A stretch of 42,735 nucleotides of DNA from Prolixibacteraceae bacterium (lineage in GTDB: Bacteria > Bacteroidota > Bacteroidia > Bacteroidales > Prolixibacteraceae), in contig JANXYV010000069.1 of NCBI GenBank assembly GCA_025355875.1, positions 1-42,735 on the forward strand, in the 5' to 3' direction. This document shows positions 1 through 42,735 of the stretch, in pieces (the first letter of the stretch is position 1; the number at the start of each line of letters is the position of its first letter). A program made the translations under genes and the position numbers. Under the pieces are notes generated by a model that made no database searches, was not told the DNA's origin, and saw nothing but the letters and a program-made list of their open reading frames with translations.

Positions 1-100
1 GCCCAAAAATTGAACCCTGGTCTTTCTGTAAGGAGACTTTCTCTATTAACCAGGGTTTATCTATACCCAAGGCTAATGCAAATATTTGTTCGCTATTCAT
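1..100 (-). CDS. ISL3-family transposase, N-terminal fragment (runs off window)
   Basis: This reading frame starts with ATG at 100 and stays open for 33 codons to the window edge. The visible N-terminus (MNSEQIFALALGI, then KPW at 15-17) matches the usual opening of ISL3/IS204/IS1165-type transposases, where a short helix ending LALGL is followed by a PW pair and a zinc-ribbon region. Only the first 33 residues are present, so the zinc ribbon and the catalytic DDE domain are not visible and it is unknown whether the gene is intact. Assignment rests on the N-terminal pattern plus the adjacent terminal repeat. Confidence 0.65.
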   Translation of the reverse strand, partial: MNSEQIFALALGIDKPWLIEKVSLQKDQGSIFG

Positions 101-104
101 GCCC

Positions 105-112
105 CAAAGATA
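105..112 (-). promoter_or_regulatory. Bacteroidetes-type -7 box for the transposase
   Basis: TATCTTTG on the minus strand fits the TAnnTTTG consensus and ends five bases before the transposase ATG. No convincing -33 TTTG is seen at the usual spacing. With the box so close, the transcript would be nearly leaderless. Confidence 0.4.
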
Positions 113-196
113 AATTACCCACACCAAACATCATAGAGCCATAATTTTATGATATTGCAATCAATTCCATTCAATAACCTTTTAATCAATTTTTCT

Positions 197-700
197 ATGA
201 AAAAAACCATTTTTAAATCAATTAGTGTTTTTTTAGCTGTGTTGATGTTCAGCTTGCAGACTTTTGCGTATTCTTCAAAAACATCAGTTCCAATCACCCA
301 AGATGAGATTCAATCTGTTACTAATTTCGATGAGTCGGAAATTTATACTGCATTTGCAGAAGTATCGGATTTGGATCAATATCTGGCCACGAATGATAGC
401 AAAACTTACTCCGATGTAAATCTAGAAAACAGTAAGTTGCTCAACGGGATTTCGGCGTCTACTACATTGCCATTTAGTCAATCAAAGGACGAAAAAGCAT
501 TAGGGATTCCTTCTTTCCTTTGGGGTTGTGTCTTAGGCTGGGTCGGTCTTTTGATTGTTTATTTGATGTTGGAAAACAAAGAGGAAACCAAGAAAGCTCT
601 GTGGGGCTGTGTTGCAGGGACTGCCGTCTGGGTCGTAGTTTATGTTATCCTGATTGCGGCATCGGCTTCTACTACAACAAGTAGTGGATATTATTATTAG
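197..700 (+). CDS. Exported protein with two C-terminal membrane helices, unknown function
   Basis: This 167-residue protein has a signal peptide (KK, then a hydrophobic run to about residue 24, cleavage near TFA). A polar, acidic middle region (about 30-100) follows, then two hydrophobic segments at about 105-124 and 135-156, separated by a charged KEETKK loop. Each helix opens with a repeated WGCV motif (109-112 and 136-139), so the hairpin is an internal duplication. The ATG at 197 is preferred over an in-frame ATG at 149, because 149 would add 16 residues before the signal peptide and sits directly at the insertion-sequence junction. I recognise the general pattern as a small Bacteroidetes membrane protein but cannot give a function. 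Confidence 0.7.
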   Translation: MKKTIFKSISVFLAVLMFSLQTFAYSSKTSVPITQDEIQSVTNFDESEIYTAFAEVSDLDQYLATNDSKTYSDVNLENSKLLNGISASTTLPFSQSKDEKALGIPSFLWGCVLGWVGLLIVYLMLENKEETKKALWGCVAGTAVWVVVYVILIAASASTTTSSGYYY

Positions 701-724
701 TTTCTATTTAAACACAGGCTCTTA

Positions 725-770
725 AATAATTAGTCAGTGGCTTTTCTGTCACTGGCTAATTATTTTTTAT
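725..770 (+). terminator. Rho-independent terminator
   Basis: A 9-bp arm AATAATTAG at 725-733 pairs with CTAATTATT at 756-764. The stem continues through a CAGTG/CACTG inner stem after a single mismatch and is followed by a T-run. It closes the gene ending at 700. Confidence 0.8.
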
Positions 771-817
771 CTCCATTTTAAGTATGTGATTATCAGCAAA
801 TTAAAAATTAGCGTTTT

Positions 818-1603
818 ATGAAAATATTTTTCGGCGAACTCATTTTATTGTTTTTAATCATAACCTTATTATCATCTTGTTCTTCCCTAAAAGTGACCTA
901 CCCTGTAAAAAGCAAGAATAAATTTGCAGAAATTGCTGTAATCTCTACCTATGTTGATATTAAAAAACCAGTATTTCCATTATTGGATGCTGCCATAATT
1001 AACAAAGAAACTAATTCAATTTCGTCAGAATTAACTAAACTATTCAAAGATTATTCATCAGTTATCAGGGAGAACGTTTCTAAGCAATTGATGGATAATT
1101 TTAGCTGTAAAGTAATTTATGGAGCGTCGCTTCATTCGAATTTAGGGATAAATAATCTTAAGGAAACATTTAATTTCGAACATTCATTAGAGAGAAATGA
1201 TAAAGCCTTTCCTAAAATTGTAGAAGCTGATAACGAATTCAATTTTTTTGAATTTAATAAATGGAATACTATTTCCTTGAATATTATAGATTATTTTGAT
1301 CACTCGATAAATTACAAAAATACTGTAACTGAAGTATGCAATAAAATGCAAGTTGATCATTTGGCCGTAACTTATTCAGTATTGAAAACGTTTCCAGGCG
1401 GGTTGATTTTAAGTGATAAAATATCGCTATACACCTATTTCTATCTCTTTAACAAAAATGGAGAATGTATTGCAAATGGGATAAATTTTTCAGAGCCAAC
1501 AGGGTTTAAGGGCAAGGAAGTTGAAGGATATAAGCTCGCATTAAATAAATATTCTGAATTGTTTTTACCAATTATTGAAAAAGTCGCATCAAAATATAAA
1601 TAG
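818..1603 (+). CDS. Putative lipoprotein, unknown function
   Basis: The 261-residue product begins with a lipoprotein signal: a hydrophobic stretch ending in the lipobox LLSSC with the modified cysteine at about residue 21, followed by SS. It should therefore be anchored in the outer or inner membrane and face the periplasm or surface. The rest is a mixed alpha/beta soluble domain with no motif I recognise. It stands alone between the terminator at 725-770 and the cluster starting at 1715, with a 111-base gap downstream. The gene is strongly A+T-rich, like its neighbours up to 5213 and unlike the rest of the window. Confidence 0.75.
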   Translation: MKIFFGELILLFLIITLLSSCSSLKVTYPVKSKNKFAEIAVISTYVDIKKPVFPLLDAAIINKETNSISSELTKLFKDYSSVIRENVSKQLMDNFSCKVIYGASLHSNLGINNLKETFNFEHSLERNDKAFPKIVEADNEFNFFEFNKWNTISLNIIDYFDHSINYKNTVTEVCNKMQVDHLAVTYSVLKTFPGGLILSDKISLYTYFYLFNKNGECIANGINFSEPTGFKGKEVEGYKLALNKYSELFLPIIEKVASKYK

Positions 1604-1714
1604 GATAAACATGGATCAACATATTTTATCTATGCATACTCAAGCAAAAAATTCATTACCCTTTAAAATTACGAATACAATCCCTTGGTATAACCTATAT
1701 TTTTACATCAGATT

Positions 1715-2401
1715 ATGACAAAAATATATTTCATTATTTGCGTATTTTGTGTTTCGTGTTTTGTTGCATCTGGTCAAAGTTTTTATCGGATGAAAGTTGA
1801 CATTACTATAAAAGTTAAAAATCTGGATAGTACTTTTCAATATACTAAAGGCATTGTCAGATATGACAAGAATTTCAAAAAAATAGTTTACGACATAACT
1901 TTCCCACAAAAGGAGTTTTACCTTTCGCAAGACACTTTGATCTACAAATATCAAGGTGAAAAGTTGATTTCAACAATAGGAAGCCCATTTAAACCTGAAT
2001 TTTCGATTTTCCATTTTATCTTGAACAATGACATTTCTGATTTTGGCCTAAAAAATTCAAGCTTCAAGGCAACAAATGTTGATAAAGTAAACGACCTGAT
2101 TATCACCAAATGGACTGCTCCCAATTCTCCAAAATTTCCATTAGGGAATATTATTGTATCGAGTAGAAATAAGAGGTTGCAATCTGTTGTCTTGTATGGT
2201 AAAAAAGGAGAAATACTTAGCCGTCAAATATTTAAAAAGTACACCTTTGTTAGCGGACTTGAAGTTCCTACCGAAATACTTGCCATAAACTATATAAACG
2301 GTTCTAAAACTTACCAGATTATCCAGTTCGACAAAGTGCAGGTGAATGAACCTGGACATGATGCAGAATACGATTTTCAGGCGGAAAAATACAACCCATG
2401 A
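1715..2401 (+). CDS. LolA-like periplasmic protein
   Basis: This 228-residue protein has a signal peptide (about 1-20, ending ASGQ) and no lipobox cysteine at the cleavage site. The mature part is a run of short beta strands of the kind seen in LolA/LolB-fold proteins, which cradle lipid or lipoprotein acyl chains. Typical features are the strand pattern around the redox/KGIVRY region, the FYLSQDTLIYKY segment (about 68-79) and the C-terminal half with LEVPTEI. The similarity is by fold pattern, not by a diagnostic motif, so LolA-like is a moderate call. It opens a five-gene unit: its stop overlaps the next start by four bases (ATGA), which implies translational coupling to the YidD-like gene. 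Confidence 0.6.
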   Translation: MTKIYFIICVFCVSCFVASGQSFYRMKVDITIKVKNLDSTFQYTKGIVRYDKNFKKIVYDITFPQKEFYLSQDTLIYKYQGEKLISTIGSPFKPEFSIFHFILNNDISDFGLKNSSFKATNVDKVNDLIITKWTAPNSPKFPLGNIIVSSRNKRLQSVVLYGKKGEILSRQIFKKYTFVSGLEVPTEILAINYINGSKTYQIIQFDKVQVNEPGHDAEYDFQAEKYNP

Positions 2402-2808
2402 AGAATATTCTTGTCTTTCTAATTGTAATTATGTCGAATATTATAATTGTTAATAAAAGTGCTGCGCAACTTTCAAATTATGTCCACCGCGTTGATTCAC
2501 TTTTTGAACTGCCTCAGAAAACTAATTATGCGGTATTCGCAAAAGGCAACAAAAACGAAATAGAAAGCACCTCTTCGGTTATATTTGTTTTTTACAAAAA
2601 TTTCATTTCTTCACAAGATATTGACGCTTGCGTATTTACTCCATCGTGTTCAGTTTATGCCATTGAGTGTATCCATCATGAAAAAAACAAGCTTATTGCC
2701 TTTATGAAAATTTCGGATCGTGTCATGCGATGCCATCCATTAGTATCTCCAGGTTTATACAAAATTGATTTAAAAACCGGTAAAAATTTCGATCCCATTG
2801 AAAACTAA
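2398..2808 (+). CDS. YidD-like protein with N-terminal membrane anchor/signal
   Basis: Residues 63-115 carry the YidD family signature: an FYKNFIS segment (65-71), the CxFTPSCSxYAIECI block (78-92) and the terminal RVMRCHP (108-114). YidD is a small, usually 70-90-residue, membrane-associated protein linked to membrane protein insertion by YidC. It is normally encoded beside rnpA and yidC and carries no signal peptide. Here the protein is 136 residues, with a hydrophobic N-terminus (about 1-23) and a roughly 40-residue extension before the YidD core, and it sits in an envelope cluster, not by rnpA. It may act in the periplasm or as an anchored paralogue. The signature is clear; the role is inferred. 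Confidence 0.8.
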   Translation: MKNILVFLIVIMSNIIIVNKSAAQLSNYVHRVDSLFELPQKTNYAVFAKGNKNEIESTSSVIFVFYKNFISSQDIDACVFTPSCSVYAIECIHHEKNKLIAFMKISDRVMRCHPLVSPGLYKIDLKTGKNFDPIEN

Positions 2809-3604
2809 AGTTTTAATCATACTTCTTCTTTCATCATTTAATTTGTACTCCCAGGATTTCTATGACCATACAAACTCATACAAATTTGGAGAATATCTAT
2901 ATAATTCAAATCAGTTTGGTTTGGCAGTCAGGGAATTTGAAAGGTGCGTCTTTTTAAAACCTAACGACAGAGAATCATTTTTATATTTGTTTAAAATTTA
3001 TAGAAAAACAAATGCCTTCGACCAGGCAATTGCAAGCTACCAACACTATTCAGGAAACCTTTATTTTGACCAAATGGATATTGATTTTGGAACTGAATAT
3101 TTTAAGCTGTTGGTAGAGAATAGAAAATATGGTGATGCATTTTCGTTTTTAAAATCAAACACAAGTTTCAACGACAAGAGCGATTTCAAATTTGCAACCA
3201 TTTTGCTAAATAAAAACTGGGTGGAAGCGGAATCGTTTAAAAACATAAAGCAGGTTAACAATTCTCTTGCAGCAATTGCCAGGCAGGGAAATGCTTTAAA
3301 GAAAAAGAGTCCGGTAGTGGCAGGTCTTATATCAGCCATTATTCCAGGTTCAGGGAAAGTTTACGCCGGAAGATGGAAGGATGGAATTATTTCATTCATA
3401 ATGACCACAACTACAGCATTTATAGCTTATAGGGGCTACAATAAGAATCCCCAAAATTTCTATCCATGGGGCATGGGTACTTTAGCAGTAATATACTATT
3501 CAGGAAATATATATGGGAGTACTCAGGCAGTACTTAAATATAATAAAGACAAAGAAGATGAATTGGTTAACAAAACCCGGGCTTACATTCTTAGCGATCA
3601 TTAA
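2798..3604 (+). CDS. Exported TPR protein with DUF5683-like C-terminus
   Basis: The only suitable start is TTG at 2798, overlapping the previous gene by 11 bases. It yields a proper signal peptide (about 1-18, ending YSQ), which supports it. Residues about 25-150 are helical repeats of TPR type (for example GLAVREFERCVFLKPND). A loop PGSGKVYAG (183-191) then opens a C-terminal hydrophobic domain with about two membrane segments (roughly 194-212 and 226-243), the pattern of DUF5683/TM2-like proteins. The following gene has the same architecture, so the pair are probably diverged duplicates. The function is unknown. A complex with the LolA-like and YidD-like products is inferred from gene order. 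Confidence 0.7.
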   Translation: MKTKVLIILLLSSFNLYSQDFYDHTNSYKFGEYLYNSNQFGLAVREFERCVFLKPNDRESFLYLFKIYRKTNAFDQAIASYQHYSGNLYFDQMDIDFGTEYFKLLVENRKYGDAFSFLKSNTSFNDKSDFKFATILLNKNWVEAESFKNIKQVNNSLAAIARQGNALKKKSPVVAGLISAIIPGSGKVYAGRWKDGIISFIMTTTTAFIAYRGYNKNPQNFYPWGMGTLAVIYYSGNIYGSTQAVLKYNKDKEDELVNKTRAYILSDH

Positions 3605-4442
3605 TTTCGTATTTATCCATTCATCTTTTTGCCAAAATTTAGATGAAATAGTTCGATTCTCCAATCTGCAGTTCGATAAGGGGAATTTTGAACTAGCTGC
3701 AAATGAATATAATCGTGCACTATTTTTTGGGTATCAGCCACAAGATCAATTGTGCCTTAAAATTGCGAAGTGTTATTTAAATCAGAATAATTTAGAACAA
3801 AGCGCTATTTTTTTTGATCGTGCATTTTACTCCTCAACATCTGACAGCATCAAAACCGAAGCCATTCTAGGGAAATCATTTTCCTTAATTCTTGGTAAAG
3901 ATTTTATGTATGCATTATCAGAACTCATAAACATCGATTCAATAAATTCGGATGAACAAAGTAGTCGACTAAATTTTCTGAAGGGTATTGCATATTTTGG
4001 ATTAAATGAAGATAGCCTGGCCGAATCTTCTTTTAAAAAGTGCTTGACAGAATTGTCGGTAAAAAATTACTTTGCCATTGAAAATGAATTCATTCGTCTC
4101 AGAAAGATAGATAAAAGGTATAATCCTAAGACAGCCTGGTTTCTTAGCTTAATAATTCCAGGGGCTGGTCAATTGTATTCTGGCGAAATCAAAGATGCGA
4201 TTAACTCAGCTACACTCCTTGGAGGATTAATATACCTTACAGTTTCATTCGCTGCAAAATATTCCATTGTTGAAGCTATGTTTATTATACTGCCATGGTT
4301 TCAAAGATATTATATAGGTGGCGCTAACAAAGCTGAAAGGCTAACACTTGAAAAGCAAAAAATTAAAAGAAACAGGCACTACAAAACTATTTTACAACAA
4401 ATTGAGGCCAGTTCACAAAGAAACTATATCAACATTGAGTAA
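3558..4442 (+). CDS. Second exported TPR protein with DUF5683-like C-terminus
   Basis: ATG at 3558 gives a signal peptide (about 1-26, ending SSFCQ) and a 294-residue protein. An upstream in-frame start at 3513 would bury the signal peptide behind 15 residues. Helical TPR-like repeats occupy about 30-180. The PGAGQLYSG loop (201-209) and hydrophobic segments (about 212-232 and 238-250) match the C-terminus of the gene before it. It overlaps that gene by 47 bases and is followed directly by the next start, so the whole unit is almost certainly co-transcribed. Function is unknown. It could scaffold an envelope complex through its TPR repeats while the C-terminal helices anchor it. Confidence 0.7.
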   Translation: MNWLTKPGLTFLAIINFVFIHSSFCQNLDEIVRFSNLQFDKGNFELAANEYNRALFFGYQPQDQLCLKIAKCYLNQNNLEQSAIFFDRAFYSSTSDSIKTEAILGKSFSLILGKDFMYALSELINIDSINSDEQSSRLNFLKGIAYFGLNEDSLAESSFKKCLTELSVKNYFAIENEFIRLRKIDKRYNPKTAWFLSLIIPGAGQLYSGEIKDAINSATLLGGLIYLTVSFAAKYSIVEAMFIILPWFQRYYIGGANKAERLTLEKQKIKRNRHYKTILQQIEASSQRNYINIE

Positions 4443-5213
4443 ATGAAAGAATTTTCAGAACTGACGTCGAAAATTATTGCTTGTTTTCTTCTCTATCTTG
4501 TGCCTCAGTATTTATACTGCCAGCCTTCTTCAAAATTTGACGAAACCATATACTCCATCTACAATCAAGACTTTTATGGGGTTCCAGCAAAAATTGAAAT
4601 ACTAAAAAAGACCTCTCCCCAAATTGCTGACTATATCGAAATCGATTATTTGTGGTGGAAAATGATCTCAGTTTATTCGGAACAGAACGAATTAGCATTT
4701 ATAAGCAAGCTTAATTCATTAAACAACAAAACCAAAAACAGCTCATCTCAGAATTATAACAGGTTGATGTACTTTACCTATCTAATGCGATTTGAAAACA
4801 TGAAAGATAAAAAGTATTCTAAATACCTGGCACTGCTGAAATTTCACCTCTTCATGAAATCGATGGATACCAACGCCTATGAAAGCTCAAATTCATTTAT
4901 AGCATGTATTTTCAAACTAATGAATGAAGTGGACGAGTTCATGAAATTCAAATTTTTGAATCAAGCTGGATTTGATACTAAAAAAAATTCCGAGAAATGT
5001 AAATTGTGCCTTCAAAAGATAGAATTTATATCCAATCAGGAATACAAATCTTTCGACGTTGTAAAAACCTATCTCCTGGCAAAAATCTATCTTGAGATCG
5101 AAAATAATAAAAAGGAAGCATTAGTTAAATTTGCAAAACTATCGGACTTGTTCCCTAATAACTCAATTTTTAAAAAAGCTATACTTGATTGCAAAAAAGA
5201 ATCTCCACTTTAG
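4443..5213 (+). CDS. Exported helical protein of unknown function, last gene of the unit
   Basis: ATG at 4443 follows the previous stop without a gap. The 256-residue product has a signal peptide (about 1-26, ending LYCQ) and is predicted largely helical. Lysine- and leucine-rich stretches and a final repeat-like segment (KEALVKFAKLSDLFPNNSIF) look like a degenerate TPR. A CKLCL pair of cysteines sits near residue 182. No DUF5683-type C-terminal membrane domain is present. Position and composition tie it to the four upstream genes. I do not recognise a named family. Confidence 0.65.
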   Translation: MKEFSELTSKIIACFLLYLVPQYLYCQPSSKFDETIYSIYNQDFYGVPAKIEILKKTSPQIADYIEIDYLWWKMISVYSEQNELAFISKLNSLNNKTKNSSSQNYNRLMYFTYLMRFENMKDKKYSKYLALLKFHLFMKSMDTNAYESSNSFIACIFKLMNEVDEFMKFKFLNQAGFDTKKNSEKCKLCLQKIEFISNQEYKSFDVVKTYLLAKIYLEIENNKKEALVKFAKLSDLFPNNSIFKKAILDCKKESPL

Positions 5214-5250
5214 AACTTCTTAAAGATCTATGTAAAAAATGATAGATAAG

Positions 5251-6453
5251 TCAATAAACGCTGGCGCTGATGATCCCCAGCGCCTTTCCTGCCTTTATAA
5301 ATGCTTCAACTGCCTGATCAATTTGCTCTTTCGTATGTGCAGCTGACAATTGTACCCGGATACGTGCCCTGCCTTTGGGAACTACCGGAAATACAAACCC
5401 AATCACATAGATTCCTTCTTTCAGTAGTTCGTCGGCGAATTTCACGGCCAGTGGGGCATCGTAAATCATTACCGGAACAATGGCTGTGGTACCTTTTACC
5501 AAATCAAATCCGGCCACTTCCATTTTATTCCTGAAATAGCGGGCATTCTCCATGGTTTGTGCTGGCAGATCCGTCGAACCACTCAGCATTTCGATGACTT
5601 TCAGCGTTGCCCCCACGGTAGCTGGTGCAAGTGTATTTGAAAATAAATAGGGTCGTGAACGCTGACGAAGCATTTCGATGATTTCTTTCCTTCCTGAAGT
5701 ACACCCACCGTTACCACCACCCAAAGCTTTTCCGAATGTAGTGGTGATAATATCTATCTTTCCGAGAAGTCCGTAATGTTCGGCAGTTCCCCTTCCGGTT
5801 TTGCCGATATATCCGGAGGCATGCGAATCATCTACCATGATCAGGGCATCATATTTTTCGCACAATTCAACAATTTCAGGAAGTCTGGCCAGGTCGCCGT
5901 CCATCGAGAACACCCCATCGGTAACAACCAACCGGTATTTCAAGGTCTGCGCGTCTTTCAGGCAAGCTTCCAGCTCTGCCATATCCGAATGTTTGTACCT
6001 GGCCCGCTGTGCCTTGCATAAGCGCACTCCATCGATGATAGAAGCATGGTTCAGTTCATCCGAAATGATAATGCTATCTTCACCAAGCAAAGGTTCGAAA
6101 ACGCCTCCATTGGCATCGAATGCGGCACAGTACAAAATAGTATCTTCCGTACCCAAAAATTCAGACACTTTCCGCTCCAGTTCTTTGTGTATTTGTTGTG
6201 TTCCGCAGATAAAACGGACCGATGAAAGTCCAAATCCCCAAATATCCATGGTATCCTTTGCGGCCTTGATAACTTCCGGATGATTTGCCAAACCCAGGTA
6301 ATTGTTGGCACAAAAATTTAATACCGGCTGATTGCCCGAAACGGTAATCAGCGAACTTTGTGAAGAGGTGATCATCCGTTCGTTTTTATACAAACCTTGC
6401 TCTCTCAATTCCTGAAGCGTTATTGCCAAATCCTGCTGAATTTTTCCGTACAT
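5251..6453 (-). CDS. kbl: 2-amino-3-ketobutyrate coenzyme A ligase (glycine C-acetyltransferase)
   Basis: This cytoplasmic PLP enzyme cleaves 2-amino-3-ketobutyrate with CoA to glycine and acetyl-CoA, the second step of threonine catabolism. The 400-residue length and the NFCANNYLGLANHPEV opening are typical of kbl and of the alpha-oxoamine synthase family. VDDSHASG carries the PLP-contacting Asp and His, and TTTFGKALGGGNGG carries the Schiff-base lysine. ATG at 6453 is chosen over a TTG at 6462. A zinc alcohol dehydrogenase is transcribed away from it on the other side of a 237-base spacer. The spacer was checked and holds no gene. Siblings that make 8-amino-7-oxononanoate or serine-palmitoyl products are possible but fit the motifs less well. 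Confidence 0.92.
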   Translation of the reverse strand: MYGKIQQDLAITLQELREQGLYKNERMITSSQSSLITVSGNQPVLNFCANNYLGLANHPEVIKAAKDTMDIWGFGLSSVRFICGTQQIHKELERKVSEFLGTEDTILYCAAFDANGGVFEPLLGEDSIIISDELNHASIIDGVRLCKAQRARYKHSDMAELEACLKDAQTLKYRLVVTDGVFSMDGDLARLPEIVELCEKYDALIMVDDSHASGYIGKTGRGTAEHYGLLGKIDIITTTFGKALGGGNGGCTSGRKEIIEMLRQRSRPYLFSNTLAPATVGATLKVIEMLSGSTDLPAQTMENARYFRNKMEVAGFDLVKGTTAIVPVMIYDAPLAVKFADELLKEGIYVIGFVFPVVPKGRARIRVQLSAAHTKEQIDQAVEAFIKAGKALGIISASVY

Positions 6454-6690
6454 GGTTTCCAATTTTAAAAGTGAGACAAAGTAATGAATTCAATGAATAA
6501 AAAAATGTGACAGATAGCAGTACTGCAACATCAGTTCAGGTTTTCGGCAAGGTATATTTAACGCAATTTCGCTATTCCACCGATCAATTTCATCGATTTT
6601 CAGGAAACCAAAAAATATTCCGGTTTTTCGGTACTAATCATCTTTTTTTTTCATTATTTGGCTAAAGTTTCCTGATTCAAAAATATTAGC

Positions 6691-7737
6691 ATGATGAAGA
6701 CCCTGGTTTTAAATGCAATACATAAAATCGAAATGATTGACCGGCCACAGCCCCAAATCAAAAATCCTGATGAGGTCCTGATCCAAATAAAATCGGTGGG
6801 TGTTTGTGGTTCGGATGTTCACTACTTTACAGAAGGAAAGATTGGATCTCAGGTGGTAGAATTTCCATTTGTCCTGGGGCACGAATGTTCGGGAATTATT
6901 GTCGCAGTAGGCGATTCGGTAAAGCGAGTGAAGGTTGGCGATCTGGTTGCCATCGATCCAAGCATCCATTGCGGAACCTGCGATCAGTGTTTGTCGGGCC
7001 GTCCGCATACCTGCCGGAACAACCGCTTTTTAGGATGCCCCGGACAAATCGAGGGTTGCCTGACCGAATATATCGTAATGCCTGAATTTACCTGCTTCAG
7101 TTTAAATGAGAAGTTTGACCCGACGATGGCTGCCCTGATCGAACCGTTAACCATCGGAACATACAGCGTTGAAATGGCCCATACCAGTTTTCAGGATAAA
7201 ACCATTGGTATTTTCGGCGTTGGTCCGATCGGGCTTTCAGTTTTACTGGTTCTGAAAACTCAGGCAACACGCAATATTTTATGCTTTGAACCTCTGGATT
7301 TCAGGAGAAAAAAAGCGATTCAACTGGGAGCCGATTTTGCATTTGATCCATTTACAGTCAATGCTTTTAATGCGACTACCGAAACTGAACCCGGTTTGCT
7401 GGACGTGGTTTTTGAATGCAGCGGCCAGCAAAAAGCAGTGGATGATGCCACACGAGTATTGAAGCCAGGAGGGAAACTGGTTTTGGTCGGGATTCCTCCC
7501 GAAGCAAAATATACTTTCGACATGGATTTGATGCGCCGGAAAGAGATTTCTGTTCAGAATATTCGCCGCCAAAACCATTGCGTCGAAAAAGCAATCCAAT
7601 TCATTGAACATGGATTGCCTATCGGACAAATAGTGACCCATCATTTCGGTCCCGAAGATACCCAGCAGGCTTTTGATCTGGTCTCAAATTATCAGGATGG
7701 AGTGATTAAGGCGATGATTGATTTCGACCAACAATAA
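6691..7737 (+). CDS. Zinc-containing medium-chain alcohol dehydrogenase (sorbitol/threonine dehydrogenase-like)
   Basis: The protein is a 348-residue MDR enzyme that should oxidise a secondary alcohol of a polyol or amino acid with NAD. The catalytic zinc site is visible as GVCGSDVHYF and GHECSG. The structural zinc lobe is CGTCDQCLSGRPHTC, with four cysteines. The Rossmann motif GVGPIG lies near residue 176. Sequence style is close to sorbitol/xylitol dehydrogenases. The divergent neighbour kbl would accept the product of threonine 3-dehydrogenase, so that activity is a reasonable alternative. Bacteroidetes often use an unrelated SDR for that step. Substrate is not decided by sequence. Confidence 0.85.
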   Translation: MMKTLVLNAIHKIEMIDRPQPQIKNPDEVLIQIKSVGVCGSDVHYFTEGKIGSQVVEFPFVLGHECSGIIVAVGDSVKRVKVGDLVAIDPSIHCGTCDQCLSGRPHTCRNNRFLGCPGQIEGCLTEYIVMPEFTCFSLNEKFDPTMAALIEPLTIGTYSVEMAHTSFQDKTIGIFGVGPIGLSVLLVLKTQATRNILCFEPLDFRRKKAIQLGADFAFDPFTVNAFNATTETEPGLLDVVFECSGQQKAVDDATRVLKPGGKLVLVGIPPEAKYTFDMDLMRRKEISVQNIRRQNHCVEKAIQFIEHGLPIGQIVTHHFGPEDTQQAFDLVSNYQDGVIKAMIDFDQQ

Positions 7738-7807
7738 GTTTTCCGCCAATCCGAAGAAGATTAGTCAGAAATGTTGCACAAAAAATAGTTTTTCATTTAT
7801 TTTCGGC

Positions 7808-7840
7808 TTTGAAGTATTACCAATTTTTTTCATATAATTG
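7808..7840 (+). promoter_or_regulatory. Candidate promoter for the acidic protein
   Basis: TATAATTG at 7833-7840 differs by one base from the TAnnTTTG -7 consensus. TTTG at 7808-7811 lies 21 bases upstream and could serve as the -33 box. The leader to the ATG at 7859 would be about 15 bases. Confidence 0.35.
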
Positions 7841-7858
7841 CAGTAAAATTATCTATCA

Positions 7859-8257
7859 ATGAATCTAAGCAAGCCCAGAGTAATTAAGGATTACGATAAA
7901 CTCGATCCGGAAATTCAGGAAAAGATTAAACTTGAATACCCCAGCGGATATAGTGAAAACCTAATCTATTTTAACAATAAGGAAGGAAAACGGGTGAGTG
8001 CACTGCCTTTCGAAACTGAGGAAAAATATTATCTGGTCAGGATGACGATTTTTGAAGCTGAAAAAATCATCGAAGAAGATGATGATTATGATAGCACAGG
8101 CTCATTAAAGGACAGTGCTAAAGAAGAATACGAAAGCAAATATGCCGACGATGATTTTCTGGCCACCGATACCGAAGAAGCAGAAGATGTCGCTGATGAC
8201 GATTTCGATGACGATGATGACGATTCGGAAGACGACGGCGATGATGACGATGATTGA
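7859..8257 (+). CDS. Small protein with a long acidic Asp-rich tail
   Basis: The 132-residue protein has a folded N-terminal part (about 1-75) with mixed charge and a FETEEKYYLVRM segment. It ends in a nearly uninterrupted acidic tail (about 98-132) made almost only of Asp and Glu, coded by GAT/GAC repeats. Similar small acidic-tailed proteins occur in Bacteroidetes and are sometimes mislabelled as DNA primase; no primase motif is present here. An acidic tail could bind basic proteins or divalent metals or mimic nucleic acid. None of these can be shown. It is convergent with rlmN across a 32-base spacer. Confidence 0.75.
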   Translation: MNLSKPRVIKDYDKLDPEIQEKIKLEYPSGYSENLIYFNNKEGKRVSALPFETEEKYYLVRMTIFEAEKIIEEDDDYDSTGSLKDSAKEEYESKYADDDFLATDTEEAEDVADDDFDDDDDDSEDDGDDDDD

Positions 8258-8289
8258 GGCATTTCCCTCACCTAAATTTCCTGATTTAT

Positions 8290-9306
8290 TTATCCCAACT
8301 CTTTAGTCGACAATAAGCCGCAGGCCGCATAAATATCCAGCCCTCGGCTGGCGCGGATAGTAGTCAGAATACCTTTGTCGTTCAGTTGATCTTTGAATTT
8401 CTGTAAGGTATTTTCATCGGTGCCTTCAAGCGGAGTGCCCGGAATGGGGTGAAACCGGATCAGGTTGATGCGGCAGCGGATTCCATTCAGGATTTTGCAC
8501 AATTCCTGAACGTGCCGTGGCGTATCGTTCAGCCCTTTAAACACAATGTATTCGAATGATATGCGGCGTTGACGTCCAAAATCCCAGCTTTTTATTTCGC
8601 GGATAACTTCTTCCAGCGGATAGGCTACCTGCACCGGCATCAGTTTTTGGCGTTCGTCGTCGAAAGGAGTATGCAAACTGACAGCCAGATGCGCTTCCGA
8701 TCGGCTTAGGAAAGTGAGCATCCCCGGCACAAACCCGATGGTCGAAACCGTGATGCGGCGCGGGCTCATGGCAAAACCCCATTCCGAAGTCAGTATTTCG
8801 AGGCTTTTCAGAACTTCATCCATATTGTCGAACGGTTCGCCCATTCCCATGTAAACAATGTTGGTCACCTCGTGCCACTCCGGAATGTTGCGAATCTGAT
8901 TCACAATTTCTCCCGCAGTCAGTTGCCCCTGAAAACCCTGTTTGCCGGTCATACAGAACAAACAACCCATTTTGCATCCCACCTGCGACGATACGCAAAC
9001 CGTTTTTCGGTCTTCATCCGGAATCATGGCTGTTTCAATATATTTCCCCTGGGCAGTTGGGAAAAGGTACTTTTTAGTCCCATCCACGCTTTCCTGCACT
9101 TTGGTCGAATTAATCAACCCAAATTCGTATCGGCTGCTTAAAAGTTCACGGGCTTTTTTCGAAAGGTTCGTCATTTCTTCCATCGACGAAATGTCTTTCT
9201 GATATAACCATTCGGCCATTTGCTTGCCGGTGAATTTGGGCAAACCCAATTCAACAGCCAATGCAGTCAGTTCCTGAAGTGATTTTCCGAATAACGAATC
9301 TTTCAT
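8290..9306 (-). CDS. rlmN: Dual-specificity 23S rRNA/tRNA adenine C2-methyltransferase
   Basis: RlmN is a radical-SAM enzyme that methylates C2 of A2503 in 23S rRNA and of A37 in some tRNAs. The CxxxCxxC iron-sulfur motif is seen at C111, C115 and C118 (CKMGCLFC), preceded by CVSSQVG. The methyl-carrying C-terminal cysteine is in YAACGLLS near residue 330. The glycine-rich MGMGEPF, a SAM-contact region, and the SLHTPFD segment are also present. At 338 residues it is normal for the family. Its start faces away from the flavin reductase upstream with a 27-base gap, so the two may be co-transcribed. Confidence 0.95.
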   Translation of the reverse strand: MKDSLFGKSLQELTALAVELGLPKFTGKQMAEWLYQKDISSMEEMTNLSKKARELLSSRYEFGLINSTKVQESVDGTKKYLFPTAQGKYIETAMIPDEDRKTVCVSSQVGCKMGCLFCMTGKQGFQGQLTAGEIVNQIRNIPEWHEVTNIVYMGMGEPFDNMDEVLKSLEILTSEWGFAMSPRRITVSTIGFVPGMLTFLSRSEAHLAVSLHTPFDDERQKLMPVQVAYPLEEVIREIKSWDFGRQRRISFEYIVFKGLNDTPRHVQELCKILNGIRCRINLIRFHPIPGTPLEGTDENTLQKFKDQLNDKGILTTIRASRGLDIYAACGLLSTKELG

Positions 9307-9333
9307 ATAACCATGGAATAAGGAAAAATGACG

Positions 9334-10014
9334 TTAAAAATAGATTTCCGAGAGGATGTTTTGGTAAGGAACGCCGCGTGAGATGAGCAAATCGCGTACT
9401 TCAACAACCATCAAGGCTTTGCCGCAAAGATAATAGTTTATACCGGTCGGCAGAACATCCAATTCTTCCAGATATTTGGTGACCCGGCCGGGGAACACAT
9501 TGCACGACTGTTCCTGCGAGCAACATCGAATATAGCGGTTGCCCATGGCCCAATCGAGTTCATCTTCAAAATAGAACTGGTCGAGCTGCCGAACGCCATG
9601 AATCAAGGTTTTATTCTCTGGAATTCCTGAACGGAACATGCTGTAGAAAGGGGCAATGCCGGTTCCGGTGGCAATCCAGAAAGCAGGATTATTCCCATCG
9701 GTAAAACTTCCGTAAGGTTTACAGGTCCAGATTTTCATGCCGGGAACGACACCAGCCAGCCATGGCGTCAAGAGTCCGTCTTCCTTGACATTGAAAAGCA
9801 CTCTGATTTCGCTTTCTTCATTTCCGCTGCAAATGCTGTAGATTCGCGGAGCAAGGGCTGGATCAGCCGTGATTTTCACGACTTGTCCCGGTTTGAATGA
9901 AAAGATCCGTTTCCATGAAATCAAGTGCACACCAGGCGATACTTCCTCATTTCCGCTAACCGCCACCTCGATGAGTTCAGGTTTTCTTTTCTGATATTCT
10001 TCGGATTTTGCCAT
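9334..10014 (-). CDS. Ferredoxin-NADP reductase family flavoprotein
   Basis: The 226-residue cytoplasmic protein has the two-domain FNR fold. An N-terminal beta-barrel binds FAD through APRIYSICSG (about 72-81), where RxYS is the diagnostic motif. A C-terminal nucleotide domain carries ATGTGIAPF (about 116-124), the NAD(P)-binding loop, and the protein ends in an aromatic SEIYF, as is common in ferredoxin/flavodoxin reductases. It lacks any ferredoxin or globin domain. The likely job is electron transfer between NAD(P)H and ferredoxin or flavodoxin, but the partner is not encoded nearby. Confidence 0.85.
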   Translation of the reverse strand: MAKSEEYQKRKPELIEVAVSGNEEVSPGVHLISWKRIFSFKPGQVVKITADPALAPRIYSICSGNEESEIRVLFNVKEDGLLTPWLAGVVPGMKIWTCKPYGSFTDGNNPAFWIATGTGIAPFYSMFRSGIPENKTLIHGVRQLDQFYFEDELDWAMGNRYIRCCSQEQSCNVFPGRVTKYLEELDVLPTGINYYLCGKALMVVEVRDLLISRGVPYQNILSEIYF

Positions 10015-10026
10015 GACTTGTGCAAA

Positions 10027-10749
10027 TCAAATCGGATGAAAAATCCAAAGAATTCCAATGGCTATAGCCAGAATTGCGCCTGAAATTGTAAAACTTCTGA
10101 GGAACACTTGCTTGTCCTTTACCACAGATTGGAATGCCACAATTCCAAGCAGAAAAGCAAAGATCATCATCGAAAATATGGTCCCTGAAGCGAAAGCAGT
10201 AATATATACCACTGATGCCATTACATTGGGTAGCGCCAGTGAAGGAAGAAGCGCAAAAAGATGACTGAACCCCGCAAATCCATGCACAATCCCGATGGAT
10301 AGCGCGGCAAAGGAATTTTGCCTGATCGTCCCATTCGGTGCATGTTCATGTCCGTGATTCTGCGGAAAAACAGGTGCGACATCGTGTGTATGCTTGTGTA
10401 TATGGCTGTATAAAAATGGTTTGTTGTGAAAATGAGGATGAGGTCTGTTTCGGTGAGTATGGCGCAAATAGATCCTCAGGATGGCCCAGCTCCCAATGCA
10501 GATAAGCATGATTCCGATAAAAGTTTCGCTGTGTTTCGAAATAGCTTCAACAGGTAAAAACTCTTTGAAAAGTACAAACAAGAGTCCGATGAGCAACATT
10601 CCGATGGTATGCCCCAATCCCCACGAAAAACCAATCAACCATGATTTTTTGCGGCTATCGATTGCCAGTGGAGTAACCGCTGCCAGATGGTCGGGACCAG
10701 TGACCACATGTGCCATACTGGCAATAAATCCAGTCAAAAATATAAGCAT
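10027..10749 (-). CDS. NicO/UreH-like divalent metal permease
   Basis: This is a membrane protein of 240 residues with about six hydrophobic segments. The first contains HVVTGPDHLAA, equivalent to the HxxxxDH metal motif of nickel/cobalt permeases, and the next contains GLGHTIGM. A cytoplasmic or periplasmic loop at about 108-140 is unusually rich in histidine (HTHRNRPHPHFHN and HIHKHTHD), as expected for a metal-sequestering loop. UreH-like proteins and TauE/SafE-type permeases are the nearest alternatives. No nickel enzyme is visible nearby. ATG at 10749 is preferred to the TTG one codon upstream. Confidence 0.75.
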   Translation of the reverse strand: MLIFLTGFIASMAHVVTGPDHLAAVTPLAIDSRKKSWLIGFSWGLGHTIGMLLIGLLFVLFKEFLPVEAISKHSETFIGIMLICIGSWAILRIYLRHTHRNRPHPHFHNKPFLYSHIHKHTHDVAPVFPQNHGHEHAPNGTIRQNSFAALSIGIVHGFAGFSHLFALLPSLALPNVMASVVYITAFASGTIFSMMIFAFLLGIVAFQSVVKDKQVFLRSFTISGAILAIAIGILWIFHPI

Positions 10750-10807
10750 CAAATAAATTTTAAGGTGTACAATGTAAGTATTTTCAGAACAGGATTTCTA
10801 ACTTCAA

Positions 10808-10888
10808 CGAATGAATGTAAACTTTTCGTTCATTCGGGAGGTTTAAAAGTAAAGGCAAAAGCTTAAACCTATTTATACGGTATTTTTG
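10808..10888 (+). promoter_or_regulatory. Promoter region with two inverted repeats upstream of the yjjP-like gene
   Basis: TATTTTTG at 10881-10888 is a perfect TAnnTTTG -7 box, 32 bases before the ATG at 10921. Upstream lie two 8-bp inverted repeats. CGAATGAA (10808-10815) pairs with TTCATTCG (10829-10836), and AGGTTTAA (10839-10846) pairs with TTAAACCT (10863-10870). The second ends 10 bases from the -7 box and could be an operator. Both could also serve the divergent metal permease. Confidence 0.45.
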
Positions 10889-10920
10889 CGGACGAATTCT
10901 AAACAGTAGAAGATTCAAAA

Positions 10921-11688
10921 ATGAATATCCTAAAAGAAGATGCTCAATTGGTTGGCGCAATTTTACTGGATGTTGGCGCCTCGCTCATGAGTTCGGGGGC
11001 CAGCACCCACCGTACCCGTATCACCCTCGAACGGATGGCCAAGGGGCTCGGCTACGGAATCGAATTACTCATAACCCAGCGCGCCCTCATGCTTACGATC
11101 ATTGAAAAGGATCAGCAATACCTGTTCAGTAGGTTGAAACGCACTTCTCCTCATGGGGTGAATTTCAGGGTTGTGAGTGGGATTAGTCATTTGAGCTGGA
11201 ATGTTTATGAACAGGATTGGACCGTTGCCCAAATCACGGAAGAATTGCTACGGTTAAAATCACTTCCGCATTATCCAAGACTGATTATTTTAGGGATGGT
11301 TGGCTTGGCCGGAGCAGCTTTCTGCCGAATTTTCGGGGGAGGCTACACGGAAATGACCGTGGCTTTTATAGCAACAGTGGCTGGCCTGTTCGTCAGGCAG
11401 GAAGCGACGAAGGTAAGGTTCAATCCTTACATCTGTGTCTATTTCGCAGCATTCACCGCTTCAATGATCGCCGGACTGGCCGAACATTTCCAGATTGGGG
11501 CCGACCCTGAAAAGGCTTTTGCCACCTCTGTACTTTTTCTCGTTCCGGGGGTACCGCTCATCAACTCGGTAACCGACCTGATGGATGGAAATATCCAAAA
11601 TGGAATTGTCCGCGCGATGAATGGACTGATGATCGCTTTTTCAATCGCTATGGGACTTTATTCAGCAAAAATGATTTTAAACTTTTAA
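10921..11688 (+). CDS. yjjP: YjjP-type exporter subunit (ThrE N-terminal, DUF1212)
   Basis: The 255-residue protein corresponds to the N-terminal half of ThrE-type exporters. A soluble N-terminal segment (about 1-115) with the family pattern GASTHRT (25-31, ASTHRTR) is followed by about five membrane helices from residue 118 onward. VLFLVPGVPLINSVTDLMDGN is the conserved re-entrant region. In Escherichia coli the split pair YjjP/YjjB exports succinate, while the fused ThrE of actinobacteria exports threonine and serine, so the substrate here is open. The partner subunit starts two bases after this stop, so the two are co-translated. Confidence 0.88.
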   Translation: MNILKEDAQLVGAILLDVGASLMSSGASTHRTRITLERMAKGLGYGIELLITQRALMLTIIEKDQQYLFSRLKRTSPHGVNFRVVSGISHLSWNVYEQDWTVAQITEELLRLKSLPHYPRLIILGMVGLAGAAFCRIFGGGYTEMTVAFIATVAGLFVRQEATKVRFNPYICVYFAAFTASMIAGLAEHFQIGADPEKAFATSVLFLVPGVPLINSVTDLMDGNIQNGIVRAMNGLMIAFSIAMGLYSAKMILNF

Positions 11689-11689
11689 G

Positions 11690-12193
11690 ATGATACTTCT
11701 CGAAATACTTACAAAAAGCTTTTGGGCAGGCATTGCAGCCATCGGATTTGCAGTACTTTTCAATGTTCCGCGCCGCGTTATCCTTTCAATCTGGACATTA
11801 GGCGCATTAGGCGGACTGATTAAGTTTTCAGCCATCCATTTTGATATCGGAATTGTTTTTGCCTCATTTTTGGCGTCAACTGCAATCGGAATCGTCAGTA
11901 TTCAAATGGCACACATGCGGAACAGTCCACCCCTGGTGTTTTCTATCCCTTCGGTAATCCCAATGGTTCCTGGCATTTTTGCCTACAAAATGATGCTTGG
12001 ACTAATCGCCCTGACCAATATCGAAAATACGGATGCTTATACCCAAACACTGATTCAAACCGTAAACAACGGCGCAAAAACAATGTTCATCCTTATTTCA
12101 CTGGGAATTGGGGTTGCCATTCCAATGCTCCTGACCCGAAAAGAGTCGATCAAGAAACTGAAGATCAATAAAAGCAAGAAAGCCGCTGTTTGA
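11690..12193 (+). CDS. yjjB: YjjB-type exporter subunit (ThrE C-terminal, DUF3815)
   Basis: This 167-residue membrane protein has about five hydrophobic segments and the VFSIPSVIPMVPG motif (about 85-97) that mirrors the proline-rich region of its partner. It forms the second half of the bipartite ThrE-like exporter. It begins immediately downstream of the YjjP-like gene and ends at a hairpin that overlaps its stop codon. Length and spacing are normal. No frameshift between the halves is seen; the split arrangement is the usual Gram-negative one. Confidence 0.88.
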   Translation: MILLEILTKSFWAGIAAIGFAVLFNVPRRVILSIWTLGALGGLIKFSAIHFDIGIVFASFLASTAIGIVSIQMAHMRNSPPLVFSIPSVIPMVPGIFAYKMMLGLIALTNIENTDAYTQTLIQTVNNGAKTMFILISLGIGVAIPMLLTRKESIKKLKINKSKKAAV

Positions 12194-12206
12194 TTATAAG
12201 CGGCTT
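12180..12206 (+). terminator. Hairpin at the end of yjjB
   Basis: AAGCCGCT (12180-12187) pairs perfectly with AGCGGCTT (12199-12206), spanning the yjjB stop codon. The next gene converges on it, so it may act for both strands. There is no strong T-tract, which lowers certainty. Confidence 0.45.
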
Positions 12207-12216
12207 CCCAGTTCTA

Positions 12217-12588
12217 TTATTTTCCGGTTCTGGTCTTTATGAGTAAAATTTGCTTCATCGCGTATTTTTCTATTTCCTGATCGGCTCCCGCCGCAGTGAT
12301 TGATTCGGCTGAGTTGAGTGAATCTGCAACAGTGGGTACATTTCCATTTTGAATTTGTTCCGATTCAAATCTTTCAATCTCAAAATCTGTATCTTTTGCT
12401 GAAAATGTTTCGGCTGAGTAGATGATGCCTTTATCGTTTGCCCAGGTATTTAAGGTATTTAATTCTGCATTCTCGGCACCAACTTCTGAAATGACAGCCT
12501 TCTTGTTGTCAACGATTGCATTGATATTGGTAAAGCCAATCGTTCCTAAAGCAAAAATTGCGCTGATTGTTCTGATGTTCGTTTTCAT
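12217..12588 (-). CDS. Small exported protein of unknown function
   Basis: The 123-residue product opens with a signal-peptide-like segment (KTNIRTISAIFALGTIGFT), cleaved perhaps near residue 24, and then a polar, acidic and alanine-rich mature part without cysteines. I do not recognise a family. A good -7 box and a leader hairpin precede it, which supports it as a real, expressed gene. It is convergent with yjjB. Confidence 0.6.
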   Translation of the reverse strand: MKTNIRTISAIFALGTIGFTNINAIVDNKKAVISEVGAENAELNTLNTWANDKGIIYSAETFSAKDTDFEIERFESEQIQNGNVPTVADSLNSAESITAAGADQEIEKYAMKQILLIKTRTGK

Positions 12589-12613
12589 AATCTTCGTCTT
12601 TTAATTGTTTGTC

Positions 12614-12716
12614 GCCGGTTGTTTTCGCCGGCTCTTTCTTTTCGTTTGTTTCACTATTAAGACCATTGAGAGGTCGAAAAGTTACTCTTGAAACCGTTAA
12701 TTAAAAGACAAACTTA
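12614..12716 (-). promoter_or_regulatory. Promoter and leader hairpin of the small exported protein
   Basis: On the minus strand TAAGTTTG (12709-12716) is a perfect TAnnTTTG -7 box. It implies a leader of roughly 110 bases before the ATG at 12588. In that leader GCCGG (12614-12618) and CCGGC (12628-12632) form a short G+C-rich hairpin. A leader of this length with a stem could affect translation or stability; this is inference. Confidence 0.4.
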
Positions 12717-12729
12717 TCTTAAATATATC

Positions 12730-13551
12730 TTAACCGATTTGGATTTGTTGGCTGAATGTTAAGAATGGCGCGGGAAACAGCTTGGTAATATTGCTTGGTA
12801 AATTATGAAAAACTCCAAACACGCATGAACCACTGCCCGACATCGAAGCATAGACCGCACCTAATTCATAAAGTTTATCCCTGACAGACTGAATCTCCGG
12901 ATAACTCTGGAATACAGAGGATTCGAACTGATTAATCACATTTCCTTTCCATTCTTGAATGGGCAGTTGGAGCAATTCGGGCAGCGAAACTTCAGATTTA
13001 AGGGGCGAAACAAATTGAAAAGCTTTGGCTGTTGAAACTTCCACCGGAGGCTTGACCAAAAGAAGGAACATACCGTTAATTGTGATGTTTATTATATTCA
13101 TTACCTCACCTCTTCCAGTAGCATAAACGGGTTTGTTCAGGATAAAAAATGGACAATCGCTGCCCAAAAGCGCAGCATATCCAATCAGTTTCTCTTCCGA
13201 AACACCCAAATGGAAGGTTTTATTCAGCATTCGGAGCATAAAAGCAGCATCTGCCGAACCTCCGCCAAGACCTGCGCCAAATGGAATATTTTTATGCAAA
13301 TGGATCTTCAATGAAGGCAAATCAAATTCTGACTGAAAAAGGCGATATGCCTTAACTACCAAATTCGATTCCGGATCTCCTGAAATCGGAATTCCGCTGG
13401 TGCAAAAGGCAAATTCAGGGGCGACCACCCATTCGAGCACATCGCACCAGGCAACCGGCAGAAACACTGTTTCCAGGTTGTGAAAACCATCGGTCCGTTT
13501 AGAAGTAATATGCAGTCCGAGGTTTATTTTGGCGTTTGGAAATGAGATCAT
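12730..13551 (-). CDS. ispE: 4-diphosphocytidyl-2-C-methyl-D-erythritol kinase
   Basis: IspE phosphorylates the 2-hydroxyl of CDP-methylerythritol with ATP in the non-mevalonate isoprenoid pathway. It is a GHMP kinase of 273 residues. The N-terminal substrate region PNAKINLGLHI (5-15) is characteristic. The ATP-binding motif PFGAGLGGGSADAA lies near residue 91. The C-terminal GHMP motif YASMSGSGSCVFG is near residue 243. It stands alone and is divergent from the YitT-family gene. Slightly short of the E. coli enzyme but complete. Confidence 0.93.
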   Translation of the reverse strand: MISFPNAKINLGLHITSKRTDGFHNLETVFLPVAWCDVLEWVVAPEFAFCTSGIPISGDPESNLVVKAYRLFQSEFDLPSLKIHLHKNIPFGAGLGGGSADAAFMLRMLNKTFHLGVSEEKLIGYAALLGSDCPFFILNKPVYATGRGEVMNIINITINGMFLLLVKPPVEVSTAKAFQFVSPLKSEVSLPELLQLPIQEWKGNVINQFESSVFQSYPEIQSVRDKLYELGAVYASMSGSGSCVFGVFHNLPSNITKLFPAPFLTFSQQIQIG

Positions 13552-13688
13552 CTGGCAAAAGTAGAAAAATCACACACAACTTATTCAATGTAATCAATCC
13601 ATTAAGTTCGTCTGTTTCTGATTTTTCGCATGAAATTGTTGATCAATTGGTTGTTTTTTTGCGGCTCAATTATAATTCCCTATTTTGT

Positions 13689-14579
13689 ATGACCTTAAAT
13701 ATGCAAGAAATGGTGAATACACAGAAGCAAAAAATTCAGACCATGATCATTGATTACGTGATCATGCTCACCGGACTAATCCTTTATGTGCTATCGTGGA
13801 CCCTGTTTTTAGTGCCTGCAAAAATCACAGGAGGAGGAATCAGCGGTTTGGCAGCAGTCATTTTTTACTCCACCAAAATTCCGATTGGCCTTACCTTTTT
13901 CGCAATTAACGTGGTTTTGGTGGCTATTGCCATAAAGGTTCTGGGTGCAAATTTCGGGGTGAAAACGATTTTCAGCATGGTTGTGCTTTCCCTTTTATTT
14001 TCGGTTCCACAAAGCCTTTTTCCTGAATCCATTATACAAGACAATTTTCTCTCCGCAGTTCTCGGGGGGATGATGGGTGGAGTAGGGATCGGATTGGTTT
14101 TTTCGAGGGGCGGCAGTACAGGCGGAACCGACATCATTGCCATGATCATCAATAAATACCAAAACATCAGCCCGGGCCGAATCATCATGTACTGCGACGT
14201 GATCATCATTGGTTCATCCTTTTTTTTGGTTCACTCGCTCGATAAAATGGTTTATGGATTTGTGTCAATGGCCGTCGTTTCCTACACCGTGGACGCCTAT
14301 CTGAGCGGAGCCAATGCATCGGCACAAATTTTTATATTCTCGACCAAATACGAAGAAATTGCCGATTTCATTAACAACGAATCGAAACGTGGCGTTACCG
14401 TGATAAACGGAAAAGGTTGGTTCACCCAGCAGGAAGTGAAGGTTTTATTGACCGTGGTCCGGAAAAAGGAGACCAGTATGCTTTTCAGGAAAGTGAAAGA
14501 AATTGATTCTGAAGCATTTATTTCGATGGCCAGTGTTATGGGCGTTTATGGACAGGGATTCGATAAAATAAAAGGCTGA
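13689..14579 (+). CDS. YitT family membrane protein (DUF2179 C-terminal domain)
   Basis: The protein has about five to six membrane helices (for example IIDYVIMLTGLILYV and the segment with VPAKITGGGISGLA) followed by a soluble C-terminal DUF2179 domain with the NESKRGVTVINGKGWFT pattern. The serine/glycine-rich SRGGSTGGTDI loop is a family hallmark. YitT proteins occur widely, with unknown transport role. The frame stays open back to 13536, overlapping ispE, but those residues are not membrane-like. ATG 13689, 13701 or 13710 are plausible starts, and 13689 is used here. A TATTTTG at 13681-13687 resembles a -7 box and would favour 13701 or 13710. Confidence 0.87.
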   Translation: MTLNMQEMVNTQKQKIQTMIIDYVIMLTGLILYVLSWTLFLVPAKITGGGISGLAAVIFYSTKIPIGLTFFAINVVLVAIAIKVLGANFGVKTIFSMVVLSLLFSVPQSLFPESIIQDNFLSAVLGGMMGGVGIGLVFSRGGSTGGTDIIAMIINKYQNISPGRIIMYCDVIIIGSSFFLVHSLDKMVYGFVSMAVVSYTVDAYLSGANASAQIFIFSTKYEEIADFINNESKRGVTVINGKGWFTQQEVKVLLTVVRKKETSMLFRKVKEIDSEAFISMASVMGVYGQGFDKIKG

Positions 14580-14593
14580 GCAGCCCGTTTTTT
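14574..14593 (+). terminator. Terminator after the YitT gene
   Basis: GGCTG (14574-14578) and CAGCC (14581-14585) form a short hairpin directly at the stop codon, followed by a run of six T at 14588-14593. The loop is very small, so the effective stem is about four pairs. Confidence 0.5.
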
Positions 14594-14657
14594 ATATTCA
14601 AAAGCTGGGATAAACGGATGCGTTTTTTCTCAGAAAATCAAAAATCAGTGATTGATC

Positions 14658-15938
14658 ATGAACTTCAATATTCAAAAAAAAATAATCCAGCTAAAGAAAA
14701 TCCTGATCTGGGCATTTTCTGCGCTGATTCTCCTTCAGGTGGTATATTTTTACATCGACTATTTCGAAAACAGACGGATTGAAAAGGAAATGGCCAAAGA
14801 AGTTGAAGTAAAACGGCCAGAGCCGATCATGCTTTTCAATATCCCGATCGATTCGTTAGCAGTAGTCCCGGGTCAGGTCAGGCAGGGCCAAAATCTGTCG
14901 GATATACTTATGGGAAGCGGGATTCCGATGACCATGGTCGACGAAATTTCAAAAAAATCGATCCTGACTTTTGATGTCCGAAAAATGAAGGTAAACAATA
15001 ATTACTACTTCTTCAAAGATAAAAAAAACACGTCAAAAATCGACTACTTTATCTACGAGATCAATCAAGTCGATTATGTTGTTTATGATTTCACCGACAG
15101 CCTGAGGATTTACAGGGAGAAAAAACCAATAATTACCCAGATCAAAACTGCGAGTGGAGTAATTACGTCATCGCTTTGGAATACACTTGAAGCACAAGCA
15201 CTTGATCCGAATTTAGCCATGTCGTTGAATGATATTTACCAATGGAGTATCGACTTCTATGGATTGCAGAAAGGCGACAAATTCAGGGTCATTTATGAAG
15301 AAAATTTTGTGTTCGGGAAATCAATCGGAATCGGGAAAATTTATGCTGCTCAATTTGTGCATGCCAGAGAAGATTTTTATGCCTTTAGTTTTACGCAAAA
15401 TAACGAAGAAAGCTATTTCGACGACAAAGGGAAGAGCCTGAAAAAAGCCTTTCTGAAAGCACCTTTGAAGTTTAGCCGAATCAGTTCCGTATTCTCAAAA
15501 AGCCGTTTCCATCCGGTCCTGAAGATTTACCGGCCTCATTATGGAGTGGACTATGCGGCTCCTACCGGAACTCCGGTAGTATCGATTGGTGATGGCACAG
15601 TGACCGACAAAGCCTATCAGCCAGCAGGCGGAGGGAACTACCTGAAAGTCAAACACAATTCGGCTTATACGACCAGCTACATGCACCTGAGCGGATTTGG
15701 GCCAGGAATTGCACGAGGCGTCCGGGTGAAACAAGGGCAGGTGATTGGGTATGTCGGAATGACTGGTTTGGCTTCCGGACCACACCTCGATTACCGGGTT
15801 TTTCTGAATGGCTCGCCGGTCGACCCGCTCACGGTCAAGGCGCCACCGACCGAACCAATCCTGGAAATGAACATGAAAGCCTACACTACTCACCGCGACT
15901 CTATGATGACCAAACTCGTGGCAATCAAAGATTTCTAA
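14658..15938 (+). CDS. M23-family metallopeptidase, membrane-anchored
   Basis: This 426-residue protein has a single N-terminal membrane segment (about 14-32) and a linker. A LysM-like/OapA-like region follows (about 70-130, VPGQVRQGQNLSDILMGSG), and the C-terminal M23 (LytM) domain comes last. HYGVDYAAPTGTPV supplies the HxxxD zinc ligands and YMHLSGF the next histidine. The final motif is SGPHLDYRV, where an Asp replaces the second His of the usual HxH, so the third zinc ligand differs. This variant may still bind metal or may mark a regulatory, EnvC-like protein. It likely trims peptidoglycan cross-links in the periplasm. ATG 14658 is chosen over TTG 14652. Confidence 0.88.
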   Translation: MNFNIQKKIIQLKKILIWAFSALILLQVVYFYIDYFENRRIEKEMAKEVEVKRPEPIMLFNIPIDSLAVVPGQVRQGQNLSDILMGSGIPMTMVDEISKKSILTFDVRKMKVNNNYYFFKDKKNTSKIDYFIYEINQVDYVVYDFTDSLRIYREKKPIITQIKTASGVITSSLWNTLEAQALDPNLAMSLNDIYQWSIDFYGLQKGDKFRVIYEENFVFGKSIGIGKIYAAQFVHAREDFYAFSFTQNNEESYFDDKGKSLKKAFLKAPLKFSRISSVFSKSRFHPVLKIYRPHYGVDYAAPTGTPVVSIGDGTVTDKAYQPAGGGNYLKVKHNSAYTTSYMHLSGFGPGIARGVRVKQGQVIGYVGMTGLASGPHLDYRVFLNGSPVDPLTVKAPPTEPILEMNMKAYTTHRDSMMTKLVAIKDF

Positions 15939-15953
15939 AAAAAATAATTAGTT

Positions 15954-16007
15954 AGAAGACGGAAGTCCGGAGAAAAGTTAACTTCGGTCTTCCGACTTCC
16001 GACTTCT
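15954..16007. terminator. Inverted repeat between convergent genes
   Basis: A 14-base arm at 15954-15967 (AGAAGACGGAAGTC) matches the reverse complement of 15994-16007 at 13 of 14 positions. It sits between the ends of the M23 peptidase gene and the SpoU methyltransferase gene, so a bidirectional terminator is likely. It also contains short direct repeats of the type TTCCGACTTCCGACTT. Confidence 0.5.
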
Positions 16008-16009
16008 GT

Positions 16010-16540
16010 CTATTTTCTCAGTTTATAAACCAGATCCCAAAGCACAATCCCGGCGCTAACCGAAATATTGAACGAATGCTTGGTTCCGTATTGAGGAATT
16101 TCGATGGCACCGTCGCAGCAATTCACCACCGATTGCTGAACTCCTTTGACTTCATTTCCAAAAACAAGCGCCAGTTTTTGACCTTTTTCAGGACTAAAAT
16201 CGGGCAACATGATGCTGTTCTCAACCTGCTCAATGGCAAATACGCGGTATCCGTTATCTTTTAACCTGACCACAGCCGCTTCGGTTTCTTCAAAATACTC
16301 CCAGGGAACTGATTTCTCGGCATCGAGCGCAGTTTTATGGATCTCGGTATTGGGCGGGGTCGCCGTAATCCCGCATAAAATAACCTTTTCGATCAGTAAA
16401 GCATCCGAAGTACGAAAGACAGAACCAATATTGTTGCAGCTCCTTACATTATCCAAAACAACGGTAATGGGCGATTTTTCAACCTCTTTATATTGGTCCA
16501 CCGACAAACGGTCAAGTTCTGAATTTTTAAGTTTACGCAT
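16010..16540 (-). CDS. TrmH/SpoU family RNA 2'-O-methyltransferase
   Basis: The 176-residue protein has the trefoil-knotted SPOUT fold signatures in order. NIGSVFRTSDA is motif 1 with the catalytic arginine, LVFGNEVKGVQQ is motif 2, and PQYGTKHSFNISVSAGI is motif 3, part of the SAM-binding knot. It transfers a methyl group from SAM to a ribose 2'-OH of tRNA or rRNA. The exact target cannot be read from the sequence. There is no extra N-terminal RNA-binding domain. It lies downstream of arcA on the same strand, separated by a large hairpin. Confidence 0.9.
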   Translation of the reverse strand: MRKLKNSELDRLSVDQYKEVEKSPITVVLDNVRSCNNIGSVFRTSDALLIEKVILCGITATPPNTEIHKTALDAEKSVPWEYFEETEAAVVRLKDNGYRVFAIEQVENSIMLPDFSPEKGQKLALVFGNEVKGVQQSVVNCCDGAIEIPQYGTKHSFNISVSAGIVLWDLVYKLRK

Positions 16541-16572
16541 AAATTCTTATTTAAAAAGTGCCTAGAGTGCCT

Positions 16573-16628
16573 AAAGTTCGGAGTGCCTAAAGTTGAAAGT
16601 CGGATATGCTTTAGGCACTCCGAACTTT
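16573..16628. repeat. Perfect 20-bp inverted repeat with flanking direct repeats
   Basis: Arms at 16573-16592 and 16609-16628 are exact reverse complements over 20 bases with a 16-base loop. The word GTGCCTA recurs at 16559, 16568 and 16583, and in inverse in the right arm, so the structure is built from a short repeated unit. It lies just past the arcA stop and before trmH-like on the same strand. It can act as a terminator or an RNA-processing stem. The nearest T-run on the minus strand is about 14 bases beyond the arm. Confidence 0.75.
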
Positions 16629-16631
16629 TGC

Positions 16632-17903
16632 TCACTCCAAACTTTTTCTCCGGACTGGCATCGACATGCATCGCGCACCACCGCCACCCCTGGCGAGTTC
16701 CGAACCTGGAATAGTTATCACACATTTTCCGGACGGAATAGAACATTTTCCACTCAGGATATCTCTACCCGGTATAATCTCAAATCCCTTCTGGTTAAGT
16801 TGTTCCATGGTGTGCACGTTTCGTTCGTACCCAATCACTTTGCCCGGGGCAAATGCAAGGAAATTAGCGCCGCTGTGCCATTGTTCGCGTTCCTGGGTCC
16901 AGCTGTCCAAACCACCTCCACACCGGATAGGCTCCATGTCGATGCCCAGCTTTTTCAAGGCCTTGGGAAGGTTTTTCTGCTCCTGTATTTGGGTTACATT
17001 TCCGTTTTCAACCTGAATATGAATAGTATGAAAACGGTTGGTTCCCATAATCAACGGTTCGTAAACCATGCATGCATCGCGGTCGAGAAAGGTAAAAACC
17101 ATGTCAAGGTGGATAAAAGATTCAGGGGTATCGGGCAATTCCTGAATCAGAATATGTTGCAGTCTACCTTTTTTTGTTTTAATGTTTTCGAGAATGAAAT
17201 CGATGCCCTGCGTGCTGGTCCGGATTCCCGTGCCAATCACCAGAATATCTTCACGGCCGAGCTGAAAGTCGCCACCTTCAATCGACATTCCGGGAAAATT
17301 CAGTGCATTTTCCGGAGTATTGGGATTGATGGTATTGGTTTTGAGCAGCGGGTGATGGGTGAAAATGGCATTCATGATTCCGGCCTCACGGTCTCGGACT
17401 TTGCTGGCCATTTTTCCGATCAGCACTTCTTTGCCAAACGACATCGAGGCATCACGGGTAAATAAAAAATTATGAAGCGGACGCAGGCTGAACCTTTCCT
17501 GACTCAAATAGCGGGTAAGATTGTTGCGTTCAAGAAATACGCCCTGAATAAGTTGGCGTGCCAGTTCCGGAGCTTCCTGCCCGATCAGTTTTGGATAAAT
17601 GTCGATGGCGCCTTCGCCCTGACATATTTCCCGCAGAAGTGATGATTTTACCTCATCTATTTTCAGGATGTCCGAAAGCAGATCCTTTACCTCAAAGGTT
17701 TGGGTCACCTTATTCAGAACACCTTTAAATGTGGAATACTCACCAGCCGCAACCGACAGATTCAGGATATCGCTGTACAAGGCCCTTTCTGCGTTTTCGG
17801 GCGTCATCTCCTCGACCTCCTGACCTGGCGTGTGAACTATAACTCCCTCTAGTTCACCGATTTCTGAACAAACATCTACTTGCAATTTTTGACTTTTCAG
17901 CAT
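16632..17903 (-). CDS. arcA: Arginine deiminase
   Basis: This cytoplasmic enzyme hydrolyses arginine to citrulline and ammonia, the first step of the arginine dihydrolase pathway. The 423-residue protein carries the N-terminal EIGELEGVIVHTPG, FTRDASMSFG, the EGGDF substrate-binding block near 223, and HLDMVFTFLD with the catalytic histidine. GGGGARCMSMPVRR at the C-terminus carries the nucleophilic cysteine. ATG 17903 is preferred over ATG 17912, since a -7 box at 17923-17930 would leave only about four bases of leader for the latter. No arcB or arcC lies nearby, so the enzyme may serve arginine catabolism or acid tolerance alone. Confidence 0.92.
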   Translation of the reverse strand: MLKSQKLQVDVCSEIGELEGVIVHTPGQEVEEMTPENAERALYSDILNLSVAAGEYSTFKGVLNKVTQTFEVKDLLSDILKIDEVKSSLLREICQGEGAIDIYPKLIGQEAPELARQLIQGVFLERNNLTRYLSQERFSLRPLHNFLFTRDASMSFGKEVLIGKMASKVRDREAGIMNAIFTHHPLLKTNTINPNTPENALNFPGMSIEGGDFQLGREDILVIGTGIRTSTQGIDFILENIKTKKGRLQHILIQELPDTPESFIHLDMVFTFLDRDACMVYEPLIMGTNRFHTIHIQVENGNVTQIQEQKNLPKALKKLGIDMEPIRCGGGLDSWTQEREQWHSGANFLAFAPGKVIGYERNVHTMEQLNQKGFEIIPGRDILSGKCSIPSGKCVITIPGSELARGGGGARCMSMPVRRKSLE

Positions 17904-17922
17904 AATTTCCATTTTAACGTTT

Positions 17923-17930
17923 CAAAGATA
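17923..17930 (-). promoter_or_regulatory. -7 box of arcA
   Basis: TATCTTTG on the minus strand is a perfect TAnnTTTG. It stands in a 116-base spacer with an identical box for the divergent DUF4294 gene. No clear -33 TTTG is at the standard distance. Confidence 0.5.
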
Positions 17931-17993
17931 CAAACATTGAACTTTTGAAAAGAGTAAACTTTTTTTAATCGTTTCAGTTTTATAACATATCCG

Positions 17994-18001
17994 TATCTTT
18001 G
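17994..18001 (+). promoter_or_regulatory. -7 box of the DUF4294 gene
   Basis: TATCTTTG at 17994-18001 lies 19 bases before the ATG at 18020. It overlaps the alternative TTG start at 17999, which argues against that start being used. Confidence 0.5.
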
Positions 18002-18019
18002 CAAAAGATTGCAGAATCT

Positions 18020-18607
18020 ATGAAACGATCATTTATTTTGATACTGTTATGTTTATCTTCTGCTTTTGCTTCACAGGCACAAAAGTATTTTGTCAATCGC
18101 CGGGATTCTGTGGTTGTTATTGATGGTGACACCTTGCCTCATTTTAACCTGTCAACTGTAACTATTTATTCAGAGAACAGGTTTGGGAAGAAGTTAGATG
18201 AACAGCAATACTGGCGATTGGTGATGCGGGTCAAAAAAGTTTTGCCTTATGCCAAGGAAGCTGCAGTTTTGCTGAAAAAATACGAACAGGAAGTACCTCC
18301 GGATGCCAAAAGAAAAGAGCGAAAGGAATATATTCGGAAAGCCGAGGATGAATTAATGAAGAAATATGAGCCGACTTTCAAGAAAATGTCGGTGAACGAT
18401 GGCCGCGTTTTGATCAAACTCATAGACCGCGAAACCAATACCGTTTCGTACGACATTATTGATGAGTTAAAGGGCGGCTTTTCGGCTATGTTCTGGCAAG
18501 GAATCGCGCGTATTTTTGGAAATAACCTGAAAGCTCATTACGATCCTCAGGGCGAAGACCGCCAGATCGAACAAATTGTCCAGTATATTGAAATGGGAAT
18601 CATTTGA
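18020..18607 (+). CDS. DUF4294 family exported protein
   Basis: The 195-residue protein begins with a signal peptide (MKRSFILILLCLSSAFASQ, cleavage after about 20). It then has the DUF4294 pattern: an N-terminal strand region with GDTLPHFNLSTV, and a helical, basic segment RVKKVLPYAKEAAVLLKKYE. A C-terminal part follows with DGRVLIKLIDRETN and GGFSAMFWQGIARIFGNNLK. The family is almost limited to Bacteroidetes and has no known function. A protease- or envelope-related role would be a guess. It stands alone, divergent from arcA. Confidence 0.85.
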   Translation: MKRSFILILLCLSSAFASQAQKYFVNRRDSVVVIDGDTLPHFNLSTVTIYSENRFGKKLDEQQYWRLVMRVKKVLPYAKEAAVLLKKYEQEVPPDAKRKERKEYIRKAEDELMKKYEPTFKKMSVNDGRVLIKLIDRETNTVSYDIIDELKGGFSAMFWQGIARIFGNNLKAHYDPQGEDRQIEQIVQYIEMGII

Positions 18608-18804
18608 TATCCAAAAAAAGGAAAGAGAAAAAGTCGTGAGTCTTTTTGTGCTCAAGCTTCACCAAAATAAAGTTTCGATCGTTAATCTGACAAGAGAGAA
18701 TTGATCCTGAAAGGGAAGTTCCAGACAGGTAAGATCAGACATCAAAAAAACAAAATCTGACATTTCCAATCTCCTTTGTGGAAGCTGGAAAGAACTCACA
18801 CAAC

Positions 18805-19254
18805 ATGAAGAAGCAATTATCGCACACCGACGAAAAAGGAAAAGCAAAAATGGTCGACGTCAGCCAGAAGCCTGATCAGGAAAGGGAAGCCATTGCCAGA
18901 GGTTTCATCCGGTTAAGTCACGAAACCGTTGAATTGATCCGCCAGAACCAAATGAAAAAAGGCGATGTTTTGACCGTGGCTCAGATTGCCGGTATCCAGG
19001 GTGCCAAACGAACCGGTGAACTGATTCCGCTTTGTCATCCGCTTCAACTCTGGAAGATTGAAGTTCGCTGTATACTTCTGGACCATGGAGTTCAGGCCGA
19101 ATGTACTGCATTGTGTTATGGCAAAACCGGGGTCGAAATGGAAGCGCTTACCGGGGTGAATGTTGCCCTTCTCACGGTTTACGACATGTGCAAAGCGGTC
19201 GACCAGGACATGGTCATGGAAGAAATTCGATTGGTTAGTAAAACAAAAAAATAA
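18805..19254 (+). CDS. moaC: Cyclic pyranopterin monophosphate synthase
   Basis: MoaC converts 3',8-cyclo-7,8-dihydro-GTP to cyclic pyranopterin monophosphate in molybdenum cofactor synthesis. The 149-residue length from ATG 18805 is normal; an upstream GTG at 18778 would add nine unlike residues. Key motifs are DVSQKP near the N-terminus, AGIQGAKRTGELIPLCHP (active-site loop, about 61-78) and the C-terminal GKTGVEMEALTGVNVALLTVYD. Its partner MoaA is not in the window. The next gene starts three bases after its stop and also belongs to the cofactor pathway. Confidence 0.95.
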   Translation: MKKQLSHTDEKGKAKMVDVSQKPDQEREAIARGFIRLSHETVELIRQNQMKKGDVLTVAQIAGIQGAKRTGELIPLCHPLQLWKIEVRCILLDHGVQAECTALCYGKTGVEMEALTGVNVALLTVYDMCKAVDQDMVMEEIRLVSKTKK

Positions 19255-19257
19255 CCC

Positions 19258-20187
19258 ATGCCTGTGAAGATACTTTCAGTTAACATTTCAGAAAAAAAAG
19301 GAACAGCTAAAAAACCAGTCGAATCCATTCAACTCAGTGACATTGGGGTGATTGGCGATGCACACTCGGGAAAATGGCACCGCCAGGTGAGTTTGCTGGC
19401 TGCTGAAAGCATAGCCAAATTTGAGGGTGAAGCCGGAAGGAAAATCAAATTCGGCGAATTTGCCGAAAATATAAGCACTGAAGGACTTTTATTGCACGAA
19501 TGCAGACCTCTCGATCGCTTCCGGAATGATCTTCTGGAATTGGAAGTCACGCAAATTGGCAAAAAATGCCACGGAGACAATTGCTCTATTTTTCGCGAAG
19601 TCGGGAATTGCGTGATGCCCAAGGAAGGGATTTTTGCACGCGTCATCCGGAAGGGTAAACTTCAGGCCGGAGACGAATTACAGTATATCCCGAAAATCAT
19701 CCATTTTTACATTATAACTCTGAGCGACCGCGCCAGTTCGGGCGAATATGAAGACAAAAGCGGTCCGCAAATCAGAAATCTCGCTGAAAAATTCTTTTCA
19801 GGAATCAAACGCCAAACCTCATTCGCCCACCATTTAATTCCTGATGATTCGATTCAACTTTCTAAACTGGTGAAGGAAGCGATTTCATCAGGCGCAGATG
19901 TAATTTTCACTACAGGAGGCACAGGCATAGGCCCGCGCGATATCACTCCGGAAACTGTCCGACCATTACTCGATAAAGAAATCCCCGGAATCATGGAATT
20001 AATCCGCGTCAAATATGGAATGGAAAAACCTGCGGCTTTACTTAGCCGGGGAATTGCAGGCGTTTCAGGAAAAACATTGGTCTACTGCTTACCTGGCAGT
20101 GCAAAAGCAGTGTCAGAATACTGTGATGAAATCCTGCCAGGCATCGAACATTCCATGTATATGCTCGAAGGAATTGATAGTCATTAA
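19258..20187 (+). CDS. MOSC domain fused to a MogA/MoaB-type molybdopterin adenylyltransferase
   Basis: The protein is a 309-residue fusion. Residues about 1-145 form a MOSC domain, with GDAHSGKWHRQVSLL and a conserved cysteine in KKCHGDNC; MOSC domains carry sulfur or bind molybdenum cofactor. Residues about 150-305 form a MogA/MoaB domain, with LSDRASSGEYEDKSGP, FTTGGTGIGPRDITPE and CLPGSAKA, which binds molybdopterin and adenylates it. The fusion places sulfur or cofactor handling beside adenylation. It is coupled to moaC (three-base gap). The length excludes a broken gene. Confidence 0.9.
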   Translation: MPVKILSVNISEKKGTAKKPVESIQLSDIGVIGDAHSGKWHRQVSLLAAESIAKFEGEAGRKIKFGEFAENISTEGLLLHECRPLDRFRNDLLELEVTQIGKKCHGDNCSIFREVGNCVMPKEGIFARVIRKGKLQAGDELQYIPKIIHFYIITLSDRASSGEYEDKSGPQIRNLAEKFFSGIKRQTSFAHHLIPDDSIQLSKLVKEAISSGADVIFTTGGTGIGPRDITPETVRPLLDKEIPGIMELIRVKYGMEKPAALLSRGIAGVSGKTLVYCLPGSAKAVSEYCDEILPGIEHSMYMLEGIDSH

Positions 20188-20222
20188 TCAGAAAATATCG
20201 TTAACCAATTTAGAATTAAAAT

Positions 20223-20498
20223 ATGATCAACGCCATTATTCTTATCAATGCCGAACGAACAAAGATCAACTCAGTCGCTGAACAACTGGTCAATCTGAAT
20301 GGGATTACCGAAGTATATTCGGTTAGTGGCCGGTTTGATTTGGTGGCCGTTATCCGGCTTCCACATACGGAAGAACTGGCCGAACTGATAACCGAAAAGG
20401 TTGTTCAGGTCGATGGAATTACCAAAACCGAATCGATGGTCGCATTTAAGACCCTTTCGAAAAGCGATCTGGCTGGGATGTTTGATCTGGGAAACTGA
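20223..20498 (+). CDS. Stand-alone Lrp/AsnC ligand-binding (RAM) domain
   Basis: A 91-residue protein, it corresponds to the C-terminal effector domain of Lrp/AsnC regulators without the helix-turn-helix. Signatures are the beta-alpha-beta-beta-alpha-beta order, the VYSVSGRFDLVAVIRL central strands (VSGRFDL) and the ending TKTESMVAFKTLSKS. Such small RAM proteins oligomerise and may bind amino acids, and may modulate full-length regulators. It follows the MOSC-Mog gene by 35 bases and could be in the same transcript, which would be an odd partnership. Confidence 0.88.
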   Translation: MINAIILINAERTKINSVAEQLVNLNGITEVYSVSGRFDLVAVIRLPHTEELAELITEKVVQVDGITKTESMVAFKTLSKSDLAGMFDLGN

Positions 20499-20566
20499 AA
20501 ATGAGGAAATAGTTTTTCCATTGCTTTTTCGTCAGGAAAGAATCCTCCCTGCGCATCTGTTTTCTG

Positions 20567-20589
20567 AAGCCTAAACAAAATGTAGGCTT
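20567..20589 (+). terminator. Hairpin between the RAM-domain gene and superoxide dismutase
   Basis: AAGCCTA (20567-20573) pairs with TAGGCTT (20583-20589). A second, looser inverted repeat with arms AACTGTTT and AAACAGTT follows before the next gene. No clear T-tract is present, so termination is only suggested. Confidence 0.35.
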
Positions 20590-20655
20590 AACTGTTTCTA
20601 ATTCTTACCGATAGTAATTCAGAAAAACAGTTATAAACTACTAAATTCAGAAAAT

Positions 20656-21357
20656 ATGAAACGCAGAAATTTTATCGCATTGGTTGGAACTTCGCTTGCT
20701 GCTGCCCCACTTTGGGCTAATTCAATGACTAGTAAATTGCCACCTCAAAAAGCGATTGACAGTGTTTTCCCCGAATTGCCTTATGCATACGATGCTCTGG
20801 AACCTACCATCGATGCGAAAACCATGGAAATTCATTACACCAAGCACCACAAAGCTTATCATACCAATTTTCTGGCTGCTATTAATGATACACCTGCGGC
20901 CAGTATGGAACTGAAAGACCTCTTTGCCGGTATCAGCAAGTTTCCGGCACCGGTTCGGAATAATGGGGGTGGTTATTACAATCACATGCTTTTTTGGGAA
21001 AATTTGTCTCCTGCAAAAACCAATCCTTCTTCAGCCTTGAGTGCTGCCATTGATAAAAGCTTTGGAACAATGGACAAGTTTAAAGAAGAATTTGCCAATG
21101 CGGCCAAGAAACAATTCGGCAGCGGCTGGGCCTGGCTAGTGGCCGGAAAAGACGGACAGGTTTTTGTCTGTTCCACTCCAAATCAGGATAATCCTTTGAT
21201 GGATATTGTAGAAAAGAAAGGTACTCCTCTTTTATGCCTCGACGTTTGGGAACATGCGTACTATTTGCATTACCAAAACCGGAGGGCCGAATACGTTGAT
21301 AATTTCTGGAATGTGGTAAATTGGGAAACGGTCAGCAAACGCTACGAGAACAGATAG
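20656..21357 (+). CDS. Exported Fe/Mn superoxide dismutase
   Basis: Superoxide dismutase converts superoxide to hydrogen peroxide and oxygen. The 233-residue protein has an N-terminal signal (KRRNFIALVGTSLAAAPLWA, twin arginines at 3-4) before the SOD domain, so it is exported, perhaps by Tat. Metal ligands are visible in order: MEIHYTKHHKAYH, GGYYNHMLFW, and LDVWEHAYYLHYQN with the ligand Asp and His. The ligand set does not separate Fe from Mn. A cytoplasmic SOD would lack the leader, so this copy probably protects the periplasm. It stands alone in its transcript. Confidence 0.93.
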   Translation: MKRRNFIALVGTSLAAAPLWANSMTSKLPPQKAIDSVFPELPYAYDALEPTIDAKTMEIHYTKHHKAYHTNFLAAINDTPAASMELKDLFAGISKFPAPVRNNGGGYYNHMLFWENLSPAKTNPSSALSAAIDKSFGTMDKFKEEFANAAKKQFGSGWAWLVAGKDGQVFVCSTPNQDNPLMDIVEKKGTPLLCLDVWEHAYYLHYQNRRAEYVDNFWNVVNWETVSKRYENR

Positions 21358-21383
21358 TTGTGGATTGAACGAATATCGAATGA

Positions 21384-21418
21384 GAGTGAGCGTCTGACCG
21401 GGTGTCATCCGCTCATTC
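21384..21418 (+). terminator. Candidate terminator after superoxide dismutase
   Basis: A nine-base arm at 21384-21392 pairs with 21410-21418 with one G-T pair. Only a short T-run follows (TTTT), so it is of moderate strength. Confidence 0.4.
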
Positions 21419-21476
21419 ACTTTTAACAAGGTTCTTCCTTCATTTTTTAATACCTTTCCAACTTAATTTTTGAACC

Positions 21477-22271
21477 ATGATAAATAATGTTGTCCTCATC
21501 GGGGCTGGAAATCTGGCTACTCAACTAGCCTTGGCCCTGTTTGAAAATGGGATTCAGGTGAAACAGATTTACAGCCGGAAACTTGAAACAGCCATTGAAC
21601 TGGCCGGAAAGGTTGGCGCTGCATTTACCAATAACCTGTCGCAACTTATTTCTGATGCAGATTTGTATGTGATCGCAGTGAAAGACTTGGCCATTCAGGA
21701 AATCCTGGAAAACCTATCATTGAACGAAAATATGCTCATCGTTCACACTGCCGGGAGTGTTCCGATGGAAATATTGGATGGGTTTAGCCTGAATTACGGC
21801 GTGTTCTATCCGCTCCAAACCCTTTCAAAATACCGGAAAGCAGATTTCTCAGTAGTACCTGTTTGCATCGAAGCAAATCATCCTTCCAACCTGATGAAAC
21901 TTCAGGAATTAGCTGGAAGACTCTCAGATTCGGTCCATCAAATCAGTTCCGTTGAGCGAAAGACCTTGCATCTGGCTGCGGTGTTTGCCAACAATTTTGT
22001 GAATCATTTTTATGCCATCGGAGCTGAAATCCTGGAGGATAAAAAGCTGAATTTCGATCTGTTAAAACCGCTGATTCTCGAAACCGCAGCCAAAATCAAG
22101 ACCCTGGGTCCTGTTGAAGCGCAAACCGGACCAGCCACACGGAACGATACGGCCACTATCAGCTCTCACCTAAAAATGCTTCAGGATAGGCCTGAATTTC
22201 AGAAAATCTATAGCTTTGTGTCCGAAAGCATTTTTCAGCTTCAGCAAAAACACAACCATGACCTTTTTTAA
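21477..22271 (+). CDS. Rossmann-fold protein with DUF2520 (predicted NADP-dependent oxidoreductase)
   Basis: Residues about 1-120 form an NAD(P)-binding Rossmann domain opening VLIGAGNLATQLALAL, with the GAGNLA glycine motif. The rest is the helical DUF2520 domain, which includes FYPLQTLSK and AAVFANNFVNHF. The fold resembles F420-dependent and 6-phosphogluconate-type dehydrogenases. The 264-residue length is typical. Its stop lies 13 bases inside the next gene, so it is coupled to the KdsC-like HAD phosphatase. No substrate is known. Confidence 0.85.
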   Translation: MINNVVLIGAGNLATQLALALFENGIQVKQIYSRKLETAIELAGKVGAAFTNNLSQLISDADLYVIAVKDLAIQEILENLSLNENMLIVHTAGSVPMEILDGFSLNYGVFYPLQTLSKYRKADFSVVPVCIEANHPSNLMKLQELAGRLSDSVHQISSVERKTLHLAAVFANNFVNHFYAIGAEILEDKKLNFDLLKPLILETAAKIKTLGPVEAQTGPATRNDTATISSHLKMLQDRPEFQKIYSFVSESIFQLQQKHNHDLF

Positions 22272-22788
22272 AGAAAGACTCAAAAATATCAAAGGACTTA
22301 TTTTCGATGTTGACGGCGTTTTATCGATGGACGTTTCTCCATTGGATGAACAGGGTGATCCGGTTCGGACTGCCAATGTTAAAGATGGATTGGCCATCCG
22401 GTATGCCCTTCAGAGCGGGTACGAGGTAGCGATTATCACCGGGGCTAATATTGACCGGGTCAAGCTTCGCCATCAAAAATTGGGAGTCAAACACATCTAT
22501 ATGAATTCGTTTACAAAAGTGGAATGCCTGGATGATTTTCTCCTGAAAACGGGTTTAGAAAAAGGCGAAGTGTTATACATGGGCGACGATTTGATTGATT
22601 TCCCAATCATGAAGGAAGTTGGAATTGCCACGTGCCCGGTTGATGCAGTTCCGGAAATTAAAGCCATTTCGCAATACATTTCCGACAAAAAAGGAGGTAA
22701 AGGTTGCGTGCGCGATGTAATTGAACGGGTGATGCGCTCGCAGCAAAAGTGGTTCGGACAAGAAATCCAAGGGATAAAAGCATATTAA
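22258..22788 (+). CDS. KdsC-like HAD phosphatase (Kdo 8-phosphate phosphatase family)
   Basis: This 176-residue HAD enzyme has DVDGVLS (motif I with both Asp), ITGANIDRVKLRHQKLG (motif II region), and GDDLIDFPIM (motif IV Asp pair). KdsC dephosphorylates Kdo 8-phosphate for lipopolysaccharide synthesis. Bacteroidetes enzymes of this type look alike but may have other sugar phosphates as substrate, so the function is likely, not certain. ATG at 22258 overlaps the upstream gene. The downstream gene is maf. The DUF2520/HAD/Maf order is one I associate with Bacteroidetes. Confidence 0.85.
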   Translation: MTFFKERLKNIKGLIFDVDGVLSMDVSPLDEQGDPVRTANVKDGLAIRYALQSGYEVAIITGANIDRVKLRHQKLGVKHIYMNSFTKVECLDDFLLKTGLEKGEVLYMGDDLIDFPIMKEVGIATCPVDAVPEIKAISQYISDKKGGKGCVRDVIERVMRSQQKWFGQEIQGIKAY

Positions 22789-22795
22789 AAGAAGC

Positions 22796-22929
22796 CCCTC
22801 TAAATCTCCAAGGCGAGACTTTAGATTCTCGCGGATATGAGAAATTTTTCAAGAATTTGATGAAAGTGCAACAACTTACACATATGGAATCCGAAAGCCC
22901 CCTCCTTGGGAGGGGATCTGGTGGAGGCT
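22796..22929 (+). repeat. Palindromic repeats at the 5' end of maf
   Basis: The clearest unit is 22896-22929. CCCCTCC (22899-22905) pairs with GGAGGGG (22909-22915), flanked by AGCC and GGCT outer bases, all read through in frame as SPLLGRGSGGG. Just upstream, 22796-22832 contains a degenerate version with the words CCCCTCTAAATCTCC and GCGAG/CTCGC arms. These match the style of the palindromes at 30638, 36545, 36977 and 37231. Confidence 0.6.
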
Positions 22930-23486
22930 ACGAAATCATCCTCGCTTCCAAGTCTCCGCGCCGTCAGGAATTGCTCCGTGATCTGGGGTTGAAATTCAGT
23001 GTTCAATCTATGGAAATTCCGGAAGTTTTTCCGGATGGATTGGGTATGACTGAAGTTCCGGTTTACCTGGCTGAACTGAAAGCGGAGGCATTTCGCCCCC
23101 GTCTGAAAAACAATCAGTTGGTGATTACGGCTGATACAATCGTATGGCTCAACGGCCATGTACTGAACAAACCAGCAGATTATGCCGATGGATTCCGGAT
23201 GCTGCGTGCTTTATCCGGCAATAAACATCAGGTTTTGACTGGCGTTTGTTTGCTTTCAACCGAAAAGAGAGTTTCGTTTTATGCGCTCACCGATGTGTGG
23301 TTTAAGGAATTAAGCGACAACGAAATCCAGTATTATCTCGAAAACTATAGCCCCTATGACAAAGCCGGAGCGTATGGAATTCAGGAATGGATTGGGTACA
23401 TTGGAATCCATCGGATCGAAGGTTCCTTTTTTAATGTAATGGGGTTGCCGGTGCAAAGTTTATATGAGCATCTGAAGATATTTTAA
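22860..23486 (+). CDS. maf: Maf-like nucleotide pyrophosphatase with repeat-derived N-terminus
   Basis: Maf proteins hydrolyse non-canonical nucleoside triphosphates such as dTTP/UTP and act near septum formation. The core starts at YEIILASKSPRRQELL, with the conserved SxSPRR motif, and continues with ADTIVW and DKAGAYGIQEW, ending in ENYSPYDKA-type motifs. The first 20-30 residues are not Maf: bases 22896-22929 are a palindromic repeat coding SPLLGRGSGGG. The frame extends back to 22749. ATG 22860 or 22884 are the plausible starts; a start directly at the Maf core is not available as ATG. See the repeat entry and findings. Confidence 0.88.
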   Translation: MKVQQLTHMESESPLLGRGSGGGYEIILASKSPRRQELLRDLGLKFSVQSMEIPEVFPDGLGMTEVPVYLAELKAEAFRPRLKNNQLVITADTIVWLNGHVLNKPADYADGFRMLRALSGNKHQVLTGVCLLSTEKRVSFYALTDVWFKELSDNEIQYYLENYSPYDKAGAYGIQEWIGYIGIHRIEGSFFNVMGLPVQSLYEHLKIF

Positions 23487-23487
23487 A

Positions 23488-23530
23488 TAAAAAAACGGCT
23501 CCGATAAAATGAATTATCAGAGCCGTTTTT
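23488..23530. terminator. Bidirectional terminator between maf and the FabH-like gene
   Basis: A strong hairpin has AAAAACGGCTC pairing with GAGCCGTTTTT and an inner GATAA/TTATC extension. It lies between two converging genes with A- and T-runs on both sides. Confidence 0.9.
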
Positions 23531-23547
23531 GATTAGGAAGGAATTCC

Positions 23548-24630
23548 TTACCACTTATAAACAATCGAATTGATATTCATTCCCGCGCCCACTGAAGCCA
23601 AAATCAGGTGATCTCCCGGATTAATTTCGTGTCCATCCATTTTCCCTTTCAGGATCAGATCGAGAAGCGTTGGAACTGTTGCCGTAGAAGAGTTTCCCAG
23701 TTTTTCGATGCTCATGGGCATAATTCCTTCCGGCACGTTCTTCTCGTTATACAATTTAAATACGTTTTTCAGGATGGCTTCATCCATCTTTTCGTTGGCC
23801 TGATGGATCAACACTTTTTTAATATCCCGCAGGTGTAATCCAGCCCGGTCAATGCTTTCCTTAACCACTCCCGGAACATTGCTGATAGCATAAACATATA
23901 GTTTGTGACCTGACATTTTAATAAACTGGTCGTTTCCCTGAAAATCCGGATTAAACGATTTACCATTGATCAGCAAATCCCAGTGATGAACCGAATCAGA
24001 ACGGCTCGAATGCGAAAGGATTCCGGTCGGCTCTTCACTTTCAACACCTTCAACAAGGGTCGCTCCTGCCCCATCGGCATAGATCATCGAATCGCGGTCG
24101 TGTGGATCTGAAATTCGAGACAATACATCAGAGCCCACCACGAGGCCTCTCTTTGCCATACCACTCCGGATATAGGCATCGGCAATAATCATTCCCTGCG
24201 TCCAGCCAGGACACCCGGAAATGATATCGTGACAAAAACAGGCCGGATTTTTGATGCCTAACTTTGCCTTCACACGGTTGGCCAGACTAGGGAGAATGTC
24301 AACCCTCGTCGACACCGGATCTACATCACCAAAATTATGGCCAACGACAATAAAATCAAGGGTTTCCTGGTCAATACCTGCTGATTCGATAGCCTCCTTG
24401 GCAGCCTGGGTCGCCATATCCGAATTATTCATCTCGTCGCTGATGTAGCGTCGTTCACTGATATTGGTAATCTCTTTGAATTTCTGAATAATTTCATCAT
24501 TGCTTTTCTGTAACGGTTCTTTCGAAAAATTATCATAAAAAGTGAAGTCATTGAAATGCTCATTACCTATTGCACGGACAGGAATATAACTTCCAGTACC
24601 AACAATCTTAGTATATACCCGTTTTGTCAT
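23548..24630 (-). CDS. 3-oxoacyl-ACP synthase III (FabH)-like condensing enzyme
   Basis: The 360-residue thiolase-fold protein has the FabH catalytic triad: Cys140 in DIISGCPGW, a histidine in VLIHQANEK and an asparagine in EKLGNSSTATVP. FabH starts fatty acid chains from acetyl-CoA and malonyl-ACP. This copy is about 40 residues longer than E. coli FabH and has an altered Cys context (GCPGW, not ACSGF), so it may condense another acyl substrate. ATG 24630 lies 11 bases past the start region of its neighbour's stop, so it is co-transcribed with the LpxH-like gene. A GTG at 24651 is a less likely start. Confidence 0.85.
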   Translation of the reverse strand: MTKRVYTKIVGTGSYIPVRAIGNEHFNDFTFYDNFSKEPLQKSNDEIIQKFKEITNISERRYISDEMNNSDMATQAAKEAIESAGIDQETLDFIVVGHNFGDVDPVSTRVDILPSLANRVKAKLGIKNPACFCHDIISGCPGWTQGMIIADAYIRSGMAKRGLVVGSDVLSRISDPHDRDSMIYADGAGATLVEGVESEEPTGILSHSSRSDSVHHWDLLINGKSFNPDFQGNDQFIKMSGHKLYVYAISNVPGVVKESIDRAGLHLRDIKKVLIHQANEKMDEAILKNVFKLYNEKNVPEGIMPMSIEKLGNSSTATVPTLLDLILKGKMDGHEINPGDHLILASVGAGMNINSIVYKW

Positions 24631-24640
24631 AATCCATTGT

Positions 24641-25414
24641 TCAGTGGCCACGGGGGCCTTGATAATTATATTGCTTTAAATTGAATTCCTTCCCATCAAA
24701 TACTCCGTATGAGAAATACCGGATCCAGTCTCCCAGATTGATATATCGGCTATGTTCCCCGATTGGCTTGTTAACCATTACATGCCGGTGCCCAAAGATG
24801 AAAAAATCAAACGTTTCTTCGCGCAGAACCGACTCCGCAAAAATATACATTCCTTCAGAGTTTGTACCTTTAAATTCTTCACCCGAAATTCCTTTCGAAA
24901 CACGCGATTGTTTTGACCAGCTATGCCCAAACGACAGTGAAAAATTGGGATGGATCCTGGCAAACAACCATTGCAGCGTTTTGCTGGTAAACATTTTTTT
25001 CAAAATAAGGTATCCTTTGTCCGACTTATCGAGTCCATCTCCATGAGCCAAAAAGAATTTCTTCCCGTAAAGTTCTGTTTTGAATTCATCGCGGTGCAAA
25101 GTCATACCCAGTTCTGCCGGAAGATAGTCGAAAACCCATACATCGTGGTTGCCTGTAAAAAAATGAACTTCAACTCCTGAATCAGAAATTTCAGCAATCT
25201 TACCCAGTGTCCGGGTGAATCCTCGCGGAACCACCGTTTTGTATTCGAACCAAAAGTCGAAAATATCTCCCATCAGGAAAAGGTGCGAGGCATCTTCTTT
25301 AATTTCATTTAGCCAACCCACAAAAGCAAGCTCCCGTTCTTTGTTGTTTTTTAATGCCGGTGCACCCAAGTGGATATCTGATACAAAGTACGCTTTTTTG
25401 TTTTGATTTTTCAA
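24641..25414 (-). CDS. lpxH: UDP-2,3-diacylglucosamine diphosphatase
   Basis: LpxH removes UMP from UDP-2,3-diacylglucosamine to give lipid X in lipid A synthesis. It is a calcineurin-type metallophosphatase of 257 residues. Metal-binding motifs in order are DIHLGAP, GDIFDFWFEY, GNHDVW, HGDGLD and GHRHVM. The only in-frame start is TTG at 25414, since no ATG precedes the DIHLGAP motif; it gives a start close to the motif. The downstream FabH-like gene overlaps no sequence with it but follows directly. Long C-terminal extension relative to E. coli LpxH is small. Confidence 0.9.
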   Translation of the reverse strand: MKNQNKKAYFVSDIHLGAPALKNNKERELAFVGWLNEIKEDASHLFLMGDIFDFWFEYKTVVPRGFTRTLGKIAEISDSGVEVHFFTGNHDVWVFDYLPAELGMTLHRDEFKTELYGKKFFLAHGDGLDKSDKGYLILKKMFTSKTLQWLFARIHPNFSLSFGHSWSKQSRVSKGISGEEFKGTNSEGMYIFAESVLREETFDFFIFGHRHVMVNKPIGEHSRYINLGDWIRYFSYGVFDGKEFNLKQYNYQGPRGH

Positions 25415-25527
25415 ATCACTGAAAGATTGGTTCGAAAAAATTAGCTCGCAAATATAGCTCTAAAAATGGAAGTGCCAAAGTCCAAAAGAGTAATAGGCAA
25501 ACCATTTCATTTTAAACTAATTAAACA

Positions 25528-26679
25528 CTACTTGACCAGTTTTCCAATTGCCTGATCAAGGACAGACCCCTGCAAGTCCTTGCCAACGACTTTCCTTTCG
25601 CGGTCGAGGATATAGTTGGATGGTATGTTTGTCACGTTATAGGCATTCAAGGCGATATTACAACCTTTCATGTCGCCAACATTGATCCAGCTTAAACCGT
25701 CCTGTTTCACGGCAGTGAGCCATGCTTCACGGTTATCGTCGATGCTTACCTGATATATTTCAAGTCCTTTTGATTTATATTTGCGATAAAGCTCAACAAG
25801 GGCCTGGTTTTGATATCGGGAAACACGGTCGAGCGCCGACCAAAACTGGATCAGAACCACTTTTGATGAAATCGATGAAAGGGAAACTACATGTCCACTT
25901 CCGTTTGGCAGCGAAATATCTGGTGAGTTCACCCCATTTTCAGCAATAAACTGCTTGACTTTGTTGTTTTTTTCGTCAGCCATCAACCTTTGGGTATTGG
26001 CATAAAGAGCCTTTACATGCTCCGATTTTGGAAACATCGTATTCAAAGCCGTGGCAGCTACTTTTAAGGATTGGAGATCTTGTATCACATAGTTTGAATC
26101 ATCAAATTTTTGGTACAGGGCCAGTACCGACGACATCGAAAAAGGATGTTTCTTGATAAATTCAGTGGAGTAACGAACCTGATTTTGTTTGATGTCAGTC
26201 ATTTCCTGATCCCATTTAACTTTCTGGATGCTGTAGTCGTCATGAATCCGGAATGCGTCTATCCGGCTATTGATCGAATCCAATTGATGTTTTGTCCTGG
26301 CCAGTTTATTATTTAACTCCTGAACCAGCATTGAACCCGGCGATCCATCAACAACATAATCGCGCGAGAAATTGGCAGCGTCGCCATAAATCGAAATATT
26401 TTCGGCAGTATCTACCAGCAAGGTCACAAAATTTTTCTCGCTGAGCCTGAGCAGATAAAAATTTGGATAACCGATTTTTCCTTTGAATTTGAACGATCCA
26501 TCCCTTTCCATTTTCACCGAATCAACCGGCACACTTGACGAAACCTTTAATTCATCCAAATACAGATATTTCCCTCCGGCGTTGGTGATTTTTCCAGTGA
26601 TCACAAATCCATTGTGATTTTTGCACGATGCCAGAATGAATAAAAGAGCAACAATTGCTGAAAATATTTTATTTGCCAT
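25528..26679 (-). CDS. TlpA-like lipoprotein with DUF4369 and no CxxC
   Basis: This 383-residue protein begins with a lipoprotein signal (LASCKNH, lipidated Cys near residue 19). It then carries a DUF4369-type beta domain (about 25-125), a helical linker and a thioredoxin-fold domain (about 240-383). In that fold the active site normally reads FWxxWCxxC. Here it reads FWSALDRVSR, so both redox cysteines are absent. The cis-proline loop is still recognisable in NVTNIPSNYILD. It cannot act as a disulfide reductase by the usual mechanism and may bind a ligand or be a structural paralogue. ATG 26679 is used. Its intact relative is at 32128. Confidence 0.8.
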   Translation of the reverse strand: MANKIFSAIVALLFILASCKNHNGFVITGKITNAGGKYLYLDELKVSSSVPVDSVKMERDGSFKFKGKIGYPNFYLLRLSEKNFVTLLVDTAENISIYGDAANFSRDYVVDGSPGSMLVQELNNKLARTKHQLDSINSRIDAFRIHDDYSIQKVKWDQEMTDIKQNQVRYSTEFIKKHPFSMSSVLALYQKFDDSNYVIQDLQSLKVAATALNTMFPKSEHVKALYANTQRLMADEKNNKVKQFIAENGVNSPDISLPNGSGHVVSLSSISSKVVLIQFWSALDRVSRYQNQALVELYRKYKSKGLEIYQVSIDDNREAWLTAVKQDGLSWINVGDMKGCNIALNAYNVTNIPSNYILDRERKVVGKDLQGSVLDQAIGKLVK

Positions 26680-26699
26680 CACAATTTTATTGGTCAATA

Positions 26700-26727
26700 A
26701 AGGCTATAAAAATAATAATTTAGCCTT
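26700..26727. promoter_or_regulatory. Short inverted repeat between divergent TlpA-like and ribF genes
   Basis: AAGGCTA (26700-26706) pairs with TAGCCTT (26721-26727) across an A+T-rich loop, about 20 bases before the TlpA-like start. It could be an operator or a leader hairpin. Confidence 0.3.
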
Positions 26728-26808
26728 CATAAACAGGCCTGATCGTCAAGTTTTGAAACATACCGCGCTTTTTGATTTTTTTAGTTCGTTCTTGCAAGTC
26801 GAAAAGAT

Positions 26809-26816
26809 TAATTTTG
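26809..26816 (+). promoter_or_regulatory. -7 box of ribF
   Basis: TAATTTTG is a perfect TAnnTTTG, 25 bases before the GTG start at 26842. A weak TTCG stands where the -33 box is expected. Confidence 0.5.
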
Positions 26817-26841
26817 GAACCAATTTCAAACATTTACCACT

Positions 26842-27795
26842 GTGAAGATACATCGTGATCTAACCAATTTTCATGCCCACAATCCGGTTTTAACCATCGG
26901 CACCTTCGATGGTGTTCATTTGGGACATCAGAAAATTATCGCCCGCCTGAATGAACTGGCTGCCCAAACTAATGGCGAATCGGTCATTTTTACCTTCGAT
27001 CCACATCCACGTAAAGTAATTGCTCCCGAAGAAACCAGTTTACGAGTACTGACGACTCTGGATGAAAAAATTGAATTATTTGAACAATCGGGCATCGATC
27101 ACTTGATTATCTATCCGTTTACGCCTGAATTTGCTCAGCTGAGTTACGGAGAATTTGTCGAACAGATTTTGGTAGGACAAATCCATACTCACTATCTGGT
27201 GCTCGGTTATGATCATAAATTCGGCAAAAACCGGCAGGGAGGCTTTGAATTTCTGAAGAATTGTGCCGACCGGCTTGGATTCCACATTGAAAAGATCGAT
27301 GTTTTGCTCATGAACGAAGCTAATGTCAGTTCGACAAAAATACGCGAGGCCATACAAAATGGCGACTTTAAAACCGCAAACAGCTTTCTGGGACACCCTT
27401 TTACATTGCACGGCACAGTGGTCGAAGGGCAAAAACTCGGACGAAAAATCGAATTTCCAACTGCAAATCTGGAGACCTCGGATGCTGACAAGATTGTTCC
27501 AGGGTATGGCGTTTATGCTGTTCAGGTGAAAATTCAGGAAAAGACTTATGAGGGAATGCTGAATATCGGCAGTCGCCCGACAGTCAATCACAACGCCGAC
27601 CACCGAAGTATTGAAGTCAATATTTTCGAATTCGACGAGGATATTTACGGCCAGTTTATCGAAGTCGTTTTCTATCAGAAATTACGCGAAGAACAAAAAT
27701 TCCCTTCTCTGGACGCTTTGAAGGAACAGCTTTTCAGAGACAAAACCGAAACCAAAGAATTCTTCAGGGAAAATCAAGAATTGTTGTCAAAATAA
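26842..27795 (+). CDS. ribF: Bifunctional riboflavin kinase/FAD synthetase
   Basis: RibF phosphorylates riboflavin to FMN and adenylates FMN to FAD. The 317-residue protein has the N-terminal nucleotidyltransferase domain with TIGTFDGVHLGHQ (a HxGH-type site) and YDHKFGKNRQGG, and the C-terminal flavokinase domain with GRKIEFPTANL and the GMLNIGSRPT loop. The start is GTG at 26842, as no ATG lies before the DGVHLGH motif at a sensible distance. It is a single-gene transcript, convergent with leuS. Confidence 0.95.
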   Translation: MKIHRDLTNFHAHNPVLTIGTFDGVHLGHQKIIARLNELAAQTNGESVIFTFDPHPRKVIAPEETSLRVLTTLDEKIELFEQSGIDHLIIYPFTPEFAQLSYGEFVEQILVGQIHTHYLVLGYDHKFGKNRQGGFEFLKNCADRLGFHIEKIDVLLMNEANVSSTKIREAIQNGDFKTANSFLGHPFTLHGTVVEGQKLGRKIEFPTANLETSDADKIVPGYGVYAVQVKIQEKTYEGMLNIGSRPTVNHNADHRSIEVNIFEFDEDIYGQFIEVVFYQKLREEQKFPSLDALKEQLFRDKTETKEFFRENQELLSK

Positions 27796-27863
27796 AACCG
27801 AATTATCTGGAGCTTGATTCTTTGTGCTACCAGTCATCAGCATTGAATCTTAAAACAAAAAAA

Positions 27864-27885
27864 GCGCAGAACTCTCATCCTGCGC
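27864..27885. terminator. Terminator between ribF and leuS
   Basis: GCGCAG (27864-27869) pairs with CTGCGC (27880-27885). An A-run lies on one side and a pyrimidine-rich tract on the other, which suits converging genes. Confidence 0.6.
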
Positions 27886-27910
27886 CTTTCCTATTTCCTT
27901 TTTCCTCTTT

Positions 27911-30562
27911 TCAGATTACGATGTTCACGATTTTATTCTGAACTACAATCACCTTTTTCGGAGCTTTGCCTTCGAGCCATTTGATGGAAGTTTCGTGCGC
28001 CAGAACTGCCGCTTCGATTTCAGAAACTGGTGCATCAATTGCAAATTCCATTTTAAAGCGAACTTTTCCGTTGAACGAAACCGGGTATTCAAACACATCT
28101 TCGGTCAGCATGGCCGGGTCAACTTCGGGCCACGGCACATACGCCAAAGTCTCTTTATTTCCGTACATCTGCCACAATTCTTCGGCAAGATGAGGCGCGC
28201 ATGGAGACAGTATTTTCGCAAAAGTTTCAGCGGTTTGTTTGCTGACTTTTCCCCTTTTCATCGCCAGGTTATTGAAAATCATCAACGCCGAAATCCCGGT
28301 ATTGAATTTCATATTTTCGATGTCGAAAGCCACTTTGCTGATGGTCTGGTGCAAAAGCTTCAGAGTTTCCTTGTCATCTGTATCTTCCACAATATTCTCC
28401 GGAGTTCCAAAGAAATGGGCAACACGGTTCAGGAATCCAAATACTCCCTTCACACCGTTTTCAGCCCAGGGTTTGGTGTCGTCGAGCGGACCCATGAACA
28501 TTTCGTATAAACGAAGCGAATCGGCGCCAAACTTGGCCACCACATCGTCGGGATTTACCACGTTTTTCAACGATTTTGACATTTTGGCGACAATCTGTTT
28601 GAGCTCTTCGCCGGTCTCGGTATGGAAATATTTGCCATCTTTTTCTTCGACCAAATCGCTGGCAACTTTAGCACCTGTAGCTGTTTCATAAGCAAAAGCA
28701 AGAATCATTCCCTGGTTGAATAGCTTCTGGAAAGGCTCGCTGGTTGAAACAATTCCCAAATCGAACAATACTTTGTGCCAGAAACGGGAATACAACAAGT
28801 GCAGAACGGCATGTTCGGCGCCTCCCACATACAAATCAACCGGCATCCAGTAGTTTTCGAGCTTTTTGTCGAAAATCGATTCGTCATTCTTTGGATCGAT
28901 ATAGCGCAGATAATACCAGCATGAGCCAGCCCACTGCGGCATGGTGTTGGTTTCACGGCGACCTTTGCGACCATTTTTGTCTGTCACATACAACCAATCG
29001 GTAACATTAGCCAGCGGAGATTCACCACCTTCGCCAGGTTCGTATTTTTCCATGGCAGGAAGTTCAACCGGAAGATTTTCTTCAACCAAAGTCACTTCGC
29101 CATCTTCCCAGTGAATCACCGGGAATGGCTCGCCCCAATAGCGCTGACGGCTGAACAACCAGTCGCGCAACCTGAAATTGATCGTTGCTTTTCCGATTCC
29201 TTTTTCGCCCAACCATTCAACGACTTTGGCAATTCCGTCTTTTTTGTTGAGCCCATTCAGATCGAGGCCAATGGCCGGATTGGCAGAATTGATGTAAGCT
29301 CCGTCTTCAGTCCAGCAAGCTTCCCCGGACAGAACTTTGGTGCGGGTTTCCTCATCGGCACTTTTCGGATCCAAGATACAAACAATCGGAATATTGAATT
29401 TCTGAGCGAATTCGAAGTCGCGCGTATCGTGAGCCGGAACAGCCATAATAGCACCGGTTCCGTAACCCATCAGGACATAATCAGCTACCCAGATTGGGAT
29501 TGGCAAACCGGTAATCGGGTTAATGGCATTTCGTCCGGTGAAAACTCCGGTTTTATCTTTGGCCAGTTCGGTACGATCCAAATCGGATTTCAACGAAGCT
29601 GCCTGAATATATTGTTTGAATTTCTTCGTGTTTTCAGGTGTGACAAGGGTTTCCAGAATCGGATGTTCCGGAGAAACAACCATGTATGTAGCTCCGAACA
29701 AGGTATCCGGGCGTGTTGTGTAAACACGGAGTTTTTCGTTCATTCCTTCGATGGCAAAATCTGCTTCGGCACCGGTCGATTTTCCGATCCAGTTTTTCTG
29801 CATGTCTTTCACACCTTCGGGCCAATCAAGGCTATCCAGACCTTCCAGCAAGCGTTCGGCATAATGAGGAATCCGGAGTAACCACTGCTTCAGATTTTTA
29901 CGGGTTACCTGATTACCACATTTCTCGTGCGAACCGTCAGTCAAAACCTCTTCATTGGCACACACTGTTTTGCACGACTGGCACCACCAAACCTGGGCGT
30001 TGTCGTAATATGCCAGACGTTTATCACCGATGTATTTGTTGATGGCAGCCTGTCCCTGTGCCTGAATGTCGGCAGGAATAGGCAATTCGCTGATCGGCCT
30101 GCCTTTTCCGGCTTCAGGATCGAACCAGCAATTGTACAATTTGGTGAAAATCCATTGTGTCCAGCGAAAATATTTCGGATCGGTGGTATTGATTTCGCGA
30201 TCCCAGTCGTAGCTCAAGCCCAGTGATTTGATCTGCCGTCGGAAATTATCGCAGTTTTTATTCGTGGTAACCGCCGGGTGAGTTCCGGTTTGAATGGCGT
30301 ATTGCTCGGCTGGCAATCCAAAAGCATCCCAGCCCATCGGGTGAAGCACGTTGAAACCCTTCATGCGTTTATACCGGCAAATGATGTCGGTAGCCGTGTA
30401 ACCTTCAGGATGACCCACATGCAATCCCGCTCCGGAAGGATATGGGAACATATCGAGCACGTAATATTTGGGTTTTGAAAAGTCGTTTTCGGTTTTGAAC
30501 GTCTGGTGTTCTTCCCAGTATTGCTGCCATTTCGGCTCAATTTCGGAGAAATTATATTCCAT
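27911..30562 (-). CDS. leuS: Leucyl-tRNA synthetase
   Basis: LeuRS charges tRNA-Leu with leucine. The 883-residue class I synthetase shows the HIGH-type motif [16 protein letters not shown] near residue 41 and the KMSKS loop near residue 660. The editing domain lies between them, with the [15 protein letters not shown] region and its threonine-rich site. A zinc-like cysteine cluster is present in [16 protein letters not shown]. The C-terminal anticodon and tRNA-binding parts end in [14 protein letters not shown]. Length is within the Bacteroidetes range. I looked for in-frame repeat or nuclease insertions of the type found in the ISP gene and saw none. Confidence 0.97.
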
Positions 30563-30637
30563 TTTGATGCGATTGATAAAGGTTTATAAGTAAAAGGAAT
30601 GAAATAGTGTCGCATTTCTATTTTGTCAAATATCTTG

Positions 30638-30723
30638 ACTCACCCCCTTCGCATCTGCGATGCTCTGCCCCTCTCTACTTGTAGAGAGGGGGGAAGACCG
30701 AGTCTTCGGTCTTCGGGGTGAGT
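30638..30723. repeat. Three-armed cloverleaf palindromic repeat
   Basis: ACTCACCCC (30638-30646) and GGGGTGAGT (30715-30723) form a 9-bp outer stem. Inside are three hairpins. A small one is TCGC/GCGA (30649-30660), an 11-bp one is CCCCTCTCTAC/GTAGAGAGGGG (30668-30678 and 30681-30691), and a perfect 9-bp one is GAAGACCGA/TCGGTCTTC (30693-30701 and 30706-30714). The core words match the palindromes in the ISP gene, where outer stem and CCCCTCTCC arm recur. It is not a tRNA: the arms and loops do not fit. Confidence 0.75.
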
Positions 30724-30761
30724 GAAATGAAAATACGACATTATGTTGATTTTATTACTTA

Positions 30762-30798
30762 GAACTGATCCGATGACTTGAAATCATCGGATCAGTTC
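30762..30798 (-). terminator. Perfect 15-bp inverted repeat, possible GH43 terminator
   Basis: GAACTGATCCGATGA (30762-30776) and TCATCGGATCAGTTC (30784-30798) pair perfectly with a seven-base loop. It lies past the GH43 stop on the minus strand. A T-tract is not prominent. Confidence 0.5.
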
Positions 30799-30900
30799 AG
30801 TTGCGGCAAAGATAGAAAGATTGTTGCAAGTTGAAAGATTGAGATTCGGGGATATTGCCGCCTTCCACTTTCCTTTTTTTCCTATTTTCTATTTCCTGAG

Positions 30901-32028
30901 CTAATCGAGCGACCATGCATCTTTCCAATGGATCTTTGGCGCATCTCCCTCGAAGGTAAGCGGCAGCCAGATGTACCGTCCATCAATATGGTTTTCAGGA
31001 GTCCAGCGATCTCCAATATAAATATAACAGTCTTTTTTACCTTCAACTTTCAAAACATAGGTGCTTTGAGAATGGAAAGTCAGTTCTGAATCGCTGCCAA
31101 CAGCCGGATTTCCAAGTTCTTTCCAATTGCCGAAAATCTGGTCGGAAACGGCTGACCTCGCGGCATTGGGCGCCCAGCCGGTGCAATCGGAAGCGATGAT
31201 GTAATATTTCCCGTTCCGTTTGAAAAGCGTCACGCCTTCCATGTACCTTTCGGTTAATAACCGGAAATATTGACCTGAATAAGACAGGTAATCGTCGTTG
31301 AGCTTTGAAATCTGCAGGGTACTGTTTTCTTCGGAAGCATAGATGTGATAAGCGGTACCATCATCGTCGACAAACAGGTTCATATCGCGGGCCATTTGTC
31401 CGCCTTTGAAATCACGACCCAGAATATTTAACGAATCCGGAGGAGCCGGAAGGCAACCTTTTCCTCCGCAATATTTTGATTTTACTGAACTTGACACCGG
31501 TTTTTTGTGGAAAGGCTGCACATTGACCGGCCAGAACCCGGCATTGGGCCGAAAACTTTTCAAATAAATATATGGTCCTGCCGGATTATTGCTGACCGCC
31601 ACTGCACTTCGGGCCGCATCATAGCCTTGTCCTTTCAGTTCCAGGTGGAACCACATCACAAACTTTTTGGTTTTCGCATTGTAAATCACCTTTGGGCGTT
31701 CAAGGGTACAGCCTTTGACAATATCGCTTGCCGGATCGGTTTCGTTCACTTTCAGTGCGATTCCTTCATCTTTCCAATTGTATAAATCTTTCGAAGAGTA
31801 ACAGCTTACACCAACCTGAGCCGTATTTCCAATTTCGCCTCCAACTTTGTGCTCGCCGTACCAATAGTATGTTCCGTTATGAAACAGTATTCCGCCGCCA
31901 TGTACATTAAGGTGCTTGCCGTTGTTGTCTTTCCAGATTTCGCCGGGAGTAAATTGCTTGTACGGTTGGGCATTCAAAGCTAAAATGCTGCAAAAAGAAA
32001 AGAGAAATAAGGAAATTTTCAGGTTCAT
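30901..32028 (-). CDS. Exported glycoside hydrolase family 43-like protein
   Basis: This 375-residue protein has a signal peptide (about 1-20, ending LNAQ) and a five-bladed beta-propeller pattern typical of GH43/GH117-type enzymes. It starts with LNVHGGGILFHNGTYYWYGEH and continues with SSKDLYNWKDEG, LERPKVIYN, MWFHLE, ARDMNLFVDDDGTAYHIY and YIIASDCTGWAPNAA. Family enzymes cleave arabinose, xylose or galactose linkages in plant or microbial glycans. The substrate cannot be read here. It stands alone, not in a SusCD-type locus, so it may be a stray or secondary enzyme. The blade acids expected for catalysis appear present. Confidence 0.82.
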   Translation of the reverse strand: MNLKISLFLFSFCSILALNAQPYKQFTPGEIWKDNNGKHLNVHGGGILFHNGTYYWYGEHKVGGEIGNTAQVGVSCYSSKDLYNWKDEGIALKVNETDPASDIVKGCTLERPKVIYNAKTKKFVMWFHLELKGQGYDAARSAVAVSNNPAGPYIYLKSFRPNAGFWPVNVQPFHKKPVSSSVKSKYCGGKGCLPAPPDSLNILGRDFKGGQMARDMNLFVDDDGTAYHIYASEENSTLQISKLNDDYLSYSGQYFRLLTERYMEGVTLFKRNGKYYIIASDCTGWAPNAARSAVSDQIFGNWKELGNPAVGSDSELTFHSQSTYVLKVEGKKDCYIYIGDRWTPENHIDGRYIWLPLTFEGDAPKIHWKDAWSLD

Positions 32029-32127
32029 TCAGGTTGGTTTTAGGTTGTTGAATTGAAAGGTAAAGTTAACCGCTTCAGCTGAAAAGACAAAAGGAAAGTG
32101 CCAAAATGAAACTCTCAATTGCTGAAG

Positions 32128-33621
32128 CTATTTTTTGAGTTGGGAATTCTTCTCGTCACGGGCAATCCGGGTATTCAAAAAGTCTTCCATCTGTTTGGGC
32201 TCGAGTTTCTTTGCAATGATTTTTTTATCCTTGTCCAGAATGAAATAAACCGGAGTTGTCCGGATATCATAAACCTTTTTATAGGTGAAATCATAAGGAT
32301 TCCAGACGTTCAGCCAGTCATACAACTGATGTTCGTTCACAAAGCTAATCCACTTTTGTTTTCCTTCGACCCCGCCGAGCATGTGCACCGCAAAAACCTC
32401 CACTCCTTTGGGTTTCAGTCGCTGATAAACCTGGTACAATTCAGGGATCGACTTTTTACAATGACCGCAATCGCATTCCCAGAAGGCCAGAATGGTATAA
32501 TTGGCCTTGACTTGAAGAAGGTTGATGAACGTTCCGGCATGCGGATCTTTTTGCACGACCGTATCCGTTTTTGCCAACATAAAATGTTCTTCCGGGAGAT
32601 TCAGCATTCGCAGGTCGGTAGCTGGTTGTCCAAGTAGTAAGGGTTTCATGACATCTATGTTTTCCCTGGTTTGCCTGATAAAAGTTGTATCGCTGAAGCT
32701 TGCTTTCGGAATGTACCATTTCTCGGCAATGTGCACATAAACCGCATCGAAACCCATGATGGTGCTGGTCGCGTACTTATTGAAAAGAGTAATGAGCATA
32801 TATCTGAAAATATCCGGATCTTTTTCTGCCACGGCAAGTAATTTATCGCATTCGTAACTAATCGTATCCGGAATTTTTGGAACGACCTTGTCGAGATATT
32901 CCTTAATTTTTTCGTCATACACCGGTGTCCTCAGGAATCGCGCGTCTTCCAGACTCATATGATCGAAAAAATGACTTCTGTAATACCTGTACTGAAAGGT
33001 TGAATCAATTATCCTTCCGCCGGAATCTTTGGGAGGTTCCGGAATTTTAACTTCCTGAAGGGCTCTGATAAAATGGCCCACAAAATTATTCTTCTGGCTA
33101 CCGATCAGTTGGTCAGCTCTAGATTCGCCCGCTGTCGAGATTTCTCTCAGCCTGGAATCCGCTTTCCTGATTTCAGATGAATCAGTCAGCGTTTTCAGGC
33201 TCTCTTTCAAAGCCGACGATTCCTTCTGCATGGTGACAATGAATTTAAGGTATACCTGCGCCGCCGAGTTTTCAGGTGAATTTTTGAACTTCAGGTTATC
33301 GAACAGATTCAGACTGTCAGTTTCAATTGAAATCCGCTGATTGGAGGTCATGAAGAAGTCGAACATGGCATGCGACGGGGTCATGAAGAAATAAAGACCT
33401 TCCGGAAATTTCGTATTTCCCTTCAGCAGTCCATTGCCCGAATTGTCCATTTTCAGGGTGTCGTCCACAAAAAGCTTGTCGGCAAAATGATGCCCGAGAA
33501 TGATGTTTTTCCCGGCAAGGTTTTTAATCGTCAGCTTGATTTCGTAACCTTCGGCCTTTGCCTCAGTTGCTGAAAATCCAAAAATGAGGAAGATGAAAAC
33601 GATGTAGATATACCTGATCAT
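32128..33621 (-). CDS. TlpA-like thioredoxin-fold protein with DUF4369/DUF5106-type domains
   Basis: The 497-residue protein has a signal peptide (about 1-22), a DUF4369-like beta domain (about 25-110) and a helical region resembling DUF5106 (about 120-320). A C-terminal TlpA/thioredoxin domain (about 350-497) follows. The active site is intact: FWECDCGHCKKSIPEL has the CGHC redox pair, and a cis-proline loop follows in RTTPVYFILD. It is probably a periplasmic thiol-disulfide protein anchored or free. Its neighbour relative at 25528 has lost the cysteines. Confidence 0.87.
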   Translation of the reverse strand: MIRYIYIVFIFLIFGFSATEAKAEGYEIKLTIKNLAGKNIILGHHFADKLFVDDTLKMDNSGNGLLKGNTKFPEGLYFFMTPSHAMFDFFMTSNQRISIETDSLNLFDNLKFKNSPENSAAQVYLKFIVTMQKESSALKESLKTLTDSSEIRKADSRLREISTAGESRADQLIGSQKNNFVGHFIRALQEVKIPEPPKDSGGRIIDSTFQYRYYRSHFFDHMSLEDARFLRTPVYDEKIKEYLDKVVPKIPDTISYECDKLLAVAEKDPDIFRYMLITLFNKYATSTIMGFDAVYVHIAEKWYIPKASFSDTTFIRQTRENIDVMKPLLLGQPATDLRMLNLPEEHFMLAKTDTVVQKDPHAGTFINLLQVKANYTILAFWECDCGHCKKSIPELYQVYQRLKPKGVEVFAVHMLGGVEGKQKWISFVNEHQLYDWLNVWNPYDFTYKKVYDIRTTPVYFILDKDKKIIAKKLEPKQMEDFLNTRIARDEKNSQLKK

Positions 33622-33707
33622 AAATCAAAAAAACTAATGAAATTCAACAATTCACTTTGGTTTCGGCGAAAATCATGAGAATTATGCTATTCAGATTTCA
33701 TTAGGGA

Positions 33708-33738
33708 CAAAGTTAAAAGCTTTGGGCAAAAAGTCAAA
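33708..33738 (-). promoter_or_regulatory. Complete -33/-7 promoter of the TlpA-like gene
   Basis: On the minus strand TTTG (33735-33738) is followed by a 19-base spacer and TAACTTTG (33708-33715). This is the best full match to the Bacteroidetes promoter in the window. The leader to the ATG at 33621 is about 80 bases. Confidence 0.65.
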
Positions 33739-33778
33739 CTTCAGAAGAAAATTGGTGATCTTCAATTTCGAAATTTGA

Positions 33779-33961
33779 TTAAAGCAGTTTAAATGGCTGG
33801 TCTTCCTGAGGGGCAAAGAATTCGACTTTGCCGCACTTCGGACACAGGTAAAGGTCGAAGGTTTCCTTGTTGGTGAAGACTCCGGTCAGGAAGCCTTCGT
33901 GAAACCGGTAATTGGTGGCCCCAATGCAATTGGGGGTTAGTTGAAAACGAAAAGTTATCAA
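33779..33961 (-). CDS. Small cysteine-containing protein, possible zinc ribbon
   Basis: A 60-residue frame starts at TTG 33961 (no ATG is available). It contains an N-terminal cysteine (PNCIGATNYRF) and a CPKCGKVEFF knuckle near residue 40, so it could hold one metal with three cysteines. Short conserved-looking segments FLTGVFTNKETFD and the acidic tail PQEDQPFKLL are consistent with a real small protein, not a shadow. It lies between a TlpA-like gene and the type ISP gene, on the opposite strand from the latter. Confidence 0.5.
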   Translation of the reverse strand: MITFRFQLTPNCIGATNYRFHEGFLTGVFTNKETFDLYLCPKCGKVEFFAPQEDQPFKLL

Positions 33962-34007
33962 CGCGAAGCGGTTGAATAGTTTTATGTCTATCCAGCGATA
34001 ATTTGAT

Positions 34008-34015
34008 TAGATTTG
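34008..34015 (+). promoter_or_regulatory. -7 box of the type ISP gene
   Basis: TAGATTTG fits TAnnTTTG and lies 33 bases before the ATG at 34049. It overlaps the alternative TTG start at 34013, which makes that start unlikely. Confidence 0.5.
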
Positions 34016-34048
34016 GACACTGTTCACCAAACCTATTCAGCGCGGAAC

Positions 34049-37000
34049 ATGTCGAAAATCCTGATCAACCAATACTACCAAAACCTCGACCGGACCCTTC
34101 AGTTCGGGAAAAGCCGAAACGAACAAAGCATCCGCAACCACTTCTGGCATTTGCTCAACGACTATGCCCGTAAATCGAATTATGAAGTGGTTCCTGAAGT
34201 GTCGGTTATGGGCACCCGGGGGCAAAAAGTACGCCCCGACGGTGTGGTGAAAAACCTTTGGGGTCTGGACATCGGTTTATGGGAGAGCAAAGACGGAAAA
34301 GACGATTTTGAAGTCGAGATTGACTCGAAAATCAAAAAAGGTTATCCCCTTACCAATATTCTTTTTGAGGATAGCAATATAGCTGTGCTCTTTCAGAGGG
34401 GAGAAGAGGTAAGACGTGCCAAAATGCGCGATGCCGATCAGTTGCACGACCTGCTTACCATGTTCATCAACTTTAAAAGCGAAACGGTTTATAAGTTTGA
34501 AGAGGCCATTGAAAAGTTCAAAGCCGATATTCCAATCATTGTTGAAACTCTTCGCAAAAAGATTGTTGAGAGCCGTGAAAAAAATCCCAACTTCCAGACT
34601 GTACAAAACACCTTTCTCGAACTCTGCAAGGCCGAAATTAATCCTGACATCACCCTGGAAGACATTCGCGAAATGATGATCCAGCACATCCTCACCAGCG
34701 ACATTTTCAACCGCATATTCGACGATCCCGATTTCCACCGGCATAATACAATTGCCGCTGAACTGGAAAAACTGATCGAAACGCTTTTTAGTTATGCCGA
34801 ACGCCGCAACCTGCTGAATTCCATAGAGCATTATTACGAAGCCATTAACGCCACGGCTGCCGGAATCACCGACCACCACGAGAAACAAAAATTCCTGAAG
34901 GTGATCTACGAAAACTTTTACAAAGTATATAATCCCAAGGCTGCCGACCGCCTGGGCGTGGTTTATACGCCCAACGAAATTGTGCGGTTTATGGTAGAAA
35001 GCACCAACTACTTACTCCACAAACATTTTGGCAAAACACTGGCCGACCGCAATGTTGAAATCCTGGACCCGGCAACCGGAACTGGTACGTTTATCTGCGA
35101 CATTATTGAACATGCTATTCCCAAACAGGATTTAGCCTGGAAATTCAAAAACGAACTCCACGCCAACGAGGTAGCCATTTTGCCTTACTACATTGCCAAC
35201 CTCAACATCGAATATACTTTCAAGCAGAAAATGCAATATTACGCCGAGTTTCCGAACCTCTGCTTTGTTGATACGCTCGACAACACCGATGCCCTTTCGT
35301 ACTCCGGGAAACAACACACCCTGTTTGGCCTGAGCAGCGAAAACACCGAACGAATCCGCCGCCAAAACAGCAAAAAAATTTCGGTGGTGATTGGAAACCC
35401 GCCATACAATGCCAACCAGCTCAACGAAAACGAGAACAACAAAAACCGCGAATATCCAACCATCGACAAGCGGATAAAGGATACGTACATTAAATACAGC
35501 ACGGCGCAGAAAACCAAGGTGTACGACATGTACTCGCGTTTTTACCGCTGGGGAATGGACCGGCTCGATAAAAATGGTGTACTGGCCATGATTACCAACC
35601 GAAGTTTTATCGACAGCCGCACCTTCGACGGCTTTCGTAAATGTGTGCTCGATGAATATGCTTACGCCTATATTGTTGACACCAAAAGCGACGTGCGCGC
35701 CAACCCCAAGATTGCCGGAACCACCCACAACGTCTTTGGCATCCAAACCGGCGTGGCCATTATGTTCCTGATCAAAAAAGAGAAGCAGGAAGGCCCTTGC
35801 CAAATAGAATACGTGAGCATGGAAGACGATTGGCGCAAAGAGGTTAAGCTCGACTGGCTAAAGAATAACCCGATTGCCAACATCCATTTCGAAACCATCC
35901 ATCCTGATAAAAACAACAACTGGATAAACCTTTCGGAGGAAAATGATTGGGAGGAATTGTTACCTGTTGCCGATAAAAATGTAAAACTTGGAAAAGGCGG
36001 AAATGCCATTTTTAAATTGTTCTCTTTGGGCGTGGTAACCAACAGGGATGAGTGGGTTTATGATGAAAATCAGACCGCATTAGAAAAGAAAGTTCAGTAT
36101 TTGATTAATGTCTACAATACCGATTTGCAAAGGCTGAAAGGGAAGGACAAAAATATAATTAAAGATGAAGTTGATTATTCTATAAAATGGACGAGAGCGG
36201 TTAAAAATGATTTGTTTAGAAATAAGGAATACAAAATAAATGAATCATTGATTATTGATAGTCTTTATCGTCCATTTGTAAAAAGGAAGTTGTATTTCAG
36301 TAATGAACTAAATGAAATGCAATACCAAAATAATCTGATTTTTGGGAACAACGGAAAACTTGAAAATACCTCAATCAATGTAAATTCAAATGGAATTGAT
36401 TTAAAGTTCTTTGCATCAAATATTATATCTGATTTGCATTTTGTTGGAGATAACCAGTGTCTTCCTCTTTACCGATACGACAAAAACGGAAACCGCACTG
36501 AAAACATTACAGACTGGGCGTTGGAGCGGTTTCGGGTGAGATATTCCTCACCCCCGGCCCCTCTCCAAAACGGAGAGGGGTGTCCGAAGGACGGGGTTAG
36601 GAAAGAAGAGGGGCTTGGGGAGAGGAGCCGCACCGTTGAGGTTCATCTGCCGCCTCAACTTTTGGAAAATGCCAGAGAATTGAGAAAAAATCAGACCGAC
36701 GCCGAAGAAATGTTGTGGCAATTGTTGCGGAACAGGCAGTTGGGTAATTTGAAGTTTCGGCGGCAACATCCACTGAGAGTCGGTTTCATACTGGATTTTT
36801 ATTGCGCCGATAAAAAACTGGGAATTGAACTTGATGGCGGATACCACAATTCAGCTGATCAGAAGGAACAGGATTCCCAGCGAACAGAAGCGATCAACGA
36901 ATACGGAATCCATATCATCCGCTTCACCAACGAGGAAGTGATCAACCATACCGATTCTGTGTTAAGACAGATACTTTCCTCACCCCCGCCCCCTCTCCAA

Positions 37001-37573
37001 AATGGAGAGGGGTGTCGGGGTGAGGTGGTGAGGAAGGAAGACATTTTCCATTACATCTACGCCGTACTGCACAATCCGGCCTACCGAAAAAAGTACGAGC
37101 TAAACCTGAAACGGGAGTTTCCGCGCATCCCGTTTTATGAAAACTTTGCCCAATGGTGCGGCTGGGGCCAACGCCTGATGGAATTGCACATTGGTTACGA
37201 AACTGTTGAGCCTTTCGCGTTGGAAGTTCACAACTCCCTTCTCCCATCGGGAGAAGGGCAGGGGATGAGGGATCTTAAAGTAAAAGCCAAGCTAAAGGCC
37301 GACAAAGAGACCGGAATTATTGAGATTGACGAACTGACTTACCTGAAAGGCATTCCGAAAATAGCCTGGGAATATAAACTTGGCAACCGTTCGGCGCTCG
37401 AATGGGTGCTCGACCAGTATAAGGAAAAGAAGCCCAAAGACCCTACCATTGCCGAAAAGTTCGATACCTACCGTTTTGCCGAATACAAAGACCACGTGAT
37501 CGACCTGCTGAAACGGGTCTGCACCGTGAGTGTCGAAACCATGAAGATTATCAGCGAGATGGAATTGGTTTGA
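34049..37573 (+). CDS. Type ISP restriction-modification protein with an inserted DUF559 nuclease domain
   Basis: This is a single-chain restriction-modification protein of 1174 residues. Near residues 64-81 a PD-(D/E)xK-like nuclease site is seen (RPDG, then ESKD). The N6-adenine methyltransferase follows, with motif I DPATGTGTF at 340 and NPPY at 450-453. Then comes a target-recognition region and the ISP C-terminus (EDIFHYIYAVLHNP, LNLKREFPRIPFYENF). I see no helicase motifs, unlike LlaBIII-type ISP enzymes, so it may be a shorter variant. Residues about 833-977 are a DUF559 domain flanked by palindromic repeats, and a further repeat is read at about 1062-1076. It stands alone. ATG 34049 follows the -7 box; TTG 34013 overlaps it. 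Confidence 0.85.
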   Translation: MSKILINQYYQNLDRTLQFGKSRNEQSIRNHFWHLLNDYARKSNYEVVPEVSVMGTRGQKVRPDGVVKNLWGLDIGLWESKDGKDDFEVEIDSKIKKGYPLTNILFEDSNIAVLFQRGEEVRRAKMRDADQLHDLLTMFINFKSETVYKFEEAIEKFKADIPIIVETLRKKIVESREKNPNFQTVQNTFLELCKAEINPDITLEDIREMMIQHILTSDIFNRIFDDPDFHRHNTIAAELEKLIETLFSYAERRNLLNSIEHYYEAINATAAGITDHHEKQKFLKVIYENFYKVYNPKAADRLGVVYTPNEIVRFMVESTNYLLHKHFGKTLADRNVEILDPATGTGTFICDIIEHAIPKQDLAWKFKNELHANEVAILPYYIANLNIEYTFKQKMQYYAEFPNLCFVDTLDNTDALSYSGKQHTLFGLSSENTERIRRQNSKKISVVIGNPPYNANQLNENENNKNREYPTIDKRIKDTYIKYSTAQKTKVYDMYSRFYRWGMDRLDKNGVLAMITNRSFIDSRTFDGFRKCVLDEYAYAYIVDTKSDVRANPKIAGTTHNVFGIQTGVAIMFLIKKEKQEGPCQIEYVSMEDDWRKEVKLDWLKNNPIANIHFETIHPDKNNNWINLSEENDWEELLPVADKNVKLGKGGNAIFKLFSLGVVTNRDEWVYDENQTALEKKVQYLINVYNTDLQRLKGKDKNIIKDEVDYSIKWTRAVKNDLFRNKEYKINESLIIDSLYRPFVKRKLYFSNELNEMQYQNNLIFGNNGKLENTSINVNSNGIDLKFFASNIISDLHFVGDNQCLPLYRYDKNGNRTENITDWALERFRVRYSSPPAPLQNGEGCPKDGVRKEEGLGERSRTVEVHLPPQLLENARELRKNQTDAEEMLWQLLRNRQLGNLKFRRQHPLRVGFILDFYCADKKLGIELDGGYHNSADQKEQDSQRTEAINEYGIHIIRFTNEEVINHTDSVLRQILSSPPPPLQNGEGCRGEVVRKEDIFHYIYAVLHNPAYRKKYELNLKREFPRIPFYENFAQWCGWGQRLMELHIGYETVEPFALEVHNSLLPSGEGQGMRDLKVKAKLKADKETGIIEIDELTYLKGIPKIAWEYKLGNRSALEWVLDQYKEKKPKDPTIAEKFDTYRFAEYKDHVIDLLKRVCTVSVETMKIISEMELV
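36545..36601 (+). repeat. Palindromic repeat copy 1, in frame in the ISP gene
   Basis: Bases 36545-36584 match 36977-37016 at 38 of 40 positions in the same orientation. CCCCTCTCC pairs with GGAGAGGGG around an AAAAC loop. GTCC/GGAC (36582-36592) forms a second arm, and CCTCACCCC (36546-36554) pairs with GGGGTTAGG (36593-36601) with one mismatch as the outer stem. It is translated in frame (SSPPAPLQNGEGC). Confidence 0.85.
36640..36976 (+). other. DUF559 (Vsr-like) endonuclease domain embedded in the ISP gene
   Basis: The translated segment is a near-complete DUF559 domain of about 110 residues. It opens with a helical RKNQTDAEEMLWQLLRNR region and FRRQHPLRVGFILDFYC. The active-site strand IELDGGYH carries the catalytic acidic pair, and RTEAINEYGIHIIRFTNEEV follows. 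DUF559 proteins are normally free-standing single-domain nucleases related to the very-short-patch repair fold. Here the domain has no start codon of its own needed, because the host frame reads through both boundaries. It lies between repeat copies 1 and 2. Confidence 0.85.
36977..37025 (+). repeat. Palindromic repeat copy 2, in frame in the ISP gene
   Basis: This copy has a perfect inner stem CCCCTCTCC/GGAGAGGGG (36990-36998 and 37004-37012) and a perfect outer stem CCTCACCCC/GGGGTGAGG (36978-36986 and 37017-37025). It lacks the extra GTCC/GGAC arm of copy 1. Its start is exactly 432 bases after the start of copy 1. Confidence 0.85.
37231..37275 (+). repeat. Third in-frame palindrome in the ISP gene
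   Basis: CCCTTCTCCC (37236-37245) and GGGAGAAGGG (37249-37258) form a perfect 10-bp stem with a three-base loop, followed by a G-rich tail. It is read as SLLPSGEGQGMRD inside the C-terminal host domain, between EPFALEVHN and LKVKAKLKA. It is a related but distinct palindrome type. Confidence 0.65.
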
Positions 37574-37610
37574 TTTGCCTGGTTTTTCGTCCTGGAAAAG
37601 AATACAAAAA

Positions 37611-37636
37611 AAGGCTGCCCTTTTCGGAACAGCCTT
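37611..37636. terminator. Terminator between the ISP gene and nrdJ
   Basis: AAGGCTG (37611-37617) pairs with CAGCCTT (37630-37636) with A-runs before and A/T-rich sequence after. It lies between converging genes and can serve both. Confidence 0.8.
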
Positions 37637-37678
37637 CAAAAATTTTGGTTTTTGGTATAGGTAAGTACAAACGATTGA

Positions 37679-40243
37679 TTAGCCGCATTTGGAGGTTCCA
37701 CAGTCGGGGCAAATTAAGCATCCTTCCTGGTAGATGACATTGTGCGAACCACATTCGCCGCAAACCGAGCCTTCGGCAACGGTTCCATCCGGAACATATT
37801 TTTTCAGTGCACGGGCCACTCCGGCTTTCCAGCTGTTGATCGTGTCGTTGTCGAATTGCAGACTGGTTACCGTATCCACCACTTTGTGGATCGGCATTCC
37901 GTGACGCAATACTCCGGAAATCAGTTTGGCATAATTCCAAAAAACGGGATTGAATTTGTACGACAAACCTTCGATAGTAGTCTTGTAGCCTTGTTTGTTG
38001 GTGTACTGGAAATCGTAGCGTTTCGTTCCATCCTGATTGACATGCTTGATGATTTTCCCGCTTTGAACAGACCGGGGCAGAAGAATTCCGTCTTCGTCGT
38101 CTGAAAGCCCGGTGAAGATTTCATATGGACGACCGTCGATGGTGCCTATAAAGGCCACCCATTTGTCTTTCGAATTCTGAAAACGTACCACATCTGCTTC
38201 CAGTTCAGTTGGCCTTTGGGTTGGGAATACGCTTTCAACCACCACTTCTTCTTCCTCTTCTTTTTTGTTGGAGATGAGCACTCCTGAGCGCGATCCGTCG
38301 CGGTAAACAGTCACGCCTTTGCAGCCGCTTTTCCAAGCTTCGAAATAGAGTTTTCCAACTAGACTTTCGTCGGCATCGGCCGGAAGGTTGATGGTTACGC
38401 TAATCGAATGGTCGACCCATTTCTGGATTTTTCCCTGCATCCTGACTTTGGCCATCCAATCCACGTCGTTCGAGGTAGCCTTGTAGTAGGGCGATTTTGC
38501 AATTAATTCATCCAGATCGGCTTCCGGATAATTCTTCTTCAATTCGAAGCCGTTCACTTCCATCCATTCTTTGAATTTATGATGGAAAACCACATATTCT
38601 TCCCACGAATCGCCTATTTCGTCAACGAAGTCAACTTTTACATTTTTATCGCCCGGGTTCACTTTCCGGCGGCGTTTATAAACCGGCATAAAAACCGGTT
38701 CAATTCCTGAAGTGGTCTGGGTCATCAGGCTGGTGGTGCCGGTTGGCGCTATCGTGAGCAGTGCAATGTTTCGGCGGCCATATTTGGCCATATCCTGGTA
38801 TAATTCTTCATCCTCGGCACGAAGGCGTTTGATCATCGGGTTATTTTTTTCGCGCTCGGTGCTGTAAATGGCAAATGCTCCACGTTCTTTGGCCATTACC
38901 ACCGACGAACGGTAGGCTTCGAGGGCAACCGTTTTGTGGATTTCTTCACTGAAATCAGTGGCGTCGTCAGTTCCGTAACGCAGTCCAAGTGCAGCAAGCA
39001 TATCCCCTTCAGCGGTAATTCCAACTCCGGTGCGGCGTCCTTCTTTGGCTTTGGTCTGAATTTTCAGCCACATCGACCGTTCAATGTGTTTGATATCTTC
39101 ATTTTCAGGATCTTCGTCGATCTTGGATAGAATTCCGTTGATTTTTTCCAGTTCAAGATCGATAATATCGTCCATCATGCGCTGAGCAAAACCAACGTGC
39201 TTTTTGAAAAGGTCAAAATTGAACTTTGACTGCGGGGTAAACGGATTTTCCACGTATGCATAAAGATTAACAGCAATCAGGCGGCAGCTGTCGTACGGGC
39301 AAAGCGGAATTTCGCCGCAAGGATTGGTAGAAACGGTTTTGTAGCCCAGATCGGCATAACAATCAGGCACCGATTCCCTGATGATGGTATCCCAGAATAA
39401 GATCCCCGGCTCAGCCGACTTCCATGCATTATGCACAATCTTTTTCCAGAGTCCTTCTGCATCAATTTCCTTGATATACTTGGGATGCTTGGCGTCAATC
39501 GGATATTGTGTCATGTACTTCTGCCCTGCCTCAACGGTCCGCATAAAATCGTCATGAATTTTTACTGAAACGTTCGCACCGGTAACTTTTCCCTGTTCGA
39601 GTTTGGCATCGATGAACGATTCTGCATCAGGATGTTTAATCGAAACGGAAAGCATAAGCGCACCCCGGCGGCCATCCTGTGCCACTTCACGGGTGGAATT
39701 GGAATAACGTTCCATAAATGGAACAATACCGGTAGATGTTAAAGCTGAATTTTTTACCGGAGAACCTTTGGGCCTGATATGGGATAAATCGTGGCCAACA
39801 CCACCCCGCCTTTTCATCAGTTGTACTTGCTCCTGATCAACCTTCAGGATTCCGCCGTATGAATCTGAATTTCCTTCATTGCCAATCACAAAACAGTTCG
39901 ACAGCGAGGCAATCTGAAAATCGTTGCCAATTCCGGTCATTGGTCCACCCTGGGGAATGATGTAATTGAAATCTTTCAGGAGCGCAAAGATTTCCTCTTC
40001 GGTCATCGGGTTTAGATAATTCGTTTCAATTCGTGCAATTTCTGATGCCAGGCGATGATGCATATCATCCGGAGTATGTTCGTAGAGGTTGCCGTACGAA
40101 TCCTTCAATGCATATTTATTGACCCAGACCCTTGCAGCAAGGTCGTCTCCTTTAAAATAAATCAGAGAAGCTTCAAAAGCTTCATTCTGTGAATACGTAG
40201 TTTTCATAGTTGGAGGCTCAATTGCCACGTTCTTGAATGTCAT
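37679..40243 (-). CDS. nrdJ: Adenosylcobalamin-dependent (class II) ribonucleotide reductase
   Basis: This enzyme reduces ribonucleotides to deoxyribonucleotides with a B12 radical and does not need oxygen or a second subunit. The 854-residue protein carries SNCFVIGNE and NPCGEIPLCPYDSC, with the active-site cysteines, and the GxGx-rich LTIAPTGTTSLMTQTTSGIEP block. A C-terminal domain has four-cysteine zinc-ribbon pairs (CGECGSHN and CPDCGTSKCG), which supply the reducing cysteine pair. ATG 40243 is preferred; ATG 40207 is possible, while 40333 would add unlike residues. No cobalamin riboswitch box was found upstream. Confidence 0.92.
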   Translation of the reverse strand: MTFKNVAIEPPTMKTTYSQNEAFEASLIYFKGDDLAARVWVNKYALKDSYGNLYEHTPDDMHHRLASEIARIETNYLNPMTEEEIFALLKDFNYIIPQGGPMTGIGNDFQIASLSNCFVIGNEGNSDSYGGILKVDQEQVQLMKRRGGVGHDLSHIRPKGSPVKNSALTSTGIVPFMERYSNSTREVAQDGRRGALMLSVSIKHPDAESFIDAKLEQGKVTGANVSVKIHDDFMRTVEAGQKYMTQYPIDAKHPKYIKEIDAEGLWKKIVHNAWKSAEPGILFWDTIIRESVPDCYADLGYKTVSTNPCGEIPLCPYDSCRLIAVNLYAYVENPFTPQSKFNFDLFKKHVGFAQRMMDDIIDLELEKINGILSKIDEDPENEDIKHIERSMWLKIQTKAKEGRRTGVGITAEGDMLAALGLRYGTDDATDFSEEIHKTVALEAYRSSVVMAKERGAFAIYSTEREKNNPMIKRLRAEDEELYQDMAKYGRRNIALLTIAPTGTTSLMTQTTSGIEPVFMPVYKRRRKVNPGDKNVKVDFVDEIGDSWEEYVVFHHKFKEWMEVNGFELKKNYPEADLDELIAKSPYYKATSNDVDWMAKVRMQGKIQKWVDHSISVTINLPADADESLVGKLYFEAWKSGCKGVTVYRDGSRSGVLISNKKEEEEEVVVESVFPTQRPTELEADVVRFQNSKDKWVAFIGTIDGRPYEIFTGLSDDEDGILLPRSVQSGKIIKHVNQDGTKRYDFQYTNKQGYKTTIEGLSYKFNPVFWNYAKLISGVLRHGMPIHKVVDTVTSLQFDNDTINSWKAGVARALKKYVPDGTVAEGSVCGECGSHNVIYQEGCLICPDCGTSKCG

Positions 40244-40566
40244 AACCCGATTTTTTAGATCTTTAATAATTGTTAAAAGATTGTAAACGTGATAGAATTT
40301 TTGTTCACGCCGGTTCGTTTTTGCTGTATGCAATATAGCGTCAATGTTTAAAAAAAAGAATGCGAATTTTGGGAAAATTAAGAAAAGTTATCAACCTGAC
40401 CATGTTAGTAAATTGCATATCAATCTATTAAACATTTAAGTGTTACAAAATGTTTACAAAAATATTAACCAGAATACAATTGTGTAAACTCGCCTTTCTG
40501 GAAAAAGCCTGATAGAAAGCTTATTGGGAAAGATTATTGTTTGATTGAATTCAATCAAAAATTCGA
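40244..40566. other. Intergenic region upstream of nrdJ
   Basis: A 323-base A+T-rich stretch lies between nrdJ and waaA, both on the minus strand. I see no gene. TATTTTTG on the minus strand (40457-40464) is a -7-type candidate, but it would leave a leader over 200 bases. AACATTTAAGTGTT at 40431-40444 is a near-palindrome that could be a regulator site. It is too unlike the NrdR box consensus to call. Confidence 0.6.
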
Positions 40567-41805
40567 TCAGTGTTGATTGAAAACTCTTTCTAAAATTAAG
40601 TTCGTAGCTCCCAGGTTCTGATTGGTAAATTCAACGCATTTCTCCGAAATCGCTGATCTCTTCTGTGCATCCTCCAGTAATGAATCCAGAACAGTTTCGA
40701 GCGATTCAAAGTCTTCCACCGGAAAGGCGATCTCAAGTTTGACCATCGTTGTCGCTTCATTGAATTTCCTGTAATCCGGGCCAAACAGAATCGGCATTCC
40801 AAAAATGGCAGCCTCGAGTGTATTGTGGATTCCGGAACTAAAACCTCCGCCAATATAGGCCAGATCGGCATATTTATAAAGTGACGACAGAATTCCAATG
40901 GTATCAACAATCATCACCTGCCTGTTCATAACGGCTTCGTCGCTGGCTTCTGTATAACAAATAACGTCACTTTTTAACAGGTTTATCAACCTTTCAATGT
41001 TTCCCTGCTTGGTCTCATGCGGGGCAATGATGAATTTGGTTTCGGGGTGGGTATGAATGTATCTGATCAGCAATTCCTCATCAGGTTTCCAGGTACTCCC
41101 GGCAACGACCAACAAACTGTTCCCCTTGAATTTTTCAACCAACGGAAAGGATTTCCCTCTAAGCGCAATTTCGGCTACCCGATCGAAACGCGTGTCACCC
41201 GTTTTGGACACATTCCGGATGCCCAGACTTCCAAGCAATTCAACTGAAGCATCGTCCTGAACAAAGAAATGGGAAACGCCAAACAGCATTTTCCGGTACC
41301 ATTTTCCGGAGGGCCTTTTTTTAAAGAAATGCTGGTCGGCGCGAAATATGGCCGAGACCAGGTATAATGGAATCTGTCTTTTCTTTAGCTCACTGATGTA
41401 GTGAAACCAGAATTCGTATTTTATAAAGAATACCTTTTCGGGGCGCACCAGGTCGATCAGTTTCCGTGCATTTCTTTTGGTATCGGGAGGAAGGTAGAAT
41501 ATGTAGTCGGCCAGTTCGTAATTTTTGCGGATTTCGTATCCTGAAGGAGAGAAAAAAGTCAGGAAAATTTGGTATTCCGGATGTTGTTTCCGGATGGCTT
41601 CAATCAGAGGACGGCCTTGTTCGAATTCGCCCAATGATGCACAATGTAACCAGATAATTGGTCTTACGTGATTGATTTCTGTTTTCAATCCGGCAAAAAC
41701 CTCTGCACGCCCCTTGCTGATCTGCTTTGCTTTCAGGCTGAAAGGTGCAGCCAGCCTGATCAGGAGTGAATAGAGAAAAATGGAAACTGAATAGATAAAT
41801 TTCAT
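40567..41805 (-). CDS. waaA: 3-deoxy-D-manno-octulosonic acid (Kdo) transferase
   Basis: WaaA/KdtA adds Kdo residues to lipid IVA. The 412-residue inner-membrane protein has a short N-terminal membrane segment (about 1-20), the WLHCASLGEFEQGRP motif with the catalytic glutamate (about 52-66) and a GT-B fold. The second domain has VVAGSTWKPDEE and IAPHE, and the CMP-Kdo-binding YIGGGFSSGIHNTLEAAIFG near residue 310. Length and order are normal. It belongs to lipid A synthesis with the LpxH and KdsC-like genes of this window, though they are not clustered. Confidence 0.94.
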   Translation of the reverse strand: MKFIYSVSIFLYSLLIRLAAPFSLKAKQISKGRAEVFAGLKTEINHVRPIIWLHCASLGEFEQGRPLIEAIRKQHPEYQIFLTFFSPSGYEIRKNYELADYIFYLPPDTKRNARKLIDLVRPEKVFFIKYEFWFHYISELKKRQIPLYLVSAIFRADQHFFKKRPSGKWYRKMLFGVSHFFVQDDASVELLGSLGIRNVSKTGDTRFDRVAEIALRGKSFPLVEKFKGNSLLVVAGSTWKPDEELLIRYIHTHPETKFIIAPHETKQGNIERLINLLKSDVICYTEASDEAVMNRQVMIVDTIGILSSLYKYADLAYIGGGFSSGIHNTLEAAIFGMPILFGPDYRKFNEATTMVKLEIAFPVEDFESLETVLDSLLEDAQKRSAISEKCVEFTNQNLGATNLILERVFNQH

Positions 41806-41848
41806 TCCAAGTTAGTTTTTTTTGTTCAGGCAAGTTCGCAAAATAGAA

Positions 41849-42304
41849 TCAAAGGCTTTGCAGATACCCGGAATCTTTTTTCAGATTTGGCTGCATTGAT
41901 GCTTCTACTGCCAGCTGATCGCAGCGTTCGTTCTCCGGAATTTCTGCATGTCCCTTCACCCATACAAATTTCACATGATGTTTTTGATAAATTTTGACAA
42001 ACCGCAACCATAAATCTTCATTCTTTTTCCCTTTGAACCTGATTTTTATCCAATTCCATATCCAACCTTTTTCAACAGCATCCACCACATATTTCGAGTC
42101 AGAATAGATGGTCACCTGCGAGTTCTCTATTTTCAGGGATTCCAGACCAGCAATGGCGGCCAGTAATTCCATCCGGTTATTGGTGGTCAGCTCAAAACCT
42201 TCCGACAATTCTTTCCTGAATTTCCCCGAAAGCAGAACCACTCCATATCCACCCGGACCCGGATTGCCTCTTGATGAGCCATCAGTATAGATTGTAATGT
42301 TCAA
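41849..42304 (-). CDS. rnhA: Ribonuclease HI
   Basis: RNase HI degrades the RNA strand of RNA-DNA hybrids. The 151-residue protein shows TDGSSRGNPGPGGYGVV, with the first catalytic Asp at residue 8, then NRMELLAAIAGLE with the catalytic Glu and IYSDSKYVV with the next Asp. WVKGHAEIPENERCD supplies the final His and Asp. The start is TTG at 42304; a stop codon lies two codons upstream and no ATG occurs in between. The N-terminal hybrid-binding domain of the longer type is absent. Confidence 0.95.
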   Translation of the reverse strand: MNITIYTDGSSRGNPGPGGYGVVLLSGKFRKELSEGFELTTNNRMELLAAIAGLESLKIENSQVTIYSDSKYVVDAVEKGWIWNWIKIRFKGKKNEDLWLRFVKIYQKHHVKFVWVKGHAEIPENERCDQLAVEASMQPNLKKDSGYLQSL

Positions 42305-42322
42305 AGTTTATCGTATAAAAAG

Positions 42323-42368
42323 GTCATTGGTTGTCATTGCGTCATTATGTCATTGGTTGTCATTGGTT
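42323..42368 (+). repeat. Short tandem repeat in the S46 peptidase/rnhA spacer
   Basis: Five units beginning GTCATT occur in a row: three of the form GTCATTGGTT and two eight-base variants. An inverse copy lies just after. They lie downstream of the S46 peptidase and upstream of rnhA. Confidence 0.8.
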
Positions 42369-42453
42369 GTGAAGCGATGCGTAAGTACATGACAATTAAT
42401 GACGCGAAGCAAAAGACCAAAAACGACTTGCCAACTCCCGAGTTATCAGGAAT

Positions 42454-42735
42454 CTAATTCGCGATCGTCATTTCGTCAATCAGGTTTTTCGCACCGCCCA
42501 TTTTGTCGATGGTCCACAATACAAACCGGATATCCACATTGATGCATTTCTGCAAATCATTCTCGAAGGCAATATCACCGCTCATTCCTTCCCAGTTTCC
42601 ATCGAAGGCAATTCCAATCATTTCACCTTTCCCATTAATCACCGGACTTCCGGAATTTCCTCCCGTGATATCGTTGTTGGTCAGGAAGCAGGTGTGCAGG
42701 TCCCCATCAGCATCCGCATAGCGTCCATAATCTTT
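42454..42735 (-). CDS. S46 family peptidase, C-terminal fragment (runs off window)
   Basis: The visible 93 residues are the C-terminus of a DPP7/DPP11-type serine dipeptidyl-peptidase, which releases dipeptides in the periplasm and is typical of Bacteroidetes. The catalytic serine motif is seen as [11 protein letters not shown], read back from the right edge. It is followed by [18 protein letters not shown] and the family end [15 protein letters not shown], then NLIDEM. The rest of the gene, including the other catalytic residues and the signal peptide, is outside the window. The frame continues without a stop to the edge. Confidence 0.9.

Follow-up and report, generated by a model that had tools for sequence, protein, structure and literature searches.

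A palindrome-framed DUF559 nuclease cassette within a DrdV-like restriction-modification gene and its in-frame relatives in other Bacteroidota genes

How does a small nuclease domain come to lie inside a restriction-modification enzyme without breaking its reading frame? The locus that raises this question belongs to a Prolixibacteraceae bacterium (GCA_025355875.1, contig JANXYV010000069.1); the whole stretch analysed, 42,735 nucleotides, is called the window here. The original prediction of a DUF559 cassette in frame between two palindromic repeats of the same orientation, their starts exactly 432 bp apart, is borne out, and the features of the locus are as follows.

34013-37573, plus strand: host gene, a DrdV-like single-chain restriction-modification protein of 1186 aa that matches structure 7lo5 and carries the cassette
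36544-37030, plus strand: approximate inserted stretch, after ...ERFRVRY and before RKEDIFHY, judged against short-linker homologues
36544-36609, no strand: left repeat unit, 66 nt, palindrome core at 36558-36580
36659-36979, plus strand: EDxHD/Vsr-like DUF559 (PF04480) nuclease domain that retains the conserved acidic and His residues
36976-37041, no strand: right repeat unit, 66 nt, palindrome core at 36990-37012, same orientation as the left unit and 85% identical to it
37236-37258, no strand: lone palindrome in the same host gene, in frame, with a 10-bp perfect stem and a 3-nt loop, where homologues vary

The host frame, whose TTG start is mechanically assigned, is uninterrupted over its whole length, and a Pfam scan places DUF559 at aa 884-989 (E 3.9e-33). 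Host residues 14-846 and 1006-1183 match 7lo5, the DrdV structure, with 1036 bits; the alignment breaks exactly at the insert (DrdV 840|843). DrdV is the nearest solved relative of the host and matches it over almost its full length, but its stretch from residue 840 to 843 holds no DUF559 cassette. Collinearity over the N-terminal, methylase and specificity regions identifies the host as a DrdV-like single-chain restriction-modification enzyme. Type ISP restriction enzymes carry an SF2 helicase/translocase domain within the same chain, whereas the Pfam scan of the 1186-aa protein found no helicase family, and the best stretches matched by LlaGI and LlaBIII are only aa 190-832 and 190-839. Because of the DrdV match and the missing helicase family, the earlier naming of the gene as type ISP is valid only as the Pfam name of its C-terminal domain, and identity as a helicase-bearing Type ISP enzyme was rejected. 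Modelling the full-length protein from 8 aligned rows gave a structure of poor quality (mean pLDDT 48.9, pTM 0.29), which was not used.

The domain retains its conserved residues D (36794-36796), E (36827-36829), D (36833-36835) and H (36845-36847) and sits between linkers of about 38 and 17 residues that are largely encoded by the repeats. The core of both repeats is the hairpin palindrome CCCCTCTCC-AAAAy-GGAGAGGGG, a pattern that was absent from all 100 shuffled versions of the window even with up to 3 mismatches allowed. A 73-nt query (36540-36612) has four matches in its own genome, the two window repeats and two weaker ones elsewhere, and no allele with exactly one copy of the window repeat, the form that excision by recombination between the two would leave, was found among the alleles examined. 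REP-RAYT elements include a Y1 tyrosine transposase, located next to their repeats or between them; the Pfam scan found no transposase family within the host ORF, and the protein between the window repeats is DUF559. The same scan found no splicing (Hint) domain in the host protein, which is therefore not recognizable as an intein carrier.

Homologues without the insert were sought: in L119-L122 nothing occupies this junction, so DUF559 is not fixed there. The cassette is present in the window and in the distant homologue L052, and L116, L117 and probably L118 have a palindrome alone; these lone palindromes differ, with at least two and probably three unrelated sequences among them. Because a sister grouping of the window and L052 inserts, which occupy the same site, was not established, a fresh insertion into a tolerant hotspot is more likely for the window copy than homing between DrdV-like alleles. 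Type_ISP_C hosts are the least sorted on the DUF559 tree, with 5 changes for 6 rows. The original prediction of a modular, probably mobile nuclease rather than an ordinary fusion is supported on both points set beforehand as able to overturn it, namely a domain fixed at this place in all homologues and repeats absent from other DUF559 loci: the junction can be empty, and palindromic repeats are present at other loci, although a pair is detectable in fewer than half of the in-frame ones.

The genome of the window has only two DUF559 matches, both in frame within larger genes and both with palindromic flanks. The other one interrupts the single strong valS match of the genome, and its flanking palindrome differs from that of the window; the ValS-type palindrome pattern has 20 matches in this genome (overlapping ones counted) and none in the control. 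Other Bacteroidota carry DUF559 in frame within ValS, IleS, LeuS, MetH, RecG, IcmF, HsdR, HsdM and other genes, and HemF and HisF are further unrelated hosts; the cassettes lie in variable loops or linkers. Across 101 genomes (its own and relatives), frames of at least 300 aa hold 28 of the 97 strongest DUF559 matches listed. The carriers include the cultured isolates Tenacibaculum discolor DSM 18842 and Winogradskyella jejuensis DSM 25330 (RecG), Maribellus maritimus (IleS) and Croceitalea dokdonensis (MetH). A named scan gave 78 of 81 ORFs in frame, a proportion biased towards in-frame forms because it comes from an IleS/ValS-type query and its best 80 of 497 matches. Since one record of that scan bears the label Bdellovibrio, Bacteroidota may not be the limit of the phenomenon, or of the binning. 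Hosts in that scan and on the DUF559 tree were named by family models where they were representatives and otherwise by BLAST or from flanking motifs; the partial DUF559 matches L049-L051, which were judged to be other proteins, were excluded. PF05635, an equally small and more widespread domain, has no frame longer than 193 aa among the matches listed from the same genomes. GIY-YIG, another homing family, has among the matches listed nine frames of 599-620 aa, presumably UvrC by their size, and one of 322 aa; a further match there is in frame within an HsdR-like protein, roughly where L061 has DUF559.

The flank comparison took in 106 of 108 DUF559 matches that cover at least 80 model positions and are unique in their domain DNA, the 106 being those with usable flanks. 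An ORF of at least 250 aa around the domain counted as in frame; a few such ORFs had no identified host. Among the in-frame cases, 36 of 78 have a repeat common to the left and right flanks, as do 20 of 28 stand-alone ones, whereas the same-locus controls give 3/390 and 3/140, respectively; 78:28 is no population ratio because these are best-scoring loci and long-frame cases were fetched preferentially. The result was repeated on 65 new in-frame loci (12 duplicates of the first set, stand-alone and short-flank rows dropped), with a shared repeat in 20 and in 3/325 controls. Many in-frame cassettes have paired palindromic ends, and in 42/78 and 45/65 cases no pair was detected at the threshold used. 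Elsewhere these end repeats are more often inverted than direct. A hairpin count (stem of at least 9) is weaker than the paired-repeat test, with 24/78 left and 27/78 right flanks against 9/468 controls. Palindromes of the C5/G5 type are dispersed in 40/101 genomes, with one control match overall, and they also occur apart from DUF559 (25 matches in one genome, G089, for example). DUF559 is present in 31/40 genomes with these palindromes and in 23/61 without (Fisher p 1e-4 from a hand tally, kinship uncontrolled). In the 60 columns downstream, the most conserved stretch of 15 columns falls at the 96th-100th percentile at 7/8 host sites and at the 71st at MetH site 2; we do not count this as evidence because the best of many stretches must rank high and the upstream side also gives 80-100.

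The states of a single site can be followed at one loop of ValS, where 20 of 23 genomes of one genus are readable: 8 alleles are full, 2 palindrome-only and 10 empty. The palindrome of the palindrome-only alleles is exactly the 30-bp one that four full alleles have on the 3' side; like the window cores, it represents a translated hairpin in a conserved gene, the mark of in-frame palindromic elements of the RPE/REP type. The three states are intermixed on the host tree, and two of the places where this happens are well supported; most of the tree is unresolved (3/18 inner branches starred). Two insert lineages, 52-62% identical, occur in hosts up to 99% identical; between G001 and G021, for instance, the host is 99.1/96.0% identical on the two sides of the insert and the inserts 55.7%. 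G001, an incomplete assembly, has a second, uninterrupted valS-like gene (66-75% identical). The ValS cassette lies close to a conserved motif, as judged by eye.

The conserved D, E, D and H of the active site are retained in 78, 79, 77 and 77 of 79 in-frame copies, and pN/pS of 0.11-0.27 indicates purifying selection. DUF559 matches the homing endonuclease I-Bth0305I (3r3p) by profile (E 2.1e-7) and by predicted fold (TM 0.67-0.73), and its homologous catalytic domain with acidic and His residues is that of an EDxHD homing endonuclease. Its alleles group by host gene across families, with 25 changes against 68.4 when shuffled (decayed L047 and L048 left out), a further likeness to EDxHD homing endonucleases. 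Inserts usually diverge more than their hosts, which is also expected of a loosely constrained domain inherited vertically. RecG inserts look vertical, with a foreign insert in 0/47 close host pairs and an insert-host divergence correlation of 0.69; the MetH comparison pooled two sites and was not used.

The best explanation is that the window cassette is a member of a widespread class with the order palindrome, DUF559 nuclease, palindrome and no splicing element. We put the probability of recurrent in-frame insertion of such cassettes at roughly 90%, and consider homing, as judged from sequence comparison, slightly favoured as its driver. The recurrence of the same insert type in many unrelated, even essential genes points to a selfish element able to persist within genes unspliced. 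That the nuclease cuts empty alleles and is copied into them by repair is inferred, with indirect support from the interleaved ValS states, the two insert lineages in near-identical hosts and the grouping of alleles by host gene; the precise role of the palindromes is inferred as well. The cassette would insert into linkers or loops of conserved enzymes and be translated, unspliced, as part of the host protein; DUF559, most likely a homing nuclease of the EDxHD type, would cut alleles or related sites that lack the insert, and repair from the occupied copy would spread the cassette. The palindromes would provide in-frame linkers and probably serve as the ends for gain or loss of the cassette, with a palindrome-only allele as what stays behind.

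It is conceivable, though in our judgement unlikely, that the palindromes (REP- or RPE-like) are the moving part, put into tolerant loops by an unknown enzyme with DUF559 as a captured passenger. The lone unrelated palindromes at the DrdV-like site where others have cassettes, the lone palindrome elsewhere in the window host gene, the dispersal of C5/G5 palindromes and the lone in-frame palindromes known from Rickettsia and other bacteria (accessible text of PMC3733652) all speak for this. However, a passenger would not be expected to retain its nuclease residues almost throughout or to sort by host gene, and the in-frame cargo consists of homing-type nucleases, with no in-frame case of the more widespread PF05635 among the matches listed.

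A domesticated domain that gives its host a useful extra function, such as defence or mismatch repair, would explain the purifying selection and the several restriction-modification hosts, and VsrA, a DUF559 protein of Caulobacter, is considered to work on DNA, with mismatch repair proposed (available part of PMC12907096); yet tRNA synthetases, MetH, RecG, IcmF, HemF and HisF share no common function, and valS orthologues of the same genus lack DUF559, which makes this quite improbable. An ordinary fusion, or one ancient insertion with vertical inheritance and many losses, fits RecG and the way alleles group by host gene, but it is already contradicted for ValS by two insert lineages at the same site of near-identical hosts, as well as by the interleaved states, and paired palindromic ends also count against it, so that we hold it very improbable. 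That the architecture is an assembly artefact of metagenome bins is scarcely credible: the assembly of the window is fragmented (230 contigs), but the same architecture in RecG, IleS and MetH of cultured isolates already contradicts such an origin.

Recurrent insertion of a selfish nuclease invites comparison with known homing systems. In the 'genes-in-pieces' arrangement of phage Aeh1 nrdA, a homing nuclease lies inside a coding gene without splicing and the host gene is cut into pieces, whereas DUF559 hosts keep a continuous frame. Inteins with a homing endonuclease resemble the cassettes in their in-frame insertion in conserved enzymes, their patchy distribution and, at ValS, the nearby motif, but they have a splicing domain, of which none was found in the window protein, and the cassettes lie in variable loops or linkers. 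I-Bth0305I is intron-associated (PMC3943268, in the part of the review available); the cassettes share its catalytic domain but show no sign of an intron or intein and stay in the host frame. REPs occur within tRNA synthetase, recB and other genes (PMC3733652, accessible text), and these and the Rickettsia palindromic elements are likewise translated in frame, lone palindromes occurring here too; the accessible text mentions no nuclease between two palindromes, whereas here a pair brackets one. DUF559 as an EDxHD nuclease and in-frame palindromes are already in print separately, the former in one sentence on a DUF559 gene in the available part of a 2022 paper (PMC9403480), and our literature search found no paper that joins the two.

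We tentatively propose, as a possibility that is on balance still doubtful, a new selfish class in Bacteroidota: splicing-free homing cassettes of EDxHD/DUF559, occasionally GIY-YIG, nucleases framed by in-frame palindromes in loops of essential enzymes, which would be translated with the host enzyme, drive their own entry into empty alleles, decay or shrink to a palindrome-only scar and be able to invade again, completing a homing cycle with neither intron nor intein. The usual view is that a homing element can be tolerated in an essential gene only through self-splicing. The nuclease cassettes described here seem to persist unspliced in such genes, including the only strong valS match of the genome of the window. 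The ValS site makes empty, palindrome-only and full states comparable within one genus. If the splicing-free reading is true, lone in-frame palindromes would partly be scars or non-autonomous forms of nuclease-bearing elements. It would then supply a driving force for palindromes long known to lie in frame in bacterial proteins, a role for DUF559, and natural examples of tolerated domain insertions in tRNA synthetases, MetH and RecG.

The gene at 34013-37573(+) is one uninterrupted ORF of 1186 aa. As the original prediction held, near-identical palindromic repeats of the same orientation surround its DUF559 (PF04480) nuclease domain, start exactly 432 bp apart and are in frame. The repeats share 85% identity across 66 nt, with 2 mismatches in the first 41, and none of their hairpin palindromes was reproduced in 100 shuffles of the window. 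The gene contains a third, lone palindrome, at a position where homologues differ from one another.

Features in and around the cassette, in order along the gene (+)
Start 36544, 66 nt: left repeat, same orientation as the right
36558-36580: left GC-rich hairpin palindrome, in the left repeat
36659-36979: DUF559 domain, between the two repeats (E 3.9e-33)
Start 36976, 66 nt: right repeat, same orientation as the left
36990-37012: right GC-rich hairpin palindrome, in the right repeat
37236-37258: third palindrome, lone and in frame in the same gene; lies 224 bp beyond the right palindrome of the cassette, on its downstream side

Elsewhere in the window, two adjoining perfect hairpins (CCCCTCTCTACTTGTAGAGAGGGG and GAAGACCGAGTCTTCGGTCTTC) occupy 30668-30714, downstream of the ORF at 30901-32028(-).

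The host had been taken for a type ISP restriction gene, an assignment that we revise. Sequence comparison with DrdV (PDB 7lo5) gives a match over aa 14-846 and 1006-1183, and the cassette is inserted between DrdV residues 840 and 843. Because DrdV matches on both sides of the cassette, no helicase family was found in the host protein, and the best-matching stretches for LlaGI and LlaBIII, two Type ISP structures, are aa 190-832 and 190-839, respectively, DrdV-like is a better name for the host than Type ISP.

Homologues without the domain at the same junction, the existence of which would be expected of a modular nuclease, were found. Twelve residues separate ...NITDWGLxQF from DIFHYxYAVLHNPxYR in four empty homologous loci (L119, L120, L121 and L122), and two loci carry a palindrome alone: a perfect one, GTAGAGACGTTGCATGCAACGTCTCTAC, in L116, which is 84.8% and 75.1% identical to the window host on the two sides, and another of the CCTCTCC/GGAGAGG kind in L117. 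An AT-rich stretch with inverted halves occupies the junction in L118, and L052, which belongs to a distant member of the phylum, has a DUF559 cassette there. The linker has taken up several palindromes and two cassettes, every one in frame. On the tree the window DUF559 clusters with two HsdM inserts (support 100/97), and L052 falls into no supported group, so that sisterhood of the two domains is unsupported. The data point to a tolerant hotspot that was probably entered more than once.

The genome containing the window has one further DUF559 match only, in frame in valS between a different palindrome pair, so that palindromes do recur at another DUF559 locus, with another sequence. No second strong valS match was found in this assembly (97.9% complete); beyond the first, the search gave only a weak match, 36% identical over 59 residues and located in a different frame of 890 aa. 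DUF559 is present in 54 of 101 genomes (this one and relatives), where 28 of 97 matches lie in frames of at least 300 aa among the matches listed (E <=2.1e-23), and in 222 of 395 genomes sampled across the phylum. Family models applied to representatives identified as hosts ValS, IleS, LeuS (two sites), MetH, RecG, IcmF, an AddA/RecB-like and a UvrD-like helicase, HsdR, HsdM, Type_ISP_C proteins and an enzyme of the Eco57I type. Terminal or near-terminal fusions involve PurQ, HisF, HisD, HemF, HemD, TrpF, RNase H and others, again among representatives. L102, L106, L109, L113 and L114 form a related DUF559 fusion group from one family of the phylum, in which L102 is fused to coproporphyrinogen III oxidase and L113 to uroporphyrinogen-III synthase; a passage in a 2007 paper noted a DUF559 fusion to a tRNA methyltransferase (PMC1829167).

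In named genomes, at the best 80 loci of 497 relatives, 78 of 81 DUF559 ORFs were at least 250 aa long, and BLAST assigned these to IleS (33), RecG (16), MetH (10), ValS (4) and LeuS (2), with 13 lacking an assigned host. Cultured strains are among the carriers, for example Tenacibaculum discolor DSM 18842, Winogradskyella jejuensis DSM 25330, Flavobacterium amnicola and Algibacter luteus (RecG), Maribellus maritimus (IleS) and Croceitalea dokdonensis (MetH). MetH inserts occupy two different positions, the second toward the C-terminal end (L251, L254, L259, L263 and L307; site judged by eye from the flanks).

Of 78 in-frame cases, 36 have an ungapped match scoring at least 13 between left and right flanks, within 200 bp on each side of DUF559 (direct in 20 and inverted in 29, some having both), versus 3 of 390 controls from the same locus with the same spacing. 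A second set of 65 further in-frame loci gave 20 (3 direct, 19 inverted) versus 3 of 325; paired repeats were below threshold in 42/78 and 45/65. Stand-alone DUF559 genes (among L006-L079) had repeats in 20 of 28 cases versus 3 of 140 controls, with the opposite preference to in-frame cassettes (direct 18/28, inverted 9/28). In frame, the two ends are usually inverted relative to each other, as with AGCCCCCTcTAACTCCCCCgaGGGGGAG at the left end (after L035) and CTCCCCCtccGGGGGAGTTgAGGGGGCT at the right end (after L036); a direct pair, as in the window, is rarer.

Of 79 in-frame copies, 78, 79, 77 and 77 retain the conserved residues D, E, D and H, respectively. The exceptions, L047 and L048, are degenerate inserts in genes that are LeuS-like as read from their flanks, and possibly represent a decayed stage. 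Median pN/pS of the inserts is 0.11-0.27 within host groups (HsdM being one pair, and pS near saturation in some), whereas the ValS host has 0.074 and stand-alone DUF559 (n=4) has 0.32. A profile from 16 DUF559 domains matches 3hrl (1.3e-31) and 3r3p (2.1e-7), and the predicted fold (pLDDT 84.8) resembles both (TM 0.67-0.73). By profile and predicted fold, DUF559 resembles a homing endonuclease, I-Bth0305I, whose catalytic domain is 3r3p. A single sentence in PMC9403480 places one DUF559 gene in the EDxHD family, and a passage in PMC12907096 terms another DUF559 protein Vsr-like.

Within the window's genus, the valS junction was readable in 20 of 23 genomes: 8 have the cassette, 2 (G020 and G010) a palindrome only and 10 are empty, with the layout SKLYYLKYxI, a short loop and FVTIATTRPETI. 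Because the palindrome-only alleles contain exactly the same 30-bp 3' palindrome as the full alleles of G000, G001, G004 and G009, they are either collapse products or precursors. In the ValS host tree, where good support is limited to 3 of the 18 inner branches, a full allele is sister to a palindrome-only one (G004 and G020; 98/96) and another to an empty one (G005 and G014; 98/94). Two insert lineages can be told apart: the hosts of G001 and G021 share 99.1% identity on one side and 96.0% on the other, but their inserts 55.7%, and 14 of 28 ValS pairs with hosts at least 85% identical have inserts below 62%. A single old, vertically inherited insertion does not explain such divergence in near-identical hosts. 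In RecG, by contrast, inserts track hosts (correlation 0.69; 0/47 close pairs with inserts this divergent); IleS lies between the two (4/23). G001 also has another valS-like gene, 66-75% identical and without an interruption, which is either a paralogue or a contaminant.

The reading frame runs on through the insert, its linkers are part of the translation and the window's host protein has no splicing domain, so the simplest reading is that the cassette would be translated as part of the host protein, without splicing. We infer a homing cycle in which the DUF559 nuclease would cleave and the cassette would be copied. Passages in earlier papers describe in-frame palindromes in proteins (RPEs, and REPs in tRNA synthetases and recB; PMC3733652) and EDxHD homing endonucleases (PMC3943268). 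Each part is known; for the combination, in-frame DUF559 cassettes between palindromes, we found no paper in the open-licence literature, a scope narrower than all print.

The strongest rival is that the palindromes are the movers and DUF559 their cargo. Lone palindromes at the same sites favor it. The C5/G5 palindrome of the ValS type occurs in 40 of 101 genomes, with as many as 43 matches per genome when overlapping ones are included (the reversed control pattern gave 1 in total). G089 has 25 of them but lacks a DUF559 match, which means that the nuclease is unnecessary for their present-day presence. Against cargo status stand the retained active site, the sorting of DUF559 alleles by host gene and the kind of cargo found so far. 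Across families, alleles cluster according to host gene (25 label changes on the tree versus 68.4 when shuffled, a shuffling that ignores kinship). One supported clade (98/92) of 46 inserts has no stand-alone copy, and almost all its members sit in core enzymes; it includes L044 (a Type_ISP_C protein) and L101 (peptidase-like). Type_ISP_C hosts are the exception to sorting (5 changes in 6 rows). The equally small four-helix protein PF05635 is found in more of the same genomes than DUF559 (83/101), and never in a frame above 193 aa among the matches listed. One GIY-YIG case among those listed lies in a 1205-aa HsdR-like frame (L314, 2965-6579(+), contig G031:C79), at about the site of DUF559 in L061 and with a palindrome-like stretch on its 5' side; GIY-YIG, another homing family, perhaps uses the same strategy. 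Empty, palindrome-only and full states at one site, decayed copies elsewhere and different lineages at one site in near-identical hosts are the traces that a homing cycle of the DUF559 cassette would leave.
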